A stretch of DNA of 64,000 bases from Blautia sp. (GTDB lineage Bacteria > Bacillota > Clostridia > Lachnospirales > Lachnospiraceae). The notes under the pieces are model-generated. The model saw only the letters and a list, made by a program, of their open reading frames with translations, was not told the DNA's origin and searched no databases. This document shows positions 1 through 64,000 of the stretch, in pieces (position 1 is the first letter of the stretch; the number at the start of each line of letters is the position of its first letter). The position numbers and the translations under genes were made by a program. The stretch lies in NCBI GenBank assembly GCA_023663685.1, contig JAMPHB010000003.1:1-64000 (forward strand), written 5' to 3'.

Positions 1-2
1 CA

Positions 3-224
3 GTCACAAATTCAGGCTTAAAATATGATGAAGAAGACGAGGTGGTTAATGTGTGCCAGGCGATACAAGAAATTCGGCAGGAAGAGCGGAAAATTGGAGA
101 ATTGAATAAGGCAAAGGAAGATGCTAAGAATTTTTACAAGTTAGGAGTAGAGGTTGAAAAGATAGCCCAGGGTGTAGGCTATGCTGTGGAAACGGTGAAG
201 GGGTGGCTTGGGCTTGAATCATAA
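3..224 (+). CDS. C-terminal end of an Rpn / PD-(D/E)XK nuclease-family protein (partial)
   Basis: The reading frame is open from the left edge, so only the last 73 residues are seen. The tail has a charged helix (RQEERKIGE) followed by EKIAQGVGYAVETVKGWL, a helix-turn-helix-like ending found at the C-terminus of Rpn-family (recombination-promoting nuclease / putative transposase) proteins. The same kind of ending closes the Rpn-type genes at 16513 and 55602. The catalytic domain lies outside the window, so function is inferred only from this tail. A GTG at 42 is in frame but the frame continues upstream of it, so it is not taken as the start. Confidence 0.6.
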   Translation, partial: VTNSGLKYDEEDEVVNVCQAIQEIRQEERKIGELNKAKEDAKNFYKLGVEVEKIAQGVGYAVETVKGWLGLES

Positions 225-1035
225 TGCATGGCTGTTTGTTATATCCTTGAAATATATTTAACAGCGATCCAGACGGCTATCAATAATTGATGCCATAGGA
301 ATTTGAGTATCATTGGGCGAAAGTGTAGAAAAATGCCGTGAAATTAAGGGAGTCAAGATTAGAGGGATTCACCGGGGTTGCTGGTGGGATCCTTTTTTGT
401 GTTTTGGGATTAATGGATACAATTTGGCGAAACCTCGGACTTTTGCCAAAAAGTATGGTTTTGCCAAATTGTATAGGGTTTTGCCAGAAAGTTTGCATAT
501 TTTATAAAAGTTATTTTTGCAGATAAGTTTGTTGAAACAACTGCAAAGGAATTAGAGGGTACTGTATTTGAAAATATTCCTCTGATTGGAACATTAAGCC
601 AAGTTGGCGGTATCTCATCTATTATAGATGAGAAGAAATATTATAAGCAAATAATGGGACTGTATATGGTGTAAAACAAGTATTATTTTCAGCAAGAATT
701 TTCATCGTACAGTCTGTTACGGCTTGCTCATTTTTTTGGTTACAATTAAGCGTCCAGCCATAGCTGAATTGTAACCAAGAATGTGTGATTTCTGTGTCAT
801 CATTAAGCGTCATATATGGATCAATCTGCCCTGTTTTCCCTTCAAATGTCACCTTGCCCGGCAACCACGCACTTCGGTATGGTCTGAACACAACACCCTA
901 TATAACTCTGTCTTTAAGAGGAATCCGGAAAGAATAGAGAAACTTCTGTTCGGAAATGTGGCACAAAAAACTGTTTGATTTAGCGAGGTAACTTTGCGAT
1001 TGCCCTAAGTAAGCTGCAAAATGATGGATAAGCAA
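225..1035. other. Non-coding stretch with gene debris
   Basis: No intact gene is convincing here. From 477 to 674 (+) a frame without a start codon encodes a protein-like stretch (KELEGTVFENIPLIG) ending at a stop, which looks like a decayed C-terminus. On the minus strand around 780-891 another short frame (GQIDPYMTLNDDTEITHS) looks like part of a small accessory protein, but its 3' half runs through an inverted repeat (738-776, arms GGTTACAATT/AATTGTAACC). At 441-490 an imperfect motif TTTTGCCA(A/G)A recurs three times at 18-20 bp. The picture is of degraded mobile or accessory DNA. Confidence 0.4.
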
Positions 1036-1065
1036 TTGACAAAAGCTGATGTAAAGGGATATACT
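1036..1065 (+). promoter_or_regulatory. Sigma-A type promoter of the hydrolase operon
   Basis: TTGACA at 1036-1041 and TATACT at 1060-1065 with an 18-bp spacer. Transcription would start near 1072, immediately before the first GTTAG-N6-CTAAC palindrome. Confidence 0.65.
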
Positions 1066-1076
1066 AAGAATAATAA

Positions 1077-1138
1077 GTTAGCGGCTACTAACAAAAGTCA
1101 GCCGCATTTATTATCCATATATGTTAGCTACAGCTAAC
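1077..1138 (+). promoter_or_regulatory. Two operator-like palindromes GTTAG-N6-CTAAC
   Basis: Two 16-bp palindromes, at 1077-1092 and 1123-1138, share GTTAG-N6-CTAAC and start 46 bp apart. Their position just after the promoter and 27 bp before the first gene fits repression by a TetR- or MarR-like dimer, though no such regulator lies in the window. Between them, arms GCGGCT (1081-1086) and AGCCGC (1099-1104) could also form a small hairpin. Confidence 0.55.
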
Positions 1139-1165
1139 TGGTTATAGAGCAGGAGGGGAGGGAAT

Positions 1166-1969
1166 ATGAAATTTTTTGAATTTGGGAAAGAACATGAAAA
1201 GCTCATGGTAATGCTGCACGGCGGCGGGGTGAGTTACCTTGGGGCGGTTCCAGTGACGGAAACTGTGGCGAAAGAATTCCACGTTGTGCTGGTGGCATAC
1301 GACGGCTTTAACCCATCCGAGCCGGAAAAGGAATTTACATCCGTTATGGACGAGGCGGGGAAGATTGCTGATTATATACTGAAAAATCACGGCGGGAAGA
1401 TTGATGTGCTTTACGGGGTATCCTACGGCTGCCGTGTACTCAATGAAGTGCTTCGGGATAAACGGCTGACAATCACCACAACGATTGCGGACGGTTTCTC
1501 CACACGCGATTATCCCGATATCAAAAGCGGGTGGGGAAAAGATCTGTACTGCTTTTTCTTTACGGGATTTTTCTATATCGTTATGGGGCGCGCAGGGAAA
1601 CGGCGCAAGAAATTTATCGCTAAAATCACCGGGAGGACTTATGAGGAAGCCGAGCGGCTGATCTACACCAAAGCTACATGGAATAGCTGGCGCAATCAGG
1701 ATCGCTGTCTGATCGGACACAAGACGGACTATGAAGCGTTTAAAAATACGGATATGTACATATGGTATGGAATTAACAGCACGGTGGAGCGCAAACTTGC
1801 AAAGAATATAAAGCAGCTTCAGGATGCAGGGCATCAATTTACACTCAGAATTTTCAGGGACGTGGGGCATGGCGGACTTGCGGGCGAGCAACCGGAACGT
1901 TTCTTAAAAGAAATAATGAAGGCGCACTTGCATTCGCTGGAAAAACAAACAGGTAAAGTGGCAGGATAA
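1166..1969 (+). CDS. Alpha/beta hydrolase
   Basis: A 267-residue soluble protein with the alpha/beta hydrolase layout: an oxyanion-type HGGG near residues 18-21, a nucleophile elbow G-V-S-Y-G near residue 95 and a C-terminal GHGG that would supply the catalytic His. The substrate cannot be told. The ATG is preceded by AGGAGGGGAGG. It is the first gene after the operator-bearing promoter at 1036 and is followed by a broken relative (2048), a membrane protein and a methyltransferase on the same strand, so it probably heads an operon. A short hydrophobic run (CFFFTGFFYIVMG) sits in the cap region and may be a lid rather than a true membrane span. Confidence 0.75.
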   Translation: MKFFEFGKEHEKLMVMLHGGGVSYLGAVPVTETVAKEFHVVLVAYDGFNPSEPEKEFTSVMDEAGKIADYILKNHGGKIDVLYGVSYGCRVLNEVLRDKRLTITTTIADGFSTRDYPDIKSGWGKDLYCFFFTGFFYIVMGRAGKRRKKFIAKITGRTYEEAERLIYTKATWNSWRNQDRCLIGHKTDYEAFKNTDMYIWYGINSTVERKLAKNIKQLQDAGHQFTLRIFRDVGHGGLAGEQPERFLKEIMKAHLHSLEKQTGKVAG

Positions 1970-2047
1970 CAGTTTGTGACAAGCGGCAAAAGCCTGCTGT
2001 AAAAGGCAGCCTTAAAATCTGCTGCCCAGAAAGGAGCGGACATAAAA

Positions 2048-2410
2048 GTGACAGTACATGAATTTGGAAAAGAAAACAAAGAGAGTATTCTTCTGATCCA
2101 TCCGTCTGTTGTGAGATGGGATTATTTTGGAAATGCGGTCTGCATCGGCCATTGCATTATGGACGGGGGCATTACGCCCTACCAGCTTCCGTGGATCATC
2201 ACCAGGCTGATCGCAGTCAGGGATTTTGCCATGGTGATGCTTGGGAAATGGGGCGGCGTGAAGCTGTTGGAGAAAGTATTTTCCGCGGATGATTACCCAG
2301 AAGAAAGTATACGGTATGCGGCGGATGTATCTGACAGCGTTCGGGCTGACTCCCTGGCTGTGCCTCCATTTGTTTTATGTAATGATTCTGTTTGTATTTG
2401 CATGGCTTAA
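2048..2410 (+). pseudogene. Remnant of a second alpha/beta hydrolase
   Basis: Starts at a GTG behind AAAGGAG with an N-terminus like that of its neighbour at 1166 (EFGKEN versus EFGKEH, then ILLIHPS in place of VMLHGG). After about 30 residues the homology jumps to what looks like the C-terminal half of the family (GGITPYQLPWIITRL ... SADDYPEES), so the nucleophile-bearing middle appears deleted. From about 2330 the frame runs out of phase through the next gene until the stop at 2408. It lacks a G-x-S-x-G motif and should be inactive. An alternative is a very short divergent protein, but the internal gap argues for decay. Confidence 0.6.
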
Positions 2411-2747
2411 CGGCAACGGCTATGAAGCGGCGGCGCTGCCTGCGGCGGAGGCTCTTTTTTCACAGTTATCGTGGGTAGTGGCATTAAGCGAGGCATTCAT
2501 GCTCCCGCCCTTTTTATACTGGTTTTACCTGCAGATTTCCGGCAAAACGGTATTCCCGAAAGGAATGGCGTTTACGAATGTGCTGGTTATTTATGTCATT
2601 CTGCAGCTTATAAAGTCTGCCATGCCGGACACTCCGTTTCGGCTTGGATTTACAAACGGGCTGATGAGTGAGAGCATGATCCTCTGGTTTGGGATTATGC
2701 TGGTATGGGTGGTACGCCATGGGAAAGAAAGCAAAGAGGAGGAGTAA
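2316..2747 (+). CDS. Small integral membrane protein, function unknown
   Basis: A 143-residue protein with about four hydrophobic segments (FGLTPWLCLHLFYVMILFVF, LSWVVALSEAFMLPPFLYWF, AFTNVLVIYVILQL, MILWFGIMLVWVV) and a charged tail (RHGKESKEEE). I do not recognise the family. Its 5' end overlaps the hydrolase remnant in another frame, and no good ribosome site precedes either ATG (2289 or 2316). The gene may therefore have lost its true start in the deletion that damaged the hydrolase. It is followed 90 bp later by a methyltransferase. Confidence 0.5.
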   Translation: MRRMYLTAFGLTPWLCLHLFYVMILFVFAWLNGNGYEAAALPAAEALFSQLSWVVALSEAFMLPPFLYWFYLQISGKTVFPKGMAFTNVLVIYVILQLIKSAMPDTPFRLGFTNGLMSESMILWFGIMLVWVVRHGKESKEEE

Positions 2748-2837
2748 AACGGATACGAAGTGGATCTGTTCGCTTTTTTAGATAAGAGGAAAACAGTTAC
2801 GAATGGATCAGGAACAGTGGAACAGGAGGAGAATGAG

Positions 2838-3617
2838 ATGGATTTACAATTAGGAGACGTTCAGGAAACCGCCCTGATTCCGCTTGCAGTCAGGGCAAAT
2901 GAGACAAGGCGGAAAAATGCGCGCATCCATGACGAAAAAGCGGTGGAGATTATAGAAACGCTGGCAGTCCGCACAGAGGATATTGATAAATTTATGTCCC
3001 ATGAGGGAGTGGTGGCAAGGACGATCATGTTTGACAGGACGCTGAAAAAGCTGCTGGAAAAATACCCGGATGCAGTCTGCGTCAATATCGGCTGCGGCCT
3101 GGATGACCGTTTTTCACGGGTGGATAACGGAAAAGTAAGATGGTTCAATGTAGACCTTCCGGATTCCATAGAAGTGAGAAAAAAGGTTTTTACGGAAACG
3201 GAGCGTGAGCATATGCTGGCGGGGGACATTCTTGAGACAGGCTGGATAAAAGGTATCCCAAAGGCAGATGTCGTGATTGTGATTGCCGAGGGGCTGCTCA
3301 TGTATTTTTCAAAGGAACAGGTGGGTACGGTCCTGCACAGCATCACGGATTTTTTTGACAGGGGATTCCTGCTTGCGGAGCTGATGCACCCGAAGATGAT
3401 GAAGGAAAAGATGCATGATACGGTAAAACATACCAATGCGAGGTTTGGGTGGGGAACGAAAACGGGAAATGACCTGCTGGAATTGAATCCGAAGCTGGAA
3501 CTGATAAGGGAAAACAGCTTTTGGGATGAGATGAAAAAATATACGCTTGTTGGGAAAATAGGGAGCGTGGTGGCGAAAAATCTTAATAACCGGCTTGCCG
3601 TCTACAGGTGGGAGTAA
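2838..3617 (+). CDS. Class I SAM-dependent methyltransferase, LCM/Tcmp-like
   Basis: A 259-residue protein of the leucine carboxyl methyltransferase-like group (Tcmp/PPM type). Visible marks are the N-terminal RANETRRKNARIHDEKA, the SAM-binding VNIGCGLDDR loop, an acidic strand end WFNVDLPD and EGLLMYFS. The same fold modifies small-molecule or peptide carboxylates and hydroxyls; the substrate here is unknown. The start at 2838 is chosen because AGGAGGAG lies just upstream; an in-frame GTG at 2760 adds 26 residues with no ribosome site. It is the last gene of the small operon beginning at 1166. Confidence 0.75.
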   Translation: MDLQLGDVQETALIPLAVRANETRRKNARIHDEKAVEIIETLAVRTEDIDKFMSHEGVVARTIMFDRTLKKLLEKYPDAVCVNIGCGLDDRFSRVDNGKVRWFNVDLPDSIEVRKKVFTETEREHMLAGDILETGWIKGIPKADVVIVIAEGLLMYFSKEQVGTVLHSITDFFDRGFLLAELMHPKMMKEKMHDTVKHTNARFGWGTKTGNDLLELNPKLELIRENSFWDEMKKYTLVGKIGSVVAKNLNNRLAVYRWE

Positions 3618-3712
3618 TCAATGCCCGTCAGTTCGGCATTCATTGAGTATAATGAAGAAGAACAGGAGCATAATCAGCGCAAATGTGCAAATGAAAAAAT
3701 TTTCTGAAAATT

Positions 3713-3739
3713 TTAGCACTCACCTCTTGACAGTGCTAA
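3713..3739 (+). promoter_or_regulatory. CIRCE operator (HrcA site) of clpB
   Basis: TTAGCACTC, nine spacer bases, then CAGTGCTAA: the canonical CIRCE inverted repeat with one mismatch in the right arm (C for G). HrcA binding here would repress clpB outside heat stress. Confidence 0.9.
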
Positions 3740-3755
3740 CAAACCGTGGTATAAC
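3727..3755 (+). promoter_or_regulatory. clpB promoter, overlapping CIRCE
   Basis: TTGACA at 3727-3732 and TATAAC at 3750-3755 with a 17-bp spacer. The -35 box lies inside the CIRCE palindrome, so HrcA would directly block sigma-A RNA polymerase. Confidence 0.85.
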
Positions 3756-3830
3756 TCTATTGAACCATGGAAATAATATTTTAAAATAATGAACCTGAAC
3801 GATGATATTTTAAAATCAGGAGGTGGGGCT

Positions 3831-6416
<2,586 letters not shown>

Positions 6417-6505
6417 CGCGGGGACTTGGGAATTTTTAATAGGAAAGACAAAAGAAAGCGCGGTTTTTCATGCATTTTGTGGAAAATAAACTTTTATATT
6501 GTCAT

Positions 6506-6556
6506 GTGCCGGGGATTCATGTATCCTAGAAAGAAGAACGATGAATTTTCCGGCAC
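6506..6556 (+). terminator. Possible terminator after clpB
   Basis: Arms GTGCCGG (6506-6512) and CCGGCAC (6550-6556) with inner ATTCAT/ATGAAT pairing, followed by a T-rich stretch. The loop is long, so this is a weak call. The rest of the 197-bp gap holds a possible TATAGA -10 box before rarA. Confidence 0.4.
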
Positions 6557-6613
6557 TCTTTCTGTCATTTTGCATAGAGTATAGAGAAAAAATATCCCAA
6601 GACGGACTGTAAA

Positions 6614-7987
6614 ATGAAAGATGCGAAGAAGGATTATTCATTTATGCAGGAGATGCTGGACATGGATCTTTTTGATTACATGAGGGAACAGAATATGAAG
6701 AAAGAGGCGCCGCTGGCCTCAAGGCTCCGTCCGACGACACTTGAGGAGGTAGTGGGGCAGGAGCATATCGTGGGAAAAGATAAGCTTCTCTACAGGGCCA
6801 TCAGGGCGGATAAGCTTAGCTCTATTATATTTTACGGGCCGCCGGGCACCGGGAAGACGACTCTTGCCCGGGTGATTGCAAGCACCACCAGCGCGGAGTT
6901 CATGCAGCTCAACGCCACAGCCTCCGGCAAGAAGGATATGGAGGCCGTTGTGGATGCGGCGAAGAATAATCAGGGAATGTACGGGCGCAGGACGATCCTT
7001 TTTATTGACGAGATCCACCGCTTCAACAAGGGACAGCAGGACTATCTTCTGCCTTTTGTGGAGGACGGCACAATCATTCTGATTGGAGCCACCACGGAGA
7101 ATCCCTACTTTGAAGTGAATGCGGCGCTTTTGTCGCGGTCGGTGATCTTTGAGCTGAAAAAGCTGACCCCTGCGGATATCCGGACGCTCCTGCTGCGGGC
7201 GGTGACGGACAGTGAGAAGGGCATGGGCGCATACAACGCAGAAATTGATGAGGATGCGCTGGAGTTTCTCGCGGACATCTCCAACGGGGACGCCCGGGCG
7301 GCGCTTACAGCCATCGAGCTGGGGATTTTAACCACCGGCCGTAGCGAAGACGGGGTGATCCACATCACCATCGACGTGGCCTCCGAGTGCATTCAAAAGC
7401 GGGTCATCTCCTATGACAAGGCGGGCGATAACCATTATGACACAATATCCGCGTTTATCAAGAGTATGCGCGGCTCTGACCCGGATGCGGCAGTGTACTA
7501 TCTGGCGCGGATGCTCTACGCGGGGGAGGACGTGAAGTTCATCGCAAGACGGATTATGATTCTCGCCTCGGAGGATATCGGAAATGCAGACCCCATGGCG
7601 CTGGTAGTTGCCTCCGCCGCGGCGCAGGCAGTGGAGCGGGTCGGGATGCCGGAGTCACAGATCATTCTCTCGCAGGCAGTGACCTATATGGCTAGCGCGC
7701 CGAAGAGCAATGCGGCGGTCAATGCAATCAGTAAAGCGATGGACATGGTGAAGGAGACAAAGACGCCTCCGGTGCCGGTTCATCTGCAGGATTCCCATTA
7801 CGGCTCCGCGGAAAAGCTGGGGCATGGGATCGGATATAAATACGCGCACAACTACAAAAACCATTATGTGCGCCAGCAGTATCTTCCGGACGGGCTGACG
7901 GAGCAGGTGTTCTACGAGCCCTCGGAAAACGGCTATGAGGCGACAATACGGGAATATTATAAGAAAATCAGGGAGGAAGCAGAATGA
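6614..7987 (+). CDS. rarA: Replication-associated recombination protein A (RarA/MgsA) AAA+ ATPase
   Basis: A 457-residue clamp-loader-like ATPase that acts at stalled forks. It shows the family order: SRLRPTTLEEVVGQEHI entry motif, Walker A GPPGTGKTT near 75-83, Walker B FIDEIHRF near 130, the GATTENP sensor, and the C-terminal tetramerisation part with SEDIGNADP and the near-invariant HYGSAEKLGHG ... YLP ending. The first ATG (6614) is used; one at 6644 is also in frame. It overlaps the next gene by 4 bp (ATGA), so the two are translationally coupled. Confidence 0.93.
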   Translation: MKDAKKDYSFMQEMLDMDLFDYMREQNMKKEAPLASRLRPTTLEEVVGQEHIVGKDKLLYRAIRADKLSSIIFYGPPGTGKTTLARVIASTTSAEFMQLNATASGKKDMEAVVDAAKNNQGMYGRRTILFIDEIHRFNKGQQDYLLPFVEDGTIILIGATTENPYFEVNAALLSRSVIFELKKLTPADIRTLLLRAVTDSEKGMGAYNAEIDEDALEFLADISNGDARAALTAIELGILTTGRSEDGVIHITIDVASECIQKRVISYDKAGDNHYDTISAFIKSMRGSDPDAAVYYLARMLYAGEDVKFIARRIMILASEDIGNADPMALVVASAAAQAVERVGMPESQIILSQAVTYMASAPKSNAAVNAISKAMDMVKETKTPPVPVHLQDSHYGSAEKLGHGIGYKYAHNYKNHYVRQQYLPDGLTEQVFYEPSENGYEATIREYYKKIREEAE

Positions 7988-9270
7988 AAACCTATCAGAA
8001 GATGACAAAAGAGGAGCTGCTTGAGGAGAAGGAGGCGCTGGAGGCCGAGTACAGACGGATCGGGGAGCTGGGGCTTTCGCTGGATATGTCGAGAGGAAAG
8101 CCCTCGGCGGAGCAGCTTACCATCTCGGAGGGACTTTTGGATGTTATCAATTCGAGAATGATTTTAAAGAGCGAGGATGGCATCGACGTCCGCAATTACG
8201 GAACCCTCGAGGGAATCCCGGAGGCGAGAAAGCTCATCGGGGAGATGATGGGCTGCAGCCCGGACAATGTGATCATCTACGGCAATTCCAGCTTAAATAT
8301 CATGTTTGACCAGATTGCACGGGGAATGCTCTCCGGCTATATGGGCTCCACCCCGTGGTGTAAGCTGGATAAGGTAAAATTTCTCTGCCCGGTTCCGGGG
8401 TACGACAGGCATTTTGCAATCACGCAGGAGTTCGGTATCGAGATGATCAATATTCCGATGACTGAGAGCGGGCCGGACATGGATCTGGTGGAGCAGTATG
8501 TGAACAATGACCCCGCGGTCAAGGGAATCTGGTGTGTGCCGAAGTATTCCAATCCGCAGGGAATCGTCTACTCCGACGAGACTGTACGCAGATTTGCGGC
8601 TCTAAAGCCTGCGGCGGAGGATTTCCGTATTTTCTGGGACAACGCCTATATGGTACATCATCTCTACGAGGACGAGCAGGCAGAGATTCTCAATATTTTA
8701 GAGGAGTGCGAGAAGGCGGGAAATCCCGATATCGTATTCCAGTTCTGCTCTACGAGCAAGATTACCTTTCCCGGCTCCGGCATCGCGGCGCTCTCCGCAT
8801 CGGCAGCCAATATTGCAGACATTAAAAAGAAGCTGGGCATCCAGACCATCGGCCACGACAAGATCAACCAGCTCCGCCATGTGGCATATTTCAAGGATAT
8901 GGACGGCGTGCGTGCACACATGCGAAGACATGCGGACATCATGCGGCCAAAGTTTGAGGTCTTGGACGCTATCCTTGCCGAAGAGCTGGGCGCGCGGGGG
9001 ATTGCGGGCTGGCTCACCCCCAGGGGAGGCTACTTCACATGCTTTGAATCCCTTCCGGGGTGCGCGCAGGCCATCGTGGAAAAGTGTAAGGCGGTGGGCG
9101 TTGTGCTGACGGACGCGGGAGCATCCTTCCCTTACGGAAAAGACCCCGAGGATAAGGTGCTGCGCATTGCTCCGTCCTACCCTTCCATGGAGGAATTAAA
9201 GCAGGCGGCGGCTGTCTTTGTCACAGTCGTGAAGCTCGTGAGTGCACAAAAGCTGCTGGAGGAGAAATAG
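7984..9270 (+). CDS. PLP-dependent aminotransferase, aspartate/MocR-like (type Ic)
   Basis: A 428-residue fold-type I aminotransferase. It has SRGKPSAEQL near the N-terminus, YGNSSLNIM for cofactor binding, the KYSNPQG loop, and the Schiff-base lysine in CSTSKITFPGSG near residue 259. The spacing and the motif SRGKP match the Aminotran_MocR/type Ic aspartate aminotransferase group rather than classical AspC, so aspartate or alanine is the probable amino donor. It overlaps rarA by 4 bp and is 7 bp from the next gene, so these form an operon. Confidence 0.8.
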   Translation: MKTYQKMTKEELLEEKEALEAEYRRIGELGLSLDMSRGKPSAEQLTISEGLLDVINSRMILKSEDGIDVRNYGTLEGIPEARKLIGEMMGCSPDNVIIYGNSSLNIMFDQIARGMLSGYMGSTPWCKLDKVKFLCPVPGYDRHFAITQEFGIEMINIPMTESGPDMDLVEQYVNNDPAVKGIWCVPKYSNPQGIVYSDETVRRFAALKPAAEDFRIFWDNAYMVHHLYEDEQAEILNILEECEKAGNPDIVFQFCSTSKITFPGSGIAALSASAANIADIKKKLGIQTIGHDKINQLRHVAYFKDMDGVRAHMRRHADIMRPKFEVLDAILAEELGARGIAGWLTPRGGYFTCFESLPGCAQAIVEKCKAVGVVLTDAGASFPYGKDPEDKVLRIAPSYPSMEELKQAAAVFVTVVKLVSAQKLLEEK

Positions 9271-9277
9271 GCAGAGT

Positions 9278-9730
9278 ATGACACGAAGGGAAAAGGCGAT
9301 GAGCCTCTTTGAGCAGGGCTATAATTGTACACAGTCTGTTGTGCTGGCATTTGCAGATCTGTTCGGGATCCCGGAGGAGACGCTGGCGCAGCTGGTGTCC
9401 GCCTTCGGGGGAGGCATGGGCCGCCTCCGGGAGGTGTGCGGCAGTATGTCCGGGGTATTCTTTGTCACGGGTATGCTTTACGGCTACCATGAGCCGAAAG
9501 ATTTCGAGGGAAAAAAGGAGCTCTACGCCAAAGTGCAGGAGCTGGCAGGCAGGTTTGAGGCGCAAAACGGCTCGATTGTCTGCCGTGAGCTTCTCGGTCT
9601 GGATCACAGGAGGGATGTGCCCGAGCCGTCGAAGCGCACAGAGGAATACTACAAAAAACGTCCCTGCAAAGAGCTGATTGGCTCTGCAGCGGAGCTTTTG
9701 GAGAAGTTTATGGAGGAAAATCCGATATAA
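9278..9730 (+). CDS. C-GCAxxG-C-C family (redox-type) protein
   Basis: A 150-residue protein with the hallmark arrangement of this family: YNC near residue 16, FGGGMGRLREVCGSMSG in the middle, and later VCRELL and RPCKELI cysteines. The family is thought to bind a cofactor or metal through these cysteines but its reaction is not established. The usual GCAxxG is altered to CGSMSG here. The ATG at 9278 is preferred; an in-frame TTG at 9242 would run back into the aminotransferase. It closes the rarA operon, and its stop codon lies in the loop of the terminator hairpin, whose left arm overlaps the end of the gene. Confidence 0.8.
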   Translation: MTRREKAMSLFEQGYNCTQSVVLAFADLFGIPEETLAQLVSAFGGGMGRLREVCGSMSGVFFVTGMLYGYHEPKDFEGKKELYAKVQELAGRFEAQNGSIVCRELLGLDHRRDVPEPSKRTEEYYKKRPCKELIGSAAELLEKFMEENPI

Positions 9731-9753
9731 TTAACGGATTTTCCTCTTTTTTT
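9713..9753 (+). terminator. Rho-independent terminator of the rarA operon
   Basis: A perfect 12-bp stem (GAGGAAAATCCG / CGGATTTTCCTC) followed by seven T. The left arm lies inside the last codons of the preceding gene. Confidence 0.9.
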
Positions 9754-9755
9754 AC

Positions 9756-9784
9756 TTTACGAATTCTGGTACCTTTGATATAAT
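9756..9784 (+). promoter_or_regulatory. Promoter of the soluble chemoreceptor-like gene
   Basis: TTTACG at 9756-9761 and TATAAT at 9779-9784, 17-bp spacer. Sigma-A type; no sigma-D motif is seen here. Confidence 0.65.
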
Positions 9785-9834
9785 GGGTATTGTGGTAGAC
9801 GTACATACACAATTCATTGACATAGGAGGAGTAT

Positions 9835-10827
9835 ATGGGGTTATTTGGCAGTAAGGCAAAAGAGGACAGTGCGCTGCAGGAGCAGAGAGAGCTGCAGGAG
9901 CTTCTTGCACAGGTTGATAATTATGCACGAAAACTTGCAGAATCGCTGAACAAAGTAGGAGACAAGCTGAGTATGACGGTGGAGAACTCCACGCAGGTTT
10001 CCAGCACCATGCAGGAATTTTCCGCGACAATTCAGGAGATGACCGCGAATATCACAGAGATATCCAATGTGATGGAGGGGATGAACACATCCTTCCAGGA
10101 GATGAATGAGGAGGCGGAGGACGGCGCAAAATACGCCGAGAACAGCAATCAGGAGGCTCTCGAGATTATGTCGAGATCCGAGAAGGAGCGCAAGGAGGTT
10201 GAGGAGCGCGCCGTGGCTGTAGAGCAGGCCTTGAAGGAGAAGATTAAGCAGTCGAACGAGGCACAGAAGATCACGGATCTGACGGCAAATATTCTGGAGA
10301 TTGCAGACCAGACCAATCTGCTGGCGCTCAACGCTTCGATTGAGGCGGCGAGAGCGGGTGAGGCGGGAAGAGGCTTTGCCGTGGTTGCAGATGAGATCAC
10401 AAAGCTTGCGGCGGATTCCAGCGCGACAGCCAGCCAGATTAAGGAGATTTCCAACACGGTTATCACGGCGGTGTCGGATCTGGCCAACGAGGCGGCCAAG
10501 GTAGTCGATTTTATGAAGGAGAAGATCATCGGCAGCTACGGTGAGCTGGTGGATGTCGGCAATAAGTACCAGAACGATTCCAAGAATATGTACGACAAGA
10601 TGCAGGATTTCGCCCAGATGTCCAGGAATCTGTTAGAGCAGGTCGGAACCTCTGCCAATTCCGTGATGGCAATGTCCACGGCTGCGCAGGAGGTGTCTTC
10701 CGCTATCAGCGATATGACGCAGAATGTCACCTCAATCAACGGATATATGGAGGAGATTCAGGCGGGCAATGAGGAGAACGACCAGACGGCCAGTGAGCTT
10801 CTGAGATATATTCAGACAAAAAGATAA
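9835..10827 (+). CDS. Cytoplasmic methyl-accepting chemotaxis protein-like signalling protein
   Basis: A 330-residue coiled-coil protein with no membrane segment or sensor domain. The highly conserved receptor hairpin tip is intact ([33 protein letters not shown], about residues 155-187 in two flanking helices), so it can be expected to contact CheA/CheW. The first 30 residues ([16 protein letters not shown]) are short and charged, leaving no obvious ligand-binding part. The ATG follows GGAGGAG. No chemotaxis or flagellar genes adjoin it; a second, more degenerate relative lies at 60339. Confidence 0.85.
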
Positions 10828-10851
10828 ATTGTCGGAAATATTTTTTGGGTA

Positions 10852-10879
10852 TTTACAAACATAAAAAAACGTATATAAT
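10852..10879 (+). promoter_or_regulatory. Promoter of the Tad/Flp-like locus
   Basis: TTTACA at 10852-10857 and TATAAT at 10874-10879 with a 16-bp spacer, the only good promoter before the eight-gene locus. Confidence 0.65.
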
Positions 10880-10902
10880 CAAAGTTACCCTTTTTTGTTT
10901 TT

Positions 10903-10944
10903 CATAAGATTTATGCATATGATGTCATATGCATTTTTCTTATG
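10903..10944 (+). promoter_or_regulatory. Leader hairpin of the Tad/Flp-like locus
   Basis: Imperfect inverted repeat CATAAGA ... TGCATATGA / TCATATGCA ... TCTTATG in the untranslated leader, about 60 bp before the first gene. It could affect mRNA stability or translation; no T-run follows, so it is not a plain terminator. Confidence 0.4.
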
Positions 10945-11004
10945 CCCAAAAACGCCTTTCGAAGATGCATGTGGCAGGCACAGCACGGAGAAAGGATAAG
11001 AAGA

Positions 11005-11190
11005 ATGAAAGAGATTTTTCAGGAGTACGGAGGCGTACTGATTACAGTAGTAGCAATTCTGGCAGTGATTCTGGTCATTACGGCGGTTGTCGGTAATGAC
11101 GCGGGCGGCCCGATCGGGACCGCATTTTCCAATCTGATTGACAATTTTATTGCGCAGGCGAATGCCAATACCGGAATTTCCGGGAATTAG
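11005..11190 (+). CDS. Leaderless Flp-type pilin-like protein
   Basis: A 61-residue protein with one hydrophobic helix directly after a short N-terminus: M-K-E-I-F-Q-E-Y-G, then VLITVVAILAVILVI. The EYG-plus-helix pattern and the following GPIGTAFSNL match the mature part of Flp (type IVb) pilins, but the positively charged leader with a prepilin-peptidase Gly is absent. The ATG at 11005 has a good site (GGAGAAAGGA); an ATG at 10942 would add 21 residues but has no ribosome site. It sits 9 bp before the TadA-like ATPase gene, so it probably encodes the main fibre or pseudopilin subunit. Confidence 0.65.
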   Translation: MKEIFQEYGGVLITVVAILAVILVITAVVGNDAGGPIGTAFSNLIDNFIAQANANTGISGN

Positions 11191-11199
11191 AGGTAGGGC

Positions 11200-12276
11200 A
11201 TGGTACTGGGAAAAGAATATTTTGGCCCCTTGTGGAAATTTATCACCAACGGGGAAATCACGGACGTGGACTACAACGGGCGGGAGCTGTGGGTGACGAA
11301 TATCTACAACGAGCGCTACCGGGTGAGCCAGGGCTATGTGGATGAGAATCTGACCTCCTCGTTTGTGGAGCAGTTTACCCAGCGGATCTCGAATGTGGTG
11401 AGCCGCCAGTTTAACAAGAGAAGCCCGGAGCTGGAGGCGGAGACGACAGAGCTGCGGGTGACGGTGCTGCACGAGTCGGTGGCGCGCTCCGGGCGAAGCA
11501 TCAGCATAAGAAAGACGCCCCCGGTCATACGTCTGAACGCGAAAAAGGCCTTAGAGGAGAACTATTGCAGCAGGGAGGTGCTCGCCCTCCTTATCAACTG
11601 TGTGAGGGCGCGGATGAACTTTATTTTCTGTGGGATGCCGGGGATCGGCAAGACGGAGTGCGTCAAGTTCTTTTCGGGCTATATTCCGGGAAATGAGCGC
11701 GTCATTACCATTGAGGATACGATGGAGCTTCGCTACGCTGTGACGAATCCCGGAAAAGACTGTATCGAGCTTCGGGTGGAGCCGGAGCTGTTTAGTTATG
11801 CCGACGCAATCAAGGCAAGCCTGCGCTTAAATCCCGGCTGGATCATGCTCTCGGAGGCGCGCTCCAAGGAGGTGAAATATCTTCTTGAGAGCTGGTCTAC
11901 GGGAGTTTCGGGTATGACGACATTACACACCGACGATGTGCGCAATATCCCGGACCGCATTCTGAATATGCTGGAGAGCCGGGTGGACGCGGATCGTCTG
12001 GAAAATGACGTCTATCAGGCGGTGGATATTGGCGTTCTGATTCGGAAAAAGCGCGGGGAGAGCAACAAGGTATACCGTTACATTGACCAGGTCTGCTTTT
12101 TCCTGAGGGAAAAAGGGAAAAATCATGTGGTTTCTGTGGTGCAGGACGGAGGGCTTGCAGTAAAGACGCTTCCTGAGAGCCTGCGGGGACGCTTTGCCCG
12201 GGCACAGGTTTTGAATCCGTGGGTGAGCGCGGAGCTGGAGCGGGAGCTTTCCGGTGAGAAGGAGGTGGAGGCTTGA
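11200..12276 (+). CDS. TadA/CpaF-type secretion ATPase
   Basis: A 358-residue VirB11/TadA-family ATPase that would power assembly of a Tad/Flp-like fibre from the cytoplasmic side. Seen: an N-terminal domain, Walker A GMPGIGKTE near 145, Asp-box region ITIEDTMEL, a Walker B-like WIMLSEARSKE near 213, and the His-box TTLHTDDV. It is short compared with CpaF proteins, which usually carry a longer N-terminal extension. The gene overlaps the next by 4 bp, and a TTG start is used there. Confidence 0.85.
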   Translation: MVLGKEYFGPLWKFITNGEITDVDYNGRELWVTNIYNERYRVSQGYVDENLTSSFVEQFTQRISNVVSRQFNKRSPELEAETTELRVTVLHESVARSGRSISIRKTPPVIRLNAKKALEENYCSREVLALLINCVRARMNFIFCGMPGIGKTECVKFFSGYIPGNERVITIEDTMELRYAVTNPGKDCIELRVEPELFSYADAIKASLRLNPGWIMLSEARSKEVKYLLESWSTGVSGMTTLHTDDVRNIPDRILNMLESRVDADRLENDVYQAVDIGVLIRKKRGESNKVYRYIDQVCFFLREKGKNHVVSVVQDGGLAVKTLPESLRGRFARAQVLNPWVSAELERELSGEKEVEA

Positions 12277-13652
12277 TTTATCTGGCATTTCTGGTGGCGA
12301 TGTACACGCTTGCGCTCCTGCTTCGCTTACACTGGATCACCGCGCTGCTTTTGACACTCTATGGGCTGATGGTGCTGCCAAAGCATTGCAGGCTTTATCA
12401 GGGGATGCTTTTGCAGAGAAAGAGGTTTACAGAGGCGGCGGAGTATCTGGATACGCTGCTCTACGCTTTCTCCAAGGAGGAGAAGGTGGATATTGCCCTC
12501 GAGAATGTGGAGGCCGCCATGCACGGCAGTATGCAGAGGGTCGTGCGCGACTCGCTTGACCATCTGCGCATGACATACGACGATACCGACGTGATGCGGG
12601 AATCCTTAAGGCGGATTGAGGAAGCTTACCCGTGTGCAAGAATCGCGACGGTACATGATTTTGTTGTCCATGTCGAAAATTATGGCGGGCGTATCGAGCG
12701 GGCCGTTGATCTGCTGCTCTCGGACAAGAAGCGCTGGGAGAAGCGGATTTTGCTGGCGATGAAGGAACGCTCAAAAATGTTTACCGACATTATCATGTCC
12801 ATTGCTGCATCACTTATAATCTGCGGGATTATTTTATATATGCCGGTGATGGACATGGATATCAGTAAAAATGTAATTTGTCAGGCGCTGACAGCCGTGA
12901 TGCTGGTGCTGGACGAGAGGATTTTGCTTCGGGCACAGAAAATGATGGCGCCGGACTGGCTTTTGATGGATCTGGACAGTGATCCTAAGGATAAAAAGCG
13001 CATGGAGGACTACAAAAATTATTGCGCCGCAAAGGAGCAGCGATTGTCGCTGGTTTTTGCGCTCCCCTGCATACTGGGAGCGGGAGCTGCCTTCCGGTTT
13101 GGAAAAAGCGTCCTGACGGCGGGGCTCCTTGCACTTTCCCTTCTGATGCTGAACCAGCACAGGCTTGGACACGGGCTGGCAGGGAGAAATCTCAGAAAGA
13201 GCATTCAGTGCGCATTTCCGACCTGGCTTTTGGATATTGTATTGCTTTTGCAGAGCGAGAATGTGCAGATGTCCATGCGCAAATCCGTGGAGCATGTCCC
13301 GGCGGTGCTGGAATCGGAACTTTTGCTGTTAAATGACAGGCTGGAGCTGGAGCCGGAGGCGGCAGAGCCCTATCATGCCTTTTTGCAGGACTTTGAGATT
13401 CCAGAGGTTCATGCGGCGATGAGTATGCTGTTTTCCATATCCATGGGGCACAGCCTGCAGGCGGACAGACAGCTTTCCGAGCTGATTGACCGGAATCTTG
13501 CGATGCTTGACGCGGCGGAGAAGGAGCGTCTGGCAAACCTTTCCAGCGGCATGTATCTTTTGTTTCTGGCTCCGGTGCTCACGGCATCCTTTAAGCTGGT
13601 GGTGGATATGGCTGTGTTTATGTTGTCCTTTATCACGGGAGTTGGAATTTGA
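12273..13652 (+). CDS. Tad-like inner-membrane platform protein (TadB/TadC-like)
   Basis: A 459-residue membrane protein with hydrophobic segments at the N-terminus (about 1-35), near 170-195, at 255-295 as a pair, and at the extreme C-terminus (430-459), with long charged cytoplasmic parts between. This is the layout of two T2SSF-like halves in one chain and fits the platform that partners a TadA ATPase; sequence similarity itself is weak to my eye. Start is TTG at 12273, in ATGA-like overlap with the ATPase stop, supported by GAAGGAGG; the first ATG (12300) would remove part of the first membrane segment. Confidence 0.6.
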   Translation: MIYLAFLVAMYTLALLLRLHWITALLLTLYGLMVLPKHCRLYQGMLLQRKRFTEAAEYLDTLLYAFSKEEKVDIALENVEAAMHGSMQRVVRDSLDHLRMTYDDTDVMRESLRRIEEAYPCARIATVHDFVVHVENYGGRIERAVDLLLSDKKRWEKRILLAMKERSKMFTDIIMSIAASLIICGIILYMPVMDMDISKNVICQALTAVMLVLDERILLRAQKMMAPDWLLMDLDSDPKDKKRMEDYKNYCAAKEQRLSLVFALPCILGAGAAFRFGKSVLTAGLLALSLLMLNQHRLGHGLAGRNLRKSIQCAFPTWLLDIVLLLQSENVQMSMRKSVEHVPAVLESELLLLNDRLELEPEAAEPYHAFLQDFEIPEVHAAMSMLFSISMGHSLQADRQLSELIDRNLAMLDAAEKERLANLSSGMYLLFLAPVLTASFKLVVDMAVFMLSFITGVGI

Positions 13653-13661
13653 GGAGGGAAA

Positions 13662-14039
13662 ATGAGTCAGGTTATCAAGACTTTTCTGGGTGTGTTTTTG
13701 ATTCTTTTTATGACCTCGGCGGCGCTGGGGATTCTGTCGGCTTACTTAGGCGTCATGGGGGCGCAGGATCTGCAGGCGCAGATGGTGGATGAGATTGAGA
13801 ACAGCAATTTTGCTTCGGGGGTAGCGCAGGAATGCTTTGCCCGCGCGGAGGAGGCCGGCTGTGAGCTGGCGGTCACTTATTACTATGATGGCGGAGGAAC
13901 CACGCGCTGCGTGAGGGCTTCCCAGCTCCCATCGAATACCGGAAGCGTGACGATGGCGAGGGTGGAGCTTACCTTTCCGCTGGAAATGAAGATATTTGGC
14001 TTTCGGAAGGAGCATACCTTTCGGGGCTATGCGAAATAG
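13662..14039 (+). CDS. TadE-like minor pseudopilin candidate
   Basis: A 125-residue protein with one N-terminal membrane helix (residues about 6-30, FLGVFLILFMTSAALGILSAYLG) and a small extracytoplasmic domain rich in beta-forming residues, containing two Cys (ECFARAEEAGC) and a later Cys. This fits TadE/TadF-like minor subunits in size and topology, but no clear signature is present. The ATG is preceded by GAGGAGG. It lies between the platform gene and two tiny membrane-protein genes in an unbroken same-strand run. Confidence 0.5.
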   Translation: MSQVIKTFLGVFLILFMTSAALGILSAYLGVMGAQDLQAQMVDEIENSNFASGVAQECFARAEEAGCELAVTYYYDGGGTTRCVRASQLPSNTGSVTMARVELTFPLEMKIFGFRKEHTFRGYAK

Positions 14040-14050
14040 GAGGAGAAGAT

Positions 14051-14158
14051 ATGCAGCAGTTGATTGAGGAATACGGTGCGGGAGCGGCTATGCTGTTTCT
14101 TGGAACGGGAATACTGGCGGCGTTTTATACTTTTTTGACATTATTGGCGGAGGTGTAA
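14051..14158 (+). CDS. 35-residue Flp-like membrane peptide
   Basis: Encodes M-Q-Q-L-I-E-E-Y-G-A-G then a single hydrophobic helix ending ...LLAEV. The E-Y-G just before the helix matches the peptides at 11005 and 14160. A strong AGGAGGAG precedes the ATG, and the next gene starts 2 bp after its stop, so translation is well supported despite the size. Function is unknown; a fibre subunit or assembly accessory is possible. Confidence 0.55.
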   Translation: MQQLIEEYGAGAAMLFLGTGILAAFYTFLTLLAEV

Positions 14159-14159
14159 T

Positions 14160-14306
14160 ATGAAAGAGGTGATCAGAGAATACGGAAGTGCCGTGATTGC
14201 GGCAGTTGGAGCATTTTTGCTTTTTGCCATTGTCGGGCAGATGGTTTTTTGCCCGGATGGGATGCTGGGGCAGATGGTACAGCTCTGGGGAAACGGGGGA
14301 TGCTGA
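14160..14306 (+). CDS. 48-residue Flp-like membrane peptide
   Basis: Begins M-K-E-V-I-R-E-Y-G, followed by a hydrophobic helix (AVIAAVGAFLLFAIVGQMVF) and a short tail with two Cys. Its first nine residues are close to those of the 61-residue pilin-like protein at 11005 (M-K-E-I-F-Q-E-Y-G). GGAGG lies just before the ATG, overlapping the end of the previous gene, and the following gene starts 2 bp after the stop. It looks like a third leaderless Flp-like subunit. Confidence 0.55.
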   Translation: MKEVIREYGSAVIAAVGAFLLFAIVGQMVFCPDGMLGQMVQLWGNGGC

Positions 14307-14307
14307 T

Positions 14308-14799
14308 ATGAAGCAGGTCATTCTCGGGCTTTTGGGCACGGCCATCGTTATTTACACGGTGGTCTCCTGTCTGTCCATTTACAGTATTTCCAGCCGGAGA
14401 AATGAGATGGAAAACTGTCTTGCGACGGTGCTGAAACAAAATATGGACGAGTATTACGTCCGGCTTGTGCCTACATGGGTCAAAAAGGAGAAGCAGGAGG
14501 AGAAAGAAACAAAGCACAGGAAGTCCGGAGAGACAAAAAAGGAAGGGGAAAAGAAGGAGGACGAGGACGAGTGGGAGCTCGTGTATGTTCCGATGCGCAA
14601 ATGCAGTGACGCGCAGGTGGAGGCTTTTGTGAAGCAGGATCTCACCGGGCAGCTTCGCTCAGATTCCAGGGTGCGCATCTCGGTTTATGCCTGCGATATG
14701 GAAAAGGGGATACTTTCTGTGGGAATCACGGAGCAGTTCTATCTTCCGAACGGTATGGAAAAGACGATCCGGTGCAGTAAGACGCTGGTGGTAGAATGA
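14308..14799 (+). CDS. Single-pass membrane protein of the Tad-like locus (TadF/TadE-like position)
   Basis: A 163-residue protein: N-terminal membrane helix (residues 3-25), then an exposed part with a strongly charged Lys/Glu linker (about 55-85, KEKQEEKETKHRKSGETK) and a C-terminal domain with two Cys ending KTIRCSKTLVVE. The topology suits a minor pilin or anchor. The ATG at 14308 is chosen by coupling to the stop of the previous gene; a longer frame from 14197 overlaps that gene. No family is recognised. Confidence 0.5.
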   Translation: MKQVILGLLGTAIVIYTVVSCLSIYSISSRRNEMENCLATVLKQNMDEYYVRLVPTWVKKEKQEEKETKHRKSGETKKEGEKKEDEDEWELVYVPMRKCSDAQVEAFVKQDLTGQLRSDSRVRISVYACDMEKGILSVGITEQFYLPNGMEKTIRCSKTLVVE

Positions 14800-14809
14800 G
14801 GAGGTATTT

Positions 14810-16306
14810 TTGAGAGGGATACATTTTATTAAAATGAGCGGCAGGAGGCTGTTTGCCTTTATACTGGCTGTGGCTCTGCTGCTTGGAGGAATTGCGCCCA
14901 CGGCGGTGAGCGCCCATGTGTTTAACAATGCCTATACATATTACAATGAAAACGGCAATTCTGTGAGATTTTGGAAGGTCAACGAGAAGGACGGCGAGAT
15001 CTGCTATGCGACAAGCGCAAAAACCGCAACCACGAATGTGCGGTATAAGACGCTGGGCTGGAAGGTGAGCGTGCGGGATATGAGCGGAAAGAAGCAGCAG
15101 ACCATCTATTTTAAGCTGGGCGGTTCTTACATGAAGAGGGTCGATTCCCGACAGAAATCCGGGTATGAGTACAATCTTTACGCGCTGATGCTCAGCAGCC
15201 TGAAAAAGAGGATGAACGAAAAGGCAAAGCAGGTGCTGGAGGAGGGCAGCTGTACGATGACAGTGGACGCCTGTATGACCGTGGTAAGAGGGAGTGAAGT
15301 CAGGGGAGGCATGGATGACAATGGGAATTTTACAGGGAAGGTCTATACCGACTATGACGGAATTGCGGGAGCTGAAAACTGGAACGCAGCCGCTGTGAAA
15401 TCCCTCAAAAGCTATTTTGATAAGGAGGTGAAGGGACTTTTCTATGACATAAAAGTCAAAAAATCTGCGGGAATCAAAGAGGCGACCGGAAGCGGACATT
15501 ATCTGTACGGCACAAAGCTGACAGCTTCCGCCGAAGTGAAAAAGGGCTACACCTTTGAGGGCTGGACGGGAATGAAGTCCTGTGACAGCATGGACTGTAC
15601 CTTTTACGTCAATGACGCGGGTACATTGACCGCGGAGGCGTCCCCCATTCAGATACAGATTGTGTATCACCGGAATTTATCTGCGGCGGATACCATGCTC
15701 GTGCTGCAGACGGTAGTATACGGACAAAAGGATAAGCGGATGCGTAAGGAAAACTGGACGAAGGATGGAAAAAGCCCGGTTGGCTATGCCCTGTCGCAGG
15801 GGGCAGTGGAAGCCTCCTACGCGCTGGACGCTAAGATTACAGACGGGTGGATACTCAAATATGCGCCGCAGGTGCATTTGTTTGCGGTGTGGCCGGGGGA
15901 GGAGGAAGATAAAATAATTTTACCCCCGGATGAGACACCGGAGGATCCAGATCCTGACGATCCGGACCCTGATGATTCAGACCCTGATGATTCCGAGCCT
16001 GACGATCCCGGCGATCCGGCACCGGACGATTCCGAGCCTGACGATCCCGGCGATCCGGCGCCGGACGATTCAGAGCCGGACGAGCCAGAGCCTGATATAC
16101 CCGAGCCCACGCCTCCGTCGAAAAACGATTTGCCGGCAGTTGCGCCGATTCGTATGCGCTTTATCAGTAAAAAGTATTTTGAGAATGCCTCGGGGCAGCT
16201 GGTGGCAGGAAGCCGGGGAGGTCTTTCCTCCGGCTCCCGCTGGGCGGTAGATCTGTCTTTGCGGAGTCTGCTAAGATCCGTGCTTATGCGGGCGGAGCCA
16301 ATATGA
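14810..16306 (+). CDS. Secreted InlB-like repeat protein with Asp/Pro/Glu-rich stalk
   Basis: A 498-residue protein with a Sec signal peptide (hydrophobic core LFAFILAVALLLGGIAP, cleavage after VSA near 35), an uncharacterised region to about 210, an InlB_B-like unit (YTFEGWTG ... GTLTAEA) near 245-275, and an acidic stalk (about 375-435) with tandem 13-residue units DSEPDDPGDPAPD. Start is TTG at 14810, set by GAGGAGG five bases away; an ATG at 14834 has no ribosome site. It closes the Tad-like locus and could be its displayed or exported product. The last 25 residues look out of phase (see findings). Confidence 0.6.
   Translation: MRGIHFIKMSGRRLFAFILAVALLLGGIAPTAVSAHVFNNAYTYYNENGNSVRFWKVNEKDGEICYATSAKTATTNVRYKTLGWKVSVRDMSGKKQQTIYFKLGGSYMKRVDSRQKSGYEYNLYALMLSSLKKRMNEKAKQVLEEGSCTMTVDACMTVVRGSEVRGGMDDNGNFTGKVYTDYDGIAGAENWNAAAVKSLKSYFDKEVKGLFYDIKVKKSAGIKEATGSGHYLYGTKLTASAEVKKGYTFEGWTGMKSCDSMDCTFYVNDAGTLTAEASPIQIQIVYHRNLSAADTMLVLQTVVYGQKDKRMRKENWTKDGKSPVGYALSQGAVEASYALDAKITDGWILKYAPQVHLFAVWPGEEEDKIILPPDETPEDPDPDDPDPDDSDPDDSEPDDPGDPAPDDSEPDDPGDPAPDDSEPDEPEPDIPEPTPPSKNDLPAVAPIRMRFISKKYFENASGQLVAGSRGGLSSGSRWAVDLSLRSLLRSVLMRAEPI
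15989..16066 (+). repeat. Two tandem 39-bp repeats in the acidic stalk
   Basis: Units at 15989-16027 and 16028-16066 are nearly identical and encode D-S-E-P-D-D-P-G-D-P-A-P-D. Shorter related units precede them. Such repeats can change number by slippage. Confidence 0.75.
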
Positions 16307-16352
16307 GAGGCTTTGCTTTGACGAAGCAGGAAGCAGAGAGCAACGGAGGATA

Positions 16353-16453
16353 GAAAATAGGTTTGCGCCTGAGCAGACAAGGAAAACGCTGCAGCTTGTC
16401 TATAGTGGCTGTAGCGTTTTCCTGTAGGAGCGCAGGTAGTTGCATCTATTTTC
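16353..16453. repeat. 101-bp imperfect palindrome
   Basis: Outer arms GAAAATAG/CTATTTTC and inner arms AGGAAAACGCTGCAGC/GCTGTAGCGTTTTCCT (one G-T pair) bracket a 12-base loop. An alternative stem AGACAAG/CTTGTCT would compete with the inner one. It may end transcription of the Tad-like locus, though no long T-run follows. Confidence 0.6.
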
Positions 16454-16463
16454 AAATCAGTTC

Positions 16464-16492
16464 TTGTCAAGGCTGCTGACACATATTATAAT
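16464..16492 (+). promoter_or_regulatory. Promoter of the Rpn-type gene at 16513
   Basis: TTGTCA at 16464-16469 and TATAAT at 16487-16492, 17-bp spacer, starting just after the palindrome. Confidence 0.65.
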
Positions 16493-16512
16493 GTAGAAAA
16501 ATAGGGAATGCT

Positions 16513-17304
16513 ATGATAGAAAAATCCTTTGAGGAATTGCAGATAAAAGATGATTTCATGTTTGGTGTCATAATGAGAAATCCGAAATTTTGCAAATCTT
16601 TTTTAGAGCGGGTGCTGGACATTAAGATAGCAGGCATCGAATATCCAAAATCGCAGGAGACGATAAATTTCTCTGCGAATGCGAAAAGTGTGCGTCTGGA
16701 CATCTATGTGGAGGACGGAAGAGATACCGTCTACAATATTGAAATGCAGACAACAGAAAACAAAAATCTTCCCAGGAGGACAAGGTATTATCAGGGAATG
16801 ATGGATTTGAATATTCTGGAGAAGGGTGCTGATTACAAAGAATTAAAACGAAGCTTTATAATTTTTGTATGTACCTTTGATTTGTTCGGTGAGGGACGGC
16901 ATATTTACACCTTCGAGAACCGCTGTATCCAAAATCCCGAGTTAGGTCTTGGCGATGAGACAACAAAGATAATTTTAAATACGAAGGGTATCATGGAGGA
17001 CGTCACGCCGGAGATGAAGAGGCTGCTGGATTTTATTGATGGGAAAGAGCCTGCGGACGAATTTACAAGAGAACTGGATGAGGCAGTGCAGTCTGTTAGA
17101 AGCAATGAGAAATGGAGAGTGGATTATATGACTTTGCAGATGCATTATCAGGAAAAATTTGAGCAGGGAGTCGAGCAGGGGAATAAGCAGTCGGCTTTAA
17201 GAATGATAGAAGCAAATAAATTGTCAATTGAGGAGATTGCATTATATTCCGGTCTTACGCTGGAGCAGGTGAGAGCATTGGAGAAGGAATTGCAGCCGGC
17301 ATAG
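16513..17304 (+). CDS. Rpn-family PD-(D/E)XK nuclease / putative transposase
   Basis: A 263-residue member of the Rpn group (PDDEXK_2 type). N-terminal QIKDDFMFGVIMRNP is the typical opening; the nuclease core shows RLDIYVED (Asp) and YNIEMQTTE (Glu-x-Gln in place of the usual E-x-K), with a following RTRYYQGMMD. The C-terminus has a coiled segment and a helix-turn-helix-like LSIEEIALYSGLTLEQVRAL. Rpn proteins cut DNA and promote RecA-independent exchange in E. coli; in clostridia they are common and of unclear role. It is a lone gene with its own promoter. Confidence 0.85.
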   Translation: MIEKSFEELQIKDDFMFGVIMRNPKFCKSFLERVLDIKIAGIEYPKSQETINFSANAKSVRLDIYVEDGRDTVYNIEMQTTENKNLPRRTRYYQGMMDLNILEKGADYKELKRSFIIFVCTFDLFGEGRHIYTFENRCIQNPELGLGDETTKIILNTKGIMEDVTPEMKRLLDFIDGKEPADEFTRELDEAVQSVRSNEKWRVDYMTLQMHYQEKFEQGVEQGNKQSALRMIEANKLSIEEIALYSGLTLEQVRALEKELQPA

Positions 17305-17346
17305 AGACTTTTGGGCGGTTGAAAATATAAGGAAAAGGAGGAGCCG

Positions 17347-18633
17347 TCAGGCTTCTCCTTCTTTCGGCTGCTCCGGCAGCCGGATGTATATGCGCTCAAT
17401 CCGGTTCTTGTCCACCCGGTCGATGCGTAGCAGAATATTATCCTCCGTGAGAACAATTTCATTTTTTTCAGGGAGGTGGTTCAGGAGCCCGAGACAGTAG
17501 CCGCCGATAGTGTCGTAATCCTCGGATTCAAAGTTGACGCCGAGAGCATCGCTGACATCGTCCAGTTTTGCGGAGCCAAGCACAAAGTATTCGCGCTTGT
17601 TGAGGCTTGTAATGTCATCCACCTCGTCCACATCATATTCATCTCTGATTTCCCCGACAATCTCCTCCAGAAGATCCTCTAAGGTGACGAGTCCTGCAGT
17701 ATCTCCATATTCGTCCAGCACAATGGCAAAGGAAATCGAGGACTGGCGCATCTCAAGAAAGAGGTCTGCCGTGTTCTTGTGCTCGTAAGTAAAATAGGGC
17801 TCCCGCAGCATGGAACGAACAGAAAAACTCTCGTTGTTGTCCTGAAGCAGGAAATCCTTCATATTGATGATGCCAATCACATTGTCCGTGGTGTCCTCGT
17901 ATACCGGCAGCCGGGTGTACATGTCCTTGCGGAAGACCTCCAGAACCTCCTCGTAGGAGGCGTCCGCGTGCACAAAGGTCATGTCGATTCTGGGCACCAT
18001 GATCTCCTTGGCCTCCGCGTCCCCGAAGTCGAAGAGATTATGGATCATGTCCCGCTCCTCATTCTCAATGACGCCGCTCTCCTGACTGACATCCACGATT
18101 GTGCGAAGCTCCTCCTCCGTCATCGGAGAGCCCGCATCCGCCGGGTTGACCCGGAGCAGGAAGAGAAAGCCGCTGGAAAGCTTGTTAATGATAAAGATGA
18201 AGGGAGTCATTACCTTCATCAGTATCGCGATGATTCCTGAGATCGCCAGCGCCATGCGGTCGGCATAGATGGTCGCCATGGTCTTCGGGCTGACCTCGCC
18301 AAAGATTAGGATTAAAAAGGTAAGCACCCCGGTGGCAATACCGGCTCCCGCGCTGCCAAAATACTTTGTGGCGAACGTCGTCGCCAGAGAGGAGGCAGAG
18401 AGATTGACAATGTTGTTGCCAATCAGGATTGCAGAGAGCATCTTGCCGGAATCATTTGTGATTTTCAGCACCCGCTCCGCCCGTTTGTCACCGGACTCGC
18501 AGAGCGTGCGCATTCGTATTTTGTTGATAGTAAGCAGTGCCGTCTCCGCGGAAGAAAAGAACGCGGAGAGAAAAATAAGTACGATTAAGCTGATAAGCTT
18601 TGCTATATCGTCAGCTTCCAAAATTGCAATCAC
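17347..18633 (-). CDS. Hemolysin/CorC-type transporter (CNNM + CBS pair + CorC_HlyC)
   Basis: A 428-residue integral membrane protein. N-terminal CNNM/DUF21 domain with about four membrane segments (residues 1-190, opening LISLIVLIFLSAFFSSAETALLT), paired CBS domains (about 205-330, with VPRIDMTFV at the start), and a CorC_HlyC domain (about 345-428). The family moves or senses magnesium and related divalent ions; haemolysis is not implied. Start is GTG at 18633 behind GAGGTG. It lies 33 bp after the guaB stop on the same strand, so the two are probably co-transcribed. Confidence 0.88.
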   Translation of the reverse strand: MIAILEADDIAKLISLIVLIFLSAFFSSAETALLTINKIRMRTLCESGDKRAERVLKITNDSGKMLSAILIGNNIVNLSASSLATTFATKYFGSAGAGIATGVLTFLILIFGEVSPKTMATIYADRMALAISGIIAILMKVMTPFIFIINKLSSGFLFLLRVNPADAGSPMTEEELRTIVDVSQESGVIENEERDMIHNLFDFGDAEAKEIMVPRIDMTFVHADASYEEVLEVFRKDMYTRLPVYEDTTDNVIGIINMKDFLLQDNNESFSVRSMLREPYFTYEHKNTADLFLEMRQSSISFAIVLDEYGDTAGLVTLEDLLEEIVGEIRDEYDVDEVDDITSLNKREYFVLGSAKLDDVSDALGVNFESEDYDTIGGYCLGLLNHLPEKNEIVLTEDNILLRIDRVDKNRIERIYIRLPEQPKEGEA

Positions 18634-18666
18634 CTCGTATAATTTGATAGTGGGACGGCTCCCGTA

Positions 18667-20157
<1,491 letters not shown>

Positions 20158-20163
20158 TTATAG

Positions 20164-20192
20164 ATGATAGCAAACTTAGGGGGCAATGTCAA
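20164..20192 (-). promoter_or_regulatory. guaB promoter
   Basis: On the minus strand, TTGACA (20192-20187) and TATCAT (20169-20164) with a 17-bp spacer, 39 bp before the guaB start codon. Confidence 0.8.
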
Positions 20193-20242
20193 GATAGAAA
20201 TGTTACTATTTACGGCTGGTAGTCCAGGCTGCAAAATAATAT

Positions 20243-20369
20243 ACGGGAATCAGTTCCTGCGGCGGACGGCAGCGCGCACAAGCAGCTTTCACGCTATCTG
20301 TTCCGTCACAAAGATAGCTTTGAAAGCCGCTTGTGCGCGCTGCCGTCCGCCGCAGGAACTGATTCCCGT
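20243..20369. repeat. Palindromic intergenic element, copy A
   Basis: A nearly perfect long inverted repeat: arms of about 57 bp begin ACGGGAATCAG and differ at one base in the middle and a small bulge near the loop, which holds GTTCCGTCACAA. It lies in the divergent guaB-hisA gap. Shares ends (GGGAATCA) and the loop-proximal motif (TTTCACGCT...GTTCCGTC...CAAAGA...AGCTTTGAAA) with the copy at 44476. The rest of the 330-bp gap holds the guaB promoter and a weak TATGAT box before hisA. Confidence 0.85.
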
Positions 20370-20454
20370 GAAAATAATAAATTCGGCATTCCTAAATCTG
20401 GAAAGATATGCTATGATATACGGTAGAAAACACAGGCAGGCGGGGGAGAGCGCG

Positions 20455-21258
20455 ATGGAATTTCGTCCGTGCATAGATATTCACAACGGAAAAGTCAAAC
20501 AGATTGTAGGCACGAGCCTTAGGGATGAGGGGGATTTTGCCAGCGAGAATTTTGTCTCCGGGCAGGACGCCGCCTTTTACGCGGGGCTGTATAAGAGGCA
20601 GGGGCTGCGGGACGGGCATGTGATTCTTCTGAATGCTGCGGACAGCGCTTATTACGAGGCCACCAGACAGCAGGCGTTTGCGGCGTTTCGCGAGTACCCG
20701 GGCGGGCTGCAGGCGGGAGGCGGCATCACCGCCTGCAATGCGGCGGCGTTCCTTCGGGCAGGAGCCTCCGCGGTGATCGTCACCTCCTACGTTTTCCGGG
20801 ACGGCTACATTCATTTTGGCAATCTGGAAAGACTGTACCGGGAGGTGGGGAGAGAGCATCTGGTGCTGGATCTCTCCTGCAGGAAGAAGCCGGACGGCAA
20901 ATACTATATCGTGACAGACCGCTGGCAGAAATTCACGAACGAGCAGATTGTGCCCGCGCTCTTAGACGAGCTGGGGGAGTACTGTCGGGAATTTCTGGTG
21001 CACGCGGTGGACGTGGAGGGAAAATCCGGCGGCATTGAGCGGGAGCTCGTCTCTCTGCTGGGGGAGTGGGGAAAGCAGCCCATCACCTACGCGGGGGGCG
21101 TCCACAGCTTTTCAGACCTTGAGGAGGTCTGGGAGCTGGGGCAGGGAAAACTTCATGTGACCATCGGGAGCGCGCTGGATCTGTTCGGCGGGACGATGTC
21201 CTATGAGAAAGTACTACAATATATTAAAAGCAGGGCTTCCTCTGGAAGCATGACATGA
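20455..21258 (+). CDS. hisA: ProFAR isomerase HisA, eukaryotic type
   Basis: A 267-residue TIM-barrel isomerase of histidine synthesis, converting ProFAR to PRFAR. The opening [16 protein letters not shown] and the later [24 protein letters not shown] resemble fungal/plant HIS6 rather than the usual bacterial HisA (which opens with PAIDL..G..V). The ATG at 20455 is the natural start; upstream in-frame ATGs would translate through the palindrome. It is 14 bp upstream of glnA, an unusual place for a lone histidine gene, and no other his genes are in the window. Confidence 0.82.
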
Positions 21259-21272
21259 AAGGAGCAGGCAGC

Positions 21273-22604
21273 ATGAGCAAATACACAGGGCAGGAGATTA
21301 TGCGGATCGTGGAGGAGGAGGATGTGGAGTTCATCCGGCTGCAGTTCACGGATATTTTCGGCGCACTGAAAAATGTAGCGATCACATCCAGCCAGCTGGA
21401 AAAGGCGCTGAACAACCAGTGCATGTTTGACGGTTCCTCCATCGAAGGCTTTGTGCGGATCGAGGAGTCGGACATGTATCTGTACCCGGATCTGGACACC
21501 TTCACTATTTTTCCGTGGCGGCCGCAGCAGGGGAAGGTAGCGAGGATCATCTGCGACGTTTACAATGCGGACGGGACGCCGTTTGCCGGGGACGCCCGGT
21601 ATGTCTTAAAGCGGCAGCTCGCAGAGGCCGAAAAAATGGGCTATCGCTTTTATGTGGGGCCGGAGTGTGAATTTTTCCTGTTTCATCAGGACGAAAACGG
21701 ACAGCCTACCACCATCAGCCATGAGAAAGCGGGATATTTCGATTTAGGACCGGTAGATCTGGGGGAAAATGCGAGGCGCGACATGGTGCTCATGCTCGAG
21801 CGCATGGGCTTTGAGATCGAGACCTCGCACCACGAGGTGGCTCCCGCACAGCACGAGATCGACTTCAAATACGACGAGGCAATGATCACGGCGGACAATA
21901 TTATGACCTTTAAGCTCGCGGTGCGCACCATCGCCAAGCGGCACGGTCTCTTCGCCAGCTTTCTGCCAAAGCCGAAGCAGGGGGAGAACGGCTCCGGGAT
22001 GCATATCAACATGTCGCTGTTTAAAGACGGCAGGAATATCTTTGACGACCCGGAGGGTGAGCTGGGCTTAAGCAAAGAGGCCTACTATTTTATGGGAGGC
22101 ATTATGAGCCACGCAAAAGGGATGGCGGTGATCACCAATCCGCTGGTGAATTCCTACAAGCGGTTCGTGCCGGGCTATGAGGCGCCGACGGATATCGCGT
22201 GGTCTGTGACGAACCGGAGTCCCCTGGTGCGCATTCCGGTCACGCGGGGAGAGGGGACGCGGGTGGAGCTTAGAAGCCCGGATCCGGCGGCAAATCCCTA
22301 TCTTGCCCTTGCGGCATGTCTGGCGTCGGGGCTCGACGGAATCCGCCGCCATACCGAGCCGCCCCGGCGGGTGCAGAACAACGTCTTTGAGCTGACGAAA
22401 GAGGAGAAAAGGCGGCAGGGCATCGATTCGATCCCGGAGGATTTAAACGAGGCGATGGAGGAATTCCGAAAGGATGCGCTTATCAACGAGGTGCTTGGGG
22501 AGCATATTTCAGCGAAGTACCTTGAGGCAAAGGAGAGGGAGTGGATGAATTACCGGGCGCAGGTGACGCCCTGGGAGCTTGAGGAGTATCTGTATAAGAT
22601 ATGA
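21273..22604 (+). CDS. glnA: Glutamine synthetase type I
   Basis: A 443-residue GSI enzyme joining ammonia to glutamate. Seen: [10 protein letters not shown] near the N-terminus, metal-site EFFLF, the ATP-site region [22 protein letters not shown], and the NRSPLVRIP signature. Length and absence of an evident adenylylation segment fit the GSI-alpha type of Firmicutes. Start at 21273 has AAAGGAG upstream. It overlaps the ANTAR gene by 4 bp, a pairing seen in clostridia where the ANTAR protein controls glnA by antitermination. Confidence 0.95.
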
Positions 22605-23155
22605 TGGGCAGCATTGTTGTCGCCTTTTCCAAAAAGGAGGCGGCCGCCAGCATTCGCAGGATTCTCGCCCAGAGCGGATACCGCGTGCAGGCGGTCTGCA
22701 CGACCGGGGGGCAGGCGCTCTCCAGCATCGGGGAGCTGGACGGGGGGATCCTCATCTGTGGCGCGCGGTTCATTGACATGATGTACACAGAGCTTTACGA
22801 GTGCCTGCCAAATGGCTTTCAGATGCTTTTGATCGCCCCTGCGGACGATATCAGGGAGCGTCAGGTGGAGAATCTGGTCTGTCTGTCCATGCCGTTAAAA
22901 GTTCACGAGCTTTTACACACGGTGGAAATGATGGAGGGGGAGATCAGCCGCCGGAAAAAGCGTATGCATTCGCTTCCCGCAAAGCGCTCCAAGGAGGAAC
23001 AGGCACTAATCGGGAGGGCGAAATCGCTACTGATGGAGCGCAACGGCCTGACAGAGGCGGAGGCTCACAGCTATATCCAGAGGCGCAGCATGGAAAGCGG
23101 GACGGGGCTTGTGGAAGTCTCCCAGATGATTCTGAGTCTCTGGGGAGACGGATAG
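22601..23155 (+). CDS. ANTAR-domain RNA-binding regulator linked to glnA
   Basis: A 184-residue protein with an N-terminal receiver-like half (1-110) that lacks a convincing phosphorylated Asp pocket, and a C-terminal ANTAR helix bundle (about 125-182: [24 protein letters not shown]). ANTAR domains bind paired RNA hairpins and prevent transcription termination. Four-base overlap with glnA means coupled translation and suggests nitrogen-responsive control of this operon. The degenerate receiver suggests control by protein contact, perhaps with GlnA itself; that is inference. Confidence 0.85.
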
Positions 23156-23212
23156 GCTGTACTGCCAGGGGACAGATAAACAGCATTACATGAGAAAGAG
23201 AGGTATCAGGAA

Positions 23213-24427
23213 ATGTTTCAGATCAACGACAATTACCAGAAGCTGCCGGGCAGCTATCTGTTTAGTACCATTGGGAAAAAGGTGAATGCCTATCAGGAGG
23301 CGAACCCTGATAAGCAGATTATCCGGCTTGGAATCGGAGATGTGACCCAGCCGCTGGCGCCCGCCATTCTTGAGGCCATGCATAAGGCTGTGGACGAGAT
23401 GGGATGCGCCGAGACATTCCGGGGCTATGCGCCGGATCTCGGCTATGAGTTCCTGCGAAAAGCGATCGTGGAGAATGATTATGCGGCGAGAGGCTGCGAG
23501 GTGTCGGTGGATGAGGTGTTTATCTCGGATGGGGCAAAGAGCGATTCCGCCAATATTCAGGAGATTTTCGCGGCGGACAGCCGGATTGCTGTCTGCGACC
23601 CGGTGTATCCGGTCTATGTGGACTCCAATGTAATGGCGGGGCGCACTGGCACTTATGACAAGACCTCGGAGACGTGGAGCGGCGTCATCTATATGCCCTG
23701 CACGGCGGAGAATGCCTTTGTGCCGGAATTCCCGAAGGAGACGCCGGATATCATCTATCTGTGCCTGCCGAACAACCCCACCGGGACGACGCTCACGAAG
23801 AGCCAGCTGCAGGAGTGGGTGGATTATGCGAACCGTGTCGGCGCTGTCATTATCTACGATGCCGCCTACGAGGCATATATCAGCGAGACGGACGTGGCAC
23901 ATTCCATCTACGAGTGCAGGGGGGCGCGAAGCTGCGCGATTGAGCTTAGAAGCTTCTCCAAGAACGCGGGCTTTACCGGCGTGCGTCTTGGATTTACAGT
24001 GGTTCCGAAGGACTTAAAGTGCGGTGACGTGTCCTTAAATGCGATGTGGGCGAGACGCCATGGGACGAAGTTCAACGGCGCTCCCTATATTGTACAGCGC
24101 GCAGGAGCTGCGGTGTATTCCGAGGCCGGTAAGGCGCAGCTTAAAGAGCAGGTGGCTTACTATATGAACAATGCAAAGACCATCAAGGAGGGGCTTGTGG
24201 CGGCGGGCTATACCGTGTTTGGCGGTGTGAACGCGCCCTATATCTGGCTGAAAACCCCGGATTCCATGACTTCGTGGGAGTTTTTCGACTATCTGCTGGA
24301 AAACGCGAACGTGGTCGGCACGCCGGGTTCGGGCTTCGGTCCCAGCGGGGAAGGATATTTCAGACTGACGGCATTCGGCAACCATGAGAATACGGTGGAA
24401 GCGTTAAAAAGGATACAGGCAATGTAA
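23213..24427 (+). CDS. dapL: LL-diaminopimelate aminotransferase
   Basis: A 404-residue PLP enzyme that converts tetrahydrodipicolinate directly to LL-diaminopimelate in the short lysine/cell-wall pathway. Typical DapL marks: [11 protein letters not shown] opening, [20 protein letters not shown], and the Schiff-base lysine in [14 protein letters not shown] near 249. GAGAGAGG precedes the ATG. It follows the ANTAR gene by 57 bp on the same strand; whether it shares that transcript is not clear. Confidence 0.95.
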
Positions 24428-24463
24428 ACTGGAAAAATTTTAAAATTTTTTCAAATCAGGGGT

Positions 24464-24490
24464 TAAGTAATCCGTGCGATGTGCCGAAAA
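24464..24490 (+). promoter_or_regulatory. Sigma-D (sigma-28) type promoter
   Basis: TAAG at 24464-24467, 15 bases, GCCGAAAA at 24483-24490, matching the flagellar sigma consensus TAAA-N15-GCCGATAT. The wider block GGGGTTAAGTA is also shared with the promoter at 34264. Confidence 0.75.
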
Positions 24491-24519
24491 AGGATATAGT
24501 AGGTAGAATACAGCAATTT

Positions 24520-24574
24520 GCCCCGACTCTGTCGGTGCAGAGCCGGGGCGGAATGAAAACGGATTTTCATTCCG
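24520..24574 (+). promoter_or_regulatory. Two tandem hairpins in the 5' leader
   Basis: Stem 1 is GCCCCGACTCTG/CAGAGCCGGGGC (24520-24549); stem 2 is CGGAATGAAAA/TTTTCATTCCG (24549-24574), end to end. They fill most of the leader between the sigma-D promoter and the gene at 24600 and may stabilise or regulate the mRNA. Confidence 0.65.
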
Positions 24575-24599
24575 CTAAACGTTCAAGGAGGATGAGAGT

Positions 24600-25271
24600 A
24601 TGAGTGTAAGTGCAACAGGAAATGTAACTTCGGCAACCGAGAACTATACTTCCTATGCGACCTCAGCGGCTGCAGCCGGAACCGTGGAAGAGAATACCAC
24701 CGGCAAGACTGGGGCGGCAGCGTCCGAAGAGGAGAGTGCGGGGTCTTCCGGTGTCGTATATGAGAAGACTGAGGAGAAGTCGGATACTTCGAAGAAAGCG
24801 ACCTATTCCGTCAATAAGATGAGTTCTGAGGACCGGGCGGCATTGGTGCAGAAGCTGAAAGCCGATCAGGAAAATCGTCAGAGCCAGTTACAGAGTCTGG
24901 TGCAGAAGATGTTTTCCCAGCAGGCCACTTCTTTCACGAATGCCAACGATATGTGGAGATTTCTGGCCAAGGGTGATTTTACAGTAGATGCCCAGACCAG
25001 GCTGCAGGCGCAGCAGGATATCTCTGAGGATGGCTATTATGGCGTGAAGCAGACCTCGGAGCGGCTGTTCGATTTTGCGAGCGCGCTGGCGGGGGATGAT
25101 GTGGATAAGATGAAGGAGATGCAGGCCGCCATGGAGAAGGGCTTCAAGCAGGCCACCGGCGCATGGGGAAGCAAGCTTCCTGACATCTGCCAGCAGACGC
25201 TGGATGCCGCGAACAAGAAGTTCGAAGACTATTACGCGTCAAAGGAAAGCAGCGCGAGTACAGTGGAGTAG
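24600..25271 (+). CDS. Sigma-D-controlled protein of unknown function
   Basis: A 223-residue, Ser/Ala/Glu-rich protein with no signal peptide or membrane segment. It opens S-V-S-A-T-G-N-V-T-S-A, similar to T-A-G-N-I-T-S-A in the other sigma-D gene at 34356. Residues 1-75 are low-complexity and probably disordered; 80-215 is helical with many Gln, Lys and Glu. AAGGAGGATG precedes the start. The promoter type and disordered Ser/Thr/Ala-rich N-terminus would suit an exported or cell-surface-appendage-linked protein, but no family is recognised. Confidence 0.6.
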   Translation: MSVSATGNVTSATENYTSYATSAAAAGTVEENTTGKTGAAASEEESAGSSGVVYEKTEEKSDTSKKATYSVNKMSSEDRAALVQKLKADQENRQSQLQSLVQKMFSQQATSFTNANDMWRFLAKGDFTVDAQTRLQAQQDISEDGYYGVKQTSERLFDFASALAGDDVDKMKEMQAAMEKGFKQATGAWGSKLPDICQQTLDAANKKFEDYYASKESSASTVE

Positions 25272-25299
25272 AGCATCATATTTCTGAAAGAACGCATGA

Positions 25300-25324
25300 G
25301 GCAGCGGTAGATCCGCTGCCTTTT
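25300..25324 (+). terminator. Terminator after the sigma-D gene
   Basis: GGCAGCGG/CCGCTGCC stem followed by TTTT. Confidence 0.75.
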
Positions 25325-25337
25325 GAGGTATAAATGT

Positions 25338-26498
25338 ATGAGTTATGATTTTGACAAGGAAGTAAATCGAAGAGATACCGGCTCCTTAAAATGGGATGTG
25401 CCGAAGTGGGAGCTGCCCATGTGGGTGGCGGACATGGATTTTGAGACGGTTCCCGCCGTGACTGAGGCTCTCATAGAGAGGGCACAGCACGGCGTGTTTG
25501 GCTACTCGACCCTGCCGGATGCATGGGCGGAAAGCTATGTGGACTGGTGGAGGCGCCGTCATGGCTTTACCATAGAGGCGGAATGGCTGATTTTTACCAC
25601 CGGGATTGTCCCGGCAATCTCCTCCGCGGTGCGAAAGCTCACCACTCCGGCGGAAAACGTGGTGGTGCAGACGCCGTCATACAATATTTTCTTTAATTCG
25701 ATTCGGAATAACGGCCGCAATATTGTGGAAAACCGCCTGCTTTTTGAGGGGGGAGAGTACCGTATGGATTTTAAGGCGCTGGAAAAGCAGCTTGCGGATC
25801 CCCAGACCTCCCTGATGATTTTATGCAATCCCCAGAATCCGGTGGGGAAGATCTGGGATAAGGAGACACTGGCGCGCGTGGGAGAGCTCTGTGCAAACTA
25901 TCATGTGACAGTGCTCTCGGACGAGATCCACTGCGACCTTACGGCGCCGGGAAAGGCGTATGTTCCCTTTGCCTCCGTAAATGAAGTCTGCAAAATGAAC
26001 AGCGTCGTCTGCATCGCTCCCACGAAGGCGTTTAATCTGGCGGGGCTGCAGACCGCCGCGGTCTATGCGGCAGACCCGCTCCTGCGCCATCGAATGTGGA
26101 GACAGTTAAACACGGACGAGGTGGCGGAGCCGAACGCTTTTGCGGTGGACGCTGCGGTGGCGGTCTTTACCCATGGGGAGGAGTGGCTCACAGAACTGCG
26201 GGAGTACATCTGGGAGAACAAAGCGTATGTGACGGAATTTCTGCGGGAGCGCGTGCCGGAGATCCGTCCGGTGGCATCGGATGCGACCTATCTCATGTGG
26301 CTCGACTGCCGGAATATTGTGGAGGATTCGGACGACTTTTACCGCTTTTTGCGGGAGGACAGCGGTCTGTACCTCGCCAGCGGAAAGGAGTACGGCAACG
26401 GGCAGGGCTTTATGCGCCTGAATGTCGCGACCAGAAGGGCGCTGGTGGAGGATGGCATGGAGCGGCTGGAGCGCAGCGTACAGATGTGGAAAAAATGA
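25338..26498 (+). CDS. MalY/PatB-family PLP enzyme (cystathionine beta-lyase-like)
   Basis: A 386-residue fold-type I PLP protein. The MalY/PatB group is marked by WDVPKWELPMWVADMDF near the start, FGYS, LCNPQNPVGK, the DEIHCDL Asp region and the lysine in APTKAFNLAGLQ near 230. Members split C-S bonds in cystathionine or cysteine, or act as aminotransferases. The ATG at 25338 has GAGG upstream and is preferred over an in-frame TTG at 25323. It stands alone between two terminators. Confidence 0.88.
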   Translation: MSYDFDKEVNRRDTGSLKWDVPKWELPMWVADMDFETVPAVTEALIERAQHGVFGYSTLPDAWAESYVDWWRRRHGFTIEAEWLIFTTGIVPAISSAVRKLTTPAENVVVQTPSYNIFFNSIRNNGRNIVENRLLFEGGEYRMDFKALEKQLADPQTSLMILCNPQNPVGKIWDKETLARVGELCANYHVTVLSDEIHCDLTAPGKAYVPFASVNEVCKMNSVVCIAPTKAFNLAGLQTAAVYAADPLLRHRMWRQLNTDEVAEPNAFAVDAAVAVFTHGEEWLTELREYIWENKAYVTEFLRERVPEIRPVASDATYLMWLDCRNIVEDSDDFYRFLREDSGLYLASGKEYGNGQGFMRLNVATRRALVEDGMERLERSVQMWKK

Positions 26499-26509
26499 GG
26501 CAGATATTT

Positions 26510-26536
26510 ACCGTCGGCGAATGTCGGCGGTTTTTC
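26510..26536 (+). terminator. Terminator after the MalY-like gene
   Basis: ACCGTCG/CGGCGGT stem (one G-T pair) followed by five T. Confidence 0.6.
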
Positions 26537-26646
26537 TATGCTGTTCAGGCAGAATCTTAAAAAAGTCTTAATCACTTACCCGATTGGAAATTCATAATAA
26601 AACCGTTACAATGTATGCATGAATCAATTCTTCCGGAGGAGCAGCT

Positions 26647-27336
26647 ATGTATAACGTTTTAGTTTGTGATGATGAAAAGGATATTGTATCGGCACTGGAG
26701 ATTTATCTGGAGAGCGAGGGCTATCAGGTATATGCGGCATACAACGGGCGGCAGGCCGTGGAGATCATGGAGCAGGAGGACATTCATCTGGTGCTCATGG
26801 ATATTATGATGCCGGAGATGGACGGCATAAAGACCATGGTAAAAATACGGGAAAAATCCAATGTGCCCGTGATTTTTCTGACGGCCAAGAGCGAGGACAT
26901 GGACAAGGTGCTGGGGCTGACGGTGGGGGCGGACGACTATATTACGAAGCCCTTCAACCCGGTGGAGCTGCAGGCGCGGGTGAAATCCCAGCTCAGGCGC
27001 TATATGCTTCTTGGCAACGGGCAGACAGAGAAGGAGAAGCTGACCGTGGGGGGCATCGAACTGGACGATAAGTCCAAGGAGGTGACGCTGGACGGGGAGC
27101 TGGTGAGCCTGACCCGGACAGAGTATGACATACTAAAGCTTTTGATGGAGCATCCCGGGGAGGTATTTTCCCCGAATGAGATCTATGAGCGGGTATGGAA
27201 TGACAATCCCTACGGTACGGAGAACACCGTGGCGGTACATATCCGGCATCTGCGTGAGAAGCTGGAGTATAATCCGGCGGAGCCCCGGTTTTTGAAGGTC
27301 GTGTGGGGACGGGGCTACAAGATGGAGGCCACATGA
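26647..27336 (+). CDS. OmpR-family response regulator (VanR-like)
   Basis: A 229-residue DNA-binding regulator. Receiver domain with DDE at 8-10, phosphorylated Asp52 in VLMDIMMP, Thr in FLTAKS and Lys in ITKPFNP; winged-helix domain from about 130 with RTEYDILKLLMEHPGEVFS and VWGRGYKM. GGAGGAG precedes the ATG. It is 13 bp upstream of a histidine kinase gene, its obvious partner. The target genes are not evident from the neighbourhood. Confidence 0.93.
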   Translation: MYNVLVCDDEKDIVSALEIYLESEGYQVYAAYNGRQAVEIMEQEDIHLVLMDIMMPEMDGIKTMVKIREKSNVPVIFLTAKSEDMDKVLGLTVGADDYITKPFNPVELQARVKSQLRRYMLLGNGQTEKEKLTVGGIELDDKSKEVTLDGELVSLTRTEYDILKLLMEHPGEVFSPNEIYERVWNDNPYGTENTVAVHIRHLREKLEYNPAEPRFLKVVWGRGYKMEAT

Positions 27337-27349
27337 GAAGGAGAGTGTG

Positions 27350-29398
27350 ATGAGACAGTTAAAAGGAAATATCTGGGTAAAGATAATCGCGATGGCGCTT
27401 ACAGTCGTAACCGGTGGGGGGGCATTTTTCTGCCTTGCGGCGGCATTTCTTTTCGGGAGCGCGCCGGAGCTTCAGGGGACAAAGGAGGAGATTGAGAGGG
27501 TGCTGGACGAGGAGCTTCTCATCACCTACGGGGCGGCGCTCATGGAGGGGCTGGATCTGACCGACGAATCCGACGTGCAGAATCTGGACGCTTTAGAGGA
27601 CGGCAATATCCGCTATACGCTGGTGCAGAGCACGGTGGATGCGGACGGGGAAGTGAAGGAGACGGTGCTCTACACCAATGACGCCACAGTGGATGCCGAC
27701 AATTGTATCACCAGTGTGGACTTCGAGAAGAAAATGCACTACAGGTATAACTGCAGCAGCTTCTGGAATGCCCTGCTTGGAACCGGGCGCACATACAGCT
27801 ATTACTGGGAGACCGGGGAGGATGGGGAGGAAGCGCCCGCTCCACGCTACATGGTTTATCTGTCTGTGGGAAGTCTGTGGAGCGGCATCGATGCGGATGC
27901 GGTGCGGCTGGCAAACGGGCAGACACTCCGCAACGGGATGCCGGACTACACCTTTGGGGCGGCACGGCTTGCGGCATGGGCGTATAGTTTCCGCAGGACC
28001 TGCGGCGTATGGCTGGCGGTGTCAGTCCTTGTGTTTTTCGTCTGCTTTGTCTTTCTGATGAGCGCGGCGGGGCGCAGGGTGGAGGATACAGAACTTCACC
28101 TGCGCTGGCCGGACAAAATTCCCTTTGGCATCTACCTTACGGCAGTGGGATTTGCAGTCACACTGGCCTGGTGTGGAATCATCTGGTTTATAGAGGTGTG
28201 GGGCGGTTATTACGGGGGAAGCATCAGCGTCGGGCTTGCGGTCGGCGGCGCTCTGACGTTTGCGGTTCTTGCCGCTGTCCTTGTCCTTTTATTCTGCATG
28301 AGCGTCGCGGTGCGCATAAAGACAAAGACCTTCTGGCACAGCACGGTTCTGTACTATCTGCTCAGACCGCTGGCATGGGCGTTTCGGGCGGTGAGGAGCA
28401 ATGTGCCGCTGTTTGTAAAGGGGCTTGTCGTGCTTGGAACCGTGAGCTTTGCGCAGCTGATCGTGATTCTGATGGGAGCCTATGACGAAGAATTTCTGGT
28501 CGGCATGTTTTTCCTCTATAAGCTGGTCGAAATCCCGCTGTTCATCTGTGTGCTCTACCAGATGAGCCTTCTGAAAAAGGGCGGGATGCGCATCGCGGCG
28601 GGGGATTACAGCCAGCCCATCGACACACACCGTATGCTCTGGGAGTTTAAAAAACACGCGGAAAATATCAACCATGTGGGGGATGGCATCTCCCTCGCGG
28701 TGGCGGAGCGGATGAAGAGCGAGCGCTTTAAGACAGAGCTCATCACCAATGTGTCCCACGATATCAAGACGCCCCTGACCTCGATCATCAACTATGTGGA
28801 TCTGATGAAAAAGGAGGAGATTACCGACGAAAAGCTTTTGGAATACATGGCGGTGCTCGACCGTCAGTCTGCCCGGCTGAAAAAGCTGATTGAGGATCTG
28901 ATGGAGGCCTCCAAGGCGTCCACCGGGAATCTTCCGGTGAACCTGGAGCTCTGTGACGCCACCGTCATGTTAAGCCAGGTGGTGGGAGAGTTTGAGGAGC
29001 GGGCAGGCGCAAATGAGCTGGAGCTTGTGGTGACAGCGCCGGAGCCCCCGGTCTATATCATGGCGGACGGGAGATACCTCTGGCGGATCATAGACAATCT
29101 GATGGGCAATATCTGTAAGTATGCCATGCCCAAAACCAGAGTGTATATCGACCTTGAGGTCTATCACGGCATGGTGATTATGACCTTCCGCAATATATCC
29201 AAATGCCGTCTGAATATCAGCAGTGCGGAGCTGATGGAGCGCTTTGTCCGCGGGGACAGCTCGAGAAACACCGAGGGGAGCGGGCTCGGTCTCTCCATCG
29301 CCCAGAGCCTTGCCGGGCTGATGGACGGAAATATGGCGGTTCAGATAGATGGAGATCTGTTTAAGGCAATCGTCTCCTTCGCACAAGTGGAGAAATGA
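27350..29398 (+). CDS. Sensor histidine kinase with multi-span membrane region
   Basis: A 682-residue kinase. One membrane segment at the N-terminus (about 10-35), an extracytoplasmic domain (about 36-215), then five hydrophobic segments between about 220 and 410, which is more than a simple two-span kinase. HisKA shows NVSHDIKTPLTSI with His near 470; HATPase has an N-box (DNLMGN) and the G-box EGSGLGLSIAQS near 641-652. The ATG at 27350 is used; a GTG one codon upstream is also possible. Partner of the regulator at 26647. The stimulus is unknown. Confidence 0.9.
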   Translation: MRQLKGNIWVKIIAMALTVVTGGGAFFCLAAAFLFGSAPELQGTKEEIERVLDEELLITYGAALMEGLDLTDESDVQNLDALEDGNIRYTLVQSTVDADGEVKETVLYTNDATVDADNCITSVDFEKKMHYRYNCSSFWNALLGTGRTYSYYWETGEDGEEAPAPRYMVYLSVGSLWSGIDADAVRLANGQTLRNGMPDYTFGAARLAAWAYSFRRTCGVWLAVSVLVFFVCFVFLMSAAGRRVEDTELHLRWPDKIPFGIYLTAVGFAVTLAWCGIIWFIEVWGGYYGGSISVGLAVGGALTFAVLAAVLVLLFCMSVAVRIKTKTFWHSTVLYYLLRPLAWAFRAVRSNVPLFVKGLVVLGTVSFAQLIVILMGAYDEEFLVGMFFLYKLVEIPLFICVLYQMSLLKKGGMRIAAGDYSQPIDTHRMLWEFKKHAENINHVGDGISLAVAERMKSERFKTELITNVSHDIKTPLTSIINYVDLMKKEEITDEKLLEYMAVLDRQSARLKKLIEDLMEASKASTGNLPVNLELCDATVMLSQVVGEFEERAGANELELVVTAPEPPVYIMADGRYLWRIIDNLMGNICKYAMPKTRVYIDLEVYHGMVIMTFRNISKCRLNISSAELMERFVRGDSSRNTEGSGLGLSIAQSLAGLMDGNMAVQIDGDLFKAIVSFAQVEK

Positions 29399-29403
29399 CA
29401 GAC

Positions 29404-29437
29404 AACGGCCTGCCCGTGTGGGGCAGGTCGTTTTTTT
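29404..29437 (+). terminator. Terminator of the two-component operon
   Basis: CCTGCCC/GGGCAGG stem with flanking ACG/CGT pairs and seven T. Confidence 0.85.
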
Positions 29438-29533
29438 GTGCAATAATGTACGATTTTTTTTCTATTCTTTGGCAATTGTTGAGATTGTTTTTTGTGCGGG
29501 AATTGATATAATATCGAGAAGGAGGACAAGACT

Positions 29534-30892
29534 GTGAAGATTGTGATTGCGGGGGACGGCAAGGTAGGCCTGTCCCTGACGGAAAAGCTAGGCGCCGAGG
29601 GACACGACCTGACGCTGATAGATTTAAACAAACGGGTGCTGGATTCCAGCGTAGAGAGATATGATGTCATGGGCGTTCAGGGCAATTGTGCGTCCATGCG
29701 TGTTTTGGAGCAGGCGGACATTAAAAAGGCCAATCTGCTGATTGCCGCCACCAGTGCGGACGAGATCAATCTGCTCAGCTGTATGACAGCCCAAGCGCTG
29801 AATGCGAAGCTGCACACGATTGCGAGGATACGCAATCCCGAGTACGGCAGGCAGATATTTACCATGCAGGATGTGTACAAGCTCTCCCTCATGGTGAATC
29901 CCGAGAAGCAGGCGGCGCGGGAGATTGAGCGGCTCATCAAGTATCCGGGCTTTCTGCAGAGGGACACCTTCGCCAGAAGCCGGGTAGAGATCGTGGAGCT
30001 GCGCGTGGACGCAGACAGCAGGCTGAAGGATGTGGCATTAAATAATCTCGGAAGCGTTGTGGACTGCCGGGTGCTGGTCTGTGCGGTCAGCCGGAACGGC
30101 GAGGCCTTTATCCCGGGCGGAGATTTTGTGCTGCGGGCGGGGGATCTGATTTTTGTGACGGCGGAGGCCGAGGAGCTGACCAGACTTTTGAAAAATCTGG
30201 GCATCATCACGAGAAAGGCGAAGCGGGTCATCATCTGCGGCGGCGGGCGTATCGGCTATTATCTGGCGGAACAGCTCCTAAAGCACGGAGTGACGGTGCA
30301 GATTGTCGAGAAGGACGAGGCGCGCTGCACGGAGCTTGCGGAGAGGCTTTCCGGCGCGTATATTATAAGGGGCGACGCCAGCAGCCAGTCCCTTTTGGAC
30401 AGCGAGGGAGTGGCGGAATGCGACGCACTGGTCACCATGACGGGTATGGACGAGATGAATATGATCATCTCTCTCTACGGGAAAAAGTGCGGGGCAAGGC
30501 AGGTGATCACCAAGGTGGGACATGCCGATAACACCAGCATCTACGACAGCCTTGAGCTGGGCAGCCTGATCTGCCCGAAGGATCTGTGCACGAACAACAT
30601 TGTCCGCTATGTGCGCGCCCTGCAAAATACCGAAGGGGCGGCGCTCACGATACACAGTATTGCGGAGGGGCAGGCGGAAGCCCTGGAGTTCGTGGTCGAT
30701 GAGAGGACACAGCATGTGGGCGAGCCCTTAAAAGATATACGCATCCGCAGGAATGTACTGATCGCCTGCATCAGCCATGGCAGCAGGACGGAGATCCCCA
30801 GCGGTAATTCCACCTTCCATGTGAAGGATTCCGTGATTGTCATCACGCAGGGAGGGACGCGCCTCCTGCAGCTGAACGATATTTTTGAGTGA
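29534..30892 (+). CDS. trkA: Trk potassium uptake regulatory protein TrkA
   Basis: A 452-residue cytoplasmic NAD(H)-binding gating subunit of Trk/Ktr potassium uptake. Two RCK/TrkA_N Rossmann domains (IAGDGKVGLSL at the N-terminus; ICGGGRIGYYL near 235) alternate with two TrkA_C domains (about 140-225 and 370-452). Start is GTG behind GAAGGAGGA. A TATAAT box lies about 20 bp upstream of the coding start. It precedes the trkH pore gene by 20 bp. Confidence 0.93.
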   Translation: MKIVIAGDGKVGLSLTEKLGAEGHDLTLIDLNKRVLDSSVERYDVMGVQGNCASMRVLEQADIKKANLLIAATSADEINLLSCMTAQALNAKLHTIARIRNPEYGRQIFTMQDVYKLSLMVNPEKQAAREIERLIKYPGFLQRDTFARSRVEIVELRVDADSRLKDVALNNLGSVVDCRVLVCAVSRNGEAFIPGGDFVLRAGDLIFVTAEAEELTRLLKNLGIITRKAKRVIICGGGRIGYYLAEQLLKHGVTVQIVEKDEARCTELAERLSGAYIIRGDASSQSLLDSEGVAECDALVTMTGMDEMNMIISLYGKKCGARQVITKVGHADNTSIYDSLELGSLICPKDLCTNNIVRYVRALQNTEGAALTIHSIAEGQAEALEFVVDERTQHVGEPLKDIRIRRNVLIACISHGSRTEIPSGNSTFHVKDSVIVITQGGTRLLQLNDIFE

Positions 30893-30912
30893 GGGGTGCG
30901 GGGAGTCGGATT

Positions 30913-32367
30913 ATGAATTACAGAATAATGGGAAAGTTTATTTCCCGGATTTTACTGGTGGAGGCGGTATTTATGCTTCCTCCGCTTATCATTGCCTTAT
31001 TTGAACAGAACGAGGCGGCAGTGCTGGGCTTTTGTGTGGGGATTGCCGTGACGGCGGCGGCTGCACTTTTGCTCTATCTGTTATGCCGCAAGGCCCAGAA
31101 ACGCTTTTACGCGCGGGAGGGAATGGCCTGTGTGGGGCTGAGCTGGATTGCTTTAAGTCTTCTGGGGTGTATCCCGTTTTGGGTTTCCGGGGAGATACCG
31201 CATTTTTTAGACGCCCTCTTTGAGACGGTGTCCGGCTTTACCACCACGGGAGCCTCGATTATGAGCGATGTGGAGAGCATGTCAAAGGCGATGCTCTACT
31301 GGCGCAGCTTCAGCCACTGGGTCGGCGGCATGGGCGTGCTGGTATTTCTGCTCGCCGTATCTACGAACGGGGAGAGCGGGAGCGGTTTCACCATGCATCT
31401 GCTCCGGGCGGAGAGCCCGGGGCCGAATGTGGGCAAGCTGGTGCCGAAGATGCGCACCACGGCAAGGATTTTGTATCTGCTCTACATCGTGCTGACGCTG
31501 CTTGATTTTATCTTTCTGCTGTTTGGCGGAATGTCCGTGTTTGAGGCAGTGTGTACGGCATTCGGCACGGCGGGAACCGGGGGCTTTGGCATAAAAAATG
31601 ACAGTCTGGCGGGTTACAGCCCCTATATACAGAATGTGTGCACGGTATTTATGCTGTTGTTTGCCGTGAATTTCAGCTGCTATTACATGCTGCTGCTCAA
31701 GAATTTTAAGGCGGTGGCAAAGGACGGGGAGCTGAGGCTGTATCTCATCATCGTGTTTGGCAGCATCGTTTTGCTCACGCTTAATCTGCGGGGCTATTAC
31801 GCCTCGTTTTCGGAGACGCTCCGGCATGTGGCATTTCAGGTGGCGAGTCTGGTCAGCAGCACCGGCTATGCGACCACGGATTTCGACCTCTGGCCAAGCC
31901 TGTCGAAGGGCATTCTGTTTGCGCTCATGTTTGTCGGCGCCTGCGCCGGGAGCACGGGCGGAGGCATGAAGGTGGGGCGCGCGCTTTTGCTCTTTAAGGG
32001 ATTAAAGCGCAATATGCGGCGTATGCTGAATCCACGCAGGGTCGAAGTGGTACGCTTGAACGGCGAGGCCGTGAGCGAGGAGGTCATCGAGAATACCAAC
32101 ACTTATCTTGCGGCCTATATGCTGATTCTGCTGGTGAGCTTTCTGTGCGTGTCCGTGGATGGGCTTTCCATGACCACCAATATGTCCGCGGTGGTGTCCT
32201 GCTTCAACAATATGGGGCCGGGCTTCGAGCTGGTGGGACCCACCTGCAATTACTCGGTCTACGGCGCATTTTCCAAGGTGGTGCTGATTGTGGATATGCT
32301 GGCGGGAAGGCTGGAGATTTTCCCGATGCTGCTTCTGACATCGAGGAGCACATGGCGGCACCGGTAA
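30913..32367 (+). CDS. trkH: Trk potassium transporter membrane subunit TrkH
   Basis: A 484-residue pore protein with the four repeated membrane-pore-membrane units. Selectivity loops seen as TTTGAS, GTAGTGGFG, SSTGYATTD and NNMGPGF, and the C-terminal GRLEIFPML. Start ATG 30913 is used (GGGGAG upstream); a longer in-frame start at 30889 would overlap trkA by 4 bp. Forms the channel partner of TrkA. Confidence 0.93.
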   Translation: MNYRIMGKFISRILLVEAVFMLPPLIIALFEQNEAAVLGFCVGIAVTAAAALLLYLLCRKAQKRFYAREGMACVGLSWIALSLLGCIPFWVSGEIPHFLDALFETVSGFTTTGASIMSDVESMSKAMLYWRSFSHWVGGMGVLVFLLAVSTNGESGSGFTMHLLRAESPGPNVGKLVPKMRTTARILYLLYIVLTLLDFIFLLFGGMSVFEAVCTAFGTAGTGGFGIKNDSLAGYSPYIQNVCTVFMLLFAVNFSCYYMLLLKNFKAVAKDGELRLYLIIVFGSIVLLTLNLRGYYASFSETLRHVAFQVASLVSSTGYATTDFDLWPSLSKGILFALMFVGACAGSTGGGMKVGRALLLFKGLKRNMRRMLNPRRVEVVRLNGEAVSEEVIENTNTYLAAYMLILLVSFLCVSVDGLSMTTNMSAVVSCFNNMGPGFELVGPTCNYSVYGAFSKVVLIVDMLAGRLEIFPMLLLTSRSTWRHR

Positions 32368-32439
32368 TGCAGGAAATGCTGCATAATAATGGAAATACGG
32401 TGGAATCAATTCAATATTTAGTATATGTGCGGAATAGAC

Positions 32440-32489
32440 ACACAAAATATAGCAGACCGGGAGATTTCCAGGCCTGCTATATTTTGTGT
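32440..32489. terminator. Bidirectional terminator between trkH and the subtilase gene
   Basis: Convergent genes meet here. ACACAAAATATAGCAG pairs with CTGCTATATTTTGTGT around an 18-base loop. It ends a few bases from the subtilase stop codon. Confidence 0.8.
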
Positions 32490-32496
32490 AAAGCTG

Positions 32497-34194
32497 CTAT
32501 AGCAGCAGAAATGCCTGGTACACGTCCAGTTTTCCGTAGCCCCACTGGGTGTTCGGGTAGATGCGGTCCCTGTCCCGCGTACAGCCCCGGATTAAAATGT
32601 TGCCGATTTCCACGGAATTGAGGGAGAAATCGTTGCGTCTGATTTCGCCCCACTCCATGATCTGGGCGCAGGCGCCGGCCGTGACGGCGGCCGCTGCGCT
32701 GGTTCCGGTTATCGCCGTGTAATTGCCGCGGATATCGACAGCCTGCACATTTACCGCAGGAGCCACAAAATCCGGCTTTATATTGTTCGTTACGGTAAAG
32801 CCGCGGCCGGAGCTTAAGTAGAGGGAGCCGCCGCTGGTGTTGTAGCCCCCGACCGTGATCGGGATGCTGGCGGAGCCCGGAATCGTCAGTGTCACGTCAG
32901 GGTCAGGCCGGAGAAAAAATACATCATGCTCCAGCATTCCGGTCATGGGAAGCCATACATGAAAGTCCCCGGTGATGGCGGCCTCCGGCGAGACGCGGAG
33001 CGTCCAGACTCCCCGGGGCACATTTATGAGCCGTATAAAGACGAGCTGGTCGCCCCGGGTGCGTCCCACAGTGCGGTAGTCCACGGTAATCTGCGTATTT
33101 TCCAGCCGGAACAGATATTCCTGATGTCCGGTGGTGCGGGTGGGGACGGCAGGCAAAAGCGCGCCGCCGGGAGAGCGCAGGGAGACGGCAAACAGATCCG
33201 GCGCGGTGTTCCACAGCTCCAGATAAAAGCCGTTCATATTCTCCTCCACATTGATCTCTACCTCCACGCCCTCCGGCTCCATGGGACTGTCCGGCCCCCG
33301 GAAGTGATGCCTTGCCAGAGCCTCATTGCCGGAGGCGGTGACGATGCAGCGCCGCCAGTGCCCGCCCACATCGTTTAAGTATTCGGACAGGATGCTCCCC
33401 CCGGAGTGGCTTCCGTTGTTTGTGCCGAGTCCGAGGCATATAATGATGGGCTGTCCGTACTCTCTGGCCTTTCCCTCAAGGTAGGCGACGCCCGCCATGA
33501 TATCGTTCTCCTGATAGCACAGGGTATCCTCCGGTATGAAGAAAAAATCCTTGAGATATTGCTTGGCAGGCTTGAGCTTGACGACCAGAATGTCCGCAAG
33601 CGGAGCCGCCCCGGTAAAGTTGTTTGCAGGGTCTGCGCTCCCGCAGGCGATGCTTGCAAGGGCAGTGCCGTGCCCGACGGTGTCCGTGGCGGGCACAAGG
33701 CTTCGGGGATCGTCGGAGGCGAGAGCGTTATTGAGCGCATCCTGACTGTACTCGACGCCGTAGAGGAAGCCCTTCGGGGGGCGGTTCTCATCTCCCTCCT
33801 CCGCAGGGGTGGCAGTCTGATCCCAGATGCCCTGTATGCGGCTGCTTCCGTCGGAATTGCGGAAACAGGCGTTTTCATAGACGATTCCGGTGTCAATAAA
33901 GCCCATGAGCACGCCGCTCCCGCGGAGGGAGATGGAGGGCTGGGTCTGGAGCTGTATAATACCGCTCTCCTCAAGAGCGGTGGTATCCAGCAGACCGAAG
34001 CACTTGGGGAGGTAAGAATAGCTGTAGTCCTGGATGGAGAGGGGCGCTACCCGTGAGCGGTCGAAGTAGTAAATCGTGTAGCTGGAGTTGATGGGCTGCA
34101 TACAGTCAGGAAGATCGCTGGGCCACTGTATGAATTCTACGGGTATAATGACATCGACGACGTCGTTAGATTTAATAATTTCGTTGCAGGTCAT
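32497..34194 (-). CDS. S8 subtilisin-like serine protease, Csp-type
   Basis: A 565-residue subtilase without a classical signal peptide. The triad is present: Asp in MGFIDTGI (near 105), His in VGHGTALAS (near 175) and Ser in GTSAAAA (near 500), with the oxyanion TASGNEA. A jelly-roll-like insert (about 290-440) separates His and Ser, as in the Csp germination proteases of clostridia, which activate the cortex hydrolase SleC. The presence of sleC 14 kb away supports that role, although many Lachnospiraceae have other S8 paralogues. The ATG has AGAAAAAGG upstream. Confidence 0.75.
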   Translation of the reverse strand: MTCNEIIKSNDVVDVIIPVEFIQWPSDLPDCMQPINSSYTIYYFDRSRVAPLSIQDYSYSYLPKCFGLLDTTALEESGIIQLQTQPSISLRGSGVLMGFIDTGIVYENACFRNSDGSSRIQGIWDQTATPAEEGDENRPPKGFLYGVEYSQDALNNALASDDPRSLVPATDTVGHGTALASIACGSADPANNFTGAAPLADILVVKLKPAKQYLKDFFFIPEDTLCYQENDIMAGVAYLEGKAREYGQPIIICLGLGTNNGSHSGGSILSEYLNDVGGHWRRCIVTASGNEALARHHFRGPDSPMEPEGVEVEINVEENMNGFYLELWNTAPDLFAVSLRSPGGALLPAVPTRTTGHQEYLFRLENTQITVDYRTVGRTRGDQLVFIRLINVPRGVWTLRVSPEAAITGDFHVWLPMTGMLEHDVFFLRPDPDVTLTIPGSASIPITVGGYNTSGGSLYLSSGRGFTVTNNIKPDFVAPAVNVQAVDIRGNYTAITGTSAAAAVTAGACAQIMEWGEIRRNDFSLNSVEIGNILIRGCTRDRDRIYPNTQWGYGKLDVYQAFLLL

Positions 34195-34263
34195 AAAAGC
34201 CTTTTTCTTTTATCCTATGCCGCAGACTCTGATATATTTCTGAAAAAGAATGAAAAAAGGGGT

Positions 34264-34290
34264 TAAGTACAGGGACGGCTGTGCCGATAT
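34264..34290 (+). promoter_or_regulatory. Sigma-D (sigma-28) type promoter
   Basis: TAAG at 34264-34267, exactly 15 bases, GCCGATAT at 34283-34290: a full match to the -10 and 3 of 4 at the -35 of the flagellar sigma consensus. Confidence 0.85.
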
Positions 34291-34355
34291 ATTTTCCAGA
34301 GAACTCATATACAATAAATGGATTTACCAACAAATTATTCCAAGGAGGGAGAACT

Positions 34356-35126
34356 ATGAGTACAGCAGGAAACATCACAAGCGCATACGATGCGGCGAGA
34401 TCCGCAAGCGCCTACACCAGAACCGAGGAGAGTACAAAGACCACAAAGACAGCCACCGCGGCGAAGTCCGGCAATTACGGCAACACCATCGGCGACGTAC
34501 AGCTCTCGGAGAAGGCGGCGAAGTATTACGAGCAGCTTAAGAGCAAGAACGCGAACATGGATTTTGTCCTTGTCAGCAATGATGAGGTGGACGGCGCGGA
34601 GCAGAAGGCGGCGAAGTTTGCGAATTCCGGCCGCACGCTGGTGCTGATTGACGCGGAAAAGCTCGAGAAGATGGCGGAGGATGAGGATTACCGCAAGAAG
34701 TATGAGAGCATCATCGCCAATGCGGGCAGCCAGCTCAATGCGATGGCGGATAAGCTCGGCTCCGGGACGCTTGCGAATGTGAAGACCTTTGGCATCAAGG
34801 TGGACGACAATGGCAACGCTTCTTATTTTGCGGTGGTTGACAAGTCGTTAAGCCAGCAGAAGGACCGCATTGAGAAGGTGCGCGAGAAGAGAGCGGAGGA
34901 GAAAAAGGAAGCGAACAAAGAGGCTTCCGAGGCGCGGCTGGAAAAGTCGAAGGAAAAGAACAAGACGCAGACAAATAAGACGTCGGAGCAGTATGAGACG
35001 ATCACAGCCTCGACGGTCGATGAGCTCATCAAGCGCCTGAACGACGATTATTATGCGAACATGAGCGACAATGCCCGCACGGAGCAGGAGCTGCAGGTAG
35101 GCACACAGTTTGATTTGCGCTTATAA
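34356..35126 (+). CDS. Sigma-D-controlled DUF6033-like protein
   Basis: A 256-residue protein that I place tentatively in the DUF6033 group of clostridial proteins. It opens S-T-A-G-N-I-T-S-A-Y, then a Thr/Lys-rich stretch, VQLSEKAAKYYEQLK near 50, a globular part with DFVLVSND and TLVLIDAEKL, and a highly charged Lys/Glu coiled region (about 185-220). No signal peptide or membrane segment. The start at 34356 follows AAGGAGGGAG. The gene is directly behind a sigma-D promoter and 8 bp before a DUF2974 gene, so both are likely expressed with motility genes. Confidence 0.65.
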   Translation: MSTAGNITSAYDAARSASAYTRTEESTKTTKTATAAKSGNYGNTIGDVQLSEKAAKYYEQLKSKNANMDFVLVSNDEVDGAEQKAAKFANSGRTLVLIDAEKLEKMAEDEDYRKKYESIIANAGSQLNAMADKLGSGTLANVKTFGIKVDDNGNASYFAVVDKSLSQQKDRIEKVREKRAEEKKEANKEASEARLEKSKEKNKTQTNKTSEQYETITASTVDELIKRLNDDYYANMSDNARTEQELQVGTQFDLRL

Positions 35127-35134
35127 GGAGATTT

Positions 35135-36247
35135 ATGGCAAATATTATGGATTATCTGCTCTGGCGGGGGGATCTTGACTGGGATGCGGCAGAATTCAAT
35201 GAAGTGGACAATCTGATTCTGTCAGAGCTGATTTATGTGGATTTCTCGGAATTTGTTCCGGGGCCTGGAGAGGGGGACGTCGGTATTGCCGACGTCTCCC
35301 ACGCTTTTTTTGAAAAACACACGGACGAGGAAATCAATGAGCACATCTCCAGCACGAAGGTGTCGGCATTTCTGATGCGCGAGATGGCAAAGACGAAGCG
35401 TTTTGCCGGTATCCGGCTGGCCGATTATGTCAACGACATCAGCACAGAGGAGCAGTCCCAGTTCTGCGCCATGACCGTGGATCTGGGGGACGGGCGGCTG
35501 AACGTCGTGTATTCCGGCACGGACGCGACGATTGTGGGCTGGCGGGAGAATTTCAACATGAGCTTTCTCTCGGAGACCCCGGGACAGTTAAAGGCGGTAG
35601 AGTACTTAAGCAGGGTGGCGGCAAAAAATTCGCGGCCTCTGCGGATCATGGGGCATTCCAAGGGCGGCAACCTGTCGGTCTATGCGGCGACCCACGCCGA
35701 CCCCGGGATTATGGAGCGTATCGAGGTCATATACAGCAACGATGGCCCCGGCTTTTCGGAGACGATGATTTCTGCAGAAAACTATAAGCGTATGCTTCCA
35801 AAGATTCATACAATTGTTCCCGAGTCCTCCATTGTCGGGATGCTTTTAGAACATGAGGAGGAATTTGAGGTTGTCAAAAGCAGTGGAAGCGGCGCAGGCC
35901 AGCACGATGTGATGAGCTGGGAGGTGCTGGGGCCTTCGCTGGTGCACTGCAGCACCGTGGACGAAAAAGCCGTCATTTTGGACAGAACTTTAAAATCATG
36001 GCTTGCCAGCATGGACAGCGGGCAGAGAGAGGAGCTTGTGGACGCGCTGTTTTCCGTGCTGGAAGAGGGAGATATCCGCACGGTGGACGATCTGGCGGCG
36101 ATGCACCCGGGGCGGCTTCTGGAGCTCATAAAAAACAGCCGCAGGCCGGACAGGGACGGGCAGGAGATCCTCTGGGAAAATGCGCGCAGGCTGGCCGAGG
36201 AGGGCGGCCGCGTCATGCAGGAACTCTTATTTGGCAGGGAAAAATAA
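35135..36247 (+). CDS. DUF2974 (Mbeg1-like) alpha/beta-hydrolase-fold protein
   Basis: A 370-residue protein with the DUF2974 pattern: ELIYVDFS opening, VVYSGTDATIVGWRENFNMSF, and a lipase-type elbow G-H-S-K-G-G-N near residue 175 with SNDGPGF after it. This implies a serine hydrolase acting on lipids or esters, but substrates of the family are unknown. No signal peptide is seen. AAGGAG precedes the ATG. It is the second gene of the sigma-D operon, 8 bp after the DUF6033-like gene. Confidence 0.8.
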   Translation: MANIMDYLLWRGDLDWDAAEFNEVDNLILSELIYVDFSEFVPGPGEGDVGIADVSHAFFEKHTDEEINEHISSTKVSAFLMREMAKTKRFAGIRLADYVNDISTEEQSQFCAMTVDLGDGRLNVVYSGTDATIVGWRENFNMSFLSETPGQLKAVEYLSRVAAKNSRPLRIMGHSKGGNLSVYAATHADPGIMERIEVIYSNDGPGFSETMISAENYKRMLPKIHTIVPESSIVGMLLEHEEEFEVVKSSGSGAGQHDVMSWEVLGPSLVHCSTVDEKAVILDRTLKSWLASMDSGQREELVDALFSVLEEGDIRTVDDLAAMHPGRLLELIKNSRRPDRDGQEILWENARRLAEEGGRVMQELLFGREK

Positions 36248-36318
36248 AAAGAAATCATAAAATTTTTGTGAAATGCTTTTTTTTACCAGTGTAATCAGTT
36301 ATAATAGACAAGTATTAG

Positions 36319-36346
36319 GGGCTGTTAATACAGAAATTAACAGCCC
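36319..36346 (+). promoter_or_regulatory. Hairpin in the gltA leader
   Basis: GGGCTGTTAAT/ATTAACAGCCC stem followed by TATTATTAT. It lies between a TATAAT box (36300-36305) and the citrate synthase start, so it is either a leader stem or an attenuator rather than an end of the upstream operon. Confidence 0.55.
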
Positions 36347-36382
36347 TATTATTATAGTATGTTCTGCAAAGGAGGGTGAAGC

Positions 36383-37720
36383 ATGACAAAAAAGGAACAG
36401 TTGATGAAGTATGCCAGCGGAAAGACCAAGCTTTGTATTGCCAATGATACGATTCCAGATAGTCTGTTTGCGGAGTACGGTGTGAACCGTGGGCTGCGCG
36501 ATGTAAAGGGAAAGGGGGTGCTCACGGGGCTTACGAATATTTCAGAGATCGTCTCCTTCCGGGAGAACAGTGACGGCGAGCTCGTTCCCTGCGACGGGGA
36601 GCTGTGGTACCGCGGCTACAATGTAAAGACGCTGATTGGCTCTCTCGGGGAGGAGGAGTTCAGCTTCGAAAAGACGGCATATCTGCTGATTTTCGGGGAG
36701 CTTCCCAGTGAGGCGGAGCTGGCGGAGTTCACGCATGTGCTTGCAGATGTGCGGACACTTCCCACGAATTTTACGAGGGACGTCATTATGAAAGCTCCGA
36801 CCAGGGATATTATGAATTCCATGACGAGGAGTATTCTGACGCTTGCGGCTTACGACAAGCGGACATCGGAGGCGACACTGGAGAACAATATCCGCCAGTG
36901 CATCCAGCTTGTGGCGGAATTCCCGATGCTGGCGGTGTACGGCTACCACGCCTACAACCACTATGAGAACGATTCCAGCATGTATATCCACAGGCCGAAA
37001 CCCGAGCTTTCCACCGCGGAGAATTTCCTGCGTATGCTGCGGCCGGACAATCATTACACGAAGCTGGAGGCGAAGGTTTTAGATGTGGCGCTCATGCTGC
37101 ATATGGAGCACGGCGGCGGCAATAACAGTACATTCACGACCCGGGTGGTGACATCTGCGGGCACGGATACATATTCGGCGATGGCGGCGGCGATGTCCTC
37201 TCTAAAGGGACCGAAGCATGGCGGAGCGAACATCAAGGTGATGGAGATGATGCAGGATATCCGTCACAATGTAAAGGACTGGGAGGATCGCGACGAGCTG
37301 CGCGCCTATCTGGCAAAGATACTGGACGGCGAGGCGTTTGACCACAAGGGGCTGATTTACGGCATGGGTCATGCGGTGTATTCTCTGTCCGACCCGAGGG
37401 AGCGCATCTTTAAGAAATATGTGGAGCATTTGGCGGATGCCAAGAATCGGCAGAAGGAGATGCAGCTTTACAATCTGATCGAAGAGCTTGCGCCGGAGCT
37501 GATTGGCGAGAAACGGCATATTTTCAAGGGTGTTTCGCCGAACGTCGATTTTTACAGCGGATTTGTGTATGAGATGCTGGATATTCCGACGGAGCTGTTC
37601 ACGCCATTGTTTGCGGTGGCGCGGATTGCGGGCTGGAGTGCGCACCGGCTGGAGGAGTTTGTGGGTATGAATAAGATTATCCGCCCGGCGTACAAGAGCG
37701 TGATGGTCGAGAAGGAGTAG
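36383..37720 (+). CDS. gltA: Citrate synthase
   Basis: A 445-residue enzyme condensing oxaloacetate and acetyl-CoA to citrate. Large-domain motifs include LWYRGYNV near 80, the MLHMEHGGGNNSTF region with an active-site His, GPKHGGAN and GMGHAVYSLSDPR carrying the second catalytic His. The usual third residue falls in the NVDFYSGF region. Length matches the citrate/2-methylcitrate synthase form found in clostridia; 2-methylcitrate activity cannot be excluded. AAAGGAGGG precedes the ATG. proC follows after 7 bp, linking citrate to 2-oxoglutarate, glutamate and proline. Confidence 0.92.
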   Translation: MTKKEQLMKYASGKTKLCIANDTIPDSLFAEYGVNRGLRDVKGKGVLTGLTNISEIVSFRENSDGELVPCDGELWYRGYNVKTLIGSLGEEEFSFEKTAYLLIFGELPSEAELAEFTHVLADVRTLPTNFTRDVIMKAPTRDIMNSMTRSILTLAAYDKRTSEATLENNIRQCIQLVAEFPMLAVYGYHAYNHYENDSSMYIHRPKPELSTAENFLRMLRPDNHYTKLEAKVLDVALMLHMEHGGGNNSTFTTRVVTSAGTDTYSAMAAAMSSLKGPKHGGANIKVMEMMQDIRHNVKDWEDRDELRAYLAKILDGEAFDHKGLIYGMGHAVYSLSDPRERIFKKYVEHLADAKNRQKEMQLYNLIEELAPELIGEKRHIFKGVSPNVDFYSGFVYEMLDIPTELFTPLFAVARIAGWSAHRLEEFVGMNKIIRPAYKSVMVEKE

Positions 37721-37727
37721 GACGCTT

Positions 37728-38522
37728 ATGAAAATTGGATTTATCGGCTGTGGCAATATGGGCACAGCCATGATGCAGGGAATACTGGATTCCGGAAAAT
37801 GTGAGCCGCAGGAGCTGATGACCTCCTGCCGTACCGCGGATACCCTCGAGGTGAAGAAGCGCACGCTGGGCGTACAGACGACACTGGAGAACCGAAAGGT
37901 GGCGGCTTTTGCAGAGATTTTGTTTCTCGCGGTGAAGCCCCAGTTTTACGGGGAGGTGATCGCGGAGATCCGCGATGCGGCCGCGGAGTCTGCCATTGTA
38001 GTCTCGATTGCGCCGGGAAAGTCGCTGGAGTGGCTTGCAGGGCAGTTTGGACGGGACATAAAGCTGATTCGTATGATGCCCAATACCCCTGCGATGGTGA
38101 AGGCGGGCATGACCGGCATGTGCGCATCGGATGCGGTCTCTGAGGAGGAGCTTGCCCTGGTGCGGGAGATCTGCAGTGGTTTCTCGGAGACGGAGGTGGT
38201 TCCGGAGAGCCTGATGGACACGGTCACGGCGGTGAGCGGAAGCTCCCCGGCCTATGTGTTTTTGTTTATTGAGGCGATGGCGGACGCGGCGGTGGCAGGC
38301 GGTATGCCACGGAAGCAGGCGTACAAATTTGCGGCGAATGCGGTGCTTGGCAGTGCGAAGCTTCTGCTGGAGACGGGGGCGCACCCCGGAGAGCTCAAGG
38401 ATATGGTCTGCTCTCCGGCGGGCACTACGATTCAGGCAGTGCGCGTCCTTGAGGAGAGGGGGCTGCGGAGCTGTGTGATGGAAGCGGTGATGAAGTGTCT
38501 GGAGATTTCCCGGGGAATCTAA
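37728..38522 (+). CDS. proC: Pyrroline-5-carboxylate reductase
   Basis: A 264-residue NAD(P)H-dependent enzyme, last step of proline synthesis. Rossmann motif IGFIGCGNMGTAM at the N-terminus, FLAVKPQ, MMPNTPA near 105, and the dimerisation-domain signature SGSSPAYVF...MADAAVAGG with HPGELKDMVCSPAGTT. Located 7 bp after gltA, so in the same operon. A degenerate stretch (38523-38640) and a palindromic repeat follow it. Confidence 0.94.
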   Translation: MKIGFIGCGNMGTAMMQGILDSGKCEPQELMTSCRTADTLEVKKRTLGVQTTLENRKVAAFAEILFLAVKPQFYGEVIAEIRDAAAESAIVVSIAPGKSLEWLAGQFGRDIKLIRMMPNTPAMVKAGMTGMCASDAVSEEELALVREICSGFSETEVVPESLMDTVTAVSGSSPAYVFLFIEAMADAAVAGGMPRKQAYKFAANAVLGSAKLLLETGAHPGELKDMVCSPAGTTIQAVRVLEERGLRSCVMEAVMKCLEISRGI

Positions 38523-38647
38523 CGAACCGCGGGGGAAGAGAGAATATGAATCTGGCACAACTAAAGGAAGGATGAGCTGCTGACTTTTGCTCTGGCTGGC
38601 GGGGATTGTCCTTGGGCTGGGATAGACAGCCATATAAGTGGATTTCT

Positions 38648-38773
38648 GCGAAAAATTTTCATGGAAATCAATTTTTGGTAATTGTGAATGGCAGAGTGTG
38701 TGAAAGGTTTCCAAAGCTGTCTTTGCGCGCGCTCAGCCATCTGCAATAGAAAATGATTTCCGTGAAAAGTTTC
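38648..38773. repeat. Palindromic intergenic element, copy B (loop-deleted)
   Basis: Arms GAAAAATTTTCATGGAAATCA and the matching right arm (TGATTTCC(G)TGAAAA) enclose a stem related to the copy at 44476: right arm shares AGCTGTCTTTGCGCGCGCTCAGCCAT. The central loop segment present in the other copies is missing, so the arms pair less perfectly. Part of the right end, ATGATTTCCGTGAAAA, is repeated directly at about 38779. Nothing else is seen in the 360-bp gap except a -10-like box before 38883. Confidence 0.65.
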
Positions 38774-38882
38774 TGGTATGATTTCCGTGAAAAATTTCCG
38801 GTATGGCTTGCTTTTTTTGAGTAGTATGTGTAGAATAGCATAGTAATACTTTGTGAATATAGGAGAAATGTGAGGATACAGT

Positions 38883-39131
38883 ATGAGTCAGGCGAAGGTA
38901 GAACAGTATAAAAAGGACAAGGCGAACCGCAGGAAGCTTATGCAGAAGGAGAAAGCGCAGCGCATGGCCGCGCGGGTGTGCGCGTGGGCGATTTTGCTGG
39001 CGGTTGTCGGCTGGGCGGGATATTCCGCTTATTCCTATTTTGAGGCGAAGCAGCCTACGGAGACAGTTTATACGGATCTTACGGCGATGTCCGACTATAT
39101 CAGCGGGCTGGAGACAGAGGCCGCAGAATAG
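38883..39131 (+). CDS. Small single-pass membrane protein
   Basis: An 82-residue protein: a strongly basic N-terminal helix (KKDKANRRKLMQKEKAQR), one membrane segment (about 32-52) and an acidic tail (SGLETEAAE). No family recognised. The charge pattern predicts the N-terminus inside the cell. It is a lone gene, converging on the gene at 39165 across a shared terminator. Confidence 0.55.
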   Translation: MSQAKVEQYKKDKANRRKLMQKEKAQRMAARVCAWAILLAVVGWAGYSAYSYFEAKQPTETVYTDLTAMSDYISGLETEAAE

Positions 39132-39150
39132 AGTGATACAGTGGTGTAAG

Positions 39151-39184
39151 GGGCGGTGCCGGAATTATTCCGACGCCGCCTTTT
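39151..39184. terminator. Bidirectional terminator
   Basis: GGGCGGTGCCGGAAT pairs imperfectly with ATTCCGACGCCGCC, followed by TTTT on the plus strand; it overlaps the 3' end of the minus-strand gene. Confidence 0.65.
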
Positions 39185-39599
39185 CTAATGCGTCCTCAAT
39201 CGCAGCAAGGAGCACTATGGAGGTGTACTGGTTGTTTTCCGAATATGTAAGATTATCCAGAGACTGACTGGACACGATCTGCCCTGCAAGGTCGTCTAAG
39301 GCGGGGCGGATGAGGGGGTACATTGTCTCCATGGTCTCATCCAGATTGACAAGTGAAATGGAGTTGATATTATTCTCGTCCACCACTATTTGCACATCCA
39401 GCGCCGCATCGCTGATCTGAACGGAGGAGGTGTAGACTCCGGGTACATACATGGTCGGAACGGCCTCCTCTATGGCCTCCTCTTTCGGTTTCAGCAGAAT
39501 GGTCACAAGCACGGCGAGAATGAGAACCAGAGCGACCATTACGGCAGTAAATATCATCCGTTTCATGTGCAGGACGACGATTTTTGTTTTTGCACTCAT
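39165..39599 (-). CDS. Membrane-anchored FMN_bind-like protein without the flavin-attachment site
   Basis: A 144-residue protein with an N-terminal anchor (MKRMIFTAVMVALVLILAVLV near residues 12-32) and an outside domain. PGVYTSSVQ...VQIVVDENNINSISL and a C-terminal QIVSSQSLDNLTYS...YTSIVLLAAIEDAL follow the FMN_bind domain outline (GVYTG..., then SQS..D.vSGATyTS..v..A...AL). The SGAT sequence needed for covalent FMN is replaced by SENNQ. The start at 39599 is chosen because AGGCAGAA and GGAGG lie upstream; longer frames run into the tRNA region. Function unknown, probably non-flavinylated. Confidence 0.5.
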   Translation of the reverse strand: MSAKTKIVVLHMKRMIFTAVMVALVLILAVLVTILLKPKEEAIEEAVPTMYVPGVYTSSVQISDAALDVQIVVDENNINSISLVNLDETMETMYPLIRPALDDLAGQIVSSQSLDNLTYSENNQYTSIVLLAAIEDALEKAASE

Positions 39600-39705
39600 G
39601 TTCTGCCTCCATTTCTGTTTTTGGTTCCTTACATCATATGAGAGAGGCGGCGGAATCATTCCATTTGCCCTAAATATTCTGAATTGAGCAACTTTTTTAA
39701 AATGG

Positions 39706-39734
39706 TTGACACATACAAAAGCTTCTGATATTAT
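39706..39734 (+). promoter_or_regulatory. tRNA-Gly promoter
   Basis: TTGACA at 39706-39711, 17-bp spacer, TATTAT at 39729-39734. Confidence 0.85.
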
Positions 39735-39768
39735 ATTACTTGTGTTTGAGAGAGCACGAACAGCATAT

Positions 39769-39841
39769 GCGATAGTGGCGTAGTTGGTAACGCGCGACCT
39801 TGCCAAGGTCGAGACCGCGGGTTCGAGCCCCGTCTATCGCT
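39769..39841 (+). tRNA. tRNA-Gly (anticodon GCC)
   Basis: Acceptor stem GCGATAG/CTATCGC closes a standard cloverleaf of 73 nt with anticodon arm CGACC-TTGCCAA-GGTCG (anticodon GCC) and T-loop GTTCGAGCC. The 3' CCA is not encoded. A solitary tRNA with its own promoter and terminator; no integrated element is seen at its 3' end. Confidence 0.97.
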
Positions 39842-39850
39842 CTTTGAAGA

Positions 39851-39879
39851 GCAGATATCCAGTCGGATATCTGCTTTTT
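39851..39879 (+). terminator. tRNA-Gly terminator
   Basis: GCAGATATCC/GGATATCTGC stem with a 4-base loop and five T. Confidence 0.93.
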
Positions 39880-40058
39880 GCCATATGATAGGGGATGCAC
39901 ACTCGTGCGGATTGAGTCTATCGCTTGTACGATTGCACTTAGTGTGGCAAAGTGTTCAAGTCCCTCAAGATTGAGGGGGAAAATAGTGTGGTATTTCTCT
40001 GTGCCGTGTGTTAAAATAAAAGAAAAAGAAATATGGCTCTTAAGAAAGGAGCAGTCAG

Positions 40059-40952
40059 ATGGCACAAAAGGATATGGCAGAGAAGCTCCTTGAAGATTAC
40101 AATGAAGTATTTGCAGATATTGTAAATGTGCTTCTCTTTGAGGGGGAGCGGGTTGTGGAACCGGGCAGTTTACTTCCGGCGGTGGCAGGAAGCCAGTACA
40201 AGGCGGATGACGGGAAGCTCCACGAGCAGGAGAGGGACATTGCAAAGTTCTGGACAGAGGAGGGTGTGTGCATTTCCCTGCTCGGTGTGGAAAACCAGTC
40301 GCGGCCGGATCCGGGAATGGCGCTTCGCGTCATCGGCTATGACGGACAGTCTTACCGTTCGCAGCTGTTAAAGCAGCCGGATGGGACATATCTGAAGAAG
40401 CATTACCCGGTCATTACCATGGTCTTGTATTTTGGACTGGACGAATCGTGGAACTGTGGGATGGAACTGTATGACGTTTTGGAGTTTCGGGATGAGAGAC
40501 TGAAAAAATACGTCAGCAACTACAAAATCAACGTGTTCGATATCCCTTCACTCCCGGAGGAGACCGTGAACAGGTTCCAGAGTGATTTCAGGTATGTCGC
40601 AGATTTTTTCATGCAGATAAAAAAGAACGGGGATTATGTCCCGGCGGAAGGAACAATAGAGCATGTGGACGAGGTGCTAAAGCTTTTGTCAGTAATGACG
40701 GGGGATTCCGATTTTGAAAATCTGCGGGCGGAAGCGGGGGAAAGGAAGGTGACGGATATGTGCACAGTGATAGAGGAAATGAAGAAAAAGGAATTTAATC
40801 TGGGACATTTGCAGGGCTACTCCGAAGGAGAGAGCAGTCTGGGGTTACTGATTTTAAAGCTCTCAGAGGAGGGAAGATACGACGAAGTACGCAGGGCGGC
40901 GTCAGACGAGCAGTTCCGCAGGGAGTGCTACAAAAAATACGGAATTAAGTAG
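40059..40952 (+). CDS. Rpn-type nuclease / putative transposase family protein
   Basis: A 297-residue protein of the Rpn/PD-(D/E)XK transposase-like group. The N-terminus (EKLLEDYNEVFADIVNVLLF) and VCISLLGVENQSRPDPGMALRVIGYD correspond to the start and the E-x-Q catalytic strand of the family; PVITMVLYFG follows as in relatives. The C-terminal third is charged and helical and lacks a clear helix-turn-helix. AAAGGAGCAG precedes the ATG. It stands alone between the tRNA and a strong terminator. It is a different subgroup from the genes at 16513 and 55602. Confidence 0.75.
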   Translation: MAQKDMAEKLLEDYNEVFADIVNVLLFEGERVVEPGSLLPAVAGSQYKADDGKLHEQERDIAKFWTEEGVCISLLGVENQSRPDPGMALRVIGYDGQSYRSQLLKQPDGTYLKKHYPVITMVLYFGLDESWNCGMELYDVLEFRDERLKKYVSNYKINVFDIPSLPEETVNRFQSDFRYVADFFMQIKKNGDYVPAEGTIEHVDEVLKLLSVMTGDSDFENLRAEAGERKVTDMCTVIEEMKKKEFNLGHLQGYSEGESSLGLLILKLSEEGRYDEVRRAASDEQFRRECYKKYGIK

Positions 40953-40962
40953 GTGAGGGAAT

Positions 40963-41007
40963 AAGCGGGCTGTCGCACGGGGGAAACCGGGTGACGGCCC
41001 GCTTTTC
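40963..41007 (+). terminator. Terminator after the Rpn-type gene
   Basis: AAGCGGGC/GCCCGCTT stem, with inner GTC/GAC pairing, followed by TTTT. Confidence 0.8.
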
Positions 41008-41156
41008 TTCTTCTCTTTTGCTTTTCTTTCCAAGTTTTATGCAGTCGGGTCAGGCTTATCGACATAAAAGACTATAAAAATACAGAAGCAGTCGCTAAAC
41101 TGATGGAATATCTGATGATAAACGGATTACGACTGATGGTCAGGAGGAAGAAAAGC

Positions 41157-42077
41157 ATGAAAGAAACGAAAAAGAGACTTTTCCATATGGTAAAGTCAGC
41201 AGCTTCCCATATCGCTGTATTTTTATCGGCTGTGGCAATTGTTACCTCGGCGTCCGCGGCGGCGTCCGCCTTCCTTGCACTTGCGGACGAGCCGGAGCTG
41301 AAAAGTGCAGAGGAGAGTACGGAAATCGGGGGAGAGGACACAGTGACGGAGGATATAGAGGGAGCCGCGCTCGAAATAGAAAAGATGTCGCCCCCGGTCA
41401 CTACGGCGTCCGGGAAAGCGGACGAAAAGAAGGAAACCGGGAGAGTGGAAGAGAAGGGCAGAGAGTTCGAAACAGAGAATGCACAGGATGAGAGGGAGGC
41501 AGAGCCTTCCCAAAAAACAGATGAAGAGGAGGAGGCCGGGAAGGAGAAGCCCGCGAAACAGGAGGACGGGCAGGAGAAGCCCGCAAAAGAAGAGCTGAGC
41601 AATGAGGAGCTTCTCTGGGATTTTTTTAAGAGTCTTGGCTTCACGGATGCGGGGGCTGCCGCTGCGCTGGGAAACCTGTCCGTGGAGAGTGGTCTGGATC
41701 CTGCCTCGAAATCTGCAAATTTCAGCTATGAGAGGGGGAAGGGAGGCGGAGGTCTGGCAGGCTGGATGTGCCACGGACGCTTCCGGGGGCTTTACCGGCT
41801 GGCAGAGGAAGAGGAGAAGGACTGGACGGACATGGAAATCCAGATGCAGTATTTGCAGATAGAATTGTCGGGAACGCGGGAGAGAGTTGGAAATAAGATG
41901 TGCAAGGTGACGGACATTGATTATGCAACCGATTATTTTTGCGTGTACTTTGAGGGCTGTGTCGGGCGAACCGCATCCGGCAACGATGCGGTATCCACAA
42001 TTAACGGTCGATGGTATCAGGGATTAAAGCTCCGAAAAACACGGGCGAGAAAGTATTACGAGGTTTATGCGACGTAG
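41157..42077 (+). CDS. Secreted protein with phage-tail-lysozyme-like domain
   Basis: A 306-residue protein. A signal peptide or anchor (about 1-45, HIAVFLSAVAIVTSASAAASA) leads to a Glu/Lys-rich linker (about 55-140) and a C-terminal domain (about 145-300) opening LWDFFKSLGFTDAGAAAALGNLSVESGLDP, the pattern of the phage tail lysozyme (Phage_lysozyme2) fold, with the Glu of SVESG as probable catalytic acid. It should cleave peptidoglycan outside the cell. The start at 41157 follows CAGGAGGAAG. No phage genes are near, so this is a host cell-wall enzyme or a captured one. Confidence 0.75.
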   Translation: MKETKKRLFHMVKSAASHIAVFLSAVAIVTSASAAASAFLALADEPELKSAEESTEIGGEDTVTEDIEGAALEIEKMSPPVTTASGKADEKKETGRVEEKGREFETENAQDEREAEPSQKTDEEEEAGKEKPAKQEDGQEKPAKEELSNEELLWDFFKSLGFTDAGAAAALGNLSVESGLDPASKSANFSYERGKGGGGLAGWMCHGRFRGLYRLAEEEEKDWTDMEIQMQYLQIELSGTRERVGNKMCKVTDIDYATDYFCVYFEGCVGRTASGNDAVSTINGRWYQGLKLRKTRARKYYEVYAT

Positions 42078-42170
42078 GACGGCATATGCCGCAAACGGGG
42101 TATGCTTTTTGGGGGAGATATGGTAAAATGATAAAATTATAGAAGTGTTACGAGGAGAGGAGACTACTAT

Positions 42171-43082
42171 ATGAACATTACGATTACGGGCAATTTGGGC
42201 GCCGGGAAGACGACGGTGCGGGATGAGCTGAAAAAGCTGGGATACGACACACTTTCGGGGGGCGATGTGTTCCGCCGGGTGGCGGAGCAGAAGGGAGTCT
42301 CTGTGGTGGAGTTAAATGAGATGCTCAAAGGAGACCCTGCCATCGACGATGAGATTGACGGTATGACCGCAAGGCTCGGCCGGGAGGTGGACAACACCGT
42401 TTTTGACTTTCGGCTGGGCTGGCATTTTGTCCCGGATTCCTTTAAAGTATTTCTGCTGATTGACCCGGAGGTGGCGGCGGAGCGCGTCTTTTATGGAGAG
42501 GCGAGAAACGCGGAGGTCTATAAGAGCCTGGAGGATACAAAGGAGGCGTTAAAAAGGCGGGCAGAAAGCGAGAGGGAGCGCTTTGCCGACCTTTACGGGA
42601 TCAACTACTACGATGCAAAGAATTATGATCTGGTCATTGAGTCCTCCTACGCCAGCCCTGAGCAGATTACGGGGGAGATCGTGCGCTGCCTGCAGCTGTA
42701 TGAGGCGGGGGATAAAAGGAAGAGAATTGAGCTGGGACTTTTTGGCCTGTACCCGACGAAGGCTCTGGAAGAGCTGGACGGGGAGGGGATAAAAACCATC
42801 TGCCGCTGGGAGCAGGAATCCGCCTCCCTCTGCGTGGGCTCTGCAGCGCTTGTCACCGTGCAGGACGGGTATTGCCGTCTGCTGGAGGGACATCACAGCG
42901 TGCTGGCGGGAGCGGCTGCGGGAAAGCAGTTTGCGCAGGTACATTTTACCTCCCCGGAGGCGCTTAAGCCTCAGACAGCACTCTTATCCAGAGAAGAGCT
43001 CGAAAAATTTGAAAAATTGGGCAATTTTACCTATAGAGGAAATCCGGCAGAGCCAAAGCAGGGATTCCTTTTGGAGTTTTGA
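42171..43082 (+). CDS. Nucleotide kinase-like protein with ParB-like C-terminal domain
   Basis: A 303-residue protein in two parts. Residues 1-185 are a P-loop kinase of the cytidylate/adenylate kinase sort: GNLGAGKTT at 7-15, YDTLSGGDVFR, DFRLGWHFVP and FLLIDPEVAAERV. Residues about 195-303 are different: LYPTKALEELD, a strand GSAALVTVQDGY, then LLEGHHSVLAGAAAGKQFAQVHF, which resembles the ParB/sulfiredoxin-fold motif (D/E-G-x-H-R...A). GAGAGGAG precedes the ATG. Kinase substrate and the reason for the fusion are unknown; the second domain could bind or hydrolyse a nucleotide. Confidence 0.65.
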   Translation: MNITITGNLGAGKTTVRDELKKLGYDTLSGGDVFRRVAEQKGVSVVELNEMLKGDPAIDDEIDGMTARLGREVDNTVFDFRLGWHFVPDSFKVFLLIDPEVAAERVFYGEARNAEVYKSLEDTKEALKRRAESERERFADLYGINYYDAKNYDLVIESSYASPEQITGEIVRCLQLYEAGDKRKRIELGLFGLYPTKALEELDGEGIKTICRWEQESASLCVGSAALVTVQDGYCRLLEGHHSVLAGAAAGKQFAQVHFTSPEALKPQTALLSREELEKFEKLGNFTYRGNPAEPKQGFLLEF

Positions 43083-43187
43083 CGAAAATCTACACTCTTT
43101 TCATTCTGTCTATTGTATTTTTTGACGGGGGACGCTATAATAGATTATAGGGGAAAGATTAGATCATGCATTAGGGGGAAAGAAGCT

Positions 43188-43664
43188 ATGAAGTGTGGAG
43201 ATTCGTTTGAAGAGTTTGAGATGCTCAACGGAATCAGCGTCGAAGAATTTATGTCTGTATTTGAGGCAATCCTGGAGACTTATCCGATGATTGTTCTTGC
43301 CAATTTGTCAAAAAATACATACATGATGGTGAAGGATGACGGCTTTCTCGCAGACGAGATGCCAAAAAATGGCATATACGATGAGATGATTGACAGCGGG
43401 GTCAAAAATATTCATCCCAGCTATCAGAATCTGTTTCTCGAGAAATTTTCCAGAGAGAATCTGTTAAACACCTTCGGGCAGGGGAAGAGGGAGGCGTTTG
43501 CCAAGCTCTACCAGAAGGGCAGGGGGAGCCAGTACCAGTGGGTGTCCACCCATGTGATTCGTGTGCAGGATAAAAATGGAGACGTCTGCGAGGTCTGCAT
43601 GAACCGAATCCTGAGCCCGGAAAACAGCATTGAGAACCGGCGGGTCAGCGGCGGGCCTGTGTAA
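43188..43664 (+). CDS. Orphan PAS-like sensory domain protein
   Basis: A 158-residue soluble protein whose body (EEFMSVFEAILETYPMIVLANLSKNTYMM ... GSQYQWVSTHVIRVQD) is like the PAS-type input domain that precedes GGDEF or kinase domains in Lachnospiraceae signalling proteins. No output domain follows; the protein stops soon after the last strand. The start at 43188 is used because GGGGGAAAG lies upstream and it begins the conserved part; an ATG at 43113 is in the promoter region (TTGTAT-N17-TATAAT just upstream of 43140). It may be a regulator by itself or a truncated relic. Confidence 0.55.
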   Translation: MKCGDSFEEFEMLNGISVEEFMSVFEAILETYPMIVLANLSKNTYMMVKDDGFLADEMPKNGIYDEMIDSGVKNIHPSYQNLFLEKFSRENLLNTFGQGKREAFAKLYQKGRGSQYQWVSTHVIRVQDKNGDVCEVCMNRILSPENSIENRRVSGGPV

Positions 43665-43667
43665 CCA

Positions 43668-44369
43668 TCATTTTTTGGATGCATTGCGGTTGTGGAAGCG
43701 GTATACCAGCAGACCAATGACGTAGAGCACGAGCAGAGCCGCAAACAGTGCACCGGCGATGCCGTAGTCGGCGTTTTCCAGCGCTTGGCCGCTTAGAACG
43801 GACAGCAGGATGGCGGGCAGACGGCCGATTGCGCAGATAAAGATCCAGTGAGACACCTTCATGTCGGTGAGACCGACCAGATAGGACAACAGATCCTTGG
43901 GAGTTCCGGGAATCAGGAAGAGCAGAAATAAGATGCTTTCTGATTTACCGGAGCTTTTTAGTATGTGGACGGATTCTATCTGCTCCCGGCTGACAAAAAG
44001 CTCCACGAATTTCATGCCGAAGCGGCGCACAAAAAGAAAGACGAGGAGGCTTGCGATTGTGGTGGCAAGGTCGCAGATTAAGGCACCCTTTACCACGCCG
44101 AAGGCATAGCCCGCACCGACCTCGAAGGGACCGCCGGGAATGACGGCGAGAAATACCTGGAGGATCACCATTCCCATGAACGCGAGCACGCCGAGAAAGC
44201 CCCTGCCCTCCACCCATGCCTGAAACTGTTCGGGCTCCGAGACAAAGCGTATGAGAGGCCGGCCGATGCCGTAGGCGGTGATACAGATGAAAATAAGCGC
44301 GGCCACAGACAGCAGAAGCCGGCTCCACTGGCGGCGGTTTAGCGTATGCTTTCGTTTTTTCGGATTCAT
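43668..44369 (-). CDS. TVP38/TMEM64 (SNARE-associated, DedA-like) membrane protein
   Basis: A 233-residue protein with about five membrane segments. The family core is visible: FLAVIPGGPFEVGAGYAFG near 80-98 and FLIPGTPKDLLSYLVGLT near 155-172, both of the G-x-x-x-[VFYM]-x-G reentrant type. Relatives move lipids or support membrane homeostasis. Start at 44369 follows AAGGAGA; an ATG 27 bp further out is less likely. Its promoter is at 44399-44427. It converges with the PAS-like gene, 3 bp apart. Confidence 0.88.
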   Translation of the reverse strand: MNPKKRKHTLNRRQWSRLLLSVAALIFICITAYGIGRPLIRFVSEPEQFQAWVEGRGFLGVLAFMGMVILQVFLAVIPGGPFEVGAGYAFGVVKGALICDLATTIASLLVFLFVRRFGMKFVELFVSREQIESVHILKSSGKSESILFLLFLIPGTPKDLLSYLVGLTDMKVSHWIFICAIGRLPAILLSVLSGQALENADYGIAGALFAALLVLYVIGLLVYRFHNRNASKK

Positions 44370-44398
44370 TGGTGTCTCCTTCTCATTGGGATACATAC

Positions 44399-44427
44399 AC
44401 TATATACACATCGCAGGGGCGTGTCAA
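44399..44427 (-). promoter_or_regulatory. Promoter of the TVP38-like gene
   Basis: On the minus strand, TTGACA (44427-44422) and TATAGT (44404-44399), 17-bp spacer. Confidence 0.75.
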
Positions 44428-44475
44428 TTTTGATTTTCTAAAGATATTCTTAAATGTTTTTAACGCCGCTGACCC

Positions 44476-44632
44476 GGGAATCAATTTTGTATATTGCAAA
44501 TGGCTGAGCGTGCGCAAAGGTTTCACGCTGTCGGCTCCGGTAAATGGATTTTCTTATGTTCCGTCGCAAAGACAGCTTTGAAAACCTTTTGCGCACGCTC
44601 AGCCATTTGCAATATTCAAAAAATGATTCCCC
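44476..44632. repeat. Palindromic intergenic element, copy C (full length)
   Basis: Arms start GGGAATCA and pair over about 60 bp, including ATTGCAAATGGCTGAGCG; the loop region holds a 25-base insert and GTTCCGTCGCAAAGACAG. The loop-side motif TTTCACGCTGTC ... GTTCCGTC(A/G)CAAAGA ... AGCTTTGAAA is shared with copy A at 20243. It lies in the 337-bp gap between divergent genes; the remainder holds the TVP38 promoter and a TAGACA-N17-TAAAAT promoter for folA. Confidence 0.85.
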
Positions 44633-44706
44633 GACAGATTTTTATCATAGACATTTGTAGGAAAATTGAGTAAAATATGTATTTAAGAATCAATAGGAGC
44701 GTGTGT

Positions 44707-45198
44707 ATGAATATCATTGCAGCAGTAGACAGCAACTGGGCCATCGGCAAGAATGGCAGGCTTTTGGTACAGATTCCCATGGATCAGCAGTTTTTCCGGG
44801 AGATGACGAGGGGGAAGGTCGTCGTCATGGGGCGGAAGACCCTGGAGAGCTTTCCAGGCGGGCTTCCGCTTGCAGACCGCACAAATATTGTGCTGACGAG
44901 AAATACCGATTACCATGTAAAAAATGCGATTATCGTTCATTCTCTGGAGGCGCTCATGGAAGAGCTGGCCGGATATGACAGCAGGGACGTCTATGTGATT
45001 GGCGGCGAGAGTGTTTACAGACAGCTGTTAGATGTATGTGACACCGCAGACATTACAAAGATTGCCTACGCCTACGATGCGGACGCGTATTTTCCCAATC
45101 TGGATGAGCGGCCGGACTGGGTGCAGACAAAGGACAGCGAGGAGCAGACCTACTTTGATCTGGAGTTCTTCTTCTGCCGTTATGAGCGCAGAGCCTGA
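44707..45198 (+). CDS. folA: Dihydrofolate reductase
   Basis: A 163-residue enzyme reducing dihydrofolate with NADPH. Signature features: IAAVDSNWAIGKNGRLL at the N-terminus, MGRKTLESFPGGLPL near 45-60, IVLTR and VIGGESVYRQLL near 105-115. The start at 44707 gives a normal N-terminus; the TTG ten codons upstream is in frame but adds unrelated residues. Followed 23 bp later by ilvB, so it probably shares a transcript with branched-chain amino-acid genes. Confidence 0.93.
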   Translation: MNIIAAVDSNWAIGKNGRLLVQIPMDQQFFREMTRGKVVVMGRKTLESFPGGLPLADRTNIVLTRNTDYHVKNAIIVHSLEALMEELAGYDSRDVYVIGGESVYRQLLDVCDTADITKIAYAYDADAYFPNLDERPDWVQTKDSEEQTYFDLEFFFCRYERRA

Positions 45199-45221
45199 GA
45201 GTGGACACGGAGGGAATACAG

Positions 45222-46955
45222 ATGGATATAACTGGCAGAAAATTATTTGTAAAAGCTCTGACGGAGGAGGGCGTGGATACAGTTTTTGGCTACCCCGGGG
45301 GCACCGTTACGGATCTGTTTGACGAATTATACAAGACGGACAATATAGATGTTATCCTGCCCCGGCATGAGCAGGGGCTGATTCACGAGGCGGAGGGCTA
45401 CGCGAGGTCTGCGGGAAAGGTGGGCGTGTGTCTGGTGACAAGCGGCCCGGGAGCCACGAATATTATCACCGGGCTGGCGGACGCCCACTATGACAGCATT
45501 CCGCTGGTGTGCTTTACCGGGCAGGTTCCCCTGAACCTGATTGGCAACGACGCCTTTCAGGAGGTGGATATTGTCGGTATGACGAGAAGCATCACGAAGT
45601 ACGGTGTGACCGTGAGGAACCGTGAAGATCTGGGAAAAATCATCAGGATGGCATTTTACATTGCAAGGACTGGAAAGCCCGGCCCGGTGCTCATCGACAT
45701 TCCCAAGGATATCCAGACCGCCACAGGCTCCCCGGAGTATCCGAAAAAGGTGGATATCCGGGGCTATAAGCCCAACACCAGCGTGCATGTGGGGCAGCTC
45801 AAGCGTGCCTACAAGCTGCTTAAATCCGCAGAGCGGCCGCTGATTCTGGCGGGGGGCGGCATCAATATTGCGCGGGCGAACGACAAGCTTTTGGAATTTG
45901 CCGAGCGAGAAGATATCCCGGTAGTGACCACGATCATGGGAAAGGGCGCGCTTCCCACGACACATGCGCTGTATGTGGGCAATTGCGGTATGCACGGCAG
46001 GTATGCCGCCAATATGGCAGTGAGTGCCTGCGATGTGCTCTTTTCCATAGGGACGCGCTTTAACGACAGGATTACCGGAGATTTGAACGAGTTTGCGCCG
46101 CGGGCAAAAATCGTGCACATTGACGTGGATACAGCCTCCATTTCCAGAAATGTGGTCGTGGATGTGCCGGTGGTGTCCGACGCAGCCCTTGCGCTGGAAA
46201 AGCTGCTGGAATGGTCTCCACAGCCCGCAGCGGGCGGGCGGCACAAGCCATGGCAGAACCAGATACAGATATGGGAAAATGAAAATCCGCTCGCCATGCG
46301 GAGGGATAAGGGCATGACCCCCCAGATGATCATGGAGCATATCAACAGGAATTACCCGAAGGCGGTCTATGTCACAGACGTGGGGCAGCATCAGATGTGG
46401 GCGACCCAGTATCTGGAGCTGGAAAAGGAGAGCAGGCTCATCACCTCCGGGGGACTGGGCACCATGGGCTTTGGGCTCCCGGCGGCCATCGGCGCAAAGC
46501 TTGGGAATCCCGGGCGGGAGGTGGTGTGCATCACCGGAGACGGCGGCCTGCAGATGAATATTCAGGAGATGGCGACCGCCGTGACGCAGGGGACGGCCAT
46601 AACCATCTGCCTGCTGAACAACCAGTATCTCGGCATGGTGCGCCAGATGCAGGAGCTCTTCTACGGCAAGCGCTACAGCGCTACCTGCCTGCGCAGGCGG
46701 CGCAGCTGTCCTGTGGACTGTAAGAGTCCGGGCAGCGCATGTCCCAAATATACGCCGGATTTCGTGAAGCTGGCGGAGAGCTATGGGGCATACGGCATCC
46801 GCGTGGAGCGGGAGGAGGAGATCGATGCGGCCTTTGCCGAAGCAAAAAGCCACACGGATGCGCCGACGATCATAGAGTTTATGATTGCGGCAGATGAGCT
46901 GGTGCTTCCGATGGTGAAGGGCGGCAACCCCATGAGCGAGATGATCTTAGGGTAA
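45222..46955 (+). CDS. ilvB: Acetolactate synthase large subunit
   Basis: A 577-residue ThDP/FAD enzyme, first common step of valine, leucine and isoleucine synthesis. VFGYPGGTV near the N-terminus, the ThDP Glu in LPRHEQGLIHEAEGY, FAD-region GTRFNDRITG and the metal-binding GDGGLQMN...NNQYLGMV are all present. Start at 45222 has CGGAGGG at good distance. An insertion after LFYGKRYSATC holds four Cys (C-x8-C-x3-C-x7-C pattern). The small subunit follows by 12 bp. Confidence 0.95.
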   Translation: MDITGRKLFVKALTEEGVDTVFGYPGGTVTDLFDELYKTDNIDVILPRHEQGLIHEAEGYARSAGKVGVCLVTSGPGATNIITGLADAHYDSIPLVCFTGQVPLNLIGNDAFQEVDIVGMTRSITKYGVTVRNREDLGKIIRMAFYIARTGKPGPVLIDIPKDIQTATGSPEYPKKVDIRGYKPNTSVHVGQLKRAYKLLKSAERPLILAGGGINIARANDKLLEFAEREDIPVVTTIMGKGALPTTHALYVGNCGMHGRYAANMAVSACDVLFSIGTRFNDRITGDLNEFAPRAKIVHIDVDTASISRNVVVDVPVVSDAALALEKLLEWSPQPAAGGRHKPWQNQIQIWENENPLAMRRDKGMTPQMIMEHINRNYPKAVYVTDVGQHQMWATQYLELEKESRLITSGGLGTMGFGLPAAIGAKLGNPGREVVCITGDGGLQMNIQEMATAVTQGTAITICLLNNQYLGMVRQMQELFYGKRYSATCLRRRRSCPVDCKSPGSACPKYTPDFVKLAESYGAYGIRVEREEEIDAAFAEAKSHTDAPTIIEFMIAADELVLPMVKGGNPMSEMILG

Positions 46956-46967
46956 GGAGGGAAAGAC

Positions 46968-47489
46968 ATGTCAGATATGAAGAATCGGTGGATTGCACTC
47001 TACGTCGAGAATCAGGTGGGCGTCCTTGCCAAGGTCTCGGGACTTTTTTCCGCAAAATCCTACAACCTCCAGTCCCTGACGGTAGGGACGACGGAGGACG
47101 AGAGCGTCTCCCGCATGACCATCTGTGTGACCAGCGACGACATTACCTTTGAGCAGATTAAAAAGCAGCTGAACCGCATGGTGGAGGTCATCAAAGTCAT
47201 TGATCTGACGGACGTGCCGCTGCATATGAAGGAGCTCTTATATGCGAGAGTCACGGGACTGGACGAGGCGGGGCGGACGAAGCTGTTTCAGATTGCCGAG
47301 GTTTTCAATGCAGGCTCCGGCAATGTCCGTCCGGTAGATATGAACAATGACAGTGTCATTTTGGAGAGTATGCTGACAGAGCACCGCAACAATGACCTGA
47401 TTGCGCTCCTGCGCTCGAATTTTAAGCATGTTGCCATCGTCCGGGGCGGTGCGGTCGCCATCGAATCCATAAGCACGGGATGCAGGTAA
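46968..47489 (+). CDS. ilvN: Acetolactate synthase small (regulatory) subunit
   Basis: A 173-residue regulatory subunit that raises IlvB activity and mediates valine inhibition. N-terminal ACT domain (about 8-80) with YVENQVGVLAKVSGLFSAKSYN, followed by the ALS small-subunit C-terminal domain (about 90-170). GGAGGGAAAG precedes the ATG. Last gene of the folA-ilvB-ilvN run, closed by a strong terminator. Confidence 0.95.
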   Translation: MSDMKNRWIALYVENQVGVLAKVSGLFSAKSYNLQSLTVGTTEDESVSRMTICVTSDDITFEQIKKQLNRMVEVIKVIDLTDVPLHMKELLYARVTGLDEAGRTKLFQIAEVFNAGSGNVRPVDMNNDSVILESMLTEHRNNDLIALLRSNFKHVAIVRGGAVAIESISTGCR

Positions 47490-47506
47490 TGTGGGAAAGC
47501 CCATAC

Positions 47507-47535
47507 AAAAAGCTCCGCCGTCCGGCGGAGCTTTT
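47507..47535. terminator. Bidirectional terminator after ilvN
   Basis: AAAAGCTCCGCCG/CGGCGGAGCTTTT perfect stem with a 2-base loop; serves both ilvN and the minus-strand flavoredoxin gene. Confidence 0.92.
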
Positions 47536-47542
47536 CCGGGTC

Positions 47543-48049
47543 TTACCGTGCCATAGTGTCGATAATCTCGGCGATATACATGGTGTGCATATCCTTGTCC
47601 TTGTACCATTTGTCTGTGATCTGCGGGTCAAGGAAAGTATTCTCGGTAATCGGTACAGCAGCCATCTTGCTGCACAGAAAAACCAGATTGGATTCGTCCG
47701 GGTAAGGAATGCCGAGCTTGAAGGCCGGCGTCAGTCCGGCTTTCTGGAATTTATCCTCGTCACGCCCGCTGTGGGAGCCGCAGTAGTTGAGAGCATCCCG
47801 GTACTTCTCCCCCAGAAATGAGAGTGAGAAGAATTCCTGATGATCCAGAAGCTCCTTTGTGTAGCGGGATTCCCGGATAAAGATGTAGAATACGTTTTTG
47901 CCCCAGAGAACGCCCATGCCGCCCCAGCTGATGGTCATGGGGTTGGCTTTTTTCTTGTTGCCAGCGGTCACCAGCGCCCACTCTTTGCCGATTTTGACAA
48001 AGGGGTTTATCTCCAGGAGATCAATCGGATACGGTTGAAAGGTGTGCAT
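47543..48049 (-). CDS. Flavin reductase-like (flavoredoxin) FMN-binding protein
   Basis: A 168-residue split-barrel FMN protein. WALVTAGNKKKANPMTISWGGMGVLWGKN near the start, FFSLSFL, and C-G-x-x-S-G-R-D near residue 92 follow the flavoredoxin/flavin-reductase-like pattern. It probably passes electrons between NAD(P)H-linked and other carriers; the partner is unknown. Start at 48049 is chosen for GGAGGAGGG upstream; longer in-frame starts lack it. Confidence 0.82.
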   Translation of the reverse strand: MHTFQPYPIDLLEINPFVKIGKEWALVTAGNKKKANPMTISWGGMGVLWGKNVFYIFIRESRYTKELLDHQEFFSLSFLGEKYRDALNYCGSHSGRDEDKFQKAGLTPAFKLGIPYPDESNLVFLCSKMAAVPITENTFLDPQITDKWYKDKDMHTMYIAEIIDTMAR

Positions 48050-48103
48050 ATTCTGTCCCTCCTCCTTATTCATCATATCCTTTATTATACGCGAAATTGA
48101 CAA

Positions 48104-49363
48104 TTAGCGCAACTCCGCAATTCGTGAAACGCCCACATAAATGTCCGAAATTTTATACCATGTAGGATAGTCTACGATTCCGGTGGCGGGAAGGCCGAAG
48201 ACCGACTGGAATTTCTGCACCGCCTCCTTCGTGCGGCTTCCAAAGATGCCGTCAGCGGTGATCGTGGGAATGGCAGGATAGGACTGGGAAATCCTTGCCA
48301 GTTCCTCCTGAAGCTGGCGAACCTTATCCCCGGTGGAGCCAAGCTCTAAGTTGTAGCCCGGCCAGGAGGAGGGAATGCCGGAGATTCCCTGCGCAGTGTT
48401 AATATAGATGCTGCTGCCGTAATAGTTGCGCAGGATCTCAATGGCAGAGTAGCCCTGGTCTCCCAGATACTTGCTGCCCCACTGGGACATCCAGTTGGGA
48501 CAGGTCACGCGCTGGCCGTCGCAGTACTGGGTGAGGATCGGCTGGCGCACATTGGGACGGGACAGATAGTTTTCAAACATCTCATCCACCACGGTGGAGA
48601 TGCTCTGGAAGTAATTCCGCCCGTAAATAAATTTGTGGTCGTAGGCAGTGGAGGATGTGATGGTAAAGCTGTAGCCCTTGCCCCGGTACCATTCCGTATA
48701 CACCCGGTTTAAAGTAAAGGACATGATCGCCAGCACATTTGCCCGGATTGTGGCGTCGGGCCAGGTGGCATAGATTTCGCTGGAAGCCACATTCTTGATG
48801 TAATCCCGGTAGCGGATATAGTAGTTGGCGGCAGTGCTGTCCCCGGGGGCGCCGTCGTGCACTACGACGTATTCAGGAATGACCACGCGGCTCAATACGA
48901 TCTCACCGGTCTCGGATACGGGCTTGACCTCATCCTCCGGGATTTTTGGCGGATAGTCCGCAAAGAGCGTGTGGGGCAAAATGACGATATCCTCGTACTG
49001 GTCGCCCGGCGAATCCTCCGCCTCCAGCTCTACATTTTGAATAGCTTCCTCGCCAGGGAGGACATCAATTGCTGAAACCGTAATGTCCCGATATCCCGGG
49101 GCCTCCACACGAATCGTATACTCTGCGTAGGGCTGGTTTTCGTTCGGCTCCATGGAGTATTCCAGCGGCGGAGTGTCAAGCGTAAGCGTTTCAGTGTTTC
49201 CGGAATCATCGGTGCTCACCTCCTCCAGCGTCTCCGACGGATTGCCCGTGTAGGACAGCGTGATCTTCGCTCCCTGCACCGGGTTTCCGGTGGACTGGTT
49301 CACAAGGTGGATCTGGAGTGTCCCCTTATCAATATTGTCGTTCATATTCGGTTGCTGATCCAT
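48104..49363 (-). CDS. sleC: Spore cortex-lytic enzyme SleC
   Basis: A 419-residue protein with the SleC layout: an N-terminal region with a carboxypeptidase-regulatory-like beta sandwich (about 15-115), a SpoIID/LytB-type lytic domain (about 165-320; FRDYIKNVASSEIY-like RYRDYIKNV, ANVLAIMSFTLNRVYTEWYRGKGY, CPNWMSQWG) and a C-terminal peptidoglycan-binding domain (about 345-410; GSTGDKVRQLQ, DGIFGSRTKEAVQKFQ). It degrades cortex peptidoglycan when spores germinate, after cleavage by Csp proteases. Length is close to C. difficile SleC. It has no signal peptide, as expected for a spore-packed zymogen. Confidence 0.85.
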   Translation of the reverse strand: MDQQPNMNDNIDKGTLQIHLVNQSTGNPVQGAKITLSYTGNPSETLEEVSTDDSGNTETLTLDTPPLEYSMEPNENQPYAEYTIRVEAPGYRDITVSAIDVLPGEEAIQNVELEAEDSPGDQYEDIVILPHTLFADYPPKIPEDEVKPVSETGEIVLSRVVIPEYVVVHDGAPGDSTAANYYIRYRDYIKNVASSEIYATWPDATIRANVLAIMSFTLNRVYTEWYRGKGYSFTITSSTAYDHKFIYGRNYFQSISTVVDEMFENYLSRPNVRQPILTQYCDGQRVTCPNWMSQWGSKYLGDQGYSAIEILRNYYGSSIYINTAQGISGIPSSWPGYNLELGSTGDKVRQLQEELARISQSYPAIPTITADGIFGSRTKEAVQKFQSVFGLPATGIVDYPTWYKISDIYVGVSRIAELR

Positions 49364-49565
49364 AGAAATTCCTTTTATATGCTCTCATGGTATCCTATGC
49401 GCCGGGGGGAGAAATGTTTCCTGCACTTTTGTATTACTTCTGCGATATTTAGCAGCCGGAGTAATAAATACAGACCGGTAATTGCGGCCGGAGAAAAATA
49501 GGAGATGCGCTTTGGACGGAAATGATTTATAATGAAAAGTAACTGATGGAGAGGAGGATTTTACT

Positions 49566-50684
49566 ATGGAACAAAGCTTTGTAGAGAACAGCCGCAGATT
49601 TGGGTTTGGCTGTATGCGTCTGCCGATGCAGGACGGAAAGATTGATTTTGAGGAGTGCAACCGCATGGTGGACGCCTTTATGGAGGCGGGATTTACTTAT
49701 TTTGACACGGCGAAGGGCTATCTTGACGGGCAGAGCGAGGTGGCGGTAAGGGAGTGCCTTGTGAAGCGTTATCCCAGGGAGCGCTTCACCATCACGGATA
49801 AGCTGACCGCGAATCTCTTTGAGAGTGAGGAGGATATCCGCAAAGTTTTTGAGGAGCAGCTTGCGACCTGCGGGGTGACGTATTTTGATTACTATCTGAT
49901 GCACGCGCAGGGAAAATCGAATTATGACAAGTACCAGCGCTGCCGCGCCTATGAGGTGGCGCAGGAGCTTGCGGCGGAGGGTAAAATCCGGCATGTGGGA
50001 CTGTCCTTCCACGACAGCGCGGAATTTTTGGAAAAAATTCTCACCGACCACCCGGAGGTGGAGCTTGTACAGCTTCAGATCAATTATGTGGACTACGACG
50101 ATCCCGGCGTGCAGGGGCGTGCATGTCTGGAGGTGTGTGCGCGGCACAATAAGCCCGTGGTGGTTATGGAGCCGGTCAAGGGAGGAAGCCTTGTAAAGCT
50201 GCCGCAGGCGGCGGAGGAAATCCTAAAGGGATTAGGCGGCGGGAGCAATGCAGGCTACGCGATCCGCTTTGCGGCGAGCTGTAAGCAGGTATTCATGGTG
50301 CTCTCGGGAATGAGCAGCTTCGAGCAGATGCAGGACAATATCAGCGTGATGAAGGACTTTAAGCCTTTGAACGAGGCGGAATATGCCGCGATAGACAAGG
50401 TATGCGCAATTTTTAAGAATCAGAACGCCATTCCCTGCACGGCGTGCCGCTACTGTGTGGCGGGCTGCCCAAGAAAAATATCCATACCGGATCTGTTTTC
50501 CGATTTGAATGCCAAGCGTCAGCATCGTGACTGGAACAGCGACTACTATTACAATCAGGTGCACACGATGGGGCTGGGGAAGGCGAGCGACTGTATCAAG
50601 TGCGGCAAATGCGAGGTGGTATGTCCACAGCATTTGGAAATACGAAAGCTCCTGGAAGAAGTGGCCGGAGAATTTGAAAAATGA
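49566..50684 (+). CDS. Aldo/keto reductase with two 4Fe-4S motifs
   Basis: A 372-residue oxidoreductase: aldo/keto reductase TIM barrel (about 8-285; FGFGCMRLPM, FDTAKGY, KLTANLF, VGLSFH) followed by a ferredoxin-like tail with CTACRYCVAGCP near 292 and CIKCGKCEVVCP near 340. This fused form is common in anaerobes, where the clusters probably connect the reductase to ferredoxin. The ATG follows GAGGAGG. Single gene; a small hairpin (50679-50702) spans its stop codon. Confidence 0.92.
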   Translation: MEQSFVENSRRFGFGCMRLPMQDGKIDFEECNRMVDAFMEAGFTYFDTAKGYLDGQSEVAVRECLVKRYPRERFTITDKLTANLFESEEDIRKVFEEQLATCGVTYFDYYLMHAQGKSNYDKYQRCRAYEVAQELAAEGKIRHVGLSFHDSAEFLEKILTDHPEVELVQLQINYVDYDDPGVQGRACLEVCARHNKPVVVMEPVKGGSLVKLPQAAEEILKGLGGGSNAGYAIRFAASCKQVFMVLSGMSSFEQMQDNISVMKDFKPLNEAEYAAIDKVCAIFKNQNAIPCTACRYCVAGCPRKISIPDLFSDLNAKRQHRDWNSDYYYNQVHTMGLGKASDCIKCGKCEVVCPQHLEIRKLLEEVAGEFEK

Positions 50685-50702
50685 CAAAAAGTGTCATTTT
50701 CT
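50679..50702 (+). terminator. Terminator of the aldo/keto reductase gene
   Basis: AAAATGACA/TGTCATTTT stem with a 5-base loop, over the stop codon. Confidence 0.6.
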
Positions 50703-50787
50703 GCCAGTTTGAGAAAAACATGGCAAAAAGCAGAAAAACAGCCCTACTATAACATTCATAAAACTTAAAATTTTGTTAAGGAACCTC

Positions 50788-50816
50788 TTGTATTAAGAAA
50801 ATGAATGTGTTAGAAT
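50788..50816 (+). promoter_or_regulatory. Promoter of the large surface protein gene
   Basis: TTGTAT at 50788-50793, 17-bp spacer, TAGAAT at 50811-50816. It implies an untranslated leader of about 340 nt. Confidence 0.65.
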
Positions 50817-50822
50817 CGGGAA

Positions 50823-51160
50823 TAGAAATCAAGAAAACATGTAGGTGTACCACCGGATGCTGTTGGCGCAGCATCCGGCAGGGATGGTAGATACAGTACC
50901 ACACGATACAGATAAACTGCGATACACCGCTCTTATTTTAGCCCAGTTGTTGCTATTTTACAAGTGGTTTTTCTTGCAGTTTATTTTTGCCTTTTCTAAT
51001 TATGACGAGGTGTAAGTGTGGACGCATACTTACACCTCGTTCTTGGTTTCTCACGAAAGCCATGGCGGATAAAGCAAGCTACATATCCGCTGTGGGAATT
51101 TGTGGGAGACCGGGGGTTTCCTTGTTTTCAAAGCAAGAAAATCAGTTAGGAGGAAAAGGA
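50823..51160 (+). promoter_or_regulatory. Long structured 5' leader of the surface protein gene
   Basis: Strong stems in order: CCGGATGCTG/CAGCATCCGG (50853-50878); a long-range pair ATAAACTGC/GCAGTTTAT (50912-50920 with 50976-50984) followed by TTTTTG; a 13-bp stem ACGAGGTGTAAGT/ACTTACACCTCGT (51005-51040); and GCGGATA/TATCCGC (about 51064-51094). The repeated GTACCAC at about 50847 and 50895 could join pseudoknots. The architecture is that of a cis-acting RNA, but I do not recognise a known riboswitch class. Confidence 0.5.
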
Positions 51161-54100
51161 ATGAAAAACAAAAAAATCAGGGAGCTGCTTGCAGGCCTGC
51201 TCGCTGCCGCTATGGTGGTGACGGCTCTGCCGGTGGCTCCAGCAGTAGCTTATGCGCAGGACGGCCAGGAGACGCAGACCCCGGGCGGTGAACAGACAGC
51301 GAATCCCGGAGCAGGTTCGGTGGCGGAAAACCCGGACATGGTAGAATTTACGAAGATGGATGATAAGGTGCTGAAGCTCTACAGTGATGAATCTGATGGC
51401 TTGGCGGGCTGCCCCCAAAGTCTTGAGGAGTTTGGAGAGTATGAGGTTGTGACTACAGCCGTCACGAATGCGGGCTCCGTGACTTCGAGCGGCGCAATTA
51501 CGGTCAGCGGATCCTTAGAGTATGTGAAAGACTTCACGGGCTTTAATGAAGATGAAGATACAGAGCAGGAGGGCTATTATCTTCCGCTTCAGTTCCTGGT
51601 AAAGGCGGCCGAAACTGAGGAAGATGGCGAGAGTAATAGTACTCGGCCAGAGAAATTCTCTGTGACCAGCGAGGGAGAGAAAAAGAAGGACTTTGATCAG
51701 TCTGCACTGGATTATATAAGCTATGGAGATGATAACCCCGGAAACGGCTGGTATTTTAGTATCATTCTCTATATGGATTCGACAAAAGGGCAGGAATATA
51801 GTTTTACAGTGGATTTGGATGGAGACGGCGACAGCCGTAATCCGGTGACATATACACTGGATTATTCAGGGCTAGAATTTAAAGACAAGCAGGAGACTGA
51901 AAAGGTCGCTGTGAAGCCAGAGAATGACGCAGAGGTTACGATTAAGGAAAGCAGCGAGCTCACCTATGGAGCAAAGCTGAGTACTCTTAAGTTTGCTGAT
52001 GTCACATTTGTGACAGATGATGAATCGAAAACGAAAGTGGAGGGAACGCTTGCGTGGACAGAGGATATAGTACCGGAAGTGGGAACCACTACAGCAGAGT
52101 GGACATTCACGCCGAATGATAAAGATACCTATGCACCTGCCACTGGAACCGTGGGGATTTCTGTGACTAAGGCAGCACCGGAGGTTGAGGCACCAACAGT
52201 TGCTACGGTTGATTATAACCCGGCAAAGACGCTTGCCGACGTGGAGTTTCCGGCAGATGCAAAAGGTACATGGACAGTAGGTGACAATGAGAATACCGAA
52301 GTGCCGGGCGCATGGACATGGGAGGATTCCTCTATCGTGCCGACAGTTACAAACGAGAGCTATACAGCAGTCTTTACGCCGACGGATACCAAGAATTATA
52401 AATCTGTAGAAAAGACAGTGACAGTGACGGTCAATCCGGCAGAAACAGCACCGAATACACCGGCTTCCACAAAGTCTGTTCTGAACGAAGTTGAGACTGT
52501 CGGGGCAGTGGAATTGCCGGACGGCTGGAAGTGGAAAGAGAACGATCGGGGGACAGCGCTTACTGTAGGCACGTCCGTGACGGCAACCGCTGTATATACT
52601 GGTAGTGATGCGGCGAATTATACGGAGAGCGCGTGTAATGTTTCTGTAGTGATTACAAGACTGGCAGCTGGTGAAAAATTGCCAGCTTCGATTACGGTTA
52701 CGACGGATTCCATCACAAAGAAATTCGGAGATGCCGCATTCTCAATTGTGGAAGCTGCGGGAATCATCAAAACCGAAGGCGGAGCACTGTCTTATACGGC
52801 GGCTGTGGACGAAGACGAAAATGCGGCTGCGGCGATTATCGAAATTGCCACTGATGGCACAGTAACGATAAAGAAGCCGGGAATGGTTAAGATTATTGCT
52901 AAGACGGAAGCAACAGAGCAATATAGCGAAGCAACTTCGCAGAAAATCGCGCTGACAATCAACAAGGCAGATGCCCCGGCAATTGATGCCATTGCAAAGA
53001 GCTATCTCGCCAGCACAGGGACGGGTGATGCTGCGGCGTCGCTTGATATCGCAGCGTTGTTGCCGGCCGACAGGGGAACGACAGATTACACCATGGTGGA
53101 GACTGATGATTCAGGTATTATTGTAGACGATTCTGCGTCAGTGGATACTGATGGCATTCTGACCTATCAGGTTGTTTCCGGCACTGTAGGTAATTCTGCC
53201 AGCATTACGGTGAAGGCAACGAGCGAATGCTATGAGGATATTACCGTCACAGTAACGATTACACTGTCCGACAAACAGTCCGTGCAGGAGAAAACGGACG
53301 CAGAGGTCGCAGTTGTGGCAGGTGAAGAGCTTACCTATGGTTCTAAGCTGGGCGATCTTCCTTTGAATGTCGAGGAGGCCAAGTTTGTAACAGATGATGG
53401 CACGGAAGTAGCGGGAGCACTTGCGTGGAAAGATGGGGAATCTGTACCGGCGGCAGGAGAGCATACCGTAAGCTGGATATTTACACCGGACGATGATAGC
53501 AGGTATGAGCCTTGTGAGGGAACGCTGGTGATTGTTGTGAAAAAGGCAACACCGGTTGTCAGCGCGCCTGCCGGTTTGGAGATTACCTACGACCCGGACA
53601 AGACGATTGCTGATGTGTCACTTCCGGCAGATGGTACTGGTACATGGTCAGTGAACGATGCTGATGTAGAGGTACATGGTACATGGGCATGGAAGAATTC
53701 GGATGCTGGGCTGGCGGTTGAAAATGATGGCTATACAGCAGTCTTTACGCCGGACAGCGGGAATCAGGCAAATTATGACGCTGCAGAAGTGACGGTGACA
53801 GTGGTGGTTAATCCGGCAACACCCTATATTACGCTGCCGACCGTAGGAAGCATTACTTACGGACAGATAGTTGCGGACGCAGTTTTAACGGGAGGAGCGG
53901 CACAGCATAGCGAGGAGAATGAGGCATCAGTGGCAGGAAGCTTTGAGTGGATTGCTGCGGACAAAGACAAGAAGCCTACTGTGACAGCAGATAGCGGCAC
54001 AACAGAGTATACGCTTGTATTTAAGCCGGACTCCGAAAACTACAGCGAGGTGAGTGCGAAGGTTACGATTACTGTCAATAAAGCACAGACAATAGAAGGA

Positions 54101-55408
54101 AAGCCGAACACCACAATGTCTGTTGACAACTCGTATGATACCGTTAAAAAGATAACTCTGCCGACTGGCTGGGCATGGCAGGATAGCACAATCGCCCTTA
54201 CCGCAGGCGGGGAAACGAAGGCAGTCGCTGTATATGTTGGCGATGATAAGGATAATTATGAGGATGAAGCGAGAAGCATTGAGGTAACTATTACGAGAGC
54301 GAAAGCAACTGGCGGAAGCACCGGGGGAACGACCTCAGGCGGCGGAAGCACTGGCGGCAGTTCTTCGACTACCGTAACAACCCCGGCCACCAGCACCGAG
54401 ACGAAGCCGGACGGCACAAAGGTGGAGACCACTACCGAGACAAAGACTGACGGCACAAAGGTGGAGACCACTACCGAGACAAAGACTGACGGTACAAAGA
54501 CAGAGACCACTACAGAGACCAAGACTGATGGTACAAAGACAGAGACCACTACCGAGACAAAGGCAGACGGCACGGTGAGCAAGACCACCGAGACTGTCAC
54601 CAAGGCAGACGGTTCTGCGACCAAAAAGGAGGTCGAGGCGACGGCAAACAAGGCCGGCGCGGAGACTACCGTGACGACAACTACCAAGACGAACGCGGCG
54701 GGAGCGGTTACTTCCGTAACCGAGAAGACCGAGATTCCGAAGTCCTCTGCGACGACCAGCACGGTCGTTACCGTAAAGAAGGATGGCACGGGAGCGGTTA
54801 CTTCCGCAAAGGCGACGGTTGAGAACACTGTGACCGGAAACAAGTCCACAGTATCTGCGGCTGTTGTCTCCCAGATTACCGAGGCAGCAGGCACGGAGAA
54901 CGTGAAGATTACCATGACAGTCAAGGATTCCGACGGTAACACCAAGTACAAGGTGAAGGTGGACACAGAGGATTTGGAGAGCGGCAACGAGCTTTACATC
55001 TACAAGCTGAACACCACGACCGGAGAGTACACCATGGTCAATGCCAAGACCTACACTGTAAACAGCAACGGAAGTGTGTCTGTGTCCGCGAGCAAAAAGG
55101 CAACCTACGAGCTGGTAAATGCAGACGAAGCGGCCGCCATCAATAAGGAAATCAAGGCGACCATCAAGCCGAAGAAGACCAGCGTTACCGTAAAGAAGGG
55201 CAAAAAGACCAACTTTACATTGAGCAGCAAGGTCAATAAGGACAATATCAAGTCCATCACTTACACCACCAGCAACAAATCCGTTGCTACGGTAAATAAG
55301 AATGGTAAGATTACCTCAAAGAAGAGTGGAACTGTAACCATCAAGGCAAAGGTAACTCTTAAGAATGGTACAACCAAAACAATCAAGATTAAAGTCAAGG
55401 TAAAATAG
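51161..55408 (+). CDS. Large secreted surface protein with MBG/Ig-like repeats and a C-terminal BIG2-like domain
   Basis: A 1415-residue exported protein. Signal peptide 1-35 (LLAGLLAAAMVVTALPVAP...AYA). Residues about 245-1050 hold repeated beta-rich modules with recurring ELTYGAKL / TYDPDKTIADV / YTAVFTP / VTVTVNP phrases, like the MBG or Ig-like units of bacterial adhesins. Then a Gly/Ser/Thr linker, tandem 13-residue ETKTDGTKVETTT units, a globular region, and a C-terminal BIG2-type domain (TSVTVKKGKKTNF...NKSVATVNKNGKIT) rich in Lys. No LPXTG sorting signal. The start at 51161 follows TTAGGAGGAAAAGG; the frame is open upstream through the leader but without a ribosome site. Confidence 0.8.
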   Translation: MKNKKIRELLAGLLAAAMVVTALPVAPAVAYAQDGQETQTPGGEQTANPGAGSVAENPDMVEFTKMDDKVLKLYSDESDGLAGCPQSLEEFGEYEVVTTAVTNAGSVTSSGAITVSGSLEYVKDFTGFNEDEDTEQEGYYLPLQFLVKAAETEEDGESNSTRPEKFSVTSEGEKKKDFDQSALDYISYGDDNPGNGWYFSIILYMDSTKGQEYSFTVDLDGDGDSRNPVTYTLDYSGLEFKDKQETEKVAVKPENDAEVTIKESSELTYGAKLSTLKFADVTFVTDDESKTKVEGTLAWTEDIVPEVGTTTAEWTFTPNDKDTYAPATGTVGISVTKAAPEVEAPTVATVDYNPAKTLADVEFPADAKGTWTVGDNENTEVPGAWTWEDSSIVPTVTNESYTAVFTPTDTKNYKSVEKTVTVTVNPAETAPNTPASTKSVLNEVETVGAVELPDGWKWKENDRGTALTVGTSVTATAVYTGSDAANYTESACNVSVVITRLAAGEKLPASITVTTDSITKKFGDAAFSIVEAAGIIKTEGGALSYTAAVDEDENAAAAIIEIATDGTVTIKKPGMVKIIAKTEATEQYSEATSQKIALTINKADAPAIDAIAKSYLASTGTGDAAASLDIAALLPADRGTTDYTMVETDDSGIIVDDSASVDTDGILTYQVVSGTVGNSASITVKATSECYEDITVTVTITLSDKQSVQEKTDAEVAVVAGEELTYGSKLGDLPLNVEEAKFVTDDGTEVAGALAWKDGESVPAAGEHTVSWIFTPDDDSRYEPCEGTLVIVVKKATPVVSAPAGLEITYDPDKTIADVSLPADGTGTWSVNDADVEVHGTWAWKNSDAGLAVENDGYTAVFTPDSGNQANYDAAEVTVTVVVNPATPYITLPTVGSITYGQIVADAVLTGGAAQHSEENEASVAGSFEWIAADKDKKPTVTADSGTTEYTLVFKPDSENYSEVSAKVTITVNKAQTIEGKPNTTMSVDNSYDTVKKITLPTGWAWQDSTIALTAGGETKAVAVYVGDDKDNYEDEARSIEVTITRAKATGGSTGGTTSGGGSTGGSSSTTVTTPATSTETKPDGTKVETTTETKTDGTKVETTTETKTDGTKTETTTETKTDGTKTETTTETKADGTVSKTTETVTKADGSATKKEVEATANKAGAETTVTTTTKTNAAGAVTSVTEKTEIPKSSATTSTVVTVKKDGTGAVTSAKATVENTVTGNKSTVSAAVVSQITEAAGTENVKITMTVKDSDGNTKYKVKVDTEDLESGNELYIYKLNTTTGEYTMVNAKTYTVNSNGSVSVSASKKATYELVNADEAAAINKEIKATIKPKKTSVTVKKGKKTNFTLSSKVNKDNIKSITYTTSNKSVATVNKNGKITSKKSGTVTIKAKVTLKNGTTKTIKIKVKVK
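54398..54589 (+). repeat. Tandem 39-bp coding repeats
   Basis: Four full units (54398, 54437, 54476, 54515) and a partial fifth encode E-T-K-x-D-G-T-K-[VT]-E-T-T-T. The units are similar enough at DNA level for copy-number change. Confidence 0.85.
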
Positions 55409-55427
55409 ACCAAAATCACACCACAAA

Positions 55428-55462
55428 GGCAGGGGACGTCGGAATATCCGGCGTCCCCTGCC
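55428..55462 (+). terminator. Terminator after the surface protein gene
   Basis: GGCAGGGGACGTCGG/CCGGCGTCCCCTGCC stem; the T-run is poor, but stem strength and position fit a transcript end. Confidence 0.7.
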
Positions 55463-55601
55463 GTCTGTAGAAGCCTTTCATAGAAATGGAGAGTCCCTGA
55501 TTTCCGCGAAATGTAATAGACTTTACAGTCGAAAGGTGGTATACTTTATATCAACAGAATAAATCATTGGGATAAAGCTGCAGAAGAAAAAGGACTCATG
55601 C

Positions 55602-56516
55602 ATGGCAAATATATATGACGGAGTATTTCGTACAATTTTAAATGACTGTCGAAAGCTGGTGATTCCCGTAATCAATGAGATTTTCGGGGAAGCATACACG
55701 GGAGAAGAGGAAATACAGTTTTTTCCTAATGAACATTTTATAGACCGGCAGGACGGGGCGGATAGGGAGCGCATAACAGATACCAATTTTACAGTTTTTG
55801 GAAAGGTACCCAAAAAATATCATATTGAATGTGAGAGCAGCTTCCCGGACGGAAGAATTACGATAAGACTTTTCGAGTATGATGCGCAGATCGCGCTTGA
55901 TGAGGGAAAGCTTACAGAGGAAACGCTGACCGTGACATTCCCTAACACGGCGGTTTTGTATCTCCGGACGCGCAAAAAAGCACCGGATAAGATGAAATAT
56001 GTTATTGTTACACCGGGTGGAACAGTGGAGTACGGCATACCGGTTATGAAGGTGCAGAAATATTCGCTTGATGACATCTTTGAAAAACGGTTGCTGATGC
56101 TGATTCCGTTTTACATATTTTCACATGAGAACAGCTTTCCGGAGTATAATAGTAATGAGCAGAAGCTCGAAGAACTGAAAGCGGAATATCAGCTTATTTT
56201 GGAGAGGCTTGACGAGCTGAACCAGCGCGGCGAGCTTGGAGCGTTTGATGAGCGGACAATTATGGAGTTATCCGGTGACGTGATCAACGAGATTGCACAG
56301 AAGTATGAGAGTGTAAAGAAAGTGGGTGGTATGATGAGAGGACCGTTGATAGAGACAAGTGCAAGAACTATTTTAAATCAGGGAATCAGCCAAAACCAAA
56401 GAGAAACAGCGCTCAGGCTGTTAAAACGTGGAAAATCGACAATCGAGGAGATTGCAGAAGATACGGGATTGCATGTGGCGGAAGTGGAGGAACTTGCAGG
56501 GGTTCAGAAAGTATAA
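55602..56516 (+). CDS. Rpn-type PD-(D/E)XK family protein with C-terminal HTH
   Basis: A 304-residue protein. The opening NIYDGVFRTILNDCRKLVIPVINEIFG and the strand KKYHIECESSFPDGRITIRLFEYDAQIAL fit the nuclease fold of this clostridial group, with E-x-E/Q-type catalytic residues. A coiled region (about 185-215) precedes a C-terminal LLKRGKSTIEEIAEDTGLHVAEVEEL, like the tail of the gene at 16513. The ATG has AAAAAGGA upstream. It lies just before an AAA-ATPase with its own nuclease domain. A mobile-DNA or defence role is possible but unproved. Confidence 0.7.
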   Translation: MANIYDGVFRTILNDCRKLVIPVINEIFGEAYTGEEEIQFFPNEHFIDRQDGADRERITDTNFTVFGKVPKKYHIECESSFPDGRITIRLFEYDAQIALDEGKLTEETLTVTFPNTAVLYLRTRKKAPDKMKYVIVTPGGTVEYGIPVMKVQKYSLDDIFEKRLLMLIPFYIFSHENSFPEYNSNEQKLEELKAEYQLILERLDELNQRGELGAFDERTIMELSGDVINEIAQKYESVKKVGGMMRGPLIETSARTILNQGISQNQRETALRLLKRGKSTIEEIAEDTGLHVAEVEELAGVQKV

Positions 56517-56744
56517 GGAAGAATAAGAATTTTATATTGCGGCAATAAAGCAGGGAAATAACTGATGGTTCAGACTTATTTCTCTGTTTTTTATATATCG
56601 GACAGTACTGGATGTATCACAAAAATTTGATTGCGGTTTAAGTTTTAATGATAAACAAATCATGTGATGTAAAAGTGGCTGCGGTATGATATAATATGAA
56701 AAAGAAACTTTGTATGTGAAAAAGCGTCAGAGGGAGGGACGGAC

Positions 56745-58442
56745 ATGACAAAACCGCTGCCGGTTGGCATTGAGTTCTATAAGACGATGATTGAAAAAGG
56801 GTACTACTATGTGGATAAGACCCTGATGATACGGGATATTTTAGATTCCGGAGCTGCAGTTCATCTCTTTACACGCCCCCGCCGCTTTGGAAAGACACTG
56901 GCACTGACTATGCTTAAGACCTTTTTCGAGGACGAGAGGGATGCAGACGGGAATAAAATAGACAATAGCCTTTACTTCAACGGCAGAAAAATTATGGACT
57001 GTGGGGAGGAGTATACAAAGAAACAAGGGCAGTATCCGGTTGTTATGCTTACACTGAAGTCTGCGAAACAGCCGACGTGGGAGATGGCGTATTTAAGTCT
57101 TGCGGAGGATATTGCAGACGCATTTACCCGGCACAATTATGTGCTGCAGGGAGATAGGCTTTCAGAGGCCGACAAGGAAAAATATATAAGACTCAGAGAC
57201 CGCAGAGCCGGACAAATTGACTATGCCAAGGCGTTAAATTTTTTGTCCAGATGTCTGTATGCCTACCATCAGAGGAATGTCGTGATATTGATCGACGAGT
57301 ATGATGTTCCCTTGGAAAACGCATATTTCTGTGGCTTCTACGACGAGATGCTTGCATTCATCCGCTCGTTCCTTGAGTCTGCGCTAAAGACAAACGACTG
57401 TCTGGAACTTGCTGTAGTGACCGGATGTCTGCGTATTAGCAGGGAAAGCATTTTCACAGGGCTTAATAACTTAAAAATCAATTCCATTCTCCAGAACGAT
57501 TGTGCAGAATATTTCGGCTTTACACCAGAGGAGACGATGAAGCTGCTACGGGATTATGGTATGGAGGAAAAGGAGGAAGAGGTACGAAGGTGGTATGACG
57601 GCTACCGTTTTGGAGACCGGGACGTCTACAATCCGTGGAGTGTGGCAAATTATGCAAGCGAACTGAGAAGTGATCCGAAAGCGCTCCCCCGTCCCTACTG
57701 GTCAAACACCTCAGGCAACAGTATTATCAGAGAGCTGGTGGAGCTGGCGGATGGGGCGACAAAGAGAGAAATTGAGAGTCTGCTTGCGGGGGAGACCATT
57801 GAAAAACCTGTGCATGAGGATATCACATATGGAGAGATTCACGAGTCCAAGGAAAATCTCTGGAATTTTCTCTTTTTTACCGGATACCTGAAAAAGATAT
57901 CCGAGCAGAGAGAGGAGCGGACGATTTATCTAAAGCTGGCGGTTCCGAATGACGAGATTGCCTATATCTACGACAATACGATTCTTGCGTGGTTTCATAA
58001 GAGAATTGAGGCCACGGACAGAACCCCGCTTTATCAGGCACTCATAGACTGTAACTGTTCAAAGCTGGAGGAGACGCTAAAGCGGCTTCTCGTGGAGAGT
58101 ATTAGCTTTTACGACGAGGCGGAAATGTTTTATCATGGCTTTATGGCGGGGATGCTCTCGAACCTTGGAGACTATTGGGTAAGGTCGAACAGAGAGTATG
58201 GAGATGGACGGGCGGATATCATCATGGAACCCATGGACGAAAATCTGCCCGTTATAATCCTTGAATTCAAAAATACAAGGATACTTACAGAGATGGAGCC
58301 TCTTGCAGAAGCGGCGTTGAAACAGATTGACGAGAGGCATTACGACAGTGAGCACAGAGAAATCGGCTACAAGCATTACATCAAATACGGCATCTGCTTT
58401 TGCAGGAAAAGCTGCCGGGTGCGGGGCTATAGAGAAGACTAA
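56745..58442 (+). CDS. AAA-ATPase-like / PD-(D/E)XK protein (AAA-ATPase_like + DUF1703 type)
   Basis: A 565-residue protein with the standard opening LPVGIEFYKTMIEKGYYYVDKT, a P-loop variant RPRRFGKTLAL near 43-53, IDEYDVPLENAY (Walker B-like) near 185, and a C-terminal nuclease-like domain with the GDGRADIIM and VIILEFKNT strands (Asp ... Glu-x-Lys). The family is abundant and patchy in gut anaerobes and often paralogous; a role in DNA metabolism or mobile-element conflict is presumed. AGGGAGGGAC precedes the ATG. recJ follows 15 bp later, perhaps on the same transcript. Confidence 0.85.
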   Translation: MTKPLPVGIEFYKTMIEKGYYYVDKTLMIRDILDSGAAVHLFTRPRRFGKTLALTMLKTFFEDERDADGNKIDNSLYFNGRKIMDCGEEYTKKQGQYPVVMLTLKSAKQPTWEMAYLSLAEDIADAFTRHNYVLQGDRLSEADKEKYIRLRDRRAGQIDYAKALNFLSRCLYAYHQRNVVILIDEYDVPLENAYFCGFYDEMLAFIRSFLESALKTNDCLELAVVTGCLRISRESIFTGLNNLKINSILQNDCAEYFGFTPEETMKLLRDYGMEEKEEEVRRWYDGYRFGDRDVYNPWSVANYASELRSDPKALPRPYWSNTSGNSIIRELVELADGATKREIESLLAGETIEKPVHEDITYGEIHESKENLWNFLFFTGYLKKISEQREERTIYLKLAVPNDEIAYIYDNTILAWFHKRIEATDRTPLYQALIDCNCSKLEETLKRLLVESISFYDEAEMFYHGFMAGMLSNLGDYWVRSNREYGDGRADIIMEPMDENLPVIILEFKNTRILTEMEPLAEAALKQIDERHYDSEHREIGYKHYIKYGICFCRKSCRVRGYRED

Positions 58443-58457
58443 GGATATTGATACATT

Positions 58458-60218
58458 ATGACACAGTGGATGGTTGCAACAAAAAAAGCGGATTTTAACG
58501 CCATTGGAGAGCGTTTCGGCATTGATCCGGTGACAGCCCGGCTTCTTCGGAACCGGGGGCTGTGCGGCGAGGAGGAAATACAAAGTTTTCTGGCGGGGGG
58601 CGCAGAAGATCTGCCGGATGCGCATCTGCTTAAAGATGGAGACAGGCTTGCGGATATATTGTGTAAAAAGTTAAGAGAGGGAGCGGCGATCCGCATTATT
58701 GGAGACTATGATATTGACGGCGTGATGTCAGGCTACATACTTTATTGCGGGCTCACCCGGTGCGGGGGAAAGGTGGACGTCTCCATTCCGCACCGCATTG
58801 CGGATGGCTATGGACTGAATATGCATTTGATCGAGGCTGCCCTGCAGGCCGGTGTGGACACGATTCTGACCTGCGACAACGGCATCGCCGCCCTCGACGA
58901 GACTGCCTATGCCAAAAGCCGTGGCATGACCGTGCTGGTGACAGACCATCACGAGCTCCCCTTTGTAGAGGAAAAAGGGGAAAAGCGCTATTTAAAAAGC
59001 AGGGCGGATGCGGTTGTGAATCCCCATCAGTCGGACTGTGCCTATCCCTATAAGGAGCTCTGCGGGGCAGCGGTGGCATGGAAGGTACTTGTGCTCTTGT
59101 ACGAAAAAATGGGAGTTCCCGCAAGCGAGGCGGAGGAGCTGCTGGAATATGTAGCCTTTGCCACGGTAGGGGATATCATGCCGCTGACCGGGGAAAACCG
59201 GATATTGGTGAAGGAGGGCTTAAAGCGGATTCACCGCACGGCGAACATCGGAATGCGGGCGCTGATTGCAGAGTGCGGCCTTGTGCCGACGCAGATAGAC
59301 GCCTATCATTTTGGCTTTGTACTGGGACCCTGCATCAATGCGGCCGGGCGCCTTGAAACAGCACAGAAGGCGCTTTTGCTCTTTCAGACGAAGGAGGCGG
59401 GGGAGGCGAAACGGCTCGCAGAGGAGCTTGTAGAGCTGAATGTCTGCCGGAAGGAGCTGACGAACCGGGGCGTGAAACTGGCAAGGGAGCTGGTGGAGTC
59501 GGGAGCCTGCGGCGATGGCCCGGTGCTGGTGGTATTTCTTCCCGGGGTGCATGAGAGCATTGCGGGAATCATCGCTGGACGTCTTAAGGAATATTATTAC
59601 CGTCCGGTCTTTGTGCTGACGAGGGCGGAGACAGGCGTAAAGGGCAGCGGGCGCTCAATTGAAGAATACTCCATGTATGAGGAGCTGTGCCGCTGCGGGG
59701 AGCTGTTCACCCGCTTCGGGGGTCATCCCATGGCGGCGGGAATATCGATGCCGGAGGCGAACGTGGAGGAATTCCGCAGAAGGATCAACGCCCAGTGCAC
59801 CCTCACGCCGCAGCAGCTCGAGGAAAAAATACACATCGACGTTCCCATGCCGGTGGATTACGCGAATCTGGAGCTGGTGCGGGAGTTTGCGCTTCTTGCG
59901 CCTTTTGGCAGGGAAAATCCGCGTCCGCTGTTTGCCGACAAAAATCTGTCGGTCAGCCGTCTGTGGGTCTGCGGGAAAAATCAAAACGTCCTGCGCCTGA
60001 CCCTTGTGTCCGGGCATGGGACTTGTGCGTCATGCATTTATTTTGGGGATATTCCCGCATTTTTCGGGTATCTGCGGGAGCGTTTTGGGGAAAATGAGCT
60101 TTCGGCTGCGCTGGGAGGAAGGGAGAATGCCATCCGCCTTTCGGTTGTCTACAGTCCCCGGATTAACGAGTATCAGGGAAATGAGACTCTGCAGCTGGAG
60201 ATAAAATACTACCGTTGA
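58458..60218 (+). CDS. recJ: Single-stranded-DNA-specific exonuclease RecJ
   Basis: A 586-residue DHH/DHHA1 exonuclease, 5'-3' on single-stranded DNA in repair and recombination. Motifs: GDYDIDGVMSG near 75, CDNGIAA, VTDHHE near 160, VVNPHQSDC, and in DHHA1 KGSGRSIEEY and GGHPMAAG near 425. The C-terminal OB-like part is present; length is normal for Firmicutes. Starts 15 bp after the AAA/nuclease gene, so readthrough from it is possible. Confidence 0.9.
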   Translation: MTQWMVATKKADFNAIGERFGIDPVTARLLRNRGLCGEEEIQSFLAGGAEDLPDAHLLKDGDRLADILCKKLREGAAIRIIGDYDIDGVMSGYILYCGLTRCGGKVDVSIPHRIADGYGLNMHLIEAALQAGVDTILTCDNGIAALDETAYAKSRGMTVLVTDHHELPFVEEKGEKRYLKSRADAVVNPHQSDCAYPYKELCGAAVAWKVLVLLYEKMGVPASEAEELLEYVAFATVGDIMPLTGENRILVKEGLKRIHRTANIGMRALIAECGLVPTQIDAYHFGFVLGPCINAAGRLETAQKALLLFQTKEAGEAKRLAEELVELNVCRKELTNRGVKLARELVESGACGDGPVLVVFLPGVHESIAGIIAGRLKEYYYRPVFVLTRAETGVKGSGRSIEEYSMYEELCRCGELFTRFGGHPMAAGISMPEANVEEFRRRINAQCTLTPQQLEEKIHIDVPMPVDYANLELVREFALLAPFGRENPRPLFADKNLSVSRLWVCGKNQNVLRLTLVSGHGTCASCIYFGDIPAFFGYLRERFGENELSAALGGRENAIRLSVVYSPRINEYQGNETLQLEIKYYR

Positions 60219-60338
60219 AATTCTGTCGTTCGTGAGAAAATACTACGGTTAGCGGTTGTAGTTTTAGCGTGAATTGTGTATACTTATGTTACTGTTTCCG
60301 GCGGCGGATATCCGCCGTGTTTCAGAGGAGGGATGTAC

Positions 60339-61289
60339 ATGTTTGGAAAAAATAAGGTCAGTCAGGAAGAGATGGAAGCCTTAAAAGAAAAGAAAGCAAT
60401 GGACGACCGGATTTTTGAACGTCTGGAGGAGCAGCAGGATGAATTTACCGCTGATGTGGAGGAAATCGACGCCTCCTATCGTCAGGTGGATGCGAATGTA
60501 AACCAGGTCATGCAGAATATGAAGGAGGCCGCCGCCCTTGCAGAGCAGAATACGAGGGTGGAGGCGGAGCTGATACACTCCATGGGGATCTATCGGGAGC
60601 AGGTGGAGGCAGCGGAGGGCTGGCAGGCGTCTCTGTGCGCCGAGATTAAAAAGCTTTCCGGCTCCGCGGCGAAGCTCGTGGAGGAGAACAAGCACTTTAC
60701 CTCCCCCTCCAAATATCTGAGTGAATTTTCCACGCTTCTTAAGAGCCAGAACCGCTCCTATGACGAGCTGATCAATGAGATGGCGGACTGTGGAAAGCAG
60801 ATGGGGGTTTTGGCGCTCAATGCGGCTATCGAGGCGGGGCGCATGGGAGAGCCGGGCAAGCAGTTTGTGGCGGCGGCGGAGGATATCCGCTCCTATGCGG
60901 GCAATTACGACAGGGCAGTGCTGAATCTGCGGGAGAGGCTGGCACAGTCAGACCAGAAGGTTGCAGAGCTGGAGGAACAGGTACGCCGTCTGGTGAAGCT
61001 TTTGAAGGAGAACAACGTTTCCACCGCGAAGCTGATGAAATCCTGCAATGCGCTTTCCAAGCGGGCGGAGCGGGAAAAACCCGAGGGACTTTCCGACGGG
61101 GCGGCGGCGCTCAAAAATCAGGTGACGATTCTTAAAAATGCAGACGAGGAGATCATCAAGTCGGAGGAGCGCAACCGGATGCAGATGGAGGATCTGGGAG
61201 AGGAATTTGTTGCCCAGCAGAAGAACCAGAAGGAATTGTACGGGCTCATGGATCCACTGTTCCGCCATGCCGTAGAGCGGAAGGCGTGA
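60339..61289 (+). CDS. Degenerate cytoplasmic chemoreceptor-like coiled-coil protein
   Basis: A 316-residue soluble coiled-coil protein. About residues 145-180 keep part of the receptor hairpin tip (MGVLALNAAIEAGRMGEPGKQFVAAAEDI), but the DQTN entry and the [11 protein letters not shown] exit are altered, so CheA/CheW contact is doubtful. Start at 60339 gives 7-base spacing from GAGGAGGG; an ATG two codons upstream is too close. A promoter TTGTAG-N17-TATACT lies near 60255-60283. It is a more diverged relative of the protein at 9835. Confidence 0.65.
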   Translation: MFGKNKVSQEEMEALKEKKAMDDRIFERLEEQQDEFTADVEEIDASYRQVDANVNQVMQNMKEAAALAEQNTRVEAELIHSMGIYREQVEAAEGWQASLCAEIKKLSGSAAKLVEENKHFTSPSKYLSEFSTLLKSQNRSYDELINEMADCGKQMGVLALNAAIEAGRMGEPGKQFVAAAEDIRSYAGNYDRAVLNLRERLAQSDQKVAELEEQVRRLVKLLKENNVSTAKLMKSCNALSKRAEREKPEGLSDGAAALKNQVTILKNADEEIIKSEERNRMQMEDLGEEFVAQQKNQKELYGLMDPLFRHAVERKA

Positions 61290-61310
61290 GTGTTCAACAG
61301 GCGGTGCGAA

Positions 61311-61862
61311 ATGAAAAAGGTAATTGCAATAGCACTTTGTCTTGCATTTTCAATGTCGTTGACAAGTTGCGGGAAAGAATCTGTACCAGAGCGTAGCGAA
61401 GCGTCAAAGTCTAATAGCGTAATCAAATGGTTTGACTGTCTTGGCGGGGATGAAATGGATTGGGATAGCACGAAAGAATATGTTTTAGATGAGTTCCAGG
61501 GAGTTACTTTCTGTTGGCGGTATGCAAGCTTAGAGGCTGTGACCGATGAGGAAACAGCCACACTTTATACCGGAATGCCAATATGGAGCGTTTATTTCTA
61601 TGATCTGACTGGCGACGGCAATCCGGAGCTTTGTTCAACGCTAAGCTTTGGTTCAGGAATGATAGATAATCGAATCATAATTTACGACTATGCTGGTGGC
61701 ACAAGTTATGAACTTTCGGATCGAGGTAATTTTGACTATGTTCTCAATATGCAGGAGGATTCCCTTATTGCCGAAAAGCGTGTTTATATGCAGGATGAAC
61801 TCATTGAATCAGGAAAACTGGTATTTTTGAATGATACAATTCAGATAAAGACAGAACCATAA
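61311..61862 (+). CDS. Putative lipoprotein
   Basis: A 183-residue protein with a lipoprotein signal peptide: KKVIAIALCLAFSMSLTSC, lipobox L-T-S-C at residues about 16-19. The mature part has an acidic surface and a short DLTGDGNPELC stretch like calcium-binding or VCBS-type loops. No family recognised. The start at 61311 gives a proper signal peptide; an ATG at 61290 would add seven residues. It is more A/T-rich than its upstream neighbours and begins an accessory-looking end region. Confidence 0.65.
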   Translation: MKKVIAIALCLAFSMSLTSCGKESVPERSEASKSNSVIKWFDCLGGDEMDWDSTKEYVLDEFQGVTFCWRYASLEAVTDEETATLYTGMPIWSVYFYDLTGDGNPELCSTLSFGSGMIDNRIIIYDYAGGTSYELSDRGNFDYVLNMQEDSLIAEKRVYMQDELIESGKLVFLNDTIQIKTEP

Positions 61863-61877
61863 CCAGATATCCCTATT

Positions 61878-62230
61878 TCACCCAATCAATTTCGCATTGC
61901 AAAAATCAGACGGCTTTAGCTCGTAATCAATCGAGGTCTGCGGCTCTCCTAACTGATTTTTCCATGAATTTTCGTGTATCGCAGTTTTTTTGAATCCCAA
62001 CAGTTCATAGACATGTTGTGCCCTTGTATTCTTTATTCAATTATGAGTCTTCTTTTTGTATCATCACTATCCCCGGCAATTTGCTCTTGGATCTTCTCGG
62101 CCGTAGTTCCGAGTCCATTCGGAAATCCGGCATGAGCCATAACACTTCCATCATTCCACCAGGCTGCAAGCTGCTCACAATCCCTTCTCTCGGCGTTTCT
62201 AATACATAAATTATGATGGACTATTCTCAT
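61878..62230 (-). pseudogene. GNAT acetyltransferase, internally deleted and frame-shifted
   Basis: On the minus strand, the N-terminus (MRIVHHNLCIRNAERRDCEQLAAWWNDG ending RRLIIE, 62230-62033) is typical of a RimJ-like GNAT enzyme. The C-terminal half appears in another frame just downstream (NTRAQHVYELLGFKK ... SIDYELKPSDF, to a stop at 61878). The central acetyl-CoA-binding part, about 50 residues, is missing. The gene cannot make an active enzyme. The 79 bp between it and the toxin gene hold nothing obvious. Confidence 0.85.
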
Positions 62231-62309
62231 TTTCTATTTCTCCTTCAAATTCCAACTCCGATTGTCTTTATAAATTTTATAATATTTCATACTCGAAAAA
62301 GGGAGAAAT

Positions 62310-62573
62310 CTATTTATCATCATAGTGCCCTTTACACTGGTATATATTTACACCTCGCTCATCCACCGAATACACCAGACGGTCTGTTCCGTTAATACGC
62401 CTGCTCCACTTTCCCGTTTCTCCGATTAGCGGTTCTGGCTTTCCAATTCCCTCAAAAGGACTTCTGCATATATCCTTTAACAGTGCTGTAATACGTTTAA
62501 CAGTTTTTTTATCTTGTCCTATCCAGTATTGAAATTCTCCCCATGCCCGCTCCGAGAATGAAATATCAGCCAT
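62310..62573 (-). CDS. yoeB: YoeB-family toxin (ribosome-dependent mRNA endonuclease)
   Basis: An 87-residue toxin. ADISFSERAWGEFQYWIGQDKKTVKRITALLKDI, PFEGIGKPEPL, WSRRINGTDRLVYSV and the final YQCKGHYDDK are the YoeB pattern, including the catalytic Glu, Arg and C-terminal His-Tyr. It would cut mRNA on the ribosome unless bound by its antitoxin. The ATG at 62573 overlaps the antitoxin stop by 8 bp (an ATG two codons earlier is possible), which couples translation after the antitoxin. Confidence 0.93.
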   Translation of the reverse strand: MADISFSERAWGEFQYWIGQDKKTVKRITALLKDICRSPFEGIGKPEPLIGETGKWSRRINGTDRLVYSVDERGVNIYQCKGHYDDK

Positions 62574-62850
62574 CCGCAAGTTCCTCCAGTTCGTCCAGTG
62601 TTTTTACAATATTCCGCTCCGGGTGCTTTTCCATCTGCTCTATCGATTCCTTTAGAATCTTTGTATTGGATTCGCTAAAAAAAGGATCATTTTCTGCCGT
62701 AATCTCAAAAGGAATTTTTCTCTGCCTTACAACTGTCCGTGCATAAATGTTAAATGCCGTAGATGCAGACATTCCAAACTCTGCACAAAGATTATCAAAT
62801 TGTTGTTTTATGTTATCATCCAAGCGTACACTAATTGTAGAATGTCCCAT
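62566..62850 (-). CDS. RelB/DinJ-family antitoxin
   Basis: A 94-residue antitoxin. HSTISVRLDDNIKQQFDNLCAEFGMSASTAFNIYARTVVRQRKIPFEI is a ribbon-helix-helix DNA-binding domain of the RelB/DinJ sort; the C-terminal half (SNTKILKESIEQMEKH...TLDELEEL) is the toxin-wrapping tail. Pairing of a RelB/DinJ antitoxin with a YoeB toxin is a known mixed arrangement. Start at 62850 has GGAGG at eight bases. It should repress its own operon. Confidence 0.9.
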   Translation of the reverse strand: MGHSTISVRLDDNIKQQFDNLCAEFGMSASTAFNIYARTVVRQRKIPFEITAENDPFFSESNTKILKESIEQMEKHPERNIVKTLDELEELADG

Positions 62851-62984
62851 TTCCATCGCCTCCATTTGATTATCACACATCCTGATATATGAATACAGTA
62901 ACATTTCTGACAGCAAATAGCAATCAAAAAATAGGCAATCTGCATAACATGAATCAGGAATACTATCGTATTCTGTTTTTTAAA

Positions 62985-63038
62985 GTATAAAAATACGGCA
63001 CAGCACCGTATCGGTACTGCACCGTCCCGTATTTTTTA
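62985..63038 (-). terminator. Terminator of the PAP2 gene
   Basis: AAATACGG/CCGTATTT arms with inner CACCGTA/TACTGCACCG pairing, and a T-run on the minus strand side. Confidence 0.65.
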
Positions 63039-63044
63039 TGGCTC

Positions 63045-63740
63045 CTAGCGAAGGAGCAGCCCGCCTCTGGATTTCTGCGGGGCAGAGGACTTTTCCCAGT
63101 GGCGTTTGTAGACAACGCGGTACATGAGAAAGGCCAGTGCGAAAGCCGTGCACACATCAAATACAGAGTGCTGTTTGATGAACATCGTCGCAAGAATGAT
63201 GCTCGCCATCAGAAGGAAGGAAATCAGCTGCACCGTCTTGTTGTTCCGCAGCTGTCTGTTCTGCATCACGGCGAGGTGAATGCCGATGGAATTGTACACA
63301 TGGATACTCGGAAACAGATTCGTCGGCGTATCGCTGGTGTACAAAAGCTCGCAGAGGGAGGTGAACACATTGTGGTGTGCAAAATACTGCGGCCGCAGAT
63401 AATGTCCGTTCGGGTACAGTGTGGACACAATCAGGAAAATGGTCATGCCCGTGAAAAGAAACGCACACAGCTTGTAGTAGTCAGCCTTGTTGTGCAATGC
63501 CATGTACACGATTCCCCAGCCCACATAAAAAAACCACAGCAGATAGGGAATCACAAAATACTCGCAAAAGGGTATGTGGTCGTCCAGCGCGACATGTACC
63601 ACATGAAAGTGGGTGGTCACAGATGTCTCCACATAATGAAACCATGCCAGATATACAAAAAAATACAACAGAATCAAGAGATGCTTGTTGTTCTCGTAGA
63701 TTCGGGCGAACCAAACCCGAAACCGGTCATACCTTGTCAT
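63045..63740 (-). CDS. PAP2-family membrane phosphatase-like protein
   Basis: A 231-residue membrane protein with about six membrane segments. The PAP2 active-site motifs are visible as a lysine-poor first motif (TLYPNGHYLRP), FPSIHVYNSIGIHLAV with the nucleophile-side Ser-x-His, and KQHSVFDVCTAF with the second His and Asp. It would dephosphorylate a lipid phosphate on the outer side of the membrane. The ATG is preceded by GAGGAG. Single gene. Confidence 0.82.
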   Translation of the reverse strand: MTRYDRFRVWFARIYENNKHLLILLYFFVYLAWFHYVETSVTTHFHVVHVALDDHIPFCEYFVIPYLLWFFYVGWGIVYMALHNKADYYKLCAFLFTGMTIFLIVSTLYPNGHYLRPQYFAHHNVFTSLCELLYTSDTPTNLFPSIHVYNSIGIHLAVMQNRQLRNNKTVQLISFLLMASIILATMFIKQHSVFDVCTAFALAFLMYRVVYKRHWEKSSAPQKSRGGLLLR

Positions 63741-64000
63741 CGTCAGTCTCCTCTCCCAATAAATTGTATGTACTAACTATATGCCTCTTTTTATCGAAAA
63801 TGATTATAGCACCGCTTTTTTTTCACGGCAATACCCTCCGTGGAATGTTCATCATTTTTATGAAAATCTTAAGATTTTAGAAAGGTAGTTCCTAACTTTT
63901 TGTTAAAAATGATAGGGGGAAAGGAGGTCAGCGCCGGAAAGGATGCTTGTTTTTCGGCCGTCTTGACAAAAATGACACATCATATGTATCATAAAAAATA
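63741..64000. other. Intergenic end region with a likely promoter
   Basis: No gene start is seen. TTGACA at 63963-63968 and TATCAT at 63987-63992 (18-bp spacer) form a candidate promoter pointing off the right edge. An AAAGGAGG at about 63920 is followed by no convincing frame. Confidence 0.4.

Follow-up and report, generated by a model that had tools for sequence, protein, structure and literature searches.

An operon of eight genes lies on the forward strand of the 64,000-nucleotide stretch of Blautia sp. DNA analysed here (contig JAMPHB010000003.1, positions 1 to 64,000; hereafter the window). It encodes three small peptides that carry a Glu-Tyr-Gly motif (EYG peptides), a secretion ATPase, a platform protein, two transmembrane (TM) proteins and the secreted protein P0008:

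11005..11190, forward strand: EYG1, a 61-residue leaderless Flp-like peptide and candidate major pilin (homologue alignment)
11200..12276, forward strand: TadA/VirB11-type secretion ATPase, 358 residues (profile matches)
12273..13652, forward strand: probable fused two-domain platform protein, 459 residues, TTG start
13662..14039, forward strand: P0004, 125 residues, an N-terminal TM helix and an alpha/beta head, candidate minor pilin (structure model)
14051..14158, forward strand: EYG2, a 35-residue leaderless peptide
14160..14306, forward strand: EYG3, a 48-residue leaderless peptide
14308..14799, forward strand: P0007, 163 residues, an N-terminal TM helix and an extracytoplasmic domain, candidate tip-coupling minor pilin
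14810..16306, forward strand: P0008, secreted, an InlB B-repeat and a C-terminal RFIS...LLR region, candidate tip adhesin

The EYG peptides are kept in the related syntenic loci that we compared. Residues M1, Y8 and G9 are invariant across 19 EYG1 homologues, and a leaderless peptide directly precedes the ATPase gene in the window and in all 18 relatives found through the ATPase. In many relatives the set of EYG-type proteins includes a fourth, which often carries a globular part. In each pair compared, no codon position has changed more than the third, and dN is lower than dS in all pairs with an estimable dS (dS is undefined in five pairs).

Pfam and NCBIfam profiles named no prepilin peptidase, secretin or TadZ among the operon proteins or those of three neighbouring genes (genes further upstream were judged by eye), in agreement with the preliminary description of this DNA. 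They also named no RcpC/CpaB and no VirB4, VirD4 or VirB8-10 partners in the operon, relatives being surveyed for the VirB and VirD4 partners through ORF lists only. The earlier characterization of the system as minimal is only half right: the operon also encodes two TM proteins and a large secreted one, and the fourth EYG-type protein is present in many relatives.

Translation starts and prepilin peptidases

At 88 of 89 EYG-type sites in 38 related loci (numbered with L; genomes with G), a start codon lies exactly six residues before the Glu, which is thus residue 7; the sole exception is truncated where its contig ends. One further site within the ATPase and platform genes was set aside from this count, and the strict pattern gave no site in three of the 38 loci (L071, L072 and L081), variants being visible by eye in L071 and L081. 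The antisense strand contained 2 EYG-type sites. A lax Shine–Dalgarno-like pattern matches at 86 of the 88 fixed starts. For 52 of these sites there is no further ATG, GTG or TTG before the upstream in-frame stop; a Shine–Dalgarno-like motif accompanies only 8 of the further-upstream starts. Leader-bearing Flp pilins, unlike the EYG-type peptides, have variable start positions. We rejected a start at 10942, which the nearest relative (L001) lacks. The distance from further starts to the Glu is 18 and 27 residues in the window, compared with 18 and 31 in L001; the ATG at 10969 is common to both, but has no Shine–Dalgarno-like motif.

The register extends to a second order, that of G018, in which 20 loci from the 27 matched genomes were examined and 18 contain EYG-type sites; the pattern gave none in L127 and L131. 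The register is kept with ordinary starts in 14 loci and with ATA in 4. After four of 27 sites were set aside (three of the P0004 type with EFG, one spurious), 23 were retained, including EYA, EYI and ENI variants; 19 have ATG or GTG at the Glu7 register and 4 have ATA with a Shine–Dalgarno motif 8 nt upstream. The ATA starts are uncertain: an in-frame GTG occurs three codons upstream, but with an overlapping Shine–Dalgarno motif.

The EYG peptides do not have a class III leader that ends in Gly or Ala and places Glu at +5. For the Glu to become residue 5, cleavage would have to follow residue 2, and among 68 distinct N-termini this residue is Ala once and never Gly. Methionine aminopeptidase activity follows a rule that relates the size of residue 2 to removal of Met1. 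A bulky residue 2 in 63 of the 68 N-termini makes retention of Met1 probable. The Glu7 of the predicted primary product lies two residues farther into the chain than the Glu5 of a peptidase-trimmed Flp. Judged by eye, P0004 and P0007 are likewise predicted to begin with a TM helix and to have no leader. The proposal that the three small proteins are leaderless and begin at fixed starts is thus borne out, and extends to every homologue seen and to all the loci gathered through the ATPase. None of the homologues seen carries a basic leader plus Gly, and we found no conserved upstream start.

The preliminary description had further suggested that the subunits need no peptidase. An A24 peptidase is in fact encoded elsewhere in 61 of the 62 distinct genomes with an ATPase or platform match (18 of 19, 17 of 17 and 27 of 27 genomes by set, G018 being in two sets). 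The only genome without a match is G015, a 1.6 Mb metagenome-assembled genome, and the window's genome has 3 matches elsewhere, 2 of them over cut-off, as well as a leader-bearing Tad locus with two A24-like genes. No A24 match falls near 39 loci (19 loci in 17 genomes and 20 second-order loci in 20 genomes), as judged from contig positions on contigs that are in some cases short. A peptidase missing from the genome therefore cannot serve as proof of peptidase independence. What stands of the suggestion is that the cleavage substrate is missing and the start is fixed, and it is these sequence features, rather than peptidase absence, that argue strongly for leaderless subunits. Processing in trans is possible, and is a counterpoint to assembly of a filament from unprocessed subunits.

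One form of such processing is distinctly improbable: the nine residues M...EYG would be the leader, cut in trans by an A24 peptidase after Gly9 to leave the helix without Glu5, and the fixed register would be a fixed leader length. Position 9 is Gly in 76 of 90 N-termini with Glu7 or Gln7 and Ala in 6, the peptidases are widely available in trans, and class III leaders end in Gly or Ala with Glu5 often, not always, following (PMC10191384, in the text available). However, in 64 of the 68 distinct N-termini this nine-residue stretch has a neutral or acidic net charge, and 33 of 90 carry Lys, Arg, Glu, Asp, Pro, Gln, Asn or His at residue 10, the would-be +1 position. EYG or EYA also lies within the mature part of canonical Flp pilins, and P0004 and P0007, with no constant Gly or Ala where the EYG peptides have Gly9, would stay uncut.

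Motor, platform and likeness to Flp

The locus was originally described as containing a TadA-like ATPase and a fused platform protein. The ATPase matches T2SSE over cut-off (2.1e-18), and VirB11 (7e-28) and TadA (1.1e-21) under their curated cut-offs; its Walker A, Walker B-like and His motifs are intact by eye. A closest relationship to CpaF was rejected, as the match of 2.6e-52 is obtained only with one canonical TadA row in the alignment. Without that row, CpaF (4.7e-25), VirB11 (1.4e-26) and archaeal GspE (2.3e-25) tie. The platform protein is probably of the GspF type, with the type II secretion system (T2SS) platform EpsF as its top structural match at a modest Z score. Sister loci in the second order hold two platform genes, and RcpC/CpaB exceeds the cut-off in all three tested.

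Matches to the platform profile came from 18 of 392 genomes in the window's order and 2 of 398 in a phylum sample, the window genome being counted in both, and from 27 of 118 in the order that includes G018. By eye, the other phylum-sample match (G441) is a ParA-TadA-like locus of a different kind (L082). Roseburia faecis (L008) is among the gut Lachnospiraceae carriers. In an ATPase tree, all 57 leaderless-locus rows fall on one side (SH-aLRT 93) and all 19 canonical Tad rows on the other, a split that is partly built in because the leaderless rows were gathered by similarity to the window proteins, and that includes several long branches. The tree has no rows for L016 (of 58 loci) or for L143 and L150 (of 21 canonical loci).

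The Glu-Tyr-Gly preceding the helix had been taken as the hallmark of mature Flp pilins. Profile–profile comparison of EYG1 with mature Flp fits this, giving a probability of 90.1% and a score of 31.95 that none of 200 local shuffles equals, the best shuffle being close at 30.54. The Pfam Flp_Fap profile was less responsive, matching 1 of 19 homologues with an E value of 0.076. When a mature-Flp profile was run over 4,842 ORFs, the top 8 rows were EYG-type (5 by pattern, 3 by eye; best E value 0.002), a ranking driven in part by the shared motif itself. Likeness beyond the motif is weak: EYG tails alone have a median of -0.85 bits versus -1.4 bits for 642 control tails, and 14 of 42 exceed the control 95th percentile, with a control as the single best tail. 

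These data bear on an unlikely non-pilin explanation, in which the VirB11/TadA-like ATPase would power a membrane complex with the EYG peptides as fixed single-span subunits, the EYG motif serving to dock them to the ATPase or platform. The SpoIIIA complex follows a comparable logic. The ATPase is equally close to VirB11, each operon encodes several EYG peptides, some of 32-35 residues that leave little for a filament surface, and the EYG sequences are only candidates for polymerization. Set against this are the resemblance of EYG1 to mature Flp, the EpsF match of the platform, modest as its Z score is, and the RcpC/CpaB and paired platform genes of the sister loci, which are part of the usual Tad set.

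Candidate minor subunits and the secreted protein

The P0004 model (pLDDT 90.0) has helices at residues 2-47 and 52-64 and four strands, and found no clear match among solved structures. DUF4320 is a sub-threshold match in 2 of 16 P0004 homologues. M1 is invariant in the 16 rows, that of L013 having been begun at a chosen inner Met, and in the P0007 alignment the starts of L003, L005, L007 and L010 were likewise set at a chosen inner codon. Homology between P0004 and P0007 was considered and rejected: an iterative search merged the two with fusion proteins in the set, and profile comparison gave a probability of 2.4%.

P0008 matches Flg_new_2 over cut-off (1.9e-6); its signal peptide was judged by eye, and its start codon is uncertain. 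A TED thioester domain is present in the L070 protein at the operon position of P0008, and many of these operons encode a large secreted protein with the conserved C-terminal RFIS...LLR region. In L012, P0007 and the secreted protein are fused: residues 1-117 correspond to P0007 (8e-16) and residues 144-560 to the L013 secreted protein (2e-91), with a second, weak piece at residues 562-601 (2e-4). L075 is probably another such fusion, in which residues 1-139 match P0007 (3e-16) and the remainder carries a Listeria-Bacteroides repeat. These fusions indicate that the C-terminal side of P0007 is outside. The InlB/Listeria-Bacteroides repeats and the TED domain speak for P0008 as a candidate adhesin, probably at the tip.

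It is very unlikely that the system is instead a short T2SS-like pseudopilus that secretes the InlB-repeat protein, rather than a surface pilus with that protein at its tip, its subunits still being leaderless. The RFIS...LLR C-terminus could be a sorting signal, and the operon place of the secreted protein varies, being after P0007 in window-type loci, before it in L077-L079 and mid-operon in L123-L125. However, fusion to the membrane-anchored P0007 fits a tip subunit better, and by eye the secreted protein has its own signal peptide in many loci, so that the machine would not be needed for its export.

Proposed mechanism and relation to known systems

We favour, with some confidence, a filament or pseudopilus machine derived from the Tad (type IVc) system and built from subunits synthesized with no class III leader, although RcpC, TadZ and TadV are all missing from the window operon. 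Fibre assembly and the lack of processing are both inferred rather than seen directly. The EYG peptides would insert as N-in, C-out signal anchors, so that the translation start would supply the N-terminus otherwise made by TadV. The motor would then pull subunits from the membrane to pack through Glu-Tyr contacts as in Tad pili, with the globular TM proteins P0004 and P0007 priming or capping the polymer and the large secreted protein acting as the adhesin of the tip. For the Tad pilus of Caulobacter, the text available describes bonds from Glu19 (+5) to the Ala17 backbone and to Tyr20 of other pilins (PMC11067988), suggesting that the trimmed N-terminal amine may matter less there. The broader proposition, that a whole clade of type IV filament machines in at least two Bacillota orders gave up leader and peptidase and that each subunit gets its assembly-competent N-terminus from ribosomal initiation at a fixed codon, we consider evenly balanced.

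A cleaved class III leader is what identifies and defines type IV pilins, and programs such as PilFind seek it (PMC3244431 and PMC10191384, in the portions available); a conserved leaderless clade would escape such searches. We found no paper describing leaderless Tad pilins in the open-licence literature. If the proposal is true, the leader and peptidase that usually define type IV pilins are dispensable for extraction and polymerization, and the role of the leader in insertion would be separated from that of the peptidase-made N-terminus in assembly. The fixed Glu7 register gives a sharp testable prediction. The loci further suggest that gut Lachnospiraceae, R. faecis among them, have a surface machine that carries InlB-repeat and thioester-type proteins; we found no study of it in the same literature.

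As in Tad pili, these loci combine a TadA/CpaF-like ATPase and a probable platform with small Flp-like candidate pilins that have Glu-Tyr-Gly before a single helix, candidate minor subunits with a TM helix and a globular part and, in sister loci, RcpC/CpaB; the tip may be modular as in Kil/TadEFG tips (PMC12075869, available text). They differ in that none of the subunits shows a leader, the locus lacks TadV, TadZ and the secretin typical of diderm systems, and the Glu is at residue 7 of the primary product; window-type loci fuse the platform into one protein. The Gram-positive tad-like loci of Imam et al. 2011 (PMC3244431) have Tad-type genes and no protein with an apparent prepilin signal, but contain tadV and tadZ, and the available text of that paper does not describe leaderless EYG peptides or a fixed start register. 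MSH pilus loci also have no prepilin peptidase of their own, with one elsewhere in the genome that they possibly borrow from another system (PMC6668835, in part), whereas the EYG peptides have no leader to process. The tad operon of Bulleidia extructa, in the Erysipelotrichales, begins with a tadV peptidase gene in the account available (PMC12786226), indicating that leader-type Tad also occurs in that order. A further contrast is within the same cell: the Flp1-like pilin of the window genome's leader-bearing Tad locus (PF16982, L027:13038-13205) is likewise a small single-helix protein, but by eye keeps a leader that ends in Gly before IGVVEM.

A compact operon with Flp-like peptides

Eight genes on the plus strand between 11005 and 16306 look like a single operon. 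They encode small Flp-like peptides without a leader (EYG1–EYG3), which have Glu-Tyr-Gly at residues 7–9 followed by one hydrophobic helix, together with an ATPase, a platform protein and three further proteins.

Genes of the operon, 11005–16306, in order
First, plus strand: EYG1, 61 aa
Second, plus strand: ATPase, 358 aa
Third, plus strand: platform protein, 459 aa
Fourth, plus strand: P0004, candidate minor pilin, 125 aa
Fifth, plus strand: EYG2, 35 aa
Sixth, plus strand: EYG3, 48 aa
Seventh, plus strand: P0007, candidate minor pilin, 163 aa
Last, plus strand: P0008, secreted InlB-repeat protein, candidate tip adhesin, 498 aa

Among the operon proteins, Pfam and NCBIfam at their own cut-offs recognise only the ATPase, whose sequence is compatible with both TadA and VirB11, and the InlB-type repeat of P0008. 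We assigned signal peptides, leaders and several of the gene names by eye. The operon is flanked downstream by an Rpn nuclease gene and immediately upstream by a soluble chemoreceptor-like gene (9835–10827), which may be functionally linked to it. A similar-looking ORF lies upstream in the related locus L005, near 6572. In P0008, short Asp/Pro-rich repeats (PDDSEPDDPGDP; 15930–16120) separate the InlB-type repeat from a C-terminal region, RFIS.KYFED...GGL....SRW..D..LR.LLR..L, that recurs in many of the secreted proteins of these loci despite their divergent middles (14810–16306 and homologues). Pfam searches of these proteins name no family in the shared region, which is possibly a docking or sorting signal.

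Conservation and start register of the EYG peptides

Searching with the window's ATPase recovered 18 related loci, with Agathobacter and Roseburia among the named relatives. Leaderless EYG peptides, proposed for the window in the preliminary description, lie directly upstream of the ATPase in all 18 relatives as well as in the window. Met1, Tyr8 and Gly9 are invariant in an alignment of these 19 peptides, and dN is below dS for EYG1, EYG2 and EYG3 in every comparison with estimable dS. The loci are related rather than independent: L001 is almost a copy of the window, and L066 hardly differs from L068. Site counts therefore exceed the number of evolutionary events. L001 (JAMPCA010000011.1), whose ATPase is 97% identical to the window's, lies on a contig labelled Muribaculaceae (Bacteroidota); this contig most likely comes from a Lachnospiraceae genome and was misbinned. 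L066 and L068 have a 524-aa AAA-like ORF between EYG3 and a fourth EYG protein, about 3.6–5.2 kb past the ATPase start, and their genomes contain two copies of the system each.

We scanned 38 loci (the window, the 18 from the ATPase search and 19 others) in any frame for [EQ][YFHN]G ahead of a helix. This gave 90 sites, one of which, within the ATPase/platform genes, was set aside; ATG, GTG or TTG stands exactly six residues before the motif in 88 of the other 89, the sole exception being truncated by a contig end. On the antisense strand the scan picked up 2 sites. A Shine–Dalgarno (SD)-like motif, scored with a lax pattern, precedes 86 of the 88 register starts, and at 52 of the 88 no start occurs further upstream before an in-frame stop. 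The commonest pattern among 68 distinct N-termini is M-[KEQ]-[EQ]-[ILFV]-[ILFV]-x-[EQ]-[YH]-G.

A motif-blind count, in which Glu, Tyr and Gly were not required, drew on those ORFs of the 38 loci, and of 20 loci of a second order, that of L018 (labelled an Erysipelotrichaceae MAG), which have an SD upstream and an N-terminal helix; these gave 221 distinct N-termini. Glu/Gln is at position 7 in 90 of them, against 64 at 6, 77 at 3 and 9 at 8; these 90 have Tyr8 in 63 cases and Gly9 in 76. By contrast, in 37 Flp pilins from 30 loci, most with the usual Gly-Gln-x-x-x-Glu-Tyr junction, the nearest usable Met is 9 to 44 residues from the Glu. The EYG starts are thus fixed where Flp starts vary, making the initiator Met-to-Glu distance the constant quantity here.

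Prepilin peptidases, distribution and descent

The lack of a prepilin peptidase described for the window holds at the loci examined, but not genome-wide: by contig position, no match to the A24 peptidase family lies near 19 loci of 17 genomes or near the 20 second-order loci, and of the 62 distinct genomes in which the ATPase or platform is matched, 61 encode an A24 peptidase elsewhere. The window's own genome (2.3 Mb, 82% complete) has a separate canonical Tad locus, L027 (G000:C11:117001-136000). The Flp1-like pilin of this locus (PF16982, 7.4e-22) keeps a leader, and of its two A24-like genes, which lie 7.4 kb from each other, one is below cut-off. The genome also has a T4P-looking locus with its own A24 gene. 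Leader-bearing and leaderless systems therefore sit side by side in one cell. Similar spacing of two A24-like genes recurs in many relatives.

The chief alternative to a leaderless peptide is that a peptidase acting in trans cleaves after Gly9. This is disfavoured, because the N-terminus is acidic or neutral in 64 of the 68 distinct N-termini, residue 10 is charged, polar or proline in 33 of 90, and P0004 and P0007 have no constant Gly/Ala.

The platform profile matches 18 of 392 genomes in the window's order (its own included) and 27 of 118 in the second order, where 20 of the 27 genomes' loci were retrieved. In fourteen of these, EYG-type sites keep the register and start with ATG or GTG, and two have no EYG-type site in the scan. 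The remaining four (L130, L134, L135 and L137; related genomes) have ATA at the expected start, about 2.5 kb past the ATPase start, with a strong G-rich SD 8 nt upstream. These sequences possibly represent a natural AUA start, invisible to gene callers; alternatively, translation may begin at a GTG three codons upstream, which overlaps the SD itself.

Several second-order loci have two separate platform genes and one EYG peptide, and the protein preceding the ATPase exceeds the Pfam cut-off for RcpC/CpaB in all three tested. These features tie the leaderless clade to Tad, and suggest that in the window-type locus the platform genes fused and RcpC was lost or never present. In an ATPase tree of rows gathered by similarity, a branch with SH-aLRT 93 divides 57 leaderless-locus rows from 19 canonical Tad rows. 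A Bulleidia tad operon is described as starting with tadV, the Tad prepilin peptidase gene (PMC12786226), so leader-type Tad also occurs in the second order.

Proposed assembly and comparison with known pili

Leaderless EYG peptides would be inserted as N-in signal anchors, their N-terminus already near that of mature Flp, a likeness of short sequence with a weak tail-only component. We infer that extraction of subunits by the ATPase and platform would build a polymer, short or long, which P0004/P0007 would start and which would have P0008 at its tip. For the Caulobacter Tad pilus, the published account (PMC11067988) gives a 14-residue leader and contacts of Glu19 (+5) with the Ala17 backbone and Tyr20 of other pilins; Glu-Tyr-Gly retained with two extra N-terminal residues would be compatible with such Glu contacts.

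Leaderless pilins with a fixed start are not described in the open-licence literature we found, and we regard the system as an apparently undescribed Tad variant. The relevant passage of the Pelicic review has the class III leader invariably ending in Gly or Ala (PMC10191384), and that of Denise et al. 2019 reports MSH loci without a peptidase gene, which may borrow one (PMC6668835). Imam et al. 2011 report Gram-positive tad-like loci that contain tadV and tadZ but in which no protein has an apparent prepilin signal (PMC3244431). Just as ordinary pilins keep a constant distance from cleavage site to Glu, the EYG peptides keep one from the initiator Met.
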